DNA from: a virus
IMG/VR virus record: IMGVR_UViG_3300023112_000044
Location: 1 to 37,959 of that record
Length of the DNA stretch: 37,959 nucleotides
Reading direction: 5' to 3' (one strand)
The notes beneath the pieces are model-generated. The model saw nothing but the letters and a program-made list of their open reading frames with translations. It did not search any database and was not told where the DNA came from. The position numbers and the translations under genes are program-made. Shown here piece after piece: positions 1 to 37,959 of the stretch. How positions within the stretch are numbered: the stretch's first letter is position 1; each line of letters begins with the position of its first letter.

Positions 1-126
1 TCCCATGTGTAGTCCTCGAATTGAGCGTGGACGATTGCCCCGATTCGGTAGGTCGCCAGTGCCCCCGTGTCGAATGCTCCGGTCTGTAGTTTCGCCTGTG
101 TCCCCGGCGTGGTTATCTCGTATGTC
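1..126. repeat. Terminal direct repeat, left copy
   Basis: These 126 bases recur identically at 37827-37952. Reading through the join keeps the J open reading frame intact, so the contig is a circular or circularly permuted map overlapping itself. A perfect overlap of this length is typical of a k-mer assembler closing a circle, so it need not be a physical terminal repeat of the virion DNA. Confidence 0.95.
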
Positions 127-3100
127 CGAACTGCTGTCAGTGTCATGTTGCTCGGTGTGGAGCCGCTCCAGTTGCTGGCGCTGAAGTTTTTTATCTGAGT
201 AGTGCCACCAGTCCAGGCCGCCAGCGAGTTCGCCTCAGTGGCGATGGCTACGCTTCCGAAATTCCCCGCACTCGTAACCCCTCGCACCATGTACTTCTCG
301 GTCAGCCCGCTCGAGAGTGTCGGACACCATTCCCCGGTTACCAGTTTCCGATCATTGGTGGTTCCCACTGCCTGGCTCCCCACCCAATCGAGACCACGCC
401 GCACCTCGAACCTGTCCACGGTCTGGCTCGGCGAGTCCCATGAGATCTCGAGCAGGTCATCGTCCTGTGTGAGCGTCACGCCTGTAGGCGCATCTGGGAT
501 TGTTCGCATCCCTGAAGCCACGAAGGTGATCGGCGTGGTCGCTGTCGGCTGGAGTTGTGCGCCAGTTGGCGACACCGCTGTAACTGCGATCTGCTGCGAG
601 ACTCCAGCGGCGAATGGCAATGTCACCTGGCTGGCGGGCCAGGCCACCGTCATCTGCAATGAATACCTCGCCGCAGAGTTCGCTCGAGTCCAGACCAGGG
701 CACTGCCGATCGCCGTGTCATCGGGATACTGCCAGGAGATGGCCGCCTGGATCTCCTCGGTGCGTAACTCCACGGCGGTCAGGTACAGGACTTCCCCCGG
801 AGTGCTGTCAGGGTCGAGGATGTCCACGAAGGTCGAGGCCGCCGCCACGATGCCATCATCGTGAATGTCGGGCGAGTAAACCATCCCCTCGATCTTCCGG
901 CTGAGATCCCCGGTCGTGGTGATGGTCGAGATCACGATCTCCTTGCTGTGCGTTTCGTATGGCCCGAGCGTGTACAGATCTCCGGCTGCGGGCTGCACGG
1001 TCCAGGGCGCACTCACGGACAGCGATGCCCCGGCTGCATACGCCCCTGCGGCGCTTGAGACCGTCCTGGTCTCCCTCGAATCATCCCCACCACTGCGAAT
1101 CAGGATGGTGTAGTCCGTGCCCGCCTCGAGGACCACAGCCCTGTCCAGGGTGATGGATGAAGAACCGCCGCCAGTGGCCCGGCCACCTTCTCCCCACCTC
1201 GGGATGTCGTGCTGGATTTGCACGAGGTCGCCAGGCTCGCAAGCCACCGCATCGATGTCTGCATCGAAGGTCACCACCTCGCCGAGTTTCTCGATGTTCA
1301 TTCTGAATCTCGCCTCCCTGAGGGCTTGCGATTCCCTGGTCACCCCTGGTAGCTCGAGCCGAATGACTCGCTGCGGGAGGAGCGCCGCCACCGCATCCGG
1401 GTCATCGATCCCGACCACATCGACCTGATAATTGTTCGAGGCGTTCAGGAACTGCACATCGACTCGGGTGGGCCGCTCGAGGCGGCTCGTATATGACTGG
1501 CTCCAGGATCCGCTGATGATGTTTCCCATGTTGAACATCTGCGAGGGTGTCCGGCTCCGCTCGAATTTCACCTTGATCAACTCGCCGACAGTGAAGAGCG
1601 TGGCCCGAGCAGTGGCGCACACGGTCAGGGCGGCTTCCCAGGCCGACACGCTGCCGTCGAATACGCCATCCCAGATCGCTCGCTTCTCGCTTCCACCTTG
1701 CCCATCGTCCACCAGTTCATCGCACCAATCGGCCCAGTCCTTGAATGACTGTAGATCGATGTTCGTGGAGTCCACCCAGTTCCCGATGCCGTATCGATTG
1801 TTCGTCAGTAGGTCGTACACGATCCAGGCCGGATTGTCGTAGGGTGACGCATCGATGAAGAATGGAGTGGTCAGGCTTATCCCATCCCACTTGGTGAATT
1901 TGCGCCCTGTCACCTTCGTGATGACATTTGGAACTGCCGAGCCGTTGATGCTGCTGTCGCTGTCGATCTGCAATCGCACGATTGCCATGTTCGGGTAGGT
2001 GTAGACCTGATTCTGGATCTCCACCACGCTGTCCAGGCGTGTCCGGTATCCGTCGATGTCCTCGTCCACGCTTTCATGGTTCAACTCGAAGAGGTAGGTG
2101 CCCCTGTCGGCGAGTAATCCCGGAGCAGTCATGGCGACATCGATGCTGTAAAGGAATGGCCCCACCTGCTCGGCGGTGATGACCACTGGAGTCGTCACGC
2201 TCCACACGATGATCGGGTTCTCGTCGATGTCCACCTCGCTGGTGTTTCTGTATCTGTACCCGAGCGTCACGGTGCGAGCGACCACGCCGCTGGTGCCTGA
2301 GGTGTACAGCCCTTCAGGGAATAGAACATTGATCCGCACCTTGTCCACATCCGTGGTGGTCGTGTACGAAATCGGAGCGCCAGGTGATTCCCCACCGTCA
2401 ACATCTCCGCCGCTTACCCCGGACGATGTGCAATTCGTCATCGTCAGTACAGCCGTCCCTGTTCCCCATCTGGTGGTGATGGTTCCACTCGTCAGAACCT
2501 CATCCAGATTTGAATCCGCTGATACCGAGTGAACACGAATCCACGGGGGTGACCAACTCCCCTGGAGGACCACCGCTGTGCCTGTGATGCCATTCGATCC
2601 CGTGACCAATGCGCCGACTTGTGCATTTGATTGTGGCGACAATGTGCCAGAGATCTCGTACCAGGGCGATGTGATGAACCCCCCAGGCGGCAGGTCAATG
2701 CCCACCGTCTGCGTGGTGCGTGTGCCGTCACTCGCCAGGGCTGTCTGCGTGTTTGTTCCCAGGTTGCTGGTAACAGTGGCGAGACCAGCCGCATCATTCC
2801 CATTGATCGTGATGCTGTTGATCGCTGAGATCTCGCCCTCGCAAAGTCCGATGGTCAGGTCGAGCGATGACCCGTATGGATTCCCTGACGATGCCGGGTT
2901 GTTCCCGATCAGGTCCATCTCCAGAACATTCCCAGCGATCGGATGCGTGCCGTATGCGATCTTGATTGGTAGTCCGGCGGCGGCTGTCTGCTGTAGATTC
3001 TGGAATGTATAAGTGCTTGATGATGGACTATCGAATCCCTGGACCTCGGGCACGCCGAGGATCTTGCTGGCGACATAGTTAGTGCCCAACGAGATGGCGA

Positions 3101-3377
3101 TCCACTTGAGGGCTTTCAGGAACCATGTCCCGATCGTGGCCCAGTCCGCAGGTAGCGGAGTGAAGATCGCCTGACTGCCATCTTTAACTTCATGGGCTGA
3201 CCAGTCCGCCGGGCGGATGGTCTTCCCGTTATGGATACACGCCCAGGATGCACCATCGGCGGTGTCGCTCGGAGCGATCTGCTCGATGGTGGTGCCAACC
3301 TCCACCAGTTCTGCCTGGCGGCTGGCCCATCGCAGCGGGAACAATGAATCGAGGCGGCAAACTTCTATTCGATCCAT
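1..3377 (-). CDS. Tail-tip attachment protein J-like (N-terminal 1125 codons; continues across the junction)
   Basis: This is the host-recognition protein at the tail tip of siphophages, equivalent to lambda J. Translation starts at ATG 3377 behind a near-perfect Shine-Dalgarno, GGAGGTGAT, and overlaps the end of the NlpC/P60 gene by 13 bases. The frame is open to base 1 and continues through 37826 to a stop at 37562, giving about 1213 residues, close to lambda J (1132). Around residues 515-610 it has the family signature LLTNNRYGIG followed by a WCDE...DDGQGG stretch, as in lambda J. A fibronectin type III-like segment starts near residue 956 (PDAPTGVTL). The first 90 or so residues could be an I-like beta-grasp domain; that is inference. 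The distal part should determine the receptor. Confidence 0.93.
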   Translation of the reverse strand, partial: MDRIEVCRLDSLFPLRWASRQAELVEVGTTIEQIAPSDTADGASWACIHNGKTIRPADWSAHEVKDGSQAIFTPLPADWATIGTWFLKALKWIAISLGTNYVASKILGVPEVQGFDSPSSSTYTFQNLQQTAAAGLPIKIAYGTHPIAGNVLEMDLIGNNPASSGNPYGSSLDLTIGLCEGEISAINSITINGNDAAGLATVTSNLGTNTQTALASDGTRTTQTVGIDLPPGGFITSPWYEISGTLSPQSNAQVGALVTGSNGITGTAVVLQGSWSPPWIRVHSVSADSNLDEVLTSGTITTRWGTGTAVLTMTNCTSSGVSGGDVDGGESPGAPISYTTTTDVDKVRINVLFPEGLYTSGTSGVVARTVTLGYRYRNTSEVDIDENPIIVWSVTTPVVITAEQVGPFLYSIDVAMTAPGLLADRGTYLFELNHESVDEDIDGYRTRLDSVVEIQNQVYTYPNMAIVRLQIDSDSSINGSAVPNVITKVTGRKFTKWDGISLTTPFFIDASPYDNPAWIVYDLLTNNRYGIGNWVDSTNIDLQSFKDWADWCDELVDDGQGGSEKRAIWDGVFDGSVSAWEAALTVCATARATLFTVGELIKVKFERSRTPSQMFNMGNIISGSWSQSYTSRLERPTRVDVQFLNASNNYQVDVVGIDDPDAVAALLPQRVIRLELPGVTRESQALREARFRMNIEKLGEVVTFDADIDAVACEPGDLVQIQHDIPRWGEGGRATGGGSSSITLDRAVVLEAGTDYTILIRSGGDDSRETRTVSSAAGAYAAGASLSVSAPWTVQPAAGDLYTLGPYETHSKEIVISTITTTGDLSRKIEGMVYSPDIHDDGIVAAASTFVDILDPDSTPGEVLYLTAVELRTEEIQAAISWQYPDDTAIGSALVWTRANSAARYSLQMTVAWPASQVTLPFAAGVSQQIAVTAVSPTGAQLQPTATTPITFVASGMRTIPDAPTGVTLTQDDDLLEISWDSPSQTVDRFEVRRGLDWVGSQAVGTTNDRKLVTGEWCPTLSSGLTEKYMVRGVTSAGNFGSVAIATEANSLAAWTGGTTQIKNFSASNWSGSTPSNMTLTAVRTYEITTPGTQAKLQTGAFDTGALATYRIGAIVHAQFEDYTW

Positions 3378-3769
3378 GTGATCACCTCCACGGTCTGCTG
3401 CGCAACTTTCTGATAGGGCAACACATGAACACCGATGGCTCGAGTGGATTGAATGATGATGTTCTTCCCGATGTGTACGGCGACATGCGTGGCTCGAGGA
3501 TTCTCGCTGTGGGGATTCCGCATGATCAACAGGTCGCCCGGCTTCCGTGGTGCATCTTCAACATGGCATTCGTACTGACTGAGGATGCTCGGATCCACTT
3601 CCCCCGGCGTGTACTTCCGCATCCACTGACTGGCGATGTCGAAATCCAATGGGAACTCCAGACGGGTCAGCACCTCGAGCGCCAGGCCGAAACAATCGTA
3701 TGCCTCCGGTCCGACTCCGCCGAGTTCGTAGGGCTTGCCGATCAGGTCATCCCATGATCCAGGTCCCAT
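3365..3769 (-). CDS. NlpC/P60 peptidase, lambda K-like tail assembly protein
   Basis: A 134-residue cysteine peptidase of the NlpC/P60 fold, acting at the tail tip in assembly and in local cell-wall cleavage during DNA entry. The catalytic Cys lies in YDCFGLAL (C26) and the His in THVAVHIG (H95); a PGDLLIM strand precedes it, as is typical of the family. The ATG at 3769 overlaps the stop of the L-like gene (TGATG) and follows a GAGGAGGAG ribosome site, so a longer upstream reading in this frame is an out-of-frame shadow of the L gene. It lacks the N-terminal JAB metalloprotease domain that lambda K carries. The order L-K-J matches lambda. Confidence 0.92.
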   Translation of the reverse strand: MGPGSWDDLIGKPYELGGVGPEAYDCFGLALEVLTRLEFPLDFDIASQWMRKYTPGEVDPSILSQYECHVEDAPRKPGDLLIMRNPHSENPRATHVAVHIGKNIIIQSTRAIGVHVLPYQKVAQQTVEVITWIE

Positions 3770-4401
3770 CAGATTCTCCTCCTCGGTATTCCAGGGAAGC
3801 CGCCGAACCGGGCGGCGTTGTTGTGGACTTCGCAGCCGTTCGAGCCTTCGAGGGTCTTGTCGCAAGCCGTGCCTGATCCTGTTCCACCAGTGGCAATGAC
3901 CCATCCGCACTCGCCGGATGCAAATGCCCATCGGCATCGGTGCCTGTAGTATGTCTGATGTGGGAGGTCCACCTCGAAGAATGGATGATGGCTCAGTCGG
4001 AAATTGACGGCCTCCTCGGTGACGCTTACTTCCCTGATCATCAGGGTGGATTCGATGGTGGCGCTGCTTGATGCCAGGTTCGACTGGTGAACGATTCGCA
4101 TGACCACTTTCCTGTCGAGTAGACCGCCGTGGCTTTCCAGGTAGGCCGAGATCATCCGGTCCTGGTTGCTCACCACGACATTGATGTATGGAAGGTCTCC
4201 GGCGCTGGTCTCCTCGATCTGCTCGAACCCGATGGGAAATGGCGAGTACACATTGCTGGCGAAGGTGATGGCCTGTTCATTGTTGACCAGGCGGAACACC
4301 TCTGTGTCGGTGACATGGACCTCGAACAGGACCAGCCACGCCTCATCATCGTTGATGGCGTTCTTCGCTGTTTTGAGATCTGGATGAAGATCACGCACCA
4401 C
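3769..4401 (-). CDS. Minor tail protein L-like, with C-terminal four-cysteine cluster
   Basis: A 210-residue tail-tip protein in the position of lambda L. The N-terminal 150 residues are beta-rich, resembling small phage tail proteins of the DUF1833/DUF2163 sort. The C-terminal 60 residues hold four cysteines (RCRW, ECGW, ACDK and GCEV contexts) followed by NNAARFGGFPGIP, the pattern seen in L-type proteins; lambda L uses such cysteines to hold an iron-sulfur cluster. Metal binding here is inferred from the spacing. It overlaps its neighbours on both sides, consistent with coupled translation of the tip complex. Confidence 0.85.
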   Translation of the reverse strand: MVRDLHPDLKTAKNAINDDEAWLVLFEVHVTDTEVFRLVNNEQAITFASNVYSPFPIGFEQIEETSAGDLPYINVVVSNQDRMISAYLESHGGLLDRKVVMRIVHQSNLASSSATIESTLMIREVSVTEEAVNFRLSHHPFFEVDLPHQTYYRHRCRWAFASGECGWVIATGGTGSGTACDKTLEGSNGCEVHNNAARFGGFPGIPRRRI

Positions 4402-5944
4402 TGAGAACCTCCATCAACTGGCATCGGATCTCGAATGCCCCAGGAGCCAGCATCTCGATCTCGAGCGGGCTGACCAGGGCGGCGATCGATGTGGCTGCAT
4501 CCCCTGGCGCTGTCCAGGTGAACGCCTCCTCACCGCCATCCCTGTCCTCGAAGAACTGCACGAGCGTGTCCCGCTCCGCCTCGGTGAGTACCCATCTCAC
4601 ATCGTAGGATCGACGGGCGGCTGTACCGAGCGGCCTCGAGTGCGTGTACGGGAACTCGAAATCTGCCCGGTGAACCCGCAATGTGTGGCTTGTTTTCGTA
4701 GTCCGCTCGACTGTGAATGGAAGAGTTCCCTGGCTCGACCCTTCGCCCGCAACTGTCAGCGGCACCAGTGCCACACCCTGGGCTGCTGGGAAGTGGGTGA
4801 CGGCTCCGAACTCGTTCGTGTCTCGAGTGAGATGGACGGTCCCCATCCCGAGCGGCCAGTCTGTTCCAGGCTCGTACCTCCACTCGATGGCAAGGTATCG
4901 ACCTTGTGGATCGCTGAGTAGTTCCGGAACATTTTGAACGGGAAAGTACACGCCGGAGAATAGCGCAGATGTTGATCCACTCGGTGCGGTGTTCGTGGCT
5001 GCCACTCGAGCCTTCACGCTTCCGCCGCCATTATTTAGCAGCCCTGTGAATGCTCCGCCCTGAGTGATTCCGAACTGATGCCAGTATTGATCATCCGCTC
5101 CGCTGTCGGCTGTCGAAGACAAGCCATCTGAGTAGTACGAGATCGTGCTGTTCAGGTTCGGCGATGCCCAGTAGGTAGAGGCCAGCGTGCCAGGTGTGAC
5201 GAATGAATCAGAGGCGAGGGAGCGGTGCCACCACATCTCGATCGTAGGGTCAGCGATCCCGGAGGAGTTCAGCCGACCGAACTGATACGAGTTGGTGGCG
5301 ATCGTGTCGTCGTGCCGTGCCACCCCTGTCACCGTCTGCACCTGCGTGGTGGTTCCATCGTCAACGACAAGATTGATGGCACCCGTGCCCGTGGTATTGA
5401 ACTCCCGAAGCAGCCTACAGTAGAACGGAGACGGGACAGCGCCAGGCGCACCTGTTTGGCTGATCGGCACGGCCACCTGATCGAATGTGACGGTGGTGGT
5501 GGAGGACTGCACGAACTGGAATCGCCAGGCTCCGCCCGTGTATGCGATCTGGAAGATCCCCCTCGAGGGTGTCTGGTTGTCGTTGCCGAGGTACTTGACC
5601 CTGGAGATGTCCACGGTATCGGTGAGCAGCCCGATGAACTCTTCCCAATGGGTTCCATGTCCGATCTTATGGCTGGCGGCGAGGTATCCGTCCTGGACCC
5701 TGACCCCTCGATTGCCGATGGAGTTGTTGAATGATCCGGTGAACCCGCCGGAGGTGATCCCCTGTGCCAGGTTATGGAATGGCGTGGAAATCGAGACCGC
5801 CCCGGAAACTGTCGGCAGTGCTGGCGGCTCGTCAACTCGCTGATTCAGTAGCAGGTATGCGCCCGCTGTTGCCAGCACCGGAGAGTCTCCTGCGGAGTCC
5901 TGGAGGGACTCGAAGAATGCCGAGGGTAATGAGACCGAAGCCAT
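4391..5944 (-). CDS. Large minor tail protein with lambda M-like C-terminal domain
   Basis: A 517-residue protein between the tape measure and L-like genes, the place of lambda M (109 residues). Residues 1-400 are rich in Gly, Ser and Thr and look like beta sandwiches of a lectin or concanavalin kind; no precise family is recognised. The last 110 residues match the gpM/DUF2460 style: RSYDVRW, LT.AE....L..FF, then a GGEEAFTWTAPG stretch. The same pattern occurs in the 110-residue protein at 10421-10753. It may therefore be an M-type tip protein enlarged by an exposed adhesin or decoration region. Start ATG 5944 abuts the tape-measure stop. Confidence 0.75.
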   Translation of the reverse strand: MASVSLPSAFFESLQDSAGDSPVLATAGAYLLLNQRVDEPPALPTVSGAVSISTPFHNLAQGITSGGFTGSFNNSIGNRGVRVQDGYLAASHKIGHGTHWEEFIGLLTDTVDISRVKYLGNDNQTPSRGIFQIAYTGGAWRFQFVQSSTTTVTFDQVAVPISQTGAPGAVPSPFYCRLLREFNTTGTGAINLVVDDGTTTQVQTVTGVARHDDTIATNSYQFGRLNSSGIADPTIEMWWHRSLASDSFVTPGTLASTYWASPNLNSTISYYSDGLSSTADSGADDQYWHQFGITQGGAFTGLLNNGGGSVKARVAATNTAPSGSTSALFSGVYFPVQNVPELLSDPQGRYLAIEWRYEPGTDWPLGMGTVHLTRDTNEFGAVTHFPAAQGVALVPLTVAGEGSSQGTLPFTVERTTKTSHTLRVHRADFEFPYTHSRPLGTAARRSYDVRWVLTEAERDTLVQFFEDRDGGEEAFTWTAPGDAATSIAALVSPLEIEMLAPGAFEIRCQLMEVLSGA

Positions 5945-8580
5945 CAGCGCATGTCCCTACGGGTGGCCCTGGCGTTCCTCACTGCTCCCTCGATCGCTCG
6001 GCGACCAGCGGCACTGGTGAGCATTCGCTCGACGCTCGGGCCATCGACGGCGCTGATGTTGATGTTGATGGTTTCCGATCCCCGGCCAGAGCCTCGGAAG
6101 TCCACCGGGATGGATCGGCCATTCGGTAGCGGGACAACGGCCTCGCTCTGACCGCCCTCACCAATCATCGCCAGTGTTGGATTGTTGACGATCCCGCCGT
6201 GTGCGAACTTTTCTGGCCCGGCCCCATGTCCCCAGTCAACCCAGCCGCCGCCACCGCCGCCGCCAGAGCCACCACCGCCACCGGAGAAGCCAGCAGAGAG
6301 GAGGAGTTCGGCGAACTGTTGGACAACTTTCTTCGACATCAGCCTGTTGATCTCGCTGAGTACCGAGCGCAGGAATGATTTGAATGCCTCCTCGCCTTGA
6401 TCGGTTCCCGCTGCGACACTATCGAAGAATCTGGCGAGCGAGTCCTCGGCGATTTTCACCACCCGCTCCCCGAGGGCCTTGAATGTTTGCTCCAGTGTTT
6501 TCACGGGCTTGATGGCACCTTCGATCCCGCCCTTGAAACTCGCCCAGGCCACCTTTGAATTCTCCCAGAACACCACCAGCGAATCGTACCATCGCTCGGT
6601 TTCTACGGTGCCCCCTTCGAGATTCTCGAGGGTCTTCCCGGTCTGCTCGACCAGGGCGACCAGCGCCTCTGGTGCCTTTTCGCCGAGGGCTGCGAGTTCC
6701 TTTTCCAGTTTCTTCAGTTCCCTGGATGCGCTCGCAATCTCATCTGCATTCCAGTCGATGTCTGTCACTCCAAGGGCTGCGGACTGTATGCCCTCCACGA
6801 TTTCAACGATCCTCACCGATTGCTTTTCCCAGTCCATCCGCTCGCTGAGATCCCTGAGTAGTTCATGCGATGTCGGCCCGGCGATCAGTGGCGTGTCCTT
6901 ATCCCCCTCGGATAACTTGGTCGCTCCAGTGGTCCGGATGAGGTTTTCACGCTCCGTCTCGATTGCCATTCGCTCCTTCTTCAGCATGGCTCTGGTCTTG
7001 AACAGCACCTGCAATTCGACCTTTAGCGCATCGATCTCTGATTGCGGCAGCATCCGCTCGACTAGGCCAGGAACCAATGATGGATCATCTCGATCCGCTC
7101 CTGTCCTCCTGGCGCTTTCGATCAGGCTATCGAGATCAAGGTTCCTTGCAATCGCACCCTGGACCACTAGCAACCTGTTCGCCATCTCTTCACGAGATGC
7201 CATGAGTTTGTCCAGGCGGGTGTTTGACTTATCCACCTCGGTCTCGATGAACATCCCCACGCCAGGGATATCGGAAAACGCATCGATCCAATCCTGCACA
7301 CCGCTGGCGAGTTGTCCCCACACGAATCGTATGCCCTCGACAGCCAGCAGGAATGAGTTCAGCATGAACATGAATCCATTGGTCAGTGTTTGTAACACTG
7401 GCAGCACCAGCAGGAATGCCTTCCGGAACTCCAGCCCGGCGATCCCCGCCCTGATTCTGAGTTCATCCATCCGGGCGATGAGGCCATCGAGGTGGTTCCC
7501 GAGGCCATCGAATGCTGTATCGGCGAAGTCCATCGCCAGTATTTTCATCAGGCTCGTGAACTTGTCGAGCGTGACGGCGAGCGTGCCCTGCATCAGTTCA
7601 TAGGATGTATCGAGTTCGTCGAGCAGCCCCCGCTGTTCGGTCAGCATCTCATTGAAGATCCGGCCCTCGTCGCTTGAGAGTTTCAATGCCCCACGATAGC
7701 CTCGCTGGTCTGCGAACACCTGGGAAAATGGAACACCGATGCGGAGTGCTTCCTCTCGGATGTCCACGATAGTCTGGCCGAAGTTTCTGCCCGCCAGCAT
7801 ACTCTCGGAGAACTCGATCCCCAGCGAGCGAAGCACCTTCTGCATTCCCTCGGTCGGCGTGATGAATGCTTTCATCGTGCCAGCCAATTCGGTCGTCGCC
7901 TCTTCAGTACTGCCAGCCGTTCTTGTGATCAACGACAGCGACACCAGCATCTGGTCAACATCGACATGGGCCGCCTCGAAGGATGCCCCGACCTTGCCAA
8001 CATTGTTGGCGATCTCCTCGAGGGTCGTTTTCCCCTGGACCTGTGCAGCGAACAATGACTGCGCCAGAGCGTTGATGCCATCTGCACCACTGACTCCGAA
8101 TGAGTTGGCGACCACCGCCAGGCCGCTGACAGTTGCCGATAGGTCTGCTGATCCAGCGACTGCGAGCCGGGTGGCGATGTTCAAGGTTTCCATCGCATCG
8201 CTGGCCTTCGTTCCAGCACTGATGACATTGAACAAGCCATCGGCCAGTTTCTCGGGAGCGATGCCGGATTCGACTGACAACTGCTGGACCTGTTCGGTGA
8301 ACCCCTCGAGGCTGTCCCGTGCCTCTTTCCCGAGCGTGCCGACCTTCGCCATCTCCCTGTTGAACTCTGCCGGACCACGGACCAGCGCCTGGAACCCGCC
8401 GAGGACTGCGAGCAGCGCCACCGCCTGAGTTCTGGCACCAGCCATCATGCTTCGCATCGCACGCCCGGCTCGGATGGTCTGCGTCCTGATCGTGGCGAGA
8501 CTCCTGCGGACCGCAGTGAATGCGGGTTTCGTCAGGTTCTTCGCCATGAGTCGGATGTTCAGCAGTGCGGAACTAGCCAT
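5944..8580 (-). CDS. Tape measure protein
   Basis: About 878 residues. It sets tail length and is ejected with the DNA. The N-terminal 350 residues match the TP901 tape-measure core (AEFNREMAKVGTL, then an Ala/Gly-rich helical stretch with LAVVANSFG and GKTTLEEIANNVGKVG). Hydrophobic segments lie near residues 390-430 and charged helices beyond 500. The C terminus has a Gly-rich linker followed by FAHGGIVNNPTLAMIGEGG, a common tape-measure ending. At about 1.5 angstroms per residue the tail would be near 130 nm. ATG 8580 is chosen because GAGA lies six bases upstream; ATG 8586 and TTG 8592 are possible alternatives in the same frame. Confidence 0.95.
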   Translation of the reverse strand: MASSALLNIRLMAKNLTKPAFTAVRRSLATIRTQTIRAGRAMRSMMAGARTQAVALLAVLGGFQALVRGPAEFNREMAKVGTLGKEARDSLEGFTEQVQQLSVESGIAPEKLADGLFNVISAGTKASDAMETLNIATRLAVAGSADLSATVSGLAVVANSFGVSGADGINALAQSLFAAQVQGKTTLEEIANNVGKVGASFEAAHVDVDQMLVSLSLITRTAGSTEEATTELAGTMKAFITPTEGMQKVLRSLGIEFSESMLAGRNFGQTIVDIREEALRIGVPFSQVFADQRGYRGALKLSSDEGRIFNEMLTEQRGLLDELDTSYELMQGTLAVTLDKFTSLMKILAMDFADTAFDGLGNHLDGLIARMDELRIRAGIAGLEFRKAFLLVLPVLQTLTNGFMFMLNSFLLAVEGIRFVWGQLASGVQDWIDAFSDIPGVGMFIETEVDKSNTRLDKLMASREEMANRLLVVQGAIARNLDLDSLIESARRTGADRDDPSLVPGLVERMLPQSEIDALKVELQVLFKTRAMLKKERMAIETERENLIRTTGATKLSEGDKDTPLIAGPTSHELLRDLSERMDWEKQSVRIVEIVEGIQSAALGVTDIDWNADEIASASRELKKLEKELAALGEKAPEALVALVEQTGKTLENLEGGTVETERWYDSLVVFWENSKVAWASFKGGIEGAIKPVKTLEQTFKALGERVVKIAEDSLARFFDSVAAGTDQGEEAFKSFLRSVLSEINRLMSKKVVQQFAELLLSAGFSGGGGGSGGGGGGGWVDWGHGAGPEKFAHGGIVNNPTLAMIGEGGQSEAVVPLPNGRSIPVDFRGSGRGSETININISAVDGPSVERMLTSAAGRRAIEGAVRNARATRRDMR

Positions 8581-8935
8581 CGGCATTCTCAATCGTCTGG
8601 ATCTCGCCGACCACTACAGCATGAGCATCAAGGAATGATTGCGACTGGTCGAGGATGCCACCAGCCACTGGCCAATGGCCATCCCTGGCGTGAGCCACAT
8701 ACCTGATGACGGTCGAGATGTATGGGTCGATGAATTTACGAGGGCATCGCTTCAGGCCGATCGTGCCTGTGCCATTGCATCTGGTGCAGTCCTGCCAGCG
8801 GCCACACCCGCAGGGATACCGATCGAGATCGTGCGGCGTGTCGGTGTCGCATCCCCAGTCGGCTCGGAACCGCTCGGCGGATTCCGTCCCCTGGGAACAT
8901 ATCGAACAGTCCATCGGGTAGAGTCCCATCGCCAT
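8573..8935 (-). CDS. T part of the GT tail assembly chaperone, zinc-knuckle type
   Basis: A 120-codon open frame between G and the tape measure, where lambda T lies. It is in the -1 frame relative to G and is open from the GGGAAAC site at the end of G, adding six residues (LIIGTR) before its first ATG at 8935. The fusion GT would be about 233 residues (9273-8573). The T part has CSIC, then CGCGRWQDCTRCNGTG and a final RCP, a DnaJ-like zinc-knuckle spacing unlike the lambda T domain. It probably binds the tape measure during tail assembly. It could also start alone at ATG 8935, but it has no good ribosome site there. Confidence 0.8.
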   Translation of the reverse strand: MAMGLYPMDCSICSQGTESAERFRADWGCDTDTPHDLDRYPCGCGRWQDCTRCNGTGTIGLKRCPRKFIDPYISTVIRYVAHARDGHWPVAGGILDQSQSFLDAHAVVVGEIQTIENADG

Positions 8936-8949
8936 CCTAGTTCCTATGA

Positions 8950-9273
8950 TCAGTTTCCCTGGTCGCCGCCAGTCAACCCCGACAGCGATGCGATGAACTC
9001 AAAGACCTTCACCGCTACATCGACAGGTAACGCATCGAGGTTCTCGCCACTACATGGAAGGGCTGCGCCTTCGCCAGTGGTCACGCCGTCCCAACTCTTT
9101 ACACACTTATGCAGAACCTGATACACGCCATCGGCATTGGTCTCGACATTCGATAGCGTCTGTGACAGGCCCAAGACTTGCCGACCAGTAAGCGACACCA
9201 CCGAGAATGTAGCACCCTCCACATCGACGGTATGCTGCTGGGTCGGGTCGATTACAATCCCCACTACAGGCAC
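8950..9273 (-). CDS. Tail assembly chaperone G
   Basis: A 107-residue protein directly between the tail tube and tape measure genes, the invariant place of lambda G. It starts with GTG at 9273, overlapping the tail-tube stop. It is a small alpha/beta protein with no obvious motif, as usual for G proteins. The last codons GGA AAC form the frameshift heptamer, so most ribosomes make G and a minority make GT, which together coat the tape measure until the tube polymerises. The function is inferred from position plus the frameshift signal. Confidence 0.87.
   Translation of the reverse strand: MPVVGIVIDPTQQHTVDVEGATFSVVSLTGRQVLGLSQTLSNVETNADGVYQVLHKCVKSWDGVTTGEGAALPCSGENLDALPVDVAVKVFEFIASLSGLTGGDQGN
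8953..8959 (-). promoter_or_regulatory. Programmed -1 frameshift slippery site GGGAAAC
   Basis: The minus strand reads CAG GGA AAC TGA in the G frame, so the heptamer G GGA AAC sits in the correct X XXY YYZ phase directly before the G stop codon. A -1 slip enters the T frame, which has no stop before 8573. GGGAAAC is of the same class as the lambda GGGAAAG site. Confidence 0.88.
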
Positions 9274-10421
9274 ACAATCTGTAGGTCGTCATCGCCCAGG
9301 GTGGACTCATTCATCGCCAGGTCGATCGACACTGTAGCGATGCCATTGCGGTCGCCTGGGCTGACTCCCGTGTACTGCGCTTGCGGTGCCATGATCTTGA
9401 AACTGTTCCCGACATCCGATCCCACTGTGAACTTCATCATTCCCTCAGTGTTCGCATCGAGTCGCCCGAACCAGTCATGATTGCCCGTTCCCGTCACCAC
9501 TGTCATCTCGGGATCAATGGATCCTTGCACCTGTCGATTGACGATCTGCGTGGACACCACGCCGCTGGCGGTGTTCATGCTGCGCCTGACTTGTAGATCG
9601 TTGTTCGTGTTCACTTCGATGTTATCCACCACTGCGGCGAATCCGCCACCGACTGAGAACAATGCGCTGAGTAGCGGCTCTGGTGTCGTCGTCGGGTAGG
9701 CCACGCCATTCAGCAATGGGCCATTCGCCGTGGCGACTTTCGGGCCAGTGAATTCAAACATGGCTTGTACGGGCTGCCCGGTGGATGCCCTGAGCGTGAC
9801 ATTCCCACGGGCACCGATGATCCTGTGGCGCACGCCGTCATTCAGTAGATCGACCGAAGAGGATGGTGCCGAGGTAGTGGAGTATGTGCTGGTGGTGGAG
9901 TAAACGAATCCCACTGGCCCCGTGATGGTTCGACCTGATAGCGCCATCCCCGCCCCGGATGTGCCCCCCACGATATCCCCTGTGCCTGGATTCGATGCCC
10001 CTGTCGAGATGTAGATGTTGTCGCCATCAACGGCCAGAACCGTCTCCTCGAATGATCCCGATCCCGTGATGGTTTCGCCGACAACGAATGTCCCGGTGAC
10101 AGTGCCGCCAGCCAACAGGTCGCAAGTCGCCTTGGCGAAGCCGCAAGACTGGAGCGCCGGGCCGAACGGTGGAGCCACTGTGGCGGAGCCACTGCCCGCC
10201 AGTTCAGTCGTGTATGTGATACTCCCTGTTTTCACACCTGCGATGCTGGCTCGAGATCCTACCGAAGCCCGGAATGGATTCCGCTCGAACTGCTCGATGT
10301 CTGCGGTGAATCCAGTTTCAAAGATATTGAATGCAGCATCCGCAGCGACTGGAGTATTGACGGTCCCCTCGGTGCTTTCATGCTTGATCGCAACTTGCGT
10401 CTTCCTGGTAAGTAATGGCAC
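9264..10421 (-). CDS. Major tail tube protein
   Basis: A 385-residue protein in the tail-tube position, upstream of G/GT. The N terminus (MPLLTRKTQVAIKHESTEGT) and the end (GDRNGIATVSIDLAMNES) fit tail-tube subunits, with a beta-rich core and regularly spaced GTG/GSG turns. It is longer than a minimal tube subunit; residues 95-180 (GGTVTGTFVVGETITGSGS onward) look like an inserted surface domain. It starts at GTG 10421 behind GGAGGAGAT, overlapping the stop of the preceding gene by one base. It should be one of the most abundant virion proteins. Confidence 0.85.
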   Translation of the reverse strand: MPLLTRKTQVAIKHESTEGTVNTPVAADAAFNIFETGFTADIEQFERNPFRASVGSRASIAGVKTGSITYTTELAGSGSATVAPPFGPALQSCGFAKATCDLLAGGTVTGTFVVGETITGSGSFEETVLAVDGDNIYISTGASNPGTGDIVGGTSGAGMALSGRTITGPVGFVYSTTSTYSTTSAPSSSVDLLNDGVRHRIIGARGNVTLRASTGQPVQAMFEFTGPKVATANGPLLNGVAYPTTTPEPLLSALFSVGGGFAAVVDNIEVNTNNDLQVRRSMNTASGVVSTQIVNRQVQGSIDPEMTVVTGTGNHDWFGRLDANTEGMMKFTVGSDVGNSFKIMAPQAQYTGVSPGDRNGIATVSIDLAMNESTLGDDDLQIVCL

Positions 10422-10753
10422 TAGATCTCCTCCAATGTAATCCCCACGGAACTCTGCCCGCCAGATTGATGTGTGATCGTCAGGCTGTCCTGCGTGATCA
10501 TGTAACTTCCAGCCGAGCCGCCCGGCGGTGTCCAGGTGAGCGTGCCGCCACCATTGACCTGCCCGAACACCACGACCAATCCATCTACTTCCTCCTGCGT
10601 CAAACTGCGCCAGCCGATCTCGTAGCCCGTGCGATGTTTCTTCCCTGACGGATTACGATTCCGCCGGATCAACACGCCCGCCCCGTAGCTCGCAGCCATC
10701 CCGTACTGGTGGACCTCTCGAATGCTCTGCGGGTCAAGCGTCAATGTCGGCAT
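10421..10753 (-). CDS. Small tail protein, gpM-like domain
   Basis: A 110-residue protein between the tail terminator and the tube gene. Residues 40-80 read GYEIGWRSLTQEE...L...FG, then GGTLTWTPPGGS, the same pattern as the C-terminal domain of the 517-residue protein at 4391-5944. It is presumably a tail-completion or tip-related structural protein, but the position is unusual for an M protein. Stop and next start share a base (TAGTG). Confidence 0.65.
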   Translation of the reverse strand: MPTLTLDPQSIREVHQYGMAASYGAGVLIRRNRNPSGKKHRTGYEIGWRSLTQEEVDGLVVVFGQVNGGGTLTWTPPGGSAGSYMITQDSLTITHQSGGQSSVGITLEEI

Positions 10754-11223
10754 CAGTTCCTCGCCGTGTATGGATCCGTGATCGAATGCTGGTATCGGAT
10801 TCTGACGGAAACCGTGGCCCCGACATAGGGCTGAGATTCAGCCAGGCGGAATGGATGAATGGATTCAATCTCGCAAGTCCGGGCCAATCCGCCCCTTGTC
10901 GGATCCACCATGACGGCCTTCTCGACATCTGCGGCGAGGCTGTCCACCACCGTGGCGGTGGAGCCACTGACGACATCCTGGTCATGGACAGCGAACAGGT
11001 CGATCGTTATCGCCAATTCGCAGTCAGCCCGCTCGGTCGGTCCCTGGCTCTTCCGCTCGTCCTCGAAGTTGACCACGGCGGTCGGCACCTGCGCCACAGT
11101 CAACCCGCCCTGCATGAATCGTTGCACGCTCACCAGGGTATTCTCGTAACCATTGCCCGTGGTGATATCGCCCAGCGCCGTGGCGATGTTTGCGATGATC
11201 TGCTCCCTGACACTCGCTGGCAT
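10753..11223 (-). CDS. Probable tail terminator protein (gpU-like)
   Basis: A 156-residue protein in the usual place of a tail terminator: after the head-tail connectors and before the tube. It starts with an amphipathic helix (VREQIIANIATALGD), then strands with a conserved-looking RGGLA...EIESIHPF and a C-terminal VSVRIRYQH...DPY strand, as in minor tail U/terminator families. It would cap the tube once the tape-measure length is reached. The assignment rests on fold-like pattern and synteny. Confidence 0.68.
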   Translation of the reverse strand: MPASVREQIIANIATALGDITTGNGYENTLVSVQRFMQGGLTVAQVPTAVVNFEDERKSQGPTERADCELAITIDLFAVHDQDVVSGSTATVVDSLAADVEKAVMVDPTRGGLARTCEIESIHPFRLAESQPYVGATVSVRIRYQHSITDPYTARN

Positions 11224-11979
11224 TTATTTACTCCTCTTATTGATTCCCCATACCATGCTTTTCAGGGCTTTGGTAATTTCCTTGTCGTACCGCTCGAGGG
11301 TCTCACTCTTCATGGCTTTCCAGAGTTTGTAATATCGCAGCCCATCCTTTTTCATCTGTACTCGCTTGATCAGTAGCATCACCGGGAATGGCTTGGCTCC
11401 CGATTTCTTGTGCCTGGCCCAGAGGATCGTATACGACCCTTTGACCTGCCATTGGAAGTTGTAGGCGGTGCGCAATCCGCCCGGCTTCAGGATCTCGCCA
11501 ACGGTTCGCCATGACGGCTTCGCCCTGGGCTGGACTTCGCCCGCTCGGCGTTTCCTGGCATTGACATTCCCGGACAGCACGATGGGTATTCCCAGGTATG
11601 GCCCCTTCGCCTGGATCTTCTTCCCCTCCTCCATCGACTCTGCGGCCTCGCTCCGTGTTCCGATGTTGCCGCTGATCTGCTTCACTGATTTGACATGGCT
11701 GCTGCTGTGCCGCCGGGCTTTCGGCGGTGTCGGCGGGTGAACTTGCCAGATGAATGATCGGCCTATCGGTGGCATTTTCCCTGCGCTGGCAGCGCCTCGA
11801 GGGTTCGCCGATTTCTTCCCCCGGATGTTCGCTGGCGTTTTCTTCAAGAACTCCTTGCGGAATCCGCCGAGCGCCCTGGAGGTGCCATGCCACAATCCTC
11901 GAGCCATCACGGTCTCGCCAGTGGCCATCGCCTCCTGGAAGGATTTCAGGTTCTGTAGGTCTGGGAAGATGTCGATCAT
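11224..11979 (-). CDS. HK97 gp10/lambda Z-like connector or minor tail protein
   Basis: About 251 residues, strongly basic, with many Lys/Arg. It begins MIDIFPDLQNLKSFQEAM, has helical ends and a central segment with GRSFIWQVHPP and FPVMLLIKRVQMKKDGLRYY, near a gpZ/HK97 gp10-type neck protein. ATG 11979 overlaps the upstream stop as ATGA, which decides the start over a longer form. It would help join the completed tail to the head. It is longer than the usual gp10 (about 150-190), with an extra basic insert around residues 60-130. Confidence 0.6.
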   Translation of the reverse strand: MIDIFPDLQNLKSFQEAMATGETVMARGLWHGTSRALGGFRKEFLKKTPANIRGKKSANPRGAASAGKMPPIGRSFIWQVHPPTPPKARRHSSSHVKSVKQISGNIGTRSEAAESMEEGKKIQAKGPYLGIPIVLSGNVNARKRRAGEVQPRAKPSWRTVGEILKPGGLRTAYNFQWQVKGSYTILWARHKKSGAKPFPVMLLIKRVQMKKDGLRYYKLWKAMKSETLERYDKEITKALKSMVWGINKRSK

Positions 11980-12287
11980 TCCATCGCCCTGACTGTCCAG
12001 AGATTGGCATCGCTGTTCAGGAGCCGAACCACCCGGCATCGCACCTCGCCCTTGTATGGCTCGACCTTCACCAGCACCTCGTCGGTGCCAACATCCACGA
12101 TTGCGATCTTCCCCGATTCGCTCCCTCGAGGCAGGTAAATGTCCACAGGCTTCACGAGATTGTCCTGGAGGATCTTGGAAGTGGAGCGCACCACGACAGC
12201 GGTGATCACGACAGCATCGGCGGTGACTCCGCCAGGGTAGTAGGTGACCTGTTCCATCGCCTGATAGTTGAAGAAGTCCAATGGCAT
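11976..12287 (-). CDS. Probable head-tail connector, paralogous to the C terminus of the repeat protein
   Basis: A 103-residue beta-rich protein between the repeat protein and the gpZ-like gene. It contains MEQVTYYPGGVTADAVVITA near its N terminus and a late LLNSDANLWTVRA strand. The last 100 or so residues of the preceding 999-residue protein run TEAITYYPGGDLAAGKSIRA and end PGMVHLLAVR, an evident paralogue. Position suggests a neck or adaptor protein of the sort placed at the portal ring; no family is recognised with certainty. Confidence 0.6.
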   Translation of the reverse strand: MPLDFFNYQAMEQVTYYPGGVTADAVVITAVVVRSTSKILQDNLVKPVDIYLPRGSESGKIAIVDVGTDEVLVKVEPYKGEVRCRVVRLLNSDANLWTVRAME

Positions 12288-12290
12288 CGA

Positions 12291-15290
12291 TTACCTCACA
12301 GCCAACAGGTGAACCATGCCAGGGTCGTGGTCGATGATTTCGACGACACGCACCCGCTCTGCTGCTTTCCCATCGGTCACGACTATATCGGCGAGATCTT
12401 GCCCGGCGTTAACGGTGGACACCCCGAGAACTGCATCGGTAACAATCCAGAGTTCGACATCAACGGTCAGCGATCCAGCCTCCATCGTATAGGCGATGAT
12501 CTCCGGCTCGGTGCGCTGTACGATTGCCCGGATGGATTTCCCTGCGGCCAGGTCTCCGCCTGGGTAGTAGGTGATCGCCTCGGTCAACACCTCGATCGCC
12601 ATCATCGCTTTCGCTCCGGCCTTGATGAATGGTTCAGATTCCGTGATCGACACGGCGGTGGTGGCTGTTCCGGATCCTGTCCCCGAGACCGTCACGAGCA
12701 GCCCGATGACCATCGACGAAGTAGCGGCGGCGGAACCGACTGGAGCGAGGCGCAGGGATGCCGACCTCGAGACCGCTGACGAAGCCAGGCCGCTCGCTGC
12801 GACTGTCACTGACAAATTACGGGTGACCGTGGCGGTCGCCGCCGCTGTTCCAGATCCAGCAGATGCCGCCGATAGGGTCGCCTCTTGCCCGGTCGAGATG
12901 CTGATGGTGGCGGTCCCGGCTGCTGCTGCTGCTGCGAGCAGTGTGGCCGCTCGAGTGGCTGCGCCTGTGGCGGTAGCGAGTCCTGTGGCGGTCGCTGACA
13001 GCGTGACCTGGCTGGTGGACTCGAGGGCGGCGGTCGAGGTTCCCGAGCCTGTGGCGGCGATGGCGAGCGTGACATCAGTGGTCGTGGATATCGCAGCGGT
13101 CGATGCCCCTGATCCTGTGGCTGTCGCCGACAGCGTGCGAGTCGTAGCGGCTGCAATGGCGGCGGTCGATCCCGCTGCGCCTGTGGCTGTCACCGCCAAT
13201 GTGACATCAGTGGTCGTGGATATCGCAGCGGTCGATGCCCCTGATCCTGTGGCGGATGCGGTCAGTCCTCGATCAGCAGTGGATGCGATGGATGTAGCCG
13301 TCGAACCGGATCCAGTGGAGGCGGCGAGGAGCGAGGCGGAGCGGGCCAGGATTGTCGTGGCGATCGATGCGCCTGTGGCGGCTGCGGCGAGCGGGACATC
13401 CGTGGTCGTGACGATGGCGGCGGTCGACGATCCAGAGCCTGTGGCATTAGCGGCCAGGGCGACATCGGTGGATGCCGTAATCGATACAGTCGATGATCCC
13501 GCTCCCGTGGCGGTGGCGGCCAGGGTTCGATCCGCAATGGCTGCGATGGCCGTGGTCGACGATCCCGAACCTGCTGCGGCTGCGGCGAGTGTGACATCGG
13601 TGGTCGTAACGATGGCGGCGCTGGTAGCTCCGGAGCCTGTGGCGACTGCTGCAAGCGTTCGAGGTTGTCCGGCGGCGATGGCAGTGGTCGACGATCCCGA
13701 ACCTGTGACAGCGCAAGCCAGGGCGACATCGGTGGAGGCGGCGATGGCCGTGGTCGAGGATCCTGCACCTGTGGCAGCGATGGCGAGCGTGACATCCGTG
13801 GTGGTGACGATGGCGGTGGTCGAGGATCCTGCACCTGTGGCAGTCGCTGCGAGGGCAACATCTGCGGCGGCGGCGATAGCGGTAGTCGAGGATGCCGAGC
13901 CTGTGGCTGTAGCGGCGAGCGTGACATCCGCAGCGGCTGCGATGGCCGTGGTCGAGGATCCCGAACCTGTGGCACTGGCGGCCAGTGCGACATCCGCAGT
14001 GGCGGCGATGGATACGGTCGATTCGCCCGAACCCGTGGCGGATGCGGCGAGATCCTGAACTGCCGAGGCCGTGTGCGCCACCGTAGCGCCGCCGGAGCCT
14101 GTGGCCTGACCCGATACACTCACGGATTGCGCTGCTGTCAGGGCGGCAGTGGTGGCCCCGGATCCAGTGGCTTCGGAAGCGATTGCCCTGTCCTGCACGG
14201 CTGCGATGGCAGTGGTCGAGGAGGCCGAGCCAGTGGCGGTGGCGGCCAGGGTGACCGTGGTGGCGGCGGCGAGGGCGGCAGTCGATTCCCCTGCACCTGC
14301 GGCGGCGGCGGCCAGGGTGACAGTGGTGGCGGCGGCGATCGCCGTGGTCGAGGTTGCTGCGCCCGTGGCTGTAGCGGCGAGCGTGACATCCGCAGCGGCT
14401 GCGATGGCCGTGGTGGATGATCCTGCGCCAGTGGCGGTGGCGGCCAGGGTTCGATTGGTTCCCGTCGATGCTTCCTTAAGGGCGATCCATAACGCCGCCA
14501 TTCGGTCATTGCTGCCAGTGCCATCGTGTGCCCAGGTCAATGCGGTATTGTCTATCGCAGTATCGGCTGCGGAGAAATTCGCAAACTCCTGATAAACGGA
14601 TGAGATGGATGCCCTGTTACCAATCAGATTGTCAACGAGCGAACCGTTTTCATGGAGACACTGTGACCATCCCGATGGCCGGGTAGCCATTGTATCCCAG
14701 TCGTTTACGAAGGCGTGGCCATACGCTAAGACGCTGACGGCTCCATCGTAGATCGTTGATGACCAGTTTGTGGAACTGGCTCCGGTGCCCCATACGATCT
14801 GGTCGCTGCCGTCGATGAAGTTTGCGGTGTCGTTGGCGACTGCCATCCCTGTTACGAGTGCAGTGGTGTCGATACCAGTGCTACCCCGGAGCAAGTAGGC
14901 ATACATGCTGATTCGGTCGTTGCCGCCATTTTGGAAGGTGACACCGATCTGGACTTCGCCTGACCCATTCAACTCTGTTGAAGTGATCGGGAGATAATAG
15001 AGGTACAGGTATCTGCGATTCTGCGGCTTATAAACGCCATCGACTGGATCACCATTATCATCGACGGCTCCGCCGGGTAGCGGTACACCAGTGGGATCGC
15101 TGGCTGATGCATTGCTATCTGTCGTCACGATAATCGTTCCTGCCTCAGCAGGTCTTCCTCCACGGTTTGACCCGAACAAGACCAGCAGATCTCCCGCAGT
15201 TGCGGCCCGGATTAACGCTGGCAGCGTGTTCGTTCTCAGAGAATGGAATGGAACATCCCCGGCGGCAGGAGCGATGATCGAGATTGCCAT
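12291..15290 (-). CDS. Giant 22-residue-repeat structural protein with connector-like C-terminal domain
   Basis: 999 residues in three parts. Residues 1-280 form a beta-rich domain ending in DRMAALWIALKE. Residues 281-883 are about 27 imperfect copies of a 22-residue unit, consensus near TLAATATGSGSSTTAIAAATDV, almost entirely Ala, Thr, Ser and Gly. Residues 884-999 are a folded domain paralogous to the next gene's product (shared TYYPGG and C-terminal strand). It lies between the capsid and neck genes and its ATG overlaps the previous stop (TGATG). A neck- or capsid-attached filament, whisker or glycosylated fibre is a reasonable guess: the C-terminal domain would anchor it and the repeat would project the N-terminal head. 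No known family is recognised. Confidence 0.8.
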   Translation of the reverse strand: MAISIIAPAAGDVPFHSLRTNTLPALIRAATAGDLLVLFGSNRGGRPAEAGTIIVTTDSNASASDPTGVPLPGGAVDDNGDPVDGVYKPQNRRYLYLYYLPITSTELNGSGEVQIGVTFQNGGNDRISMYAYLLRGSTGIDTTALVTGMAVANDTANFIDGSDQIVWGTGASSTNWSSTIYDGAVSVLAYGHAFVNDWDTMATRPSGWSQCLHENGSLVDNLIGNRASISSVYQEFANFSAADTAIDNTALTWAHDGTGSNDRMAALWIALKEASTGTNRTLAATATGAGSSTTAIAAAADVTLAATATGAATSTTAIAAATTVTLAAAAAGAGESTAALAAATTVTLAATATGSASSTTAIAAVQDRAIASEATGSGATTAALTAAQSVSVSGQATGSGGATVAHTASAVQDLAASATGSGESTVSIAATADVALAASATGSGSSTTAIAAAADVTLAATATGSASSTTAIAAAADVALAATATGAGSSTTAIVTTTDVTLAIAATGAGSSTTAIAASTDVALACAVTGSGSSTTAIAAGQPRTLAAVATGSGATSAAIVTTTDVTLAAAAAGSGSSTTAIAAIADRTLAATATGAGSSTVSITASTDVALAANATGSGSSTAAIVTTTDVPLAAAATGASIATTILARSASLLAASTGSGSTATSIASTADRGLTASATGSGASTAAISTTTDVTLAVTATGAAGSTAAIAAATTRTLSATATGSGASTAAISTTTDVTLAIAATGSGTSTAALESTSQVTLSATATGLATATGAATRAATLLAAAAAAGTATISISTGQEATLSAASAGSGTAAATATVTRNLSVTVAASGLASSAVSRSASLRLAPVGSAAATSSMVIGLLVTVSGTGSGTATTAVSITESEPFIKAGAKAMMAIEVLTEAITYYPGGDLAAGKSIRAIVQRTEPEIIAYTMEAGSLTVDVELWIVTDAVLGVSTVNAGQDLADIVVTDGKAAERVRVVEIIDHDPGMVHLLAVR
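12642..14450 (-). repeat. Tandem 66-bp coding repeat array, about 27 copies
   Basis: Imperfect tandem units of 66 bp encode the 22-residue repeat. In plus-strand orientation, versions of GTGGCGGCGAGCGTGACATC and GCGGCGATGGCGGTGGTCGA recur throughout. The copies vary most in the segment encoding the AAATDV end. The low-complexity codons leave several other frames open as well. Confidence 0.9.
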
Positions 15291-16360
15291 CAGTATGTGA
15301 TTTCTAGTTCAATGGTGATGGTCCCGGCCTTGTATGCGTGAGCGACGAAGATGTCCACCGATCCGCTGATGGCCCCGGAAGAAGGAGTCACCCAAGATGT
15401 GAAGGTGTCGGCAATAGCACTGTCGAGATTGATGTCGGATGTGAATGCCTTTGATTTCGACACTCGTGGATCAGTCGAGACATATGGATGCCCTGTCGGC
15501 AAACTGGATTCAATGCCCATCGAATGGGCCAGCCACCCCTCGATCTTCTGCCGTTGCGAGGTACTCCACACCCTGTCAGCGATGATGATCCGAGAGATCG
15601 AATGCGAGTCAGTGTTCCATGAGTCGTTCTTCCGCTCTGCACACAGGTAGTCGAATGAGATGTTGTTGTTCGGTGCGCCGCTGATTGATTCCGATGTGCC
15701 GTCAATCCACAGCAGAACAGCATCGGATGTGGACTTCGTGAGCGTCACGATTTCACCATTCCCGACAGCGGTGCTTGAGCGGGCGGAATCTTGAAGGTCA
15801 TCCCGGATCCTGAATCCTCCGGCTTGATTCCCTAGTCGAGTGCATTTGGTTCCAGATCCAGAATCGCCGCCAATGATGGGGCCATTCGATGAACTGAATC
15901 CATCGACGGCAATGGCAACCGAGAACGGATCACCGCTGGCAAAGTCGAGAGGATCGCCGAGGGCAACTCGGTCTTCATCGGCTGCTCTGAATTGAACTGC
16001 AGGATACCCGGTGATGTTCGCCCCAGCATCTTCCCACACTGGAGTTGCTCCTGAAGGTGCAGTGCCGTCATTCCCTTCGCCGGAGGAGTCCTGCCAGAAC
16101 GAGAACGCTGTACCGTCTGCGAGACCTTTGATGGAAGCAGCATCGTAGTCGGCGACGACTCCCATCGTCGGGATGTACTTACTATCCTTGGATGACGCAG
16201 CGTCGATGTTGAAGGCGAAATACCCGGCAGCCACGGACTTCTTCGCTCGTACCTTGCTGATTGTCGTAGACGGACCGAAACCCATTCGAGCCGCCGGACT
16301 CATCCCACCTTCGGCGATAGAATCACCCGGAAGTATGATGGAGATTGTACGCCGTGCCAT
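15290..16360 (-). CDS. LamG/concanavalin-like structural protein
   Basis: A 356-residue protein. Residues 65-290 show a LamG-like sandwich signature: VADYDAASI, FSFWQDSSGEGNDGTA, GYPAVQFRAADEDRV, and the end ISRIIIADRVWS, QKIEGWLAHSMG and LPTGHPY, familiar from laminin G-like domains of phage and bacterial surface proteins. Residues 1-60 and 300-356 are separate beta segments. It sits in the head block next to a fibre-like gene and the repeat protein, so a carbohydrate-binding head decoration is inferred. It follows an intergenic hairpin (16383-16415) and has AGGTGG upstream of its ATG. Confidence 0.7.
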   Translation of the reverse strand: MARRTISIILPGDSIAEGGMSPAARMGFGPSTTISKVRAKKSVAAGYFAFNIDAASSKDSKYIPTMGVVADYDAASIKGLADGTAFSFWQDSSGEGNDGTAPSGATPVWEDAGANITGYPAVQFRAADEDRVALGDPLDFASGDPFSVAIAVDGFSSSNGPIIGGDSGSGTKCTRLGNQAGGFRIRDDLQDSARSSTAVGNGEIVTLTKSTSDAVLLWIDGTSESISGAPNNNISFDYLCAERKNDSWNTDSHSISRIIIADRVWSTSQRQKIEGWLAHSMGIESSLPTGHPYVSTDPRVSKSKAFTSDINLDSAIADTFTSWVTPSSGAISGSVDIFVAHAYKAGTITIELEITY

Positions 16361-16382
16361 GTCGCCACCTAACTATAATCGA

Positions 16383-16415
16383 GGGCCGCTCCATCGACAT
16401 TGGATGAAGCGACCC
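16383..16415 (-). terminator. Intergenic stem-loop, possible attenuator or processing site
   Basis: A 13-bp stem with a 7-base loop (arms 16383-16395 and 16403-16415) lies between the 161-residue gene and the LamG-like gene. Read as minus-strand RNA all 13 positions pair, two as G-U wobbles; read as plus-strand RNA those two become mismatches. This favours a structure in the minus-strand transcript. There is no long U tract, so partial termination or mRNA protection is as likely as full termination. Confidence 0.6.
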
Positions 16416-16441
16416 CCGGAAGCACGAAGATGGATGGCTAG

Positions 16442-16927
16442 TTACTTCAGCGTAATGTCAATGTCTGCTGCTGCGATCGTTACCGTGTCGCCGTTCGTCA
16501 CTGGCTTCGCAACGGTCAGCGCCCCGTACATGAACATCGCATTGCTGGCACCGCTTCCAAAGTGAAGACCGAAGTGGGTGATGTTGCTCGACCCGTTCCA
16601 ATCCCCCGAGGCTGTCCATGAGATCTGTGCGCTGTTGGACATCACTGTGCCGAGTGCAGTATCGGTCGAGGTGGATTCCGTCCCGGCGGTGAACGCCACG
16701 AGTTTCCTCGAGTACCCGGTGCCGCTCGTCGACACCTCATTGGTCAGCACTCCATTCTCGCCTGGCGATGCGGTGTGATGCAGGGAGATGTACACGCCCT
16801 GGTTCGCTCCGCCAGTATCGGATGGGGTGAATGCCGTGGATCCACCGAACCCATCAGCCTTGAGCGTTACGCCCTTCAGCACATAGGACAGGAGTTGAAC
16901 CTCGCCCTCGTTCGTGAACTGAGACAA
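16442..16927 (-). CDS. Fibre-like or decoration structural protein
   Basis: A 161-residue beta-rich protein directly after the major capsid gene. The pattern of YSRKLVAF, then SWTASGDWNGSSNITHFGLHF, then NAMFMYGALTVAKPVTNGD resembles the small phage tail-fibre or surface proteins in which each subunit ends in a 'yG.L......v..GD' strand. Start is TTG 16927, supported by an excellent ribosome site (AAGGGGGTGATC) just upstream and by no in-frame ATG nearby. Head decoration is inferred from the neighbours; tail fibre is the alternative. Confidence 0.65.
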   Translation of the reverse strand: MSQFTNEGEVQLLSYVLKGVTLKADGFGGSTAFTPSDTGGANQGVYISLHHTASPGENGVLTNEVSTSGTGYSRKLVAFTAGTESTSTDTALGTVMSNSAQISWTASGDWNGSSNITHFGLHFGSGASNAMFMYGALTVAKPVTNGDTVTIAAADIDITLK

Positions 16928-16939
16928 CGATCACCCCCT

Positions 16940-17860
16940 TTATGCGAATGTGTTTTTCACTGCGTACTGCCACACGCCATTACCGACAGCGCACGATTTG
17001 CTGATCCCGTACTGGTGTGCATCGTTCTGGAATGCGAAGTCGGAACCCTCCGCCAGGGCTTCGATCTGCGGTGCGTTCTCCTCCTGGAGGATGTACGGCT
17101 TGATCGAGGAATCGCTGCGGTAAGCGTAGTAGGTCGAGGATCCTGCGAGGCGTGGATTGACAGCCAGGCGCATCTGATATCCCGACAGGTTCGCCACGCT
17201 GTTCGTGCGTGTTCCGCCACCATCGGTGATGATCTGATCATTCAATGCCCGCTGTGCCACGCCGTACAGGCCAGTCGGCACCACCACGGTCAGCGCCTCG
17301 AGTCCGTCATTCATCGGCTCGCCTCCGGCATCTTTGAATCCCAGCATCGCCTCGAGAGTACCGAAGATGGATGACTCAAATTCTGCGGTGGTCGGCGCTG
17401 CTGGCGAGGCTGCCGCTGGTGCCAGGGCGTTGTCATTCGACGCTACCCCATCATGGTTCAAGCCATAGAAGGCCACCCCATCATAGGTGTCGGAGTTCGC
17501 CACGATGGTGTCGGTCAGGAGTTTCGCCCAGTGCTGTTGACTGCGTGCGGCGAGTTCGTTGATGCGCAATTGAATCTGACCAGTGGAGTCCCTGCGGAGT
17601 TCCGCACGGCTCACCTCGAGGCTCGCCTCGAAGCGCTGATTGCGGACAACCTGAGAACGCACATCCAGGCGATTCGCCTGGCGGCCACCCAACCATTCCC
17701 GCATGGCTGGCAGTTCGGCCAACCATCGATAGGTCTCGGATTCTTGGTCTGAAGAAATCGACATTCCGATGTCAGAAACCCATGCTGGCGGCTGCGCCTC
17801 CTCGAGGGCCAGAAACAGGCGACCGATGATCGATCGTGAAGAGAGATCTGCGAGTCCCAT
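16940..17860 (-). CDS. Major capsid protein, Mu gpT type
   Basis: A 306-residue HK97-fold major head subunit of the Mu gpT family. The evidence is the N-terminal helix, then YRWLAELPAMREWLGGRQ, VVRNQRFEASLEVSRAELRRDSTG, and a C-terminal half with a VVVPTGLYGVAQRAL strand-turn-helix, a pattern typical of gpT. Length matches the family (about 300). An AAGGGG ribosome site precedes ATG 17860. It follows protease/scaffold and decoration genes in the standard head order. The Mu-type capsid combined with a lambda-type portal and a siphovirus tail shows a mosaic head. Confidence 0.9.
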   Translation of the reverse strand: MGLADLSSRSIIGRLFLALEEAQPPAWVSDIGMSISSDQESETYRWLAELPAMREWLGGRQANRLDVRSQVVRNQRFEASLEVSRAELRRDSTGQIQLRINELAARSQQHWAKLLTDTIVANSDTYDGVAFYGLNHDGVASNDNALAPAAASPAAPTTAEFESSIFGTLEAMLGFKDAGGEPMNDGLEALTVVVPTGLYGVAQRALNDQIITDGGGTRTNSVANLSGYQMRLAVNPRLAGSSTYYAYRSDSSIKPYILQEENAPQIEALAEGSDFAFQNDAHQYGISKSCAVGNGVWQYAVKNTFA

Positions 17861-17870
17861 GAATAACCCC

Positions 17871-18302
17871 TTACGCTAATGATCTCAGGCTAGCAGCCTG
17901 GAAGTGGACGATGACCACAGCGGTGGATGCTGTTTCGCTTTCAATTCGATGGACACGGCCCACGGCCAGCCCACCCGTTGACACATCATCGAATGTGTTG
18001 TTGTCAGATGCGTACACGGTATCGCCGACATCAACGGATGCGGCGATGGCCATCGTCAACTTGATCGCACCCTGCGCTCTGACATGAGCGTGAGTGGCTC
18101 CATCCGCCTGGACCGCTTTGGTCATGGCGAAACCTGCGAAGGTGTCGGTGTTCACGAATGTTCCGGCGGTGTTCGTGGTCGCTCCGAGCGTCACCACTTG
18201 GCCCTCGTAGATCGTAGCGCTGGCGGTCAGCGCATGATCGTTGAAAACTGGCTCCACTCCCGACTCGAACGCCCTAGCGACATCCTTGGTTGCTGCTGCC
18301 AT
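17871..18302 (-). CDS. Head decoration protein, DUF2190-like
   Basis: A 143-residue beta-rich protein between the protease and the capsid protein. It includes TIYEGQVVTLGA, TFAGFAMTKAVQAD and VDVGDTVYASDNNTFDDVSTGG...GRVHRI, the pattern of DUF2190/decoration proteins that trimerise on the capsid surface. Start and the protease stop share position 18302. It would be expected at hundreds of copies in virions. Confidence 0.8.
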   Translation of the reverse strand: MAAATKDVARAFESGVEPVFNDHALTASATIYEGQVVTLGATTNTAGTFVNTDTFAGFAMTKAVQADGATHAHVRAQGAIKLTMAIAASVDVGDTVYASDNNTFDDVSTGGLAVGRVHRIESETASTAVVIVHFQAASLRSLA

Positions 18303-18739
18303 CAGTTGGCCTTCCCACGGACGATGCGCCCGTTCTCGATTGCTTTGGTGTAGGCTTCCCAGACCTCAAAAGTGCCGAACTCTGCGGAGAGTTCAGTATC
18401 AGCCTCGAAGGTGGATCGAGGATCCGATGGGCTGGCATCAAGCGGGCCGACTGGCTCCGGCGTGCTACTCAACTTGTGGGCGAGGCGCTCCTCGATCCCT
18501 TCTTTAACATCTGCCATCAGTCTTTTGACTCCCTCTTCCTGGGTGACTCCCTGCTCGACGATCTCCGTCACGATGGACAGTTGATCCGGCAGACAGTGCC
18601 CGATGATGCCGTTGACTCGCTCCCGCTCCCTGCGGATGCCGTCCTCGACTCCTGAGTCATACCGCTCGGCGAACTGTTCATCAGTAGCGCTCTCATCCTG
18701 GTCAGAAACTGCTGGCGCTTCCGGCTTCTCAGGTTCCAT
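18302..18739 (-). CDS. Nested scaffold protein (in-frame internal start, Nu3/Z-like)
   Basis: In-frame ATG at 18739 follows the minus-strand sequence GAGGAGAAAATC, a strong ribosome site with good spacing, inside the protease gene. Translation from it gives 145 residues beginning MEPEKPEAPAV, exactly the acidic, helical scaffold half. Lambda (C/Nu3) and Mu (I/Z) use the same arrangement, where the scaffold is made in excess from within the protease gene. Confidence 0.75.
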   Translation of the reverse strand: MEPEKPEAPAVSDQDESATDEQFAERYDSGVEDGIRRERERVNGIIGHCLPDQLSIVTEIVEQGVTQEEGVKRLMADVKEGIEERLAHKLSSTPEPVGPLDASPSDPRSTFEADTELSAEFGTFEVWEAYTKAIENGRIVRGKAN

Positions 18740-19321
18740 GATTTTCTCCTCTTTTGGCGCAGCCGTGAAGACTGCATTGATTTTGATTTCTGACAGGGAT
18801 GCCGCTCCGGTGTTCTCGTCGGCTCCGAGGCTGGTGAATGTCACCTCTCGGAGAGATGCCTGGCGGAACACATGGGCTGGCCCGTGAATCTCTCGACCAT
18901 TCACCGTGGAACTTTCGCCCTCCTCCAGACGCTCGATCGACTTCGGCGGCACATATACGCTGGCCTGCCACGGAAATCCGGAAGCCATCATGCTCTGCAC
19001 TTCCATGCCATCTTTTGTGTCCAGGAATGTACCCTCGGCCACCAGGCCATCGTCCGTCACTTCAATCTTAAAGGTATGCCCCACGATCCGCTGCGGGTCG
19101 TGGTCACGCAGGGCGGGCTTGCGTTGTCTGCCGATCTTCAAGCCATCGAAATCGATGGCGAAGTTGCCCCAATGCGGATGGTTCTCAATGACATCACCCG
19201 AGTTCGCAACCATCCGAAACTGCGCTCGATCTTTCTCATCGCTGCGTAGCTCGAAGGTGGAGCGCTCTGGATCCACAATCATCAATGCTGACCTCGGCAC
19301 GGTCATCTCGTCATTCGTCAT
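18302..19321 (-). CDS. Head maturation protease with C-terminal scaffold domain
   Basis: A 339-residue prohead protease-scaffold fusion, comparable to Mu gpI or lambda C. Residues 1-185 carry the protease: PALRDHDPQRIVGHTFKIEV with the conserved His, FPWQASVYVPP with the likely nucleophile Ser region, and FRQASLREVTFTSLGAD. Residues 190-339 are acidic and helical with charged coiled-coil character, the scaffold. The ATG at 19321 overlaps the portal stop by 11 bases. A nested start inside the gene (18739) would give the scaffold alone. The protease cuts scaffold and capsid proteins before DNA packaging. Confidence 0.87.
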   Translation of the reverse strand: MTNDEMTVPRSALMIVDPERSTFELRSDEKDRAQFRMVANSGDVIENHPHWGNFAIDFDGLKIGRQRKPALRDHDPQRIVGHTFKIEVTDDGLVAEGTFLDTKDGMEVQSMMASGFPWQASVYVPPKSIERLEEGESSTVNGREIHGPAHVFRQASLREVTFTSLGADENTGAASLSEIKINAVFTAAPKEEKIMEPEKPEAPAVSDQDESATDEQFAERYDSGVEDGIRRERERVNGIIGHCLPDQLSIVTEIVEQGVTQEEGVKRLMADVKEGIEERLAHKLSSTPEPVGPLDASPSDPRSTFEADTELSAEFGTFEVWEAYTKAIENGRIVRGKAN

Positions 19322-20834
19322 CCTTACCTTTCATCTGTAGTTCTTCCATGAATGCTTGCTCCCTGGCCCGCTGCTCGAGGACTTGCTCCCAGTCTCGGCC
19401 CTGGGCGGCGGCTTCAATTGCGAGGCTCGATAATCCTGCATCAATCGCCATCGTGGCCGACTCCACTTCCTTCTTCGGATCCACCCAGCCATAGGATGGC
19501 GGAACCCAGCGGCTGCGAACAATGTGATGCTTCAGTCGCTCGAAATCCTTCACCGGGATCTCGCCACGCATCCACGCTTCCTCCACCACCATCGAATACA
19601 CTTGCGTGCATAGGTGATCAGTGATGTACCGCTGCCAGCGTGTGAACACTCGGCGGGCTTCGAGTAGTGCGGCCCTGGCGCTCGAGTAGTTTGTCTGGCT
19701 GAAGTCTTTCGCCACCAGTTCATACGGTAGGCCCATCGAAGCGCCGATAGATCTGAGGTGGCGCATTACGAATTGATCGTATCCTGTGCCATTCGCCGTG
19801 CCTGGATTCCCGAAGGTCACCTGCTCCCCCGGTGCCAGATACGAAATCATGCCTGGCTCGATTTCCTGGATGCGCTGCTGGCTGACAGTTTCATCGCTTC
19901 TGTTCACGGCTGCATTGTATGGATCGTCCCGCTGGACGAACATCGAGAAGCACGCCGATACCCGCTCCCTGACCAGTACGGCCTCAGAGAATGAACTCAG
20001 ATCCTTAAACGACTGGAGCGCAGGAGCGAGCATCGGCTCGCCTCGTGTCTGCCCTGGTCTGGTGTTGTTCATCAAGTGGATCATCTGCGGCGTGCCATCG
20101 CTGTCGAGCGCACGGATTCGCCTGTGCCTGGCATCCTTCCTGCGCTCGTAAATGCCATCGCCGGGATGCGAGACCCGCAGCCAGTAGGCCACCGGGTGTC
20201 CATACTTCCCGAGTTCGACACCGCTGCGCCGATTGAATTTCCCATTCACGCTGTCAAGATCTCCGGGCGACTCCAGCCTGTCAGGCTCGATGACTTCGAG
20301 CGCCAGATCGTAAGGCGATGACACTCGGCTGATTCTAACGGGTAGCACCAGAGCCTCGCCATTAACGATGATGCTCCGCATCACTGCGGCCTGGAGGTCG
20401 TAGAATGTCATCCCTCGGGCGATGTCTGCGTGCGGTGCCCATCGCTCCCATGCGAACTCGCACGCTTTGCGAATCTCCGCAGCATCTTGATCGGATACAC
20501 CGAGCGCAGAACCATCGATCACTGACTGCGGGCGGATCCCTGTCCCGACTACATTGTCAACCAGGCTCCCCACCACGCTCGAGGCGTGTGGATCATTCCG
20601 CATCAACTCCCTGGAGCGTTCCCGCAGGAGGCTCAGGTCTGGGAGCAGATCGGAATCCGCTGATCCGGGAGTCACCGCCCAATTGTTGCTCAGGCGAGTT
20701 TCCCGTGCGCCTCGGAATGCTTGCGAGAAATGTTCCCCGGCGGTCCTGGCGGCTTGCCGCTCCAGTGCCCGTCCAGGTGCGAACACCTCGATGGCTCGAT
20801 CGATGGCTGATGTTAGTGTTTGGCGTATGTTCAT
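19311..20834 (-). CDS. Portal protein, lambda B type
   Basis: A 507-residue portal subunit of the lambda family; twelve copies form the ring through which DNA is packaged and leaves. The N-terminal region LRERSRELMRNDPHASSVVGSLVDNVVGTGIRPQ is diagnostic, followed by FYDLQAAVMRSIIVNGEALVL, RPGQTRGEPMLAPAL and SMGLPYELVAKDFSQTNYSSARAALLEARR. Length is as expected. ATG 20834 overlaps the gpW stop as ATGA. TerL upstream is likewise of the GpA kind that works with this portal. Confidence 0.95.
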   Translation of the reverse strand: MNIRQTLTSAIDRAIEVFAPGRALERQAARTAGEHFSQAFRGARETRLSNNWAVTPGSADSDLLPDLSLLRERSRELMRNDPHASSVVGSLVDNVVGTGIRPQSVIDGSALGVSDQDAAEIRKACEFAWERWAPHADIARGMTFYDLQAAVMRSIIVNGEALVLPVRISRVSSPYDLALEVIEPDRLESPGDLDSVNGKFNRRSGVELGKYGHPVAYWLRVSHPGDGIYERRKDARHRRIRALDSDGTPQMIHLMNNTRPGQTRGEPMLAPALQSFKDLSSFSEAVLVRERVSACFSMFVQRDDPYNAAVNRSDETVSQQRIQEIEPGMISYLAPGEQVTFGNPGTANGTGYDQFVMRHLRSIGASMGLPYELVAKDFSQTNYSSARAALLEARRVFTRWQRYITDHLCTQVYSMVVEEAWMRGEIPVKDFERLKHHIVRSRWVPPSYGWVDPKKEVESATMAIDAGLSSLAIEAAAQGRDWEQVLEQRAREQAFMEELQMKGKDDE

Positions 20835-21049
20835 TTCGGTCTCACGAACCGGACATAGTTTGTAGCGTTGTCGGTCTGCTCATTGGCAAGTTGCGAAATC
20901 AATCGACGCTCGAGGTCCATCAACTGGGCCAGCGAGTAATGCGAAAGTTGCCGCCCGTTGATCTCGTAGGACTGGACAGCGCCGCCATCCATAAGGGCAT
21001 CAATTGCATCTCGAACCTTTTGTAGTCGTGTAGCCGTGGAGTTCGCCAT
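20831..21049 (-). CDS. gpW-like head-tail connector
   Basis: A 72-residue protein, the length of lambda gpW (68). It has an N-terminal helix TATRLQKVRDAIDALMDGGAVQSYEINGRQLSHYSLAQLMDLERRL, with the beta hairpin and second helix of the gpW fold. It binds beneath the portal and prepares the head for tail joining. In lambda W lies between terminase and portal, as here. ATG 21049 has only a weak ribosome site; a longer frame upstream is judged non-coding. Confidence 0.85.
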   Translation of the reverse strand: MANSTATRLQKVRDAIDALMDGGAVQSYEINGRQLSHYSLAQLMDLERRLISQLANEQTDNATNYVRFVRPK

Positions 21050-21110
21050 GCGTACAGTGTGACGATGAAGTATGGAGGCCGTCCACTGGCTCGCTATTCC
21101 AGGATGAAGA

Positions 21111-21872
21111 TCACGACAGCAGCCGGAAGGCCAGCCTGGCCTGTGCTGGAACCTGACCATTGCCGATAGCCATTAATCTCGCTCGGCGATGTTCATTCTT
21201 CTCGGTCAGCCTGGGCACTTCGCCCGTATCGGCTGGATCGACATCCCAGTAGGTTCCGGCGTTGACCATCTCCAGCCACGAGTCCAGAACATCGACAGGT
21301 AGCGGATCCAGCGAGGACCAGCCACACGGCCATCCCATCAGCCATTCGCACCATGCGGGATTGAGTTTTCCCGTGTCTTTTCTGATCGCCCCTTTTCCAC
21401 CACCGTGGCGGTCGCTCGCTGTTGGTGTCGGCCACTCGTGATCTCGTTTGACTGTTGGCCCGAATCCCCGTTCTGTGGCATCACAGAGGGTCTTTCCGGG
21501 CGAATGCGTTGACGTCTTTTCGTAACCAATCGAGCCTGATGACTTGCTATCCCCGCAGGTCGGCGTGGGCCACCGAACCGCAATGCCCAGCGACTTCCCC
21601 GGCTTCCCCTTCGCCCTCCCAGCATTGTAATCCTCGACCCTGGCGAGGTAGTCCTCGATCGGTTCATCATGATTGCCCCTCGTCACATGGGATACGGTAG
21701 GGGTAGGCCAGGCACCACCAGCGGCGGCGGAGATGTCTGGCTCCAGCGTCTCGAGCGGATACAACACGCCACCGAGCATCATACCCGATAGACCATAGAT
21801 CTCGGGCGATCGTGCTGATGTAGGGTCGGATGCCTGGGACATTTTCGAGGTGTACCTCGGCTGGTCGAACAT
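21111..21872 (-). CDS. Cytosine-C5 methyltransferase, target-recognition and motif X part
   Basis: About 253 residues from ATG 21872 (ATGs at 21842, 21782 and 22181 are alternatives; the last overlaps the zinc-ribbon stop as ATGA). It shows SGMMLGGVLYPLETLEP, then three WPTPT motifs, the segment LNPAWCEWLMGWPCGW, and RLMAIGNGQVPAQARLAF, which is motif X. These belong to the C-terminal half of phage C5 methyltransferases; the catalytic motifs lie in the overlapping upstream gene in another frame. The two polypeptides may assemble like the alpha and beta chains of M.AquI. A damaged single gene is the alternative. Confidence 0.7.
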   Translation of the reverse strand: MFDQPRYTSKMSQASDPTSARSPEIYGLSGMMLGGVLYPLETLEPDISAAAGGAWPTPTVSHVTRGNHDEPIEDYLARVEDYNAGRAKGKPGKSLGIAVRWPTPTCGDSKSSGSIGYEKTSTHSPGKTLCDATERGFGPTVKRDHEWPTPTASDRHGGGKGAIRKDTGKLNPAWCEWLMGWPCGWSSLDPLPVDVLDSWLEMVNAGTYWDVDPADTGEVPRLTEKNEHRRARLMAIGNGQVPAQARLAFRLLS

Positions 21873-22209
21873 CTCCAATTGCTCGAATAGTGGCGGGCCA
21901 CTTGTTTCTCGGATCGACGGCTCCCAGTCGCTTCCCGGCGTTACTCCATCCCTGACAGGGAAATCCCGCTGTAAGTAGATCCACACGGCCTCGGAAGAAT
22001 CGGAAATCGACCTGCTCGACATCATGGAAGACTGGGAAGGGATCCGGGAGCGTCCCGTCTTCCTGTCTCGCCATGATCTGCTGCTGGCAGTACGGCTCGA
22101 ATTCAACTGCTGCAACGATTCGCCGTCCCGCAGCAATGGATCCAAGACAACCGCCAACGCCAGCGAACAGGACCAATTCATTCTGCTGCACTCTTCGCCC
22201 TTGAGTCAT
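21667..22209 (-). CDS. Cytosine-C5 methyltransferase, catalytic part
   Basis: 180 residues holding the catalytic motifs of a DNA cytosine-C5 methyltransferase in order: motif I (LFAGVGGCLGS, AdoMet binding), motif IV with the nucleophile Cys (GFPCQGWS), motif VI (ENVPG) and motif VIII (RWRVVSARDAGARHLRRRWW). It then stops at 21667 without a target-recognition domain or motif X, both of which are found in the +1 frame at 21111-21872. Start could be ATG 22209 or GTG 22194. It probably protects phage DNA from restriction. The overlap with the second part is about 200 bases, so it is either a two-chain enzyme or a frameshifted gene. Confidence 0.8.
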   Translation of the reverse strand: MTQGRRVQQNELVLFAGVGGCLGSIAAGRRIVAAVEFEPYCQQQIMARQEDGTLPDPFPVFHDVEQVDFRFFRGRVDLLTAGFPCQGWSNAGKRLGAVDPRNKWPATIRAIGDVRPAEVHLENVPGIRPYISTIARDLWSIGYDARWRVVSARDAGARHLRRRWWCLAYPYRIPCDEGQS

Positions 22210-22363
22210 CTTCCCATGATCGGTAGCGCAGGGCGCATTGCTTGCACTTGTGATATCGCAGCCGCCCCTCTTTCCCGTACTGGCGATGGCTGCGGCTGCC
22301 GCAGTCCGGGCACCGGATCGGCGTGTACTCCACGACCTTCCATCGCTTCTCCTTGTCAGCCAT
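22178..22363 (-). CDS. Small zinc-ribbon protein
   Basis: A 61-residue protein between TerL and the methyltransferase. It has RCPDCGSR...YHKCKQCALRYR, two CxxC pairs 20 or so residues apart, a classical zinc ribbon, with a basic N terminus. Its start overlaps the TerL stop region by eight bases. Such proteins may bind DNA or RNA; no specific function is known here. Confidence 0.72.
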   Translation of the reverse strand: MADKEKRWKVVEYTPIRCPDCGSRSHRQYGKEGRLRYHKCKQCALRYRSWEDDSRAKSAAE

Positions 22364-24110
22364 TGATCCAGCCCTTCCCAGGTTTCACCCATTGCGACTG
22401 CTGCGATGGCTGCGGTGGTGGCTCTGGCGGCTGGTGGGCTTCCTCGGTGAGTGCGAACACCGCAACCATGTCGGCTGACGCTGCGGCGTAGACCTCGCAA
22501 TCCCAGTAGTGATTGTCGGACCCGCCCGGCTTCGTTGTCCACACGCTGGCGGTGGCTCCGGTTCTTCTGTTCCTGGTCAGCACCTTATGCTCGCTTGTAA
22601 CCTGCTTCAGGTACTCGGCTGGAACATCCTGATGGAGGTGCCAAGCGCCAGGCTCGCCATCCTGGGCGGTCATGAATCTCGTCAACTTGTCCTTGAAGTG
22701 CGTGGTGTCGAGATGGAACAGCCGCACGGATCCCTTCAGCGGATCACCTGCGATGTTCCTGTCGATCTTCGATGTGCGAATCGGTACACCGTTCAGCGAT
22801 TTTTGTCCCTTGATCGGGCGGCAGATCTCCGGCCACGATCGGCAAAACCGATACACCTCATCGGTGCGATACCCGGAATCGATGCAAGCCAACCGGAGCC
22901 GATGCGGTCCCTGCTCGCCCGGCCAGGTGCGCCGCAATAGAACATCGACAAGTTGCTCGAGGCCAGCATTCAATCGCCCGCACTCGATCAGCCACGACTC
23001 CTCACGATATCCGAACGCCCTGACGATGTAGTACAGATGGTCCTGCTGGACATCGACACCTGCGACAAGGACACGGGCACCCGCTGGAACCGTGGACCGC
23101 TCGTACTCCTTCGCTCGCTGGCTCAGGTCTTCCACTTCCACCTTGTGGCTTTCTTCCTCGAAGATCCAACCGAGCCAGGAGTTTACGAAATTCATCAGGC
23201 TCGCTGGATTGCTCTTCGACTCGAGGAACTTAGCGGCCACCTCGCTCCATGTGAGCCACGGACTGAGGAGGGCATTGATGCGATATCCTCGATGGGATCC
23301 AGGCGTTCCAGTCACTGACCACGAGCCTCGCATCAGCATCTCGGGCTTGTCTCGGTCCTTGATCACGCCGCTGCACTTGGAGCATTCATACCAGGCCAGG
23401 CGTTCCTGGCGGATCTTCACCGGGTCACGCTCGTCGTCGGGCCACTTCACCTGCGAGAATTCCAAGGTCTGCGAATGCTCGCAATGCGGACACGGTACAG
23501 AATACACCCGCTGATCGCTGCGCTCGTACTGCTGGAAAATGTAGCCGTTCCTCGTGGTGGGTGTGGAGGCCAGGACGATCTTCCGATTCCAGAATGTTCG
23601 TGTGCGCTCCACCATTAGATCGACGGGTGACGATTCCCTGCCACTGAATGCGGGCCACTTATCCACCTCGTCGCCGAGGACATACCGAACCGGGCGGCTC
23701 GCCAGGTCAGCCGGAGAGTTCGAGCCAGCCAGGTACAGCATCGAGCGAGTGAATCGGATCTCCTTCAGTTTGTTATCAGATTTGGATTCGCTCAGATGTT
23801 TTGATAGCTCCGGCGAAGACTCGACCATCGGGCGAATGCGGCGCATCCCCATTTGCACTGCGTCCTCTTCCCGTGGCATGACCAGCAAGGTCGCACCTGG
23901 ATCCTCTGCGATGGTGTAGGCGATCATGTTCATGATGGCCTCAGTCTTCCCGACCTGAGTGGAGGCCATGATCGTCAACTGTTCGACGGTAGGGTCGCTG
24001 AATGCATCGAGTACATCCCGGAGGTACGGCGTGCGATTTGTGTTCCACGGGCCTGGCTCGGCTGATGTGAGTGGGTGGAGGATTCTGTGGCGATCCGACC
24101 AGGCGGACAC
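22356..24110 (-). CDS. Terminase large subunit, GpA family
   Basis: The packaging motor ATPase and nuclease, 584 residues from GTG 24110. Walker A is ASTQVGKTE (49-57), Walker B VLGDEVD (144-150). A CPHC...CSKC zinc pair lies near 210-255, and the nuclease begins VAGVDVQQDHLYY near 350, all as in lambda GpA. The family usually begins some 25-30 residues earlier with ...PPDDLTVSEWA; here the same frame is open to 24200 and reads VEWTARERLAWHPPDDLT, but offers no ATG, GTG or TTG. The true start may be a rare codon (CTG 24185 or ATC 24191). Confidence 0.95.
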   Translation of the reverse strand: MSAWSDRHRILHPLTSAEPGPWNTNRTPYLRDVLDAFSDPTVEQLTIMASTQVGKTEAIMNMIAYTIAEDPGATLLVMPREEDAVQMGMRRIRPMVESSPELSKHLSESKSDNKLKEIRFTRSMLYLAGSNSPADLASRPVRYVLGDEVDKWPAFSGRESSPVDLMVERTRTFWNRKIVLASTPTTRNGYIFQQYERSDQRVYSVPCPHCEHSQTLEFSQVKWPDDERDPVKIRQERLAWYECSKCSGVIKDRDKPEMLMRGSWSVTGTPGSHRGYRINALLSPWLTWSEVAAKFLESKSNPASLMNFVNSWLGWIFEEESHKVEVEDLSQRAKEYERSTVPAGARVLVAGVDVQQDHLYYIVRAFGYREESWLIECGRLNAGLEQLVDVLLRRTWPGEQGPHRLRLACIDSGYRTDEVYRFCRSWPEICRPIKGQKSLNGVPIRTSKIDRNIAGDPLKGSVRLFHLDTTHFKDKLTRFMTAQDGEPGAWHLHQDVPAEYLKQVTSEHKVLTRNRRTGATASVWTTKPGGSDNHYWDCEVYAAASADMVAVFALTEEAHQPPEPPPQPSQQSQWVKPGKGWING

Positions 24111-24263
24111 TGTGAGATCATCGGGCGGATGCCAGGCGAGTCGCTCTCGAGCGGTCCATTCAACTAATCCCGGCGGAAATGTCAGGCGGATGGATGCCCC
24201 TTAAAAACACCGGGCCAGCAGCAGAGCGAGGTGGTGCGTACTGCCAGCCCGGTCAACGGAAGG

Positions 24264-24656
24264 CTAGAATGGCGGCTCGTCAGCCGATGATGTCTGCGCC
24301 ACTGGAAGCGGTGCGGATCGTGTCGTCGTAGCCGGGCCAACCTTGTGCAGGAATGATGCGGTTATTCTCAACTCGCTGCGCTTTTCTCCTGCCCCGGTTT
24401 CCCATGTTTCATAACGGAGGCGGCCCTCCACTACAATCTCTTGTTTCTTCTCGAGCGTCTGTGCAATCTCCGCCGATTTCCCCCAGCATACGATGGTCAC
24501 CCAATCCGAATGCCACTCCTCGGCGTTCCCCTGGTCATCGAGTTTCTTCGGGTACGCCTGATACACTCGAACATTGCACACCTGCGATGTTCCCAATTGC
24601 TTCAGATCTGTAACTTCCTGCACTTTCCCGGCGAACACTACATTGTTCAGTCTCAT
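24264..24656 (-). CDS. ssb: Single-stranded DNA-binding protein
   Basis: A 130-residue OB-fold SSB starting MRLNNVVFAGKV. Further signatures are VCNVRVYQAY, WHSDWVTIVCWGKSAEIAQTLEKKQEIVVEGRLRYETWE, and an acidic tip ending DEPPF, comparable to the DDIPF tail of bacterial SSB used to recruit partner proteins. It coats single strands in replication and RecT-mediated annealing. Its location between TerS and TerL, far from the replication block, is unusual. Confidence 0.93.
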   Translation of the reverse strand: MRLNNVVFAGKVQEVTDLKQLGTSQVCNVRVYQAYPKKLDDQGNAEEWHSDWVTIVCWGKSAEIAQTLEKKQEIVVEGRLRYETWETGAGEKRSELRITASFLHKVGPATTTRSAPLPVAQTSSADEPPF

Positions 24657-24690
24657 GCCACACCCTTCATGGTGAAATTGAGGAGGCCCA

Positions 24691-24966
24691 TCATCCGCTA
24701 CCTGACGGAGGACAGGCGCTGGATCCTGATGGTGCCCCCTCAGGCAAAGGACCATCCCCCACCTTCGATGACAATCGTGCGAAGAGCCGTACCGCACAAT
24801 CATCCCGTTGTAGGTGGTAGATGTGACAAACCACATCGAGCGCAACCTGTGCCCGTTGTCTGGCTGTCTCCGCCTCGACCACTGATGCGGCGAGGAGTTC
24901 CAGTACAGAATCAGGGATGGTCTTTTGCCTTTGAGTTCCCACCCGTTCGCCCCTTTGCCCGGGCAT
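24691..24966 (-). CDS. Small hypothetical protein
   Basis: About 91 residues (83 from the GTG at 24942, which has AAAGGGGC eight bases upstream and is perhaps the real start). Residues 15-60 form a likely amphipathic helix, TIPDSVLELLAASVVEAETARQ onward; the C-terminal third is Gly/Ser/Pro-rich and unstructured. It fills an otherwise empty gap between TerS and SSB in the same direction. No family is recognised. Confidence 0.5.
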   Translation of the reverse strand: MPGQRGERVGTQRQKTIPDSVLELLAASVVEAETARQRAQVALDVVCHIYHLQRDDCAVRLFARLSSKVGDGPLPEGAPSGSSACPPSGSG

Positions 24967-25028
24967 TATATCGCATCTGTTCATACCTGGATGAACCAAT
25001 CTAGGCGACTACGGCGAACTTAGAATGA

Positions 25029-25529
25029 TTAGTCGGAAACCTCAGAGCGGGCGAAGTGGTCACGCAACTGATGAAACGCCTGGCGCAGCACTCCCTGAAT
25101 CTCGGATTCCCTGGTCAGTGGTGCCAGCCTCGGGGACAACTGCGCCGCAAGTGAATCGAGGGCGGTGGTGATCTCGGCGATCCTCATTGTGAATTGCTGC
25201 TCCATCTCGCTGCGAGCCACGAGGCTGTCCTGTAACTTTCGAGCCTGAAGTGTGGCGAGTACTGCCTTCGCTTTCCTGTAGACCATCGACCAGTTCTGCC
25301 CGGCATCGTCCTCGTCATCGTCTTCGATCTGGACATTCAATGATGGGCGCAGGACTGACCGCCTGGCTCGCTTCATATCTTCAGCCCACGCCCTGACCTC
25401 CTCGGTGTTCCACCCTTCCCCGGTGTTCAGTTCGTCGATGCCCCAGCCGTCCTTGCGCCAGCGGTAGATGGTGGATCTCGCAATGCCCAGGGCTGCTGCC
25501 AACTCCTCGACGGTCTGACACCTAGCCAC
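25029..25529 (-). CDS. Terminase small subunit, Nu1-like
   Basis: 166 residues. The N terminus is a winged HTH/homeodomain-like DNA-binding region, VEELAAALGIARSTIYRWRKDGW, followed by an acidic linker (IEDDDEDDAGQ) and a long helical region with a Q/R-rich pattern, as in Nu1/TerS. It would recognise the packaging site and recruit TerL, encoded 0.9 kb downstream. The acidic linker is a notable addition. Start at 25529 overlaps the upstream lipoprotein gene by eight bases. Confidence 0.8.
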   Translation of the reverse strand: MARCQTVEELAAALGIARSTIYRWRKDGWGIDELNTGEGWNTEEVRAWAEDMKRARRSVLRPSLNVQIEDDDEDDAGQNWSMVYRKAKAVLATLQARKLQDSLVARSEMEQQFTMRIAEITTALDSLAAQLSPRLAPLTRESEIQGVLRQAFHQLRDHFARSEVSD

Positions 25530-25785
25530 GGCGGCACCTGAATCGCTCCCAGGCCCAGACCACCAGCACGGTCATCAGCACGACAATCCAGAATAGGAAG
25601 AACTGCCAATGCAACACCACCACGGTCTGCGTGATCGCTTCGTGTTCCACGGGCACAAGGTCTCCGCCTGGCCCTTCGATCACCACTTGCACAATTGGGA
25701 TGGATCGAGTCTCGATGACCGCTCGCTGGCTGTCGATCTCCTGGACCGTGCAGCCCACCAGTATCAGCGGGATGATGTACTTCAT
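25522..25785 (-). CDS. Lipoprotein with C-terminal membrane segment, u-spanin candidate
   Basis: An 87-residue protein. The N terminus MKYIIPLILVGC is a lipoprotein signal with Cys 11 in the lipobox, and residues 55-80 (HWQFFLFWIVVLMTVLVVWAW) are a transmembrane helix, with a basic end (RFRCRRG). An outer-membrane lipid anchor and an inner-membrane helix in one small protein is the architecture of unimolecular spanins such as T1 gp11, which fuse the membranes in the last step of lysis. ATG 25785 overlaps the preceding stop as ATGA. Confidence 0.65.
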   Translation of the reverse strand: MKYIIPLILVGCTVQEIDSQRAVIETRSIPIVQVVIEGPGGDLVPVEHEAITQTVVVLHWQFFLFWIVVLMTVLVVWAWERFRCRRG

Positions 25786-25898
25786 GAGATCAGCCAGGTG
25801 ACGATCAGCCACAATGTTCCCGAGCAGATCGCCGCACCGAGGAGGAAGATGGCATGGTCGAGGATTGTATTCAGGATGATTTCCCATCTCGGCTTCAT
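25782..25898 (-). CDS. 38-residue membrane protein
   Basis: A short protein with a basic start (MKPRWEIILN) and one hydrophobic helix (HAIFLLGAAICSGTLWLIVTWLIS) reaching the C terminus. Start and stop overlap both neighbours as ATGA, which supports real translation despite the length. Beside the spanin-like lipoprotein it could be a small holin or holin regulator; this is inference only. Confidence 0.6.
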   Translation of the reverse strand: MKPRWEIILNTILDHAIFLLGAAICSGTLWLIVTWLIS

Positions 25899-26239
25899 CC
25901 GATGGCCTTTTGGTATAAATGATCGTGTAGGTATCTGCGAATCCCCACAGTGTCTGGCCCTTCTCGGTAATAGATGTCGCCGATCCATCTGCCGTACTTT
26001 CCCGACTTCTTCGTGGTAATGAACATGTCCTCCCGGATGTGATTCTCGAACCACCACGCCGCCCACTTGCAATACTTCAGCCCCTCTTCCCTGGTATCGC
26101 CTCGAGGCTCCGGAGCGTTGAAGTGGGCCAGCCGCACTCGGATCTTATGCGAGATGTTAAATCCTAGATCGACCACGACATCCATCGTGTCGCCGTCTAT
26201 TACTCGATCGAGTATGCATGGGTAGGTGTAGTCGGTCAT
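25895..26239 (-). CDS. Staphylococcal nuclease-like protein
   Basis: A 114-residue SNase/thermonuclease homologue. The motifs are VIDGDTMDVVVDLG (residues 13-26), IRVRLAHFNAPE with Arg 36 and Glu 44 matching catalytic R35 and E43 of the Staphylococcus enzyme, and KYGRWIGDI with Arg 84 matching R87. The calcium ligand D40 of the model enzyme appears as Asn 41, and T41 as Ala, so metal use may differ. No signal peptide, so it acts inside the cell or virion. The ATG overlaps the methyltransferase stop (ATGA). It might degrade host DNA or process phage DNA. Confidence 0.85.
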   Translation of the reverse strand: MTDYTYPCILDRVIDGDTMDVVVDLGFNISHKIRVRLAHFNAPEPRGDTREEGLKYCKWAAWWFENHIREDMFITTKKSGKYGRWIGDIYYREGPDTVGIRRYLHDHLYQKAIG

Positions 26240-26955
26240 CGTATCGCCTCTTCTCCGGTCAGGGTCTTCCATCGCTCGACGATCACATCGCAGTAGCCGG
26301 GGTCGATCTCCAGGCCATAGCACTTGCGGCCGAGATTCTCGGCGGCGACGATCGTGGTGCCACTGCCGAGGAAGGGGTCGTAGACCAGATGCGAGCGATC
26401 CGTGATAATGCGGAGGAGATCATGCCAGAGCCTGAGCGGCTTCTGGGTCGGATGGGATGTGCGCTCGTGTCCTGCTGACCGTGGATAGCGGAACACATTC
26501 GATGTCGCCCCGCCGCCGTTCCAGCATCTGACCTTGCCATCTTTCACTCTTCCGAACACGCCGACCTCGACGCAGGAGCAGAAATTCGGGCGAGGACTTG
26601 GGGCGATTGGTTTCTCCCAGTACACGCATTGGAGCGGGCGGATGTTCGCTGCTTCGTAACGCCGCCACAAGGTTGTCATCTCGCTTTGGTCGTAGAATGA
26701 AATGAACGCCGCACCGGGAATGGCATGGGCAACAGCAACCCGAATCCAGCCCTGCGGTGTCTCCTTGTCCCATTCGATGTTGAATGAATCGCCTTCGCTT
26801 GAATGCTGGAATTTGGATTCCGATGCCGTGCCATACGGCGGATCCGTCAGGCAAGCATCGACCAGTTCCCCACCCATCAACCGCTCGACATCCTCCGCCT
26901 TCGTGGAGTCGCCGCAGAGTAGGCGATGGCGAGACCTGACCTGGAGGCTACCCAT
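26236..26955 (-). CDS. DPPY-type DNA methyltransferase (N6-adenine or N4-cytosine), copy 1
   Basis: 239 residues. Motif IV TDPPYG is near the N terminus (D38) and motif I DPFLGSGTTIVAAENLGRKCYGLEID near the C terminus (193 onward), so this is the beta-class order. The central part (residues 50-180) contains the target-recognition region. It is a tandem paralogue of the next upstream gene: the first 45 and last 55 residues are nearly the same in both, the middles differ. It follows directly in an operon with a ParB-like gene. DPPY is compatible with adenine-N6 or cytosine-N4 methylation. Confidence 0.9.
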   Translation of the reverse strand: MGSLQVRSRHRLLCGDSTKAEDVERLMGGELVDACLTDPPYGTASESKFQHSSEGDSFNIEWDKETPQGWIRVAVAHAIPGAAFISFYDQSEMTTLWRRYEAANIRPLQCVYWEKPIAPSPRPNFCSCVEVGVFGRVKDGKVRCWNGGGATSNVFRYPRSAGHERTSHPTQKPLRLWHDLLRIITDRSHLVYDPFLGSGTTIVAAENLGRKCYGLEIDPGYCDVIVERWKTLTGEEAIR

Positions 26956-27628
26956 GCCGCACCGTGGTAATCCCTCCGGTCAGGGTCTCCCATCGCTCAA
27001 TGATCACATCGCAGTAGCCGGGATCGATTTCCATGCCGTAGCATTTGCGGCCCAGGTTGTCGGCTGCGATCAGCGTTGTGCCGCTGCCGAGGAAGGGATC
27101 GAGGATGACCTCGCCATCAAGTGATACCCGTTTCATCAACCAACTCCAAAACCCAATAGGCTTCGCACATGGATGGTCGTCACTCGATGCTCTTTCGGTG
27201 TGTACTATTGCGTCTGGATGACTCCCCATGCCGTTCGCAAGTTTTGGATCTTTCCCGTAACACATGATGGGTTGCCAACAGATAAACCCCCAAGGGCCTC
27301 GGCCCGTCCCTGCGGGAACAAACCATGCCATCGTCCATGTTGGTGTGGGGTATCTGTGTTGGTTCATGTTTCCTGGCGTGATGACAACTCTATGCACATT
27401 ACCAATGCACCGTTCGACCACTGATGCGATGATTGCATCCAGGTTTTCCACTGTGTCATCGTAACTGTTGTAGTTGTTCTTATCTGATTTTGTACCTGCG
27501 ACCCCGTATGGTGGATCAGTGACAACAGCATCCGCCACCTCCCCACCCATCAACCGCTCGACATCCTCCTCCTTCGTGGAGTCGCCGCAGAGTAAGCGAT
27601 GGATGGATTTCACCTGGAGGCTACCCAT
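26948..27628 (-). CDS. DPPY-type DNA methyltransferase, copy 2
   Basis: 226 residues, starting MGSLQVKSIHRLLCGDST. Motif IV TDPPYG (D38) and motif I DPFLGSGTTLIAADNLGRKCYGMEID match copy 1 almost residue for residue, but the region between is unrelated in length and sequence (for example NNYNSYDDTVENLDAI, and PTWTMAWFVPAGTGRGPWGF). The two thus probably methylate different sites. ATG 27628 overlaps the end of the ParB-like gene by eight bases; in many phages ParB and methyltransferase halves are one chain with a GDxxxLGxHRLLCGDST junction, which is split here. Confidence 0.9.
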   Translation of the reverse strand: MGSLQVKSIHRLLCGDSTKEEDVERLMGGEVADAVVTDPPYGVAGTKSDKNNYNSYDDTVENLDAIIASVVERCIGNVHRVVITPGNMNQHRYPTPTWTMAWFVPAGTGRGPWGFICWQPIMCYGKDPKLANGMGSHPDAIVHTERASSDDHPCAKPIGFWSWLMKRVSLDGEVILDPFLGSGTTLIAADNLGRKCYGMEIDPGYCDVIIERWETLTGGITTVRHG

Positions 27629-28208
27629 CGCAGCACTGCTCGCCGACTCTGGCGGGGTCGTAATCCTGCCGCTTGCCACACGCATCGCACTCGAGGTAGG
27701 CGCCGAAGAGAATCAGATCGCCAGGCTTCGTAATCGGCTCCACTGGCGGCTCGGGGATGGGCGCTTCCTCCTGTTCATTCTCGCCTGGCAATTCCAGGTC
27801 GAGCAGTTCGCCGAGTTCTTCATCGCTCCAGCCGAGGGAGTCGAGATCGATGTCTTCATCCTTCAGGGAAGACAGCACGCCAGCGAGGCCAGCCATGTCG
27901 AACTCGGATAGGTCCGCCGTCCTGTTGTCGGTGATGGCGTACAACTTCGCCGTGGTGTCATCATCCGAATCTGCCGACACCACTGCGATGTGCGACCAGC
28001 CGAGATTGATGGCGGCCACGAGCCTGGCGTTCCCGGCGATGACGATTCCATTGCGGGCCACGATCGGCGTGCGCTGACCGAACCGCTCGAGGGAGTTCTG
28101 CACGGAGGAGATGCTCCGCTTGTCATGCTTTCGCAGGTTGTCCGGGTCTTCGGTGATCGAGCCGATGGGGACGGCCAGCCCTCGCAACTCCTCGGCGATG
28201 TAATCCAT
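27621..28208 (-). CDS. ParB-like nuclease-domain protein with zinc-binding tail
   Basis: 195 residues from ATG 28208, the third of three consecutive ATG codons and the one six bases from GAGG. Residues 10-110 are a ParB/Srx fold: LRKHDKRSISSVQNSLERFGQRTPIVARNGIVIAGNARLVAAINLGW. An acidic stretch and a Pro/Glu linker follow, then LECDACGKRQ...GEQCCDG, a CxxC...CC putative zinc site. ParB-like domains are often fused to phage DPPY methyltransferases and are thought to guide or regulate them; here two methyltransferases follow directly, suggesting one functional unit. Confidence 0.82.
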   Translation of the reverse strand: MDYIAEELRGLAVPIGSITEDPDNLRKHDKRSISSVQNSLERFGQRTPIVARNGIVIAGNARLVAAINLGWSHIAVVSADSDDDTTAKLYAITDNRTADLSEFDMAGLAGVLSSLKDEDIDLDSLGWSDEELGELLDLELPGENEQEEAPIPEPPVEPITKPGDLILFGAYLECDACGKRQDYDPARVGEQCCDG

Positions 28209-28531
28209 CATCATCCTCATTTCATTTTGACAGTTTGCAGTCTGCCCCTCAGGCTGCAACATTCGGTTCTATGCTAGGCATAGAGCCTCCCGAGGTAGGA
28301 ACCACATCGATGGTTTGGATGGACTGGCGGCGCTCTGGTCGTCCTTGTCGCAGCCTACAAACGGAAGATGGAATATATTTATCGACCGAAAGCCGAGAAC
28401 CGAGATGTAGACACCCACAGGAGGTACCTTAGAAGGGTGGCCGCAGAGAGCCACACAGGGCTGCTGTACGGGCCTGACTCGGAACACTCAGGCGGCGGCG
28501 GAGGCTGTCAGCGGGTCACACAGGCGGCCAT
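28209..28531. other. 323-bp region without a convincing gene
   Basis: A space between the 38-residue acidic protein and the ParB-like gene. It contains two adjacent stem-loops (28235-28259 and 28265-28287), a third weaker one (28472-28493, arms GCCTGA/TCAGGC), and an AT-rich patch (GGAATATATTTATCG, about 28372-28386) that could include a -10 element. A 72-codon minus-strand frame is present but lacks a ribosome site and looks like chance. It probably holds control elements for the methyltransferase block. Confidence 0.5.
28235..28287 (+). promoter_or_regulatory. Two adjacent stem-loops
   Basis: First stem 28235-28244 with 28250-28259 (10 bp, 5-base loop); second stem 28265-28274 with 28278-28287 (10 bp, 3-base loop). 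Each has a single T-G pair that is a wobble in plus-strand RNA and an A-C mismatch in minus-strand RNA. They lie 27-79 bases upstream of the ParB-like start. Double-stranded operators or a small plus-strand RNA are both possible. Confidence 0.5.
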
Positions 28532-28648
28532 CTACCGCTCGAGTTCCTCATCCATCTGGCGGCGGTCATCATCCGCACCTTCATCACGCTCTTCCTGCTC
28601 CTCTGGCACACCGTGCCATCCGTCCTCGTGTCTGCTCGGCTGGTTCAT
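28532..28648 (-). CDS. 38-residue acidic protein
   Basis: MNQPSRHEDGWHGV followed by a run dominated by Glu, Asp and Arg (EEQEERDEGADDDRRQMDEE). The start codon overlaps the stop of the previous gene as ATGA, and an AAAGGAAC ribosome-like site precedes it. It is highly charged and likely disordered or helical. Function unknown; an acidic mini-protein could mimic DNA or modulate a partner. Confidence 0.5.
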   Translation of the reverse strand: MNQPSRHEDGWHGVPEEQEERDEGADDDRRQMDEELER

Positions 28649-28950
28649 TTGGCTGCTGTTCCTTTCATGAATGACTCCGGCGCTCTGCCGCTGATGCGTG
28701 TTCGGCTGGCCACTACTCCAACCGGGATGATGGTCAGGCCGCCCCAATCGCCATCCTTCGCTCGGCTGTCAGCGAGGATGATCTTCTTGTCGTTCTCGAA
28801 CACCAGCCATCCAACAGTGATGCAGGTCGCTGGCTCCGCCTTCGATACTGAGCCTGAATGCCATGACGGATCGCTGAGGATGTCGAGCCACCTGACAACA
28901 TACAGGCCAGGGCTTTTGTTCTTCTTTGATGTTGGCTTCACGAGCCACAC
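28645..28950 (-). CDS. Hypothetical protein, small beta-rich
   Basis: 101 residues beginning MWLVKPTSKKNKSPGLYVVRWLDILSDPSWHSG. The centre, ATCITVGWLVFENDKKIILADSR, then GGLTIIPVGVVASRTRI, looks like a small beta barrel and recalls short phage proteins with a '...S.GwL......ii.....IP' pattern. No function known. It is in the replication operon between the zinc-knuckle protein and the 38-residue acidic protein. Confidence 0.6.
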   Translation of the reverse strand: MWLVKPTSKKNKSPGLYVVRWLDILSDPSWHSGSVSKAEPATCITVGWLVFENDKKIILADSRAKDGDWGGLTIIPVGVVASRTRISGRAPESFMKGTAAK

Positions 28951-28961
28951 GCCTCAGGAGT

Positions 28962-29315
28962 TCACAGCGGCACCTCGAGATATCCGAGGCCGTTGCATTC
29001 CGTGCAGAGTTCCATCGCAGCCATGTCGATGTACCCGACTTCCTCGCACTCGGCGCAGGGCTTCATCGAATCGGTCAGCGGCTTCGGGATCGTCAGCGTC
29101 ACCGCATCGAAGTCCCGGCCACGGGCCACCACCAACTTCAATGGAACAGCGGCACCCGCTCGGCCCTGGCTCATGCTCAACTGGTTGAACTTTATCATCG
29201 TGGTGTCTGCTCCCAGGATCATGTCAGCCGCTCGTAGTAGCTCGGATGAAACTTGAGGGTCTGCGACCTTCTGATGAACTACAGCATGGACACGATACTG
29301 GAAGGGATGGCGCAT
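28962..29315 (-). CDS. Zinc-knuckle hypothetical protein
   Basis: 117 residues. GGAG lies five bases before ATG 29315. The C-terminal third has PCAECEEVGYIDMAAMELCTECNGLGYLEV: two CxxC pairs with Gly, resembling one DnaJ zinc repeat. The N-terminal part reads SSELLRAADMILG...LSMSQGRAGAAVPLKLVVARG. The knuckle resembles the T-domain motif CTRCNGTG at 8573-8935. It may be a nucleic-acid-associated or chaperone-like accessory protein. Confidence 0.65.
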   Translation of the reverse strand: MRHPFQYRVHAVVHQKVADPQVSSELLRAADMILGADTTMIKFNQLSMSQGRAGAAVPLKLVVARGRDFDAVTLTIPKPLTDSMKPCAECEEVGYIDMAAMELCTECNGLGYLEVPL

Positions 29316-29387
29316 GGTTCTCCTGACATGGGTGGACCTCGATCATCCCACACTACTGCGAAAGATGAAGCCGCTGTTCCTCCAGGA

Positions 29388-29930
29388 TTAACGCTGCAAC
29401 GCCCGGGCGAACTCTCGGCACTTCTGGTATCGATGCTTCAGGGCCAGGCGCAGGTGGCGATAGCATCCTCGCTCCGCTTCATCCCTCGAGCGACATAACA
29501 GCACGGGCACATCGTTCTGGACCTTGTGCAGGACTGACAGCACTTGCTCGGGTGTCATCTTCCCTCGCCAGCCACCGCCCATCTCGAGCATTCCGTAGTC
29601 GGCCTCGATGATCAGCAGCGGGAACTGTGTGGCTCCCCGCATCCCTGCGATCTGCTTGAAGAAGCGCACCCGATCGGTTCCACAGCATTTCACGAAGTCT
29701 TGAAGCGATTTGCGTTCAACAGCAGCCAATAGGGGGTCGATGTCCAGAACATAGTCGCCATGCCTAACAGTGCCACGAACAGTAGCGAGATGGCCGTAAC
29801 AGGAGGCGAATGTCCACGGTTGCTGTTCCCTGGTGTCACATCGGATCGTTAGCAGTTGTTCAGGAAACTGAGACGGCCATCCAGGTACCCCTGTTTGACG
29901 ACTTGACGAGATTTTCCCATCTTGATTCAA
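29388..29930 (-). CDS. ERCC4-domain nuclease
   Basis: 180 residues, similar to the nuclease domain of XPF/Mus81 (structure-specific endonucleases). The catalytic motif is CDTREQQPW (D32), HGDYV (58-61), VERKSLQDFV (71-80), with RFFKQIAGMRG downstream. The start appears to be TTG 29930, as no ATG lies in frame, and it overlaps a nine-codon mini-ORF (29956-29927) that could couple translation. Phages use such nucleases in recombination or fork processing, matching the neighbouring RecT, SSB and helicase. A promoter-like element lies just upstream. Confidence 0.87.
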   Translation of the reverse strand: MNQDGKISSSRQTGVPGWPSQFPEQLLTIRCDTREQQPWTFASCYGHLATVRGTVRHGDYVLDIDPLLAAVERKSLQDFVKCCGTDRVRFFKQIAGMRGATQFPLLIIEADYGMLEMGGGWRGKMTPEQVLSVLHKVQNDVPVLLCRSRDEAERGCYRHLRLALKHRYQKCREFARALQR

Positions 29931-29998
29931 TTGGCATCACATCTACCATCCACCATGTTGTAATTACAAAACACTCCATCATCTTGTCAAGTCGTCAA
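29895..29998 (-). promoter_or_regulatory. Promoter with palindromic operator and TTGACGA repeats
   Basis: On the minus strand, TTGACA (29990-29985) and TGTAAT (29968-29963) are 16 bases apart, a good sigma-70-type promoter aimed at the ERCC4 gene. A perfect 12-bp palindrome, TTGTAATTACAA (29958-29969), covers the -10. An inverted repeat of 13 bp (TTGACGACTTGAC at 29895-29907, its complement at 29986-29998) flanks it. The heptamer TTGACGA occurs four times between 29895 and 30071 in both orientations. The spacing suggests repression of this block, or a replication origin. Confidence 0.55.
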
Positions 29999-30078
29999 GG
30001 TAACGCCTAAACGATAGGCATTGGCCTTGTGCTGCTGTTCTAGTTTGACTTTTACATCTCCATCTCGTCAAATTCTCG

Positions 30079-32307
30079 TCACGACAAGTCAATCAACAGA
30101 TCAGGATTCACCAGCGCAATCTCATCCCATGCTCGATTGCCAGCGGTGTCACGACACTCCATCGACCAGCCTTTCCGCTCGACCAGGGCCGTCCCCAGTT
30201 TGATCTTGCCCAGCGGCTTCAGTCCTCCATTTTCGCACCAGTGCGAGTACACCCGGTAAAGCGCATCCTTCGTGACGGTGTGCCCTGGACACTCGACGAC
30301 ATTCTCGATGAGGAACTGCCCGAGCCAGTCCTCTCGGAGCCTGTATGATTTTGTAGCATCTTCGATACTCGAGGGCGTGGGCATCATCCCGTTGGTCAGG
30401 TAGTCCGATGCACCTTGCACCAGCCAGCGGAGGATCCCCGGCCCTTCCTGCTCGGCCAGCCAGTCCCATACATTATCCCTCTTCATCGACTCGGGGATCT
30501 GCTCGCCCCACTTGATGAATCGCATCCGCCGCCAGATGCCATCGCTGGAGTCTCGGATGCCCGGTGCAGCATTCGTGCCGAAGAAGATCGACCCCTGTGG
30601 CTTCCAGGGCGATGCGTCAACATGAAGCCCTCGGTGGGTCATCTGCTCGCCGCCTGTCCACGCTTTGATCATCGACTCGTCGAGGAGTCCGCCCGTGGTC
30701 ACCTCGCTCGATGCGATCATCCGCTGCGCTCGGAGCCTGACCAGTTCAGGCCGTGGCTTATCGCCCGAGCGATTCAGGCAAGCCATGAATGTCTCGATCT
30801 GTGCGTGGCTGCTGTACCCGCCAGGCGAGTCGCCGAGGACCGTGGCGATGGTGTTAATGAATGCCGACTTGCCATTCGACCCACTGCCGTGATTGCAGTA
30901 GACGGCTTGCTCCATCTTCCCAGTGGTGGCGACACCTGCGATGGCCTGGAGGTAGTCCCGAATGTTGAAGTCCGGCTGCCACACAGTCATCGCTTCAGTC
31001 CACAGCGGGCAATCGGCATCTGGATCCCACGACACCGGACAGCGCAACATGAATCGATAATCTGGTGAGTGCGGCAACAGTTCCATCGTCCTGAGATTCA
31101 CGACTCCATTGATGACATTCAGGAGTTCGCAGTGAACATGATCGCCGAGATCCTCGAGCCGGACCCGCAGCCGAGACTGTGCCGCCTCCATTGCTCCGCT
31201 GATCGCCGCCTTGTTCTGAGCAGTTCGCAGGGCTGTCAATACCCATCGAGGTGCGCCAGCGAGTTCGCACGCCTCCCACCGCTCGACAAACAATCGCCCG
31301 ACTCTGGCCCTGGCTTCGGCATCGCCTCGGAGGAACACGCCGGATTCGTACACCGCCCATTTGTTCTTGCCGCCTTCGAGATCCTCGCAATAGATCAATT
31401 CGCCATTGAGATGCTCGACCAGATACCCGGCGAGTTCCTCGTGCGTTCCGCAGTTCCCCGGCCAGGTCATCACCTGGATCGGATCATCGATCGGGTTGCT
31501 TTCCACTGGCACAAGGTCATCGAGCGATGCGCCGGAGTCGAGATGGTCAGATACATCAGCGCCATCCTGGCCCGTACCGACAGGCGACTCGACCACGCTG
31601 GCCACGATCCCCTTCTCCTGTAGTTGTCGGCAGATTCGATTGGCGAACTTTCGGCCCGGCTCATCCTTGTCCCGGATCACTCGCACCGCTTGCGGCTGGA
31701 GCGTCTGAATCTGTTCGATCTGCGCCTCGGTGAGTTTCCCGGATGACCCTCCGGAGATGCAGGTGGCAGCGTGTCCGCCCTCCCTGAGCCGCAGGGCATC
31801 CTTCTCACCCTCGACGAAGTACAGCAGCGGGATCGATTCCATCCCATGTAACTGCGGGAGATTGAACATCAGACGAGTGACTCCAGCCACTGACCCGATC
31901 CATCGCTCCTGTGTGGAATCCCATCGCTGTTGGCGGAATGTCTTGTCCCGGCTCTTCCCTCCGCCTGGCTCGAGGTAGTGGCTGCGGCACACACGATACT
32001 CGACGGCTCCATCGGGCCATTCGTACAGGTAGATCGCTGATGGCTTCGACTCGAGTTTCCTCGGCGTGTGCGTGTCCACGCTCTGGCGAATGTCGCCGAT
32101 GGCGGCTGCGATGTCCTCCGGCGAGCATTGAGCCTGGCAGTGGTAGCGGTAGCGGTCAGTTCCCGGTGTGTGGAAGATCGACAGCGATGGGTTCTGGTCG
32201 CCGTTCCCCTTCCCGTGTCCAGGGACAGGACAGCACGCACTCCAGACGGTATCGCCATCGGGAGTGGTCCCCAGTTCCTTCAGTTGGTCGAACCTGTCTA
32301 GGATCAT
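30079..32307 (-). CDS. Primase-helicase (TOPRIM plus SF3/D5-type helicase)
   Basis: 742 residues. An N-terminal zinc finger (CCPVPGHG at 25-32 and CQAQC at 57-61), a TOPRIM primase domain (FVEGEKDALR at 164-173, VIRDKDEPG at 210-218), a D5_N-like linker with INGVVNLRTMEL (399-410), and an SF3 helicase domain with Walker A HGSGSNGKSAF (473-483) and FFGTNAAPGIRDSSDGIWRR. It synthesises primers and unwinds DNA at the fork. ATG 32307 overlaps the RecT stop as ATGA, which excludes the longer reading. A single-chain primase-helicase suggests dependence on the host polymerase, since no polymerase is seen. Confidence 0.93.
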   Translation of the reverse strand: MILDRFDQLKELGTTPDGDTVWSACCPVPGHGKGNGDQNPSLSIFHTPGTDRYRYHCQAQCSPEDIAAAIGDIRQSVDTHTPRKLESKPSAIYLYEWPDGAVEYRVCRSHYLEPGGGKSRDKTFRQQRWDSTQERWIGSVAGVTRLMFNLPQLHGMESIPLLYFVEGEKDALRLREGGHAATCISGGSSGKLTEAQIEQIQTLQPQAVRVIRDKDEPGRKFANRICRQLQEKGIVASVVESPVGTGQDGADVSDHLDSGASLDDLVPVESNPIDDPIQVMTWPGNCGTHEELAGYLVEHLNGELIYCEDLEGGKNKWAVYESGVFLRGDAEARARVGRLFVERWEACELAGAPRWVLTALRTAQNKAAISGAMEAAQSRLRVRLEDLGDHVHCELLNVINGVVNLRTMELLPHSPDYRFMLRCPVSWDPDADCPLWTEAMTVWQPDFNIRDYLQAIAGVATTGKMEQAVYCNHGSGSNGKSAFINTIATVLGDSPGGYSSHAQIETFMACLNRSGDKPRPELVRLRAQRMIASSEVTTGGLLDESMIKAWTGGEQMTHRGLHVDASPWKPQGSIFFGTNAAPGIRDSSDGIWRRMRFIKWGEQIPESMKRDNVWDWLAEQEGPGILRWLVQGASDYLTNGMMPTPSSIEDATKSYRLREDWLGQFLIENVVECPGHTVTKDALYRVYSHWCENGGLKPLGKIKLGTALVERKGWSMECRDTAGNRAWDEIALVNPDLLIDLS

Positions 32308-32885
32308 TTCAACTCCTTGATGACGATCTCTGTCGCCTCCCCTGTCGGTCCAGGCTCGACCGTTCCAGTGAATCCCACCTCTTCGAGTTCCTCGGCGCTG
32401 GGAAGATTGATGCCGCACGCCAGCCTGGTCGCACTAATGATGGCCCGGTGCCCGAGCATCCTGCGTGGCATTTGCTTCCAGACAGGTCCGCCCCTGCGGC
32501 ACTCGCTCAGGAACTCCGTCCGGCTGTACTCTTCCAGACCTGCTGGCGTGTAGCGCCCGAGGGTGGCCGTGCAGCACACCTCGCCATCTTCGAGATCCTC
32601 GTACTTCGTCGAGACCTTGCTGATGCCATCTCGCCGCTGGATTTTCGTGTATCCGGCGTAGGTGATCGCCGTGGTGACCGCCCCGCCCTTGCGGAGGAAG
32701 ATGACCTCCTCGCTCAGTGGATCTAAGTTAGTCCGGAAGATGTCCCCGACTGCCTTGGCTGCTTCCGCCTGGCTGAATCCAGACAGCACCGTGCCCTTCA
32801 ACAGGTCGGCATATGCCTCCGGTGTCATTCCTCGAGCGGTCGCCACCTCGCCCAGTTGCCTGTCAACATCCACGAGTTCGCTCAT
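32304..32885 (-). CDS. recT: RecT-family single-strand annealing protein
   Basis: 193 residues. The characteristic RecT end, VWKQMPRRMLGHRAIISATRLACGI, is present, preceded by DPLSEEVIFLRKGGAVTTAITYAGYTKIQRRDG and CCTATLGRY. It anneals complementary single strands produced by an exonuclease, here plausibly the Cas4/RecB-like nuclease 0.3 kb upstream. ATG 32885 overlaps the HTH stop. It is a little short for RecT (about 270). Confidence 0.87.
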   Translation of the reverse strand: MSELVDVDRQLGEVATARGMTPEAYADLLKGTVLSGFSQAEAAKAVGDIFRTNLDPLSEEVIFLRKGGAVTTAITYAGYTKIQRRDGISKVSTKYEDLEDGEVCCTATLGRYTPAGLEEYSRTEFLSECRRGGPVWKQMPRRMLGHRAIISATRLACGINLPSAEELEEVGFTGTVEPGPTGEATEIVIKELK

Positions 32886-33124
32886 TTCGCCTCCTCTGGC
32901 ATGAAGTTGCCGATCCATCGAAGGATGGCCCGCTTCGACCAATTCCAACTGCGCTGGCCCGGATGGATTTTCGTGGGCATCGCATAGTCCGGGATGATTC
33001 CAGCCGCCCGCCACTTGTGGATGCACGCCTCCGATTTGTGCAGCATCCTCGCCACATCGCAGGTCAGCAGGATGTTATTGTTCCCATCCTGGATCCGCTT
33101 GTCGCTTTCCTCTTCGGTCCCCAT
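32882..33124 (-). CDS. HTH DNA-binding protein, MerR/excisionase-like
   Basis: 80 residues with LTCDVARMLHKSEACIHKWRAAGIIPDYAMP, the helix-turn-helix and wing of MerR/excisionase-type proteins. It is located between the nuclease and RecT. It could be a small regulator of the early transcript, or replication accessory; excision is unlikely because no integrase is present. Confidence 0.75.
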   Translation of the reverse strand: MGTEEESDKRIQDGNNNILLTCDVARMLHKSEACIHKWRAAGIIPDYAMPTKIHPGQRSWNWSKRAILRWIGNFMPEEAK

Positions 33125-33155
33125 CTCATTCCCCTTCCGAGGCGCTCGGCCTCAT

Positions 33156-33953
33156 TTAGTGTTCATCCGGTCTTCGATACGGGCAAGTCTTCCAGAAGTC
33201 GCAAGTGGGATTGCACATCCATCCTGTTGGATTCGGGACGAAGCCGCCGACCTCTGCCATGTGATCGACTGCGGCCACGATCTTCCCGAGGCGGAGATGA
33301 TGATCTGCGCCCCTGGTCATCTCGAGATGTTCATGTTTCACCCCTGACTTCAGCACTCGCAAATGATCCACCCGCACGATGTCGGTGTCGTACCCATTCG
33401 ACTGCGCCAGCAGAGTGTACATCGCCATCTGCATTCCGTTTTCGTATGTGCCCCTGCTGTAGGTCTTCCCGGTTTTCCAATCCCGTACCCGTAGCTCGCC
33501 GTCTTCGTTGACATCGATCAGGTCTGGGTACCCTTCGAGTTCATACTCCTTGCCATCGAGTTCGATGATTCCTGCGAGGTACGGCTCGACCAGTTCGATG
33601 TGTCCGATCGTCGGTGCGACTTTCGTGTGCCAGCCATCGACGAACTGATCCACCATCTTCGATGACTCTTCGAGGTTCGGATCGGTTGCCAGGTCGGCGA
33701 CACCATCGTCGATGCTTTCGGTGAATGAAACAGCCGCCACCTGTTGCAACTTTTCGAGCGGCAGAACTTCCCCGGCTTGCTTTTGTTTAAGGTAGGTTTC
33801 CGCAGCGAAGTGCAGGGCGCTCCCTCGCTTCATCGCCAGGCTTGAACCCGTGCGAGGTTCCCGCTCGATGTAGGTGCGTCGATACTTTTCCCCGCACGAC
33901 ATCGCCGCTGTCAGTTGCGTGTTGCTGTATCGTTTCTTCGGCTTCGGCTTCAA
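33156..33953 (-). CDS. PD-(D/E)XK nuclease with four cysteines (Cas4/RecB-like)
   Basis: 265 residues. RecB-type motifs: GSALH (His 48), a central EGYPDLIDV (D144), VRDWKTGK (D158, K160) and QMAMY (Q175, Y179). One Cys at residue 20 and a C-terminal CNPTCDFWKTCP (C247, C251, C257) match the four-cysteine iron-sulfur cluster of Cas4/AddB-type nucleases. It is the first gene of the minus-strand block, with TTG 33953 as the likely start after a GGGGATTGGGG stretch. With RecT it likely makes an exonuclease-annealase pair, like lambda exo-beta. Confidence 0.87.
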   Translation of the reverse strand: MKPKPKKRYSNTQLTAAMSCGEKYRRTYIEREPRTGSSLAMKRGSALHFAAETYLKQKQAGEVLPLEKLQQVAAVSFTESIDDGVADLATDPNLEESSKMVDQFVDGWHTKVAPTIGHIELVEPYLAGIIELDGKEYELEGYPDLIDVNEDGELRVRDWKTGKTYSRGTYENGMQMAMYTLLAQSNGYDTDIVRVDHLRVLKSGVKHEHLEMTRGADHHLRLGKIVAAVDHMAEVGGFVPNPTGWMCNPTCDFWKTCPYRRPDEH

Positions 33954-34135
33954 GATTCCCCAATCCCCTCGCTCGCTGTTCAGGAGACCAGAAGCGCATC
34001 AACTTTGCAACACCAGGGCTAAACCAGCATGAAACAGCCGGAGATGGCTATCTTCACGCCTTGCGGAATAGGACGGAAACGGGTACATTTACATTGTTCC
34101 TGGGCAATACCGCCCCACACAGAAGGAGGAACAAA
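33954..34135. promoter_or_regulatory. Divergent intergenic region
   Basis: 182 bp between the nuclease and the plus-strand operon, so promoters for both directions are expected here. Plus strand: TTGCGG (34061-34066) and TACATT (34084-34089) are 17 bases apart, a weak sigma-70 match. The plus gene has a strong ribosome site, AAGGAGGAAC, just before 34136. No clear minus-strand promoter is seen. The assignments are tentative. Confidence 0.4.
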
Positions 34136-34537
34136 ATGACTCACCCCACCCCGAACCAGATGGCCGCCCTGGTCGATGGCAAACTTTGGATAGCCGACGA
34201 TGGGAGTTGGCGCATCTACATGGACAGTCGCAAAGATGCCACCGTCTACTTCAAGATGGATGACTTCCACAATGCCGCCCTGGTCATCTCGATCAACGAC
34301 TGCAACCAATCGGCGAACTGGTACGCATCACAAAAGAAGCGACTCGCCGAGCGGTACATGACCGCCGGGGTCGCCCTCGCCTTCGCTCACTCGAGTATGG
34401 AAGCAGCCGAAGCGATCATGCTCGAAGAGGTGCCAGAGATGACCGCCGAGGTGATCGACGAAGCGATGGGACACCTCGCCAATGGCAACACCTCCGAAGC
34501 CCTGGCGGCGATCGGATACGAGGTGGCCGATGTCTAA
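34136..34537 (+). CDS. Hypothetical protein, first gene of the plus-strand operon
   Basis: 133 residues with the best ribosome site of the region (AAGGAGGAACAAA). An N-terminal beta part, VDGKLWIADDGSWRIYMD and VYFKMDDFHNAALVISI, is followed by acidic helices (SSMEAAEAIMLEEVPEMTAE). Most frames further upstream are antisense to the nuclease and discarded. No family is recognised. Being first after a probable promoter it may act early, perhaps on the host. Confidence 0.75.
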   Translation: MTHPTPNQMAALVDGKLWIADDGSWRIYMDSRKDATVYFKMDDFHNAALVISINDCNQSANWYASQKKRLAERYMTAGVALAFAHSSMEAAEAIMLEEVPEMTAEVIDEAMGHLANGNTSEALAAIGYEVADV

Positions 34538-34937
34538 CACTCCACACACGATCACCGATGGCACCTGCGGCGATACCGCCCTCATGTATTGCTTCGATTG
34601 CGATTCCCATTTCCACACAGATGCCACTGACGAATGCCACCATCGGGAATGTGAATGCCCGCCGGAAGTGGATCGGAAATTCCGGGTGACCTTCGGCGAC
34701 CGCCCGAACCGCATTCTCGTGGTCACCCACGAATCGCTGGCCGCTCCCGACTGGTTCGACTGGGAATGCTGGATGGACCTGGATGGCGATCATCACGATG
34801 ACGAAGTGAAGGCGATGCACCTCGCCATCGGCGAGTCCTTCGAGCCAGAGCGTGGAGCGGTCTGCTCCCCCTGGTTGATCGAACGGATCGCCGACTCGAC
34901 TCCGGTGACCTGGAAGGCGGGCGAATGGATCTCCTGA
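34530..34937 (+). CDS. Cys/His-rich acidic hypothetical protein
   Basis: 135 residues; ATG 34530 overlaps the previous stop. Residues 13-46 contain eight Cys and several His (CGDTALMYCFDCDSHFH, then ECHHRECECP), a dense putative zinc site, followed by a domain rich in Asp, Glu and Trp (WFDWECWMDLDGDHHDDE). It is strongly acidic. Function unknown. A metal-binding protein adjacent to a zinc protease is notable. Confidence 0.72.
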   Translation: MSNTPHTITDGTCGDTALMYCFDCDSHFHTDATDECHHRECECPPEVDRKFRVTFGDRPNRILVVTHESLAAPDWFDWECWMDLDGDHHDDEVKAMHLAIGESFEPERGAVCSPWLIERIADSTPVTWKAGEWIS

Positions 34938-35641
34938 CCACCAACACCGGACTGCGGGCTGCGGCTCGTGTCATCGCTCAGAGGTTCCTCGACTCCGAAG
35001 GTATTCATCGCCTCGAGGATGGATCCTGGTTCCAGGAGTGCGATGCGGATGGGCTTCCCTCGAAGCCAGGGCCGACCTGGATGCAGATCCGGCACACCGT
35101 GGAGGTGATCTCGTACCAGAGCATGAAACAGCGAGCGATCGACATCATCCTGCTGGACAACGGGCCAGCGCACGAAGTCGGGATGACGATTCGCTGGTCT
35201 GCGAGGGCGACCTTCGCCCGGTTCGGTGTTTACTACCCGAATGGAAACAAGAAGCACACCGGGCCACTGATCGAGGTGTCCGCCATGCTGAAGGCTCAGG
35301 GCTGCCACAGCGAGGCTCTGACGACTCTGGCGCACGAGGTCGCCCACTGGATCGCAGACGGCGCTGGAGCCGCTGGGCGAGGCCACACGCCGCTCTGGCG
35401 AGTCGTGGCGGAGGCGTGCGGTGGCCCTGCCGCTGCAGAGCGAACAGGCCAGAACATCAGCCCGGCAGTGGCGGCGGAGATCGCCCGGCTGCGAGGGCCA
35501 GGAGTTCCCTACTCCTGCACGGAATGCGGCCATCGGGAATCGTTCTCGATGAAGCGGCATCGCACAACGGCGCAAGCCGCCATATATCGCCACACGAATT
35601 GCGGCGGCCTGTTTGTTCAGGTGGAAGGAGTAGCAGAATGA
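34925..35641 (+). CDS. SprT-like zinc metalloprotease
   Basis: 238 residues. The active site LAHEVAHW (HEVAH 137-141) is followed by GHTPLWRVV (His 154, the third zinc ligand), then a C-terminal zinc ribbon: YSCTECGH (C198, C201), His 212 and C226 in HTNCGGLF. This is the SprT/Spartan layout; eukaryotic Spartan digests DNA-protein crosslinks. The N-terminal 80 residues are unrelated. In a phage it may clear crosslinked proteins, remove DNA-bound host proteins or act as an antidefence protease; inferred. Confidence 0.88.
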   Translation: MDLLTTNTGLRAAARVIAQRFLDSEGIHRLEDGSWFQECDADGLPSKPGPTWMQIRHTVEVISYQSMKQRAIDIILLDNGPAHEVGMTIRWSARATFARFGVYYPNGNKKHTGPLIEVSAMLKAQGCHSEALTTLAHEVAHWIADGAGAAGRGHTPLWRVVAEACGGPAAAERTGQNISPAVAAEIARLRGPGVPYSCTECGHRESFSMKRHRTTAQAAIYRHTNCGGLFVQVEGVAE

Positions 35642-36018
35642 TCCGCTCCCTGCGCCTGGACCAGCAGCGGCTGCTGGCGACCTGTCTGGTGCGCCGATAC
35701 TTCGACGACGACGAAGTTGCGGAGGCTGTGATCGGTAGCGCCCGCCTCGAAATTCTCGAGACCTTCGCAGATGATGCGGCGATGTCTGACCTGATCAGAC
35801 AGTTCGATGGCGATCTTCAGGGTCGCCCGCCGTGGTTGGCCACGGTCGAGGGTTCCCTGTCCCTGATCGAATCCCTGTCGCTCGACTTCCTGGTCGAATG
35901 CCTGGTCGTCACCCTACACGCTGAGGTTCTGCGTGGTGGCTGGAAGAATGAAATGGCGAGGGCATTGGTTGGCCTCGTGCAGACAATCATAGAGCGAGCG
36001 GAGGATGGAAATGAGTAG
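35638..36018 (+). CDS. Hypothetical acidic helical protein
   Basis: 126 residues, start overlapping the SprT stop as ATGA and preceded by GGAAGGAG. Predominantly helical and acidic: DQQRLLATCLVRRYFDDDEVA, DDAAMSDLIRQFDGD and LSLDFLVECLVVTLHAE. The tight coupling to the protease suggests a partner, substrate adaptor or inhibitor. No family is recognised. Confidence 0.7.
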   Translation: MIRSLRLDQQRLLATCLVRRYFDDDEVAEAVIGSARLEILETFADDAAMSDLIRQFDGDLQGRPPWLATVEGSLSLIESLSLDFLVECLVVTLHAEVLRGGWKNEMARALVGLVQTIIERAEDGNE

Positions 36019-36280
36019 GTCTGACTGGTCGAGAGCGAAGAAGCGGAGGAAGGAAATGACAAGCCAGAGGCGGGTATCAATCGATGAGGCGGCGGCGGAG
36101 AACGATACTCCTCGCAACATCGTAATCTTCAATGATACCTGTGTGCAGAAGGGTCGGCGATGGTCTTCACCAGACGGTGATTCCGACTGGCCAGTCGAGT
36201 GGGAAGTCGAGACTTTTCTAGATGCCTACGGGGATCGTTTCCCGAGCGGCGATGTCGATGTAGTCACGGTGGGGAGGTAG
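36011..36280 (+). CDS. Hypothetical protein, basic N terminus
   Basis: 89 residues from ATG 36011, selected because GGAGG lies six bases before it (ATG 36005 directly abuts that site). It starts MSRSDWSRAKKRRKE, a basic helix suited to nucleic acid, then an acidic body (SPDGDSDWPVEWEVETFLDAYGD). It overlaps the preceding gene by eight bases. No known family. Confidence 0.6.
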   Translation: MSRSDWSRAKKRRKEMTSQRRVSIDEAAAENDTPRNIVIFNDTCVQKGRRWSSPDGDSDWPVEWEVETFLDAYGDRFPSGDVDVVTVGR

Positions 36281-36282
36281 CC

Positions 36283-36378
36283 ATGGCAACCAATCGACCC
36301 ACTGTACAGGAGATCGCCCTCGCTGGCGTGCTGGCCGTCTGGTTCACCGTATGGCTGGCCGTCTGGTTTCTAACTTAG
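36283..36378 (+). CDS. 31-residue membrane peptide
   Basis: MATNRPTVQEIALAGVLAVW followed by FTVWLAVWFLT and a TAG stop: a single membrane helix with three Trp. It is behind a strong site (GGGGAGGTAGCC) and is the last gene before the operon terminator. It may alter the inner membrane, for example in superinfection exclusion, or be a small holin-like peptide; unknown. Confidence 0.6.
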   Translation: MATNRPTVQEIALAGVLAVWFTVWLAVWFLT

Positions 36379-36390
36379 CCTTTTGTGTCG

Positions 36391-36424
36391 GCCCGGAGGG
36401 ATCCACATCGGTGGGCCTCCGGGC
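36391..36424 (+). terminator. Rho-independent terminator of the plus-strand operon
   Basis: A 9-bp perfect GC-rich stem, GCCCGGAGG (36391-36399) with CCTCCGGGC (36416-36424), enclosing an inner CCAC/GTGG stem with an ATCG loop, followed by TATTTCTTC. The plus-strand genes end 13 bases before it, and the convergent minus-strand block ends 12 bases beyond it, so it may serve both directions. Confidence 0.88.
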
Positions 36425-36436
36425 TATTTCTTCGCT

Positions 36437-36628
36437 CTATTGTCCGGAGATCTTCACAAGTCCATTATCGTGAATCGCTCTTCCCAGGATGTAAGCCATG
36501 ATGCCGTTGGCACTCAGATCGACTTGACCTGAAGACAGACCTACAGACTCACCGAAAACCACGATCCCGACGAGTAGCAACAATGCTTGCGCTTTCCTCG
36601 ACACCAGGAAATCCTTTAGAAACTGCAT
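36437..36628 (-). CDS. Small membrane protein, last gene of the minus-strand block
   Basis: 63 residues. MQFLKDFLVSRKAQALLLLVGIVVFG has one clear membrane helix after a basic start; the rest (SVGLSSGQVDLSANGIMAYILGRAIHDNG) is amphipathic and could form a second, short membrane stretch. It is adjacent to a lipoprotein and a TM/coiled-coil protein, so a lysis role (holin or regulator) is plausible. Its start follows the preceding stop with no gap. Confidence 0.6.
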   Translation of the reverse strand: MQFLKDFLVSRKAQALLLLVGIVVFGESVGLSSGQVDLSANGIMAYILGRAIHDNGLVKISGQ

Positions 36629-36868
36629 TCAGCGCACCTTTCTCTTCTTCGCACTCGCCACCCATCCGGTGATCCCTGCGAGACATCCGACAATGATTTC
36701 CCGCCACGGTGACGGGAGTAGTGGAACCGAATCTCGAACGACCGCACCAGTATATTCGCCAGCGGTTTCCAGGTTCGCATCATCGGAGATTGCACGGGTG
36801 AAGCCATCCCAGAAGGCGCAGCCGGAGACCGCAGCGAGCAGCACAACGATCAAAATCAATCCACGCAT
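36629..36868 (-). CDS. Lipoprotein with C-terminal membrane segment, second spanin-like protein
   Basis: 79 residues. Signal MRGLILIVVLLAAVSGC with a lipobox Cys at 17; body acidic (AISDDANLETAGEYTGAVVRD); then WREIIVGCLAGITGWVASA, a hydrophobic helix, and KKRKVR at the end. The layout resembles a u-spanin, but the hydrophobic segment is short. The start overlaps the previous stop (TGATG) and has GGGAGG upstream. Two such genes in one genome is unusual. Confidence 0.65.
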   Translation of the reverse strand: MRGLILIVVLLAAVSGCAFWDGFTRAISDDANLETAGEYTGAVVRDSVPLLPSPWREIIVGCLAGITGWVASAKKRKVR

Positions 36869-37164
36869 CACAGCCTCCCTTTCATTTCTTCGATGTCCTT
36901 GCGGCATTCTTTCACCTCGGATCTGGTCGTCCTGACCTCGTGCGTCAGGTTGCTCAGTACCTGGGAAAGGTTGTGGATCGAATGATTCAACTTCCGCATC
37001 TCATTTTCCAACTGCGTGATGGCCTTCGTTGACTCGATCAGCCAGGCCGCCTTGCTTCCGTTTTCTTTGAACTTCATCCCGCCGAGAAATGCGAAGACCT
37101 CACGCACCAACAGGAGGGCGAACACGCCAACGATCCCGATCGATGCCCAGGGTGGATCCTCCAT
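36868..37164 (-). CDS. Membrane-anchored coiled-coil protein
   Basis: 98 residues: an N-terminal membrane helix (ASIGIVGVFALLLVREVFAFLGG) and a long heptad-containing coil (ITQLENEMRKLNHSIHNLSQ, with a second coil to EEMKGRL). Topologically like the membrane/coiled-coil lysis accessory proteins (XhlA has the reverse order) or an i-spanin without the usual lipoprotein partner. The next gene is the lipoprotein, so the pair could also be a two-component spanin. Confidence 0.6.
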   Translation of the reverse strand: MEDPPWASIGIVGVFALLLVREVFAFLGGMKFKENGSKAAWLIESTKAITQLENEMRKLNHSIHNLSQVLSNLTHEVRTTRSEVKECRKDIEEMKGRL

Positions 37165-37166
37165 CA

Positions 37167-37562
37167 CTACGGGCCAGTTGCCGAGAAGGTCACGGTGCCC
37201 GCTGAATCCACCAGCAGATATCGAGTGCCGCTGCCTGGGAGTTCGGTGGAGTTCGGGAGCGTCAAGGTGTACGAAGCGGTCAGGCTCGCCGGGCCGATGA
37301 TCTTCACAGTGTTGGTTCCATCGCTGGCAACCGGGCCGCTCTGGCCCTCGAGCCAGTGCATCGGGATCCATCCACTGTTCGCAGCGTTCCGGATTTTCAA
37401 TGTGCTGGCGCTGGTCGTAGTGTCGAGCCAGGGCTGCCACGGTTCCGGTGCAGTCGGCGCAGTCGCTGCGTGTGACATCCCGAGGAGTAGATCGAATGCG
37501 GTGTTCAACTTCGCCACAGAATCGGCGAGCGTGTCACTGCTGATAACGGGTGAGTAAGACAT
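37167..37562 (-). CDS. Tail-tip structural protein
   Basis: 131 residues immediately downstream of J (its start touches the J stop). The pattern APTAPEPWQPWLDTTTSASTL then KIRNAANSGWIPM resembles a common phage tail-fibre or tip segment that ends in 'WvDts...LkiRna...Wi'. The end is a beta strand region (ASLTASYTLTLPNSTEL). It probably decorates the tip or fibres. Confidence 0.7.
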   Translation of the reverse strand: MSYSPVISSDTLADSVAKLNTAFDLLLGMSHAATAPTAPEPWQPWLDTTTSASTLKIRNAANSGWIPMHWLEGQSGPVASDGTNTVKIIGPASLTASYTLTLPNSTELPGSGTRYLLVDSAGTVTFSATGP

Positions 37563-37952
37563 TAGCCTTCGACCACCAGAACCAATTGTGACAATGTGAC
37601 TACCTGATCCGCATTGCTAGGATTGAAGATCACGATCACCTGAATCTCCTTGAAGGTCGTGGCGACTTTGCGGGCGGTCAGTGGCCGCCAAGCGGACCAC
37701 GATGCAATACTACTTGTTCGTGTACTAAACTGGATCGACACCGCTGTGTTCCACTGACTCGGATCAGCGTATCCGCTCCAGGTGTTCCCCACCGCTGTCG
37801 TACTCTGCCAGGATGAAGGAAACGATTCCCATGTGTAGTCCTCGAATTGAGCGTGGACGATTGCCCCGATTCGGTAGGTCGCCAGTGCCCCCGTGTCGAA
37901 TGCTCCGGTCTGTAGTTTCGCCTGTGTCCCCGGCGTGGTTATCTCGTATGTC
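37562..37952 (-). CDS. Tail-tip protein J-like, C-terminal end (same gene as 1-3377)
   Basis: The 3' end of the J gene. Bases 37826-37562 supply the last 88 codons including the TAA stop; bases 37827-37952 repeat codons already present at window positions 1-126. The codon split by the join is GA from positions 2-1 plus A from 37826 (Glu). The end is beta-rich with no recognised motif and presumably folds into the distal sandwich of the tip. The next gene downstream, the 131-residue structural protein, starts at 37562, so stop and start touch. Confidence 0.9.
37827..37952. repeat. Terminal direct repeat, right copy
   Basis: Identical to positions 1-126. It carries the same segment of the J gene in the same frame. 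The identity stops at 37952. Confidence 0.95.
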
Positions 37953-37959
37953 GTCTTCT
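37953..37959. other. Probable sequencing-adapter remnant at contig end
   Basis: The final seven bases depart from the phage sequence seen after position 126. The last 19 bases, ATCTCGTATGTCGTCTTCT, differ at one position from the Illumina adapter stretch ATCTCGTATGCCGTCTTCT. The phage happens to share the first part of that adapter, which would let an untrimmed read end be joined here. It is best regarded as an artefact. Confidence 0.8.

Follow-up and report, generated by a model that had tools for sequence, protein, structure and literature searches.

Two reading frames of a predicted cytosine-C5 methyltransferase

The locus described here lies on the minus strand of a virus record of 37,959 bases (the whole of it hereafter called the window), and comprises two overlapping open reading frames, alpha and beta, which carry the motifs of a DNA cytosine-C5 methyltransferase (Table 1). 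The adjoining genes, among which a cognate endonuclease was sought, encode the large terminase subunit, a zinc-ribbon-like protein, a head-tail adaptor and a portal protein. Elsewhere in the window, two neighbouring ORFs for N6/N4 DNA methylases (26236-26955 and 26948-27685, minus strand), whose matches to the PF01555 profile fall mainly in its C-terminal part, stand beside a ParB-like ORF (27621-28262, minus strand) that matches the DNA methyltransferase profile phrog_498; these three ORFs possibly form a split or multi-gene second methyltransferase.

Table 1. Positions of the alpha and beta frames, their candidate start signals and the neighbouring genes.
Feature	Position	Strand	Remarks
Alpha ORF	21667-22209	-	180 aa from ATG 22209, 174 aa if started at GTG 22191; no motif X
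Beta ORF	21111-22181	-	356 aa, +1 frame; extension read over alpha, target-recognition region, motif IX-like segment, motif X
Dual-coding region	21667-22181	-	515 bp; no stop in the +1 frame
Alternative alpha start, GTG	22189-22191	-	upstream GGG-containing Shine-Dalgarno-like stretch, kept in L003 and L004; found by inspection
A-ATGA	22178-22182	-	beta ATG (22181-22179) overlaps the TGA (22180-22178) of the 61-aa ORF
Zinc-ribbon-like ORF	22178-22363	-	61 aa, upstream ORF; zinc-ribbon matches weak, under the Pfam cut-offs
Terminase large subunit	22356-24110		PF05876/PF20454; one side of the pair
Head-tail adaptor	20831-21160		other side of the pair
Portal	19311-20834		same side as head-tail adaptor

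The alpha product presents LFAGVGG (motif I), GFPCQ (IV), ENVPG (VI) and RRRWW...LAY (VIII) in the order of the Pfam family DNA_methylase (PF00145; I, IV with PCQ, VI with ENV, VIII), and its stop codon (21669-21667) follows motif VIII, in agreement with the original prediction, which had placed these four motifs in a single frame stopping at 21667. It matches positions 6-161 of the 324 in the PF00145 profile (E 1.2e-26), and a fold search with its AlphaFold model retrieved M.HaeIII (3ubt, E 1.5e-9) as well as M.HhaI. The catalytic PCQ and EN are invariant among the relatives.

The other elements of the PF00145 family, namely the target-recognition region (TRD) and motifs IX and X, were recognised by motif in beta, which carries SGMMLGGVLYPL, three WPTPT units in the target-recognition region, LNPAWCEWLMGWPCGW (named motif IX-like from its position and likeness) and AIGNGQVP (motif X). 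The TRD segment, the WPTPT motifs and motif X do lie in the +1 frame, as had been proposed, and this frame ends at 21111. The claim that SGMMLGGVLYPL precedes motif VIII also stands, its coding stretch being at about 21785-21750 and that of the RRRWW of alpha at about 21730-21715. Two single-chain PHROG profiles agree with this division: on phrog_116, alpha covers positions 213-371 and beta relatives 409-493, and on phrog_363 the corresponding ranges are 55-217 and 244-314. Since the beta relatives map C-terminal to alpha, alpha followed by beta corresponds to the normal order of the enzyme.

A search with the window beta gave a match to PHROG_1008, 'DNA methyltransferase' (E 1.5e-29), which begins only at residue 55, and no match to any curated Pfam or NCBIfam model. 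PHROG_1008, the profile as which alone the beta family is known, was matched by all 59 beta proteins scanned. The structure model of beta is of low confidence (pLDDT 54), residues 21-130 scoring about 40 and being mostly unstructured, and a PDB fold search with it returned no match; a disordered N-terminal model would be expected for an overprinted segment, yet proves nothing. In two related contigs (L003:4001-4888 and L004:4001-4888), beta lacks about 180 bp with two of the three WPTPT units and both frames are still open, so the target-recognition region seems to be modular. An unusual element, NHDEPIEDYL, is common to the window beta and to that of a relative with a short overlap (L008:3935-4768), which suggests a common target or target module.

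Selection on both frames of the overlap

A dual-coding region of roughly 200 bases had been predicted, which proved too small: starting at ATG 22181, beta shares 515 bp with alpha and has no stop within them. The arrangement also turns out to be widespread. In synonymous-codon shuffles of the window alpha, the +1 frame stays open by chance in 1.4% of cases (p 0.014), and the comparative evidence for a real beta frame is far stronger. Contig L002 is identical to the window, L003 and L004 share 95% alpha identity with it, and all three keep both frames. Between the window and L003, which is close to L004 so that the two are not independent tests, substitutions in the overlap number 8/0/4 at alpha codon positions 1/2/3, against 8/1/45 in the terminase gene and 8/3/50 in the portal gene (Fisher p 6e-4). 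Position 1 of alpha is the wobble position of beta, and both frames are therefore under selection.

These data bear on the reading of the locus as a pseudogene, or as a sequencing or assembly indel in a single-chain methyltransferase. At first sight the presence of two frames does resemble a frameshift, but L002-L004, isolate phages and RefSeq genomes share the structure, the substitution pattern is of the dual-frame type, and each frame makes sense over one and the same stretch of DNA, which leaves this reading with a negligible probability. The broken gene or assembly error is refuted by the relatives with the same two frames, and the preference for a two-chain enzyme expressed in the original prediction is supported.

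Among 287 related loci analysed, which include isolate phages and RefSeq prophages, beta lies at +1 relative to alpha without exception. In a set of 80 relatives retrieved with alpha as the only query, all 76 testable cases have an open beta frame, and the asparagine of the NELxLF motif, which precedes the glutamate at motif I, is encoded by AAT in 75 of 75 (one further locus has CAT), the codon that creates the ATG of beta; the other asparagine codons of the same genes number 174 AAC to 81 AAT. Over six sequences with less than 72% identity, no +1 stop was observed against 22 expected from synonymous-codon shuffling, and conservation of the beta frame exceeded the shuffles with z 16, compared with z 5 for the +2 frame. 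In 50 close pairs, a set restricted to loci with an open beta frame, by which almost no locus of the NELxLF type is excluded, alpha-silent changes that would create a beta stop numbered 3 where 24 were expected (in the +2 control, 35 where 30 were expected), and the effect of alpha-silent changes on beta was less severe than expected (z 4.3; 0.3 in the control). Single-chain C5 methyltransferases, taken as control, have +1 stops at the shuffled expectation. A shadow effect, by which the N-terminus of beta would be similar merely through conservation of alpha, was rejected family-wide by the synonymous-codon shuffles and the +2-frame control.

The constraint on beta is nevertheless partial. Family-wide, substitutions in the overlap fall mostly at the third position of alpha (575/227/1312 at positions 1/2/3), and the N-terminal part of beta is accordingly under weak constraint only. 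For the window, the resemblance of the beta frame to its relatives exceeds that of shuffles at codons 1-40 (z 4.4; +2 control 0.8) and 121-160 (z 3.9), with little signal above control at codons 41-120 in the middle of the overlap. Moreover, in a number of relatives (L007-L021, L036, L040, L046 and L047, the last from mycobacteriophage Vagabond) the beta ORF starts well inside alpha, which means that not every beta has this N-terminal part. Beta might be started from an internal methionine (at about 21869, 21842 or 21782) as one of two chains, the upstream frame being open as a by-product and the true dual coding spanning some 120-200 bp, in line with the original prediction. The short-beta relatives, the PHROG_1008 match beginning at residue 55, the N-terminal part modelled without structure and the strongest window signal at codons 121-160 speak for such a start, but the window group and 75 of 75 unbiased relatives share the conserved AATGAR start context, the +1 frame is open across the whole of alpha, and codons 1-40 carry the signal given above, so we regard an internal start as rather unlikely compared with initiation at ATG 22181.

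Start signals and distribution of the arrangement

An octamer, NTGAATGA, combines a start codon of alpha (ATG, GTG or TTG), a TGA and the ATG of beta in 163 of 194 distinct relatives, and in most of them an ORF of at least 40 codons ends at the TGA just before or overlapping the beta ATG; this upstream ORF is annotated in ABMM1, S9-5 and BUCT711. The AATGAR context around the beta start is conserved in the family. From the sequence, GTG 22191 may be the start of alpha, and the 61-aa ORF is a possible translational-coupling partner of beta.

Separate initiation can be weighed against a single gene in which programmed +1 frameshifting near the end of alpha would yield an alpha-beta fusion. Such a product would have a complete motif order after motif VIII. 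It would however require a +1 shift, the -1 shift being the common kind; beta has its own conserved start; and since the alpha of most relatives carries motif X beyond the overlap, a fusion would lose that motif. We consider frameshifting highly improbable. A programmed -1 frameshift was rejected as leading in the wrong direction, beta lying at +1.

Among viral contigs, alignment queries retrieved at least 550 relatives with beta and at least 597 with alpha, and GTDB genomes yielded at least 412; a single beta sequence as query had found none in the genome contigs. The same arrangement is present in isolate phages of Acinetobacter (ABMM1), Klebsiella (BUCT711), Pseudomonas (phPA-G and PS-1), Salmonella (S9-5), Vibrio (1.236 and 1.291) and Microcystis (Mel-JY01), and the Pseudomonas prophages L134-L179 carry relatives. 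Frame relation, start codon and openness of beta are conserved across relatives; hundreds of related phages and prophages have the two-frame arrangement, and in most of them beta is left unannotated. In the RefSeq-type records checked, of E. coli chromosomes and of Leptospira plasmids (the plasmid gene table being incomplete), alpha alone is annotated, as 'DNA cytosine methyltransferase'; both genes are annotated in Vagabond (genes 6/5) and in Paenibacillus phage Bloom (genes 56/57). Betas of other sequence types are nested in the long alphas of Microbacterium phage R1 (L046), Bloom (L048) and Phage C72C1 (L049), which suggests that the arrangement reaches beyond the NELxLF family. A tree of alpha places the window group on a long branch, nearest to L202. 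This nearest relative outside the group comes from a contig that was binned with a Guaymas MAG of Euryarchaeota, and may represent either an archaeal virus or mis-binning.

A probable two-chain enzyme and its known counterparts

Two-chain C5 methyltransferases are already known, and the present locus would be one in which the gene of one subunit overlaps the other almost fully. M.AquI (CYCGRG) and M.EcoHK31I (YGGCCR) are working alpha/beta enzymes; in M.AquI, alpha holds motifs I-VIII and beta the rest of the variable region with motifs IX-X, and in M.EcoHK31I motif X is in alpha and motif IX in beta (PMC3404938). The partition of the window, with motifs I-VIII in alpha, and the remaining variable region, IX and X in beta as separate ORFs, is that of M.AquI, and the same holds for L003-L006 and L202. 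It differs in that the alpha of M.AquI contains part of the variable region, whereas the TRD of the window is essentially all in beta; the position between phage terminase and head-tail genes also sets the locus apart, as may the extension of the beta frame over nearly all of alpha. M.EcoHK31I, judged by its description, shares the two chains but has motif X and the predicted TRD in alpha; in the window, alpha ends after motif VIII, and motif X and the TRD are in beta. Most relatives found resemble M.EcoHK31I in keeping motif X in alpha and an IX-like motif in beta: a motif search over the 287 loci placed motif X in alpha in 236, whereas 27, among which are the window, L003-L006 and L202, have it in beta and 24 were undecided. 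The genes of M.EcoHK31I also overlap in different frames. In the annotated pairs of Vagabond and Bloom, two methyltransferase genes likewise overlap or are nested in different frames, but the overlap of Vagabond is of 77 bp and the beta of Bloom is of another sequence type. A search of an open library of papers returned none on the present alpha/beta overlap.

The M.AquI-like two-chain enzyme of the original prediction fits the division into alpha (I-VIII) and beta (TRD, IX, X), with both frames also in L002, L003/L004 and hundreds of loci. We conclude that the locus very probably encodes a phage DNA cytosine-C5 methyltransferase made of two polypeptides from overlapping frames, separately initiated on one mRNA. 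As predicted from motifs and start contexts, alpha, initiated at ATG 22209 or GTG 22191, would bind AdoMet and hold the catalytic cysteine; beta, initiated at ATG 22181 in the +1 frame of the same mRNA, probably by coupling to termination of the upstream 61-aa ORF at the ATGA, would provide the target-recognition region and motifs IX and X. The two chains would come together as a single active enzyme with a specific methylation site, whose role would most likely be to shield the phage DNA against host restriction.

A broader reading can be proposed tentatively, as possible but falling somewhat short of probable: that beta arose by overprinting the catalytic-subunit gene across tailed phages and prophages, that the NTGAATGA octamer packs together the alpha start, the upstream stop and the beta start, and that the N-terminus of beta, overprinted and largely without structure, has a role in assembly or in chain balance. 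If so, few same-strand overlapping gene pairs in double-stranded DNA phages would be as long and as widespread, and this one would be largely unannotated. The family would in any case offer a rare abundant case for the study of such long overlaps. If the two-chain reading holds, catalogued phage and prophage 'DNA cytosine methyltransferases' of this type would be half-enzymes whose target-setting partner lies in an unannotated overlapping frame, which would account for failed or misassigned activities when alpha is cloned alone, and the many naturally split methyltransferases of the family could be drawn upon for engineering.
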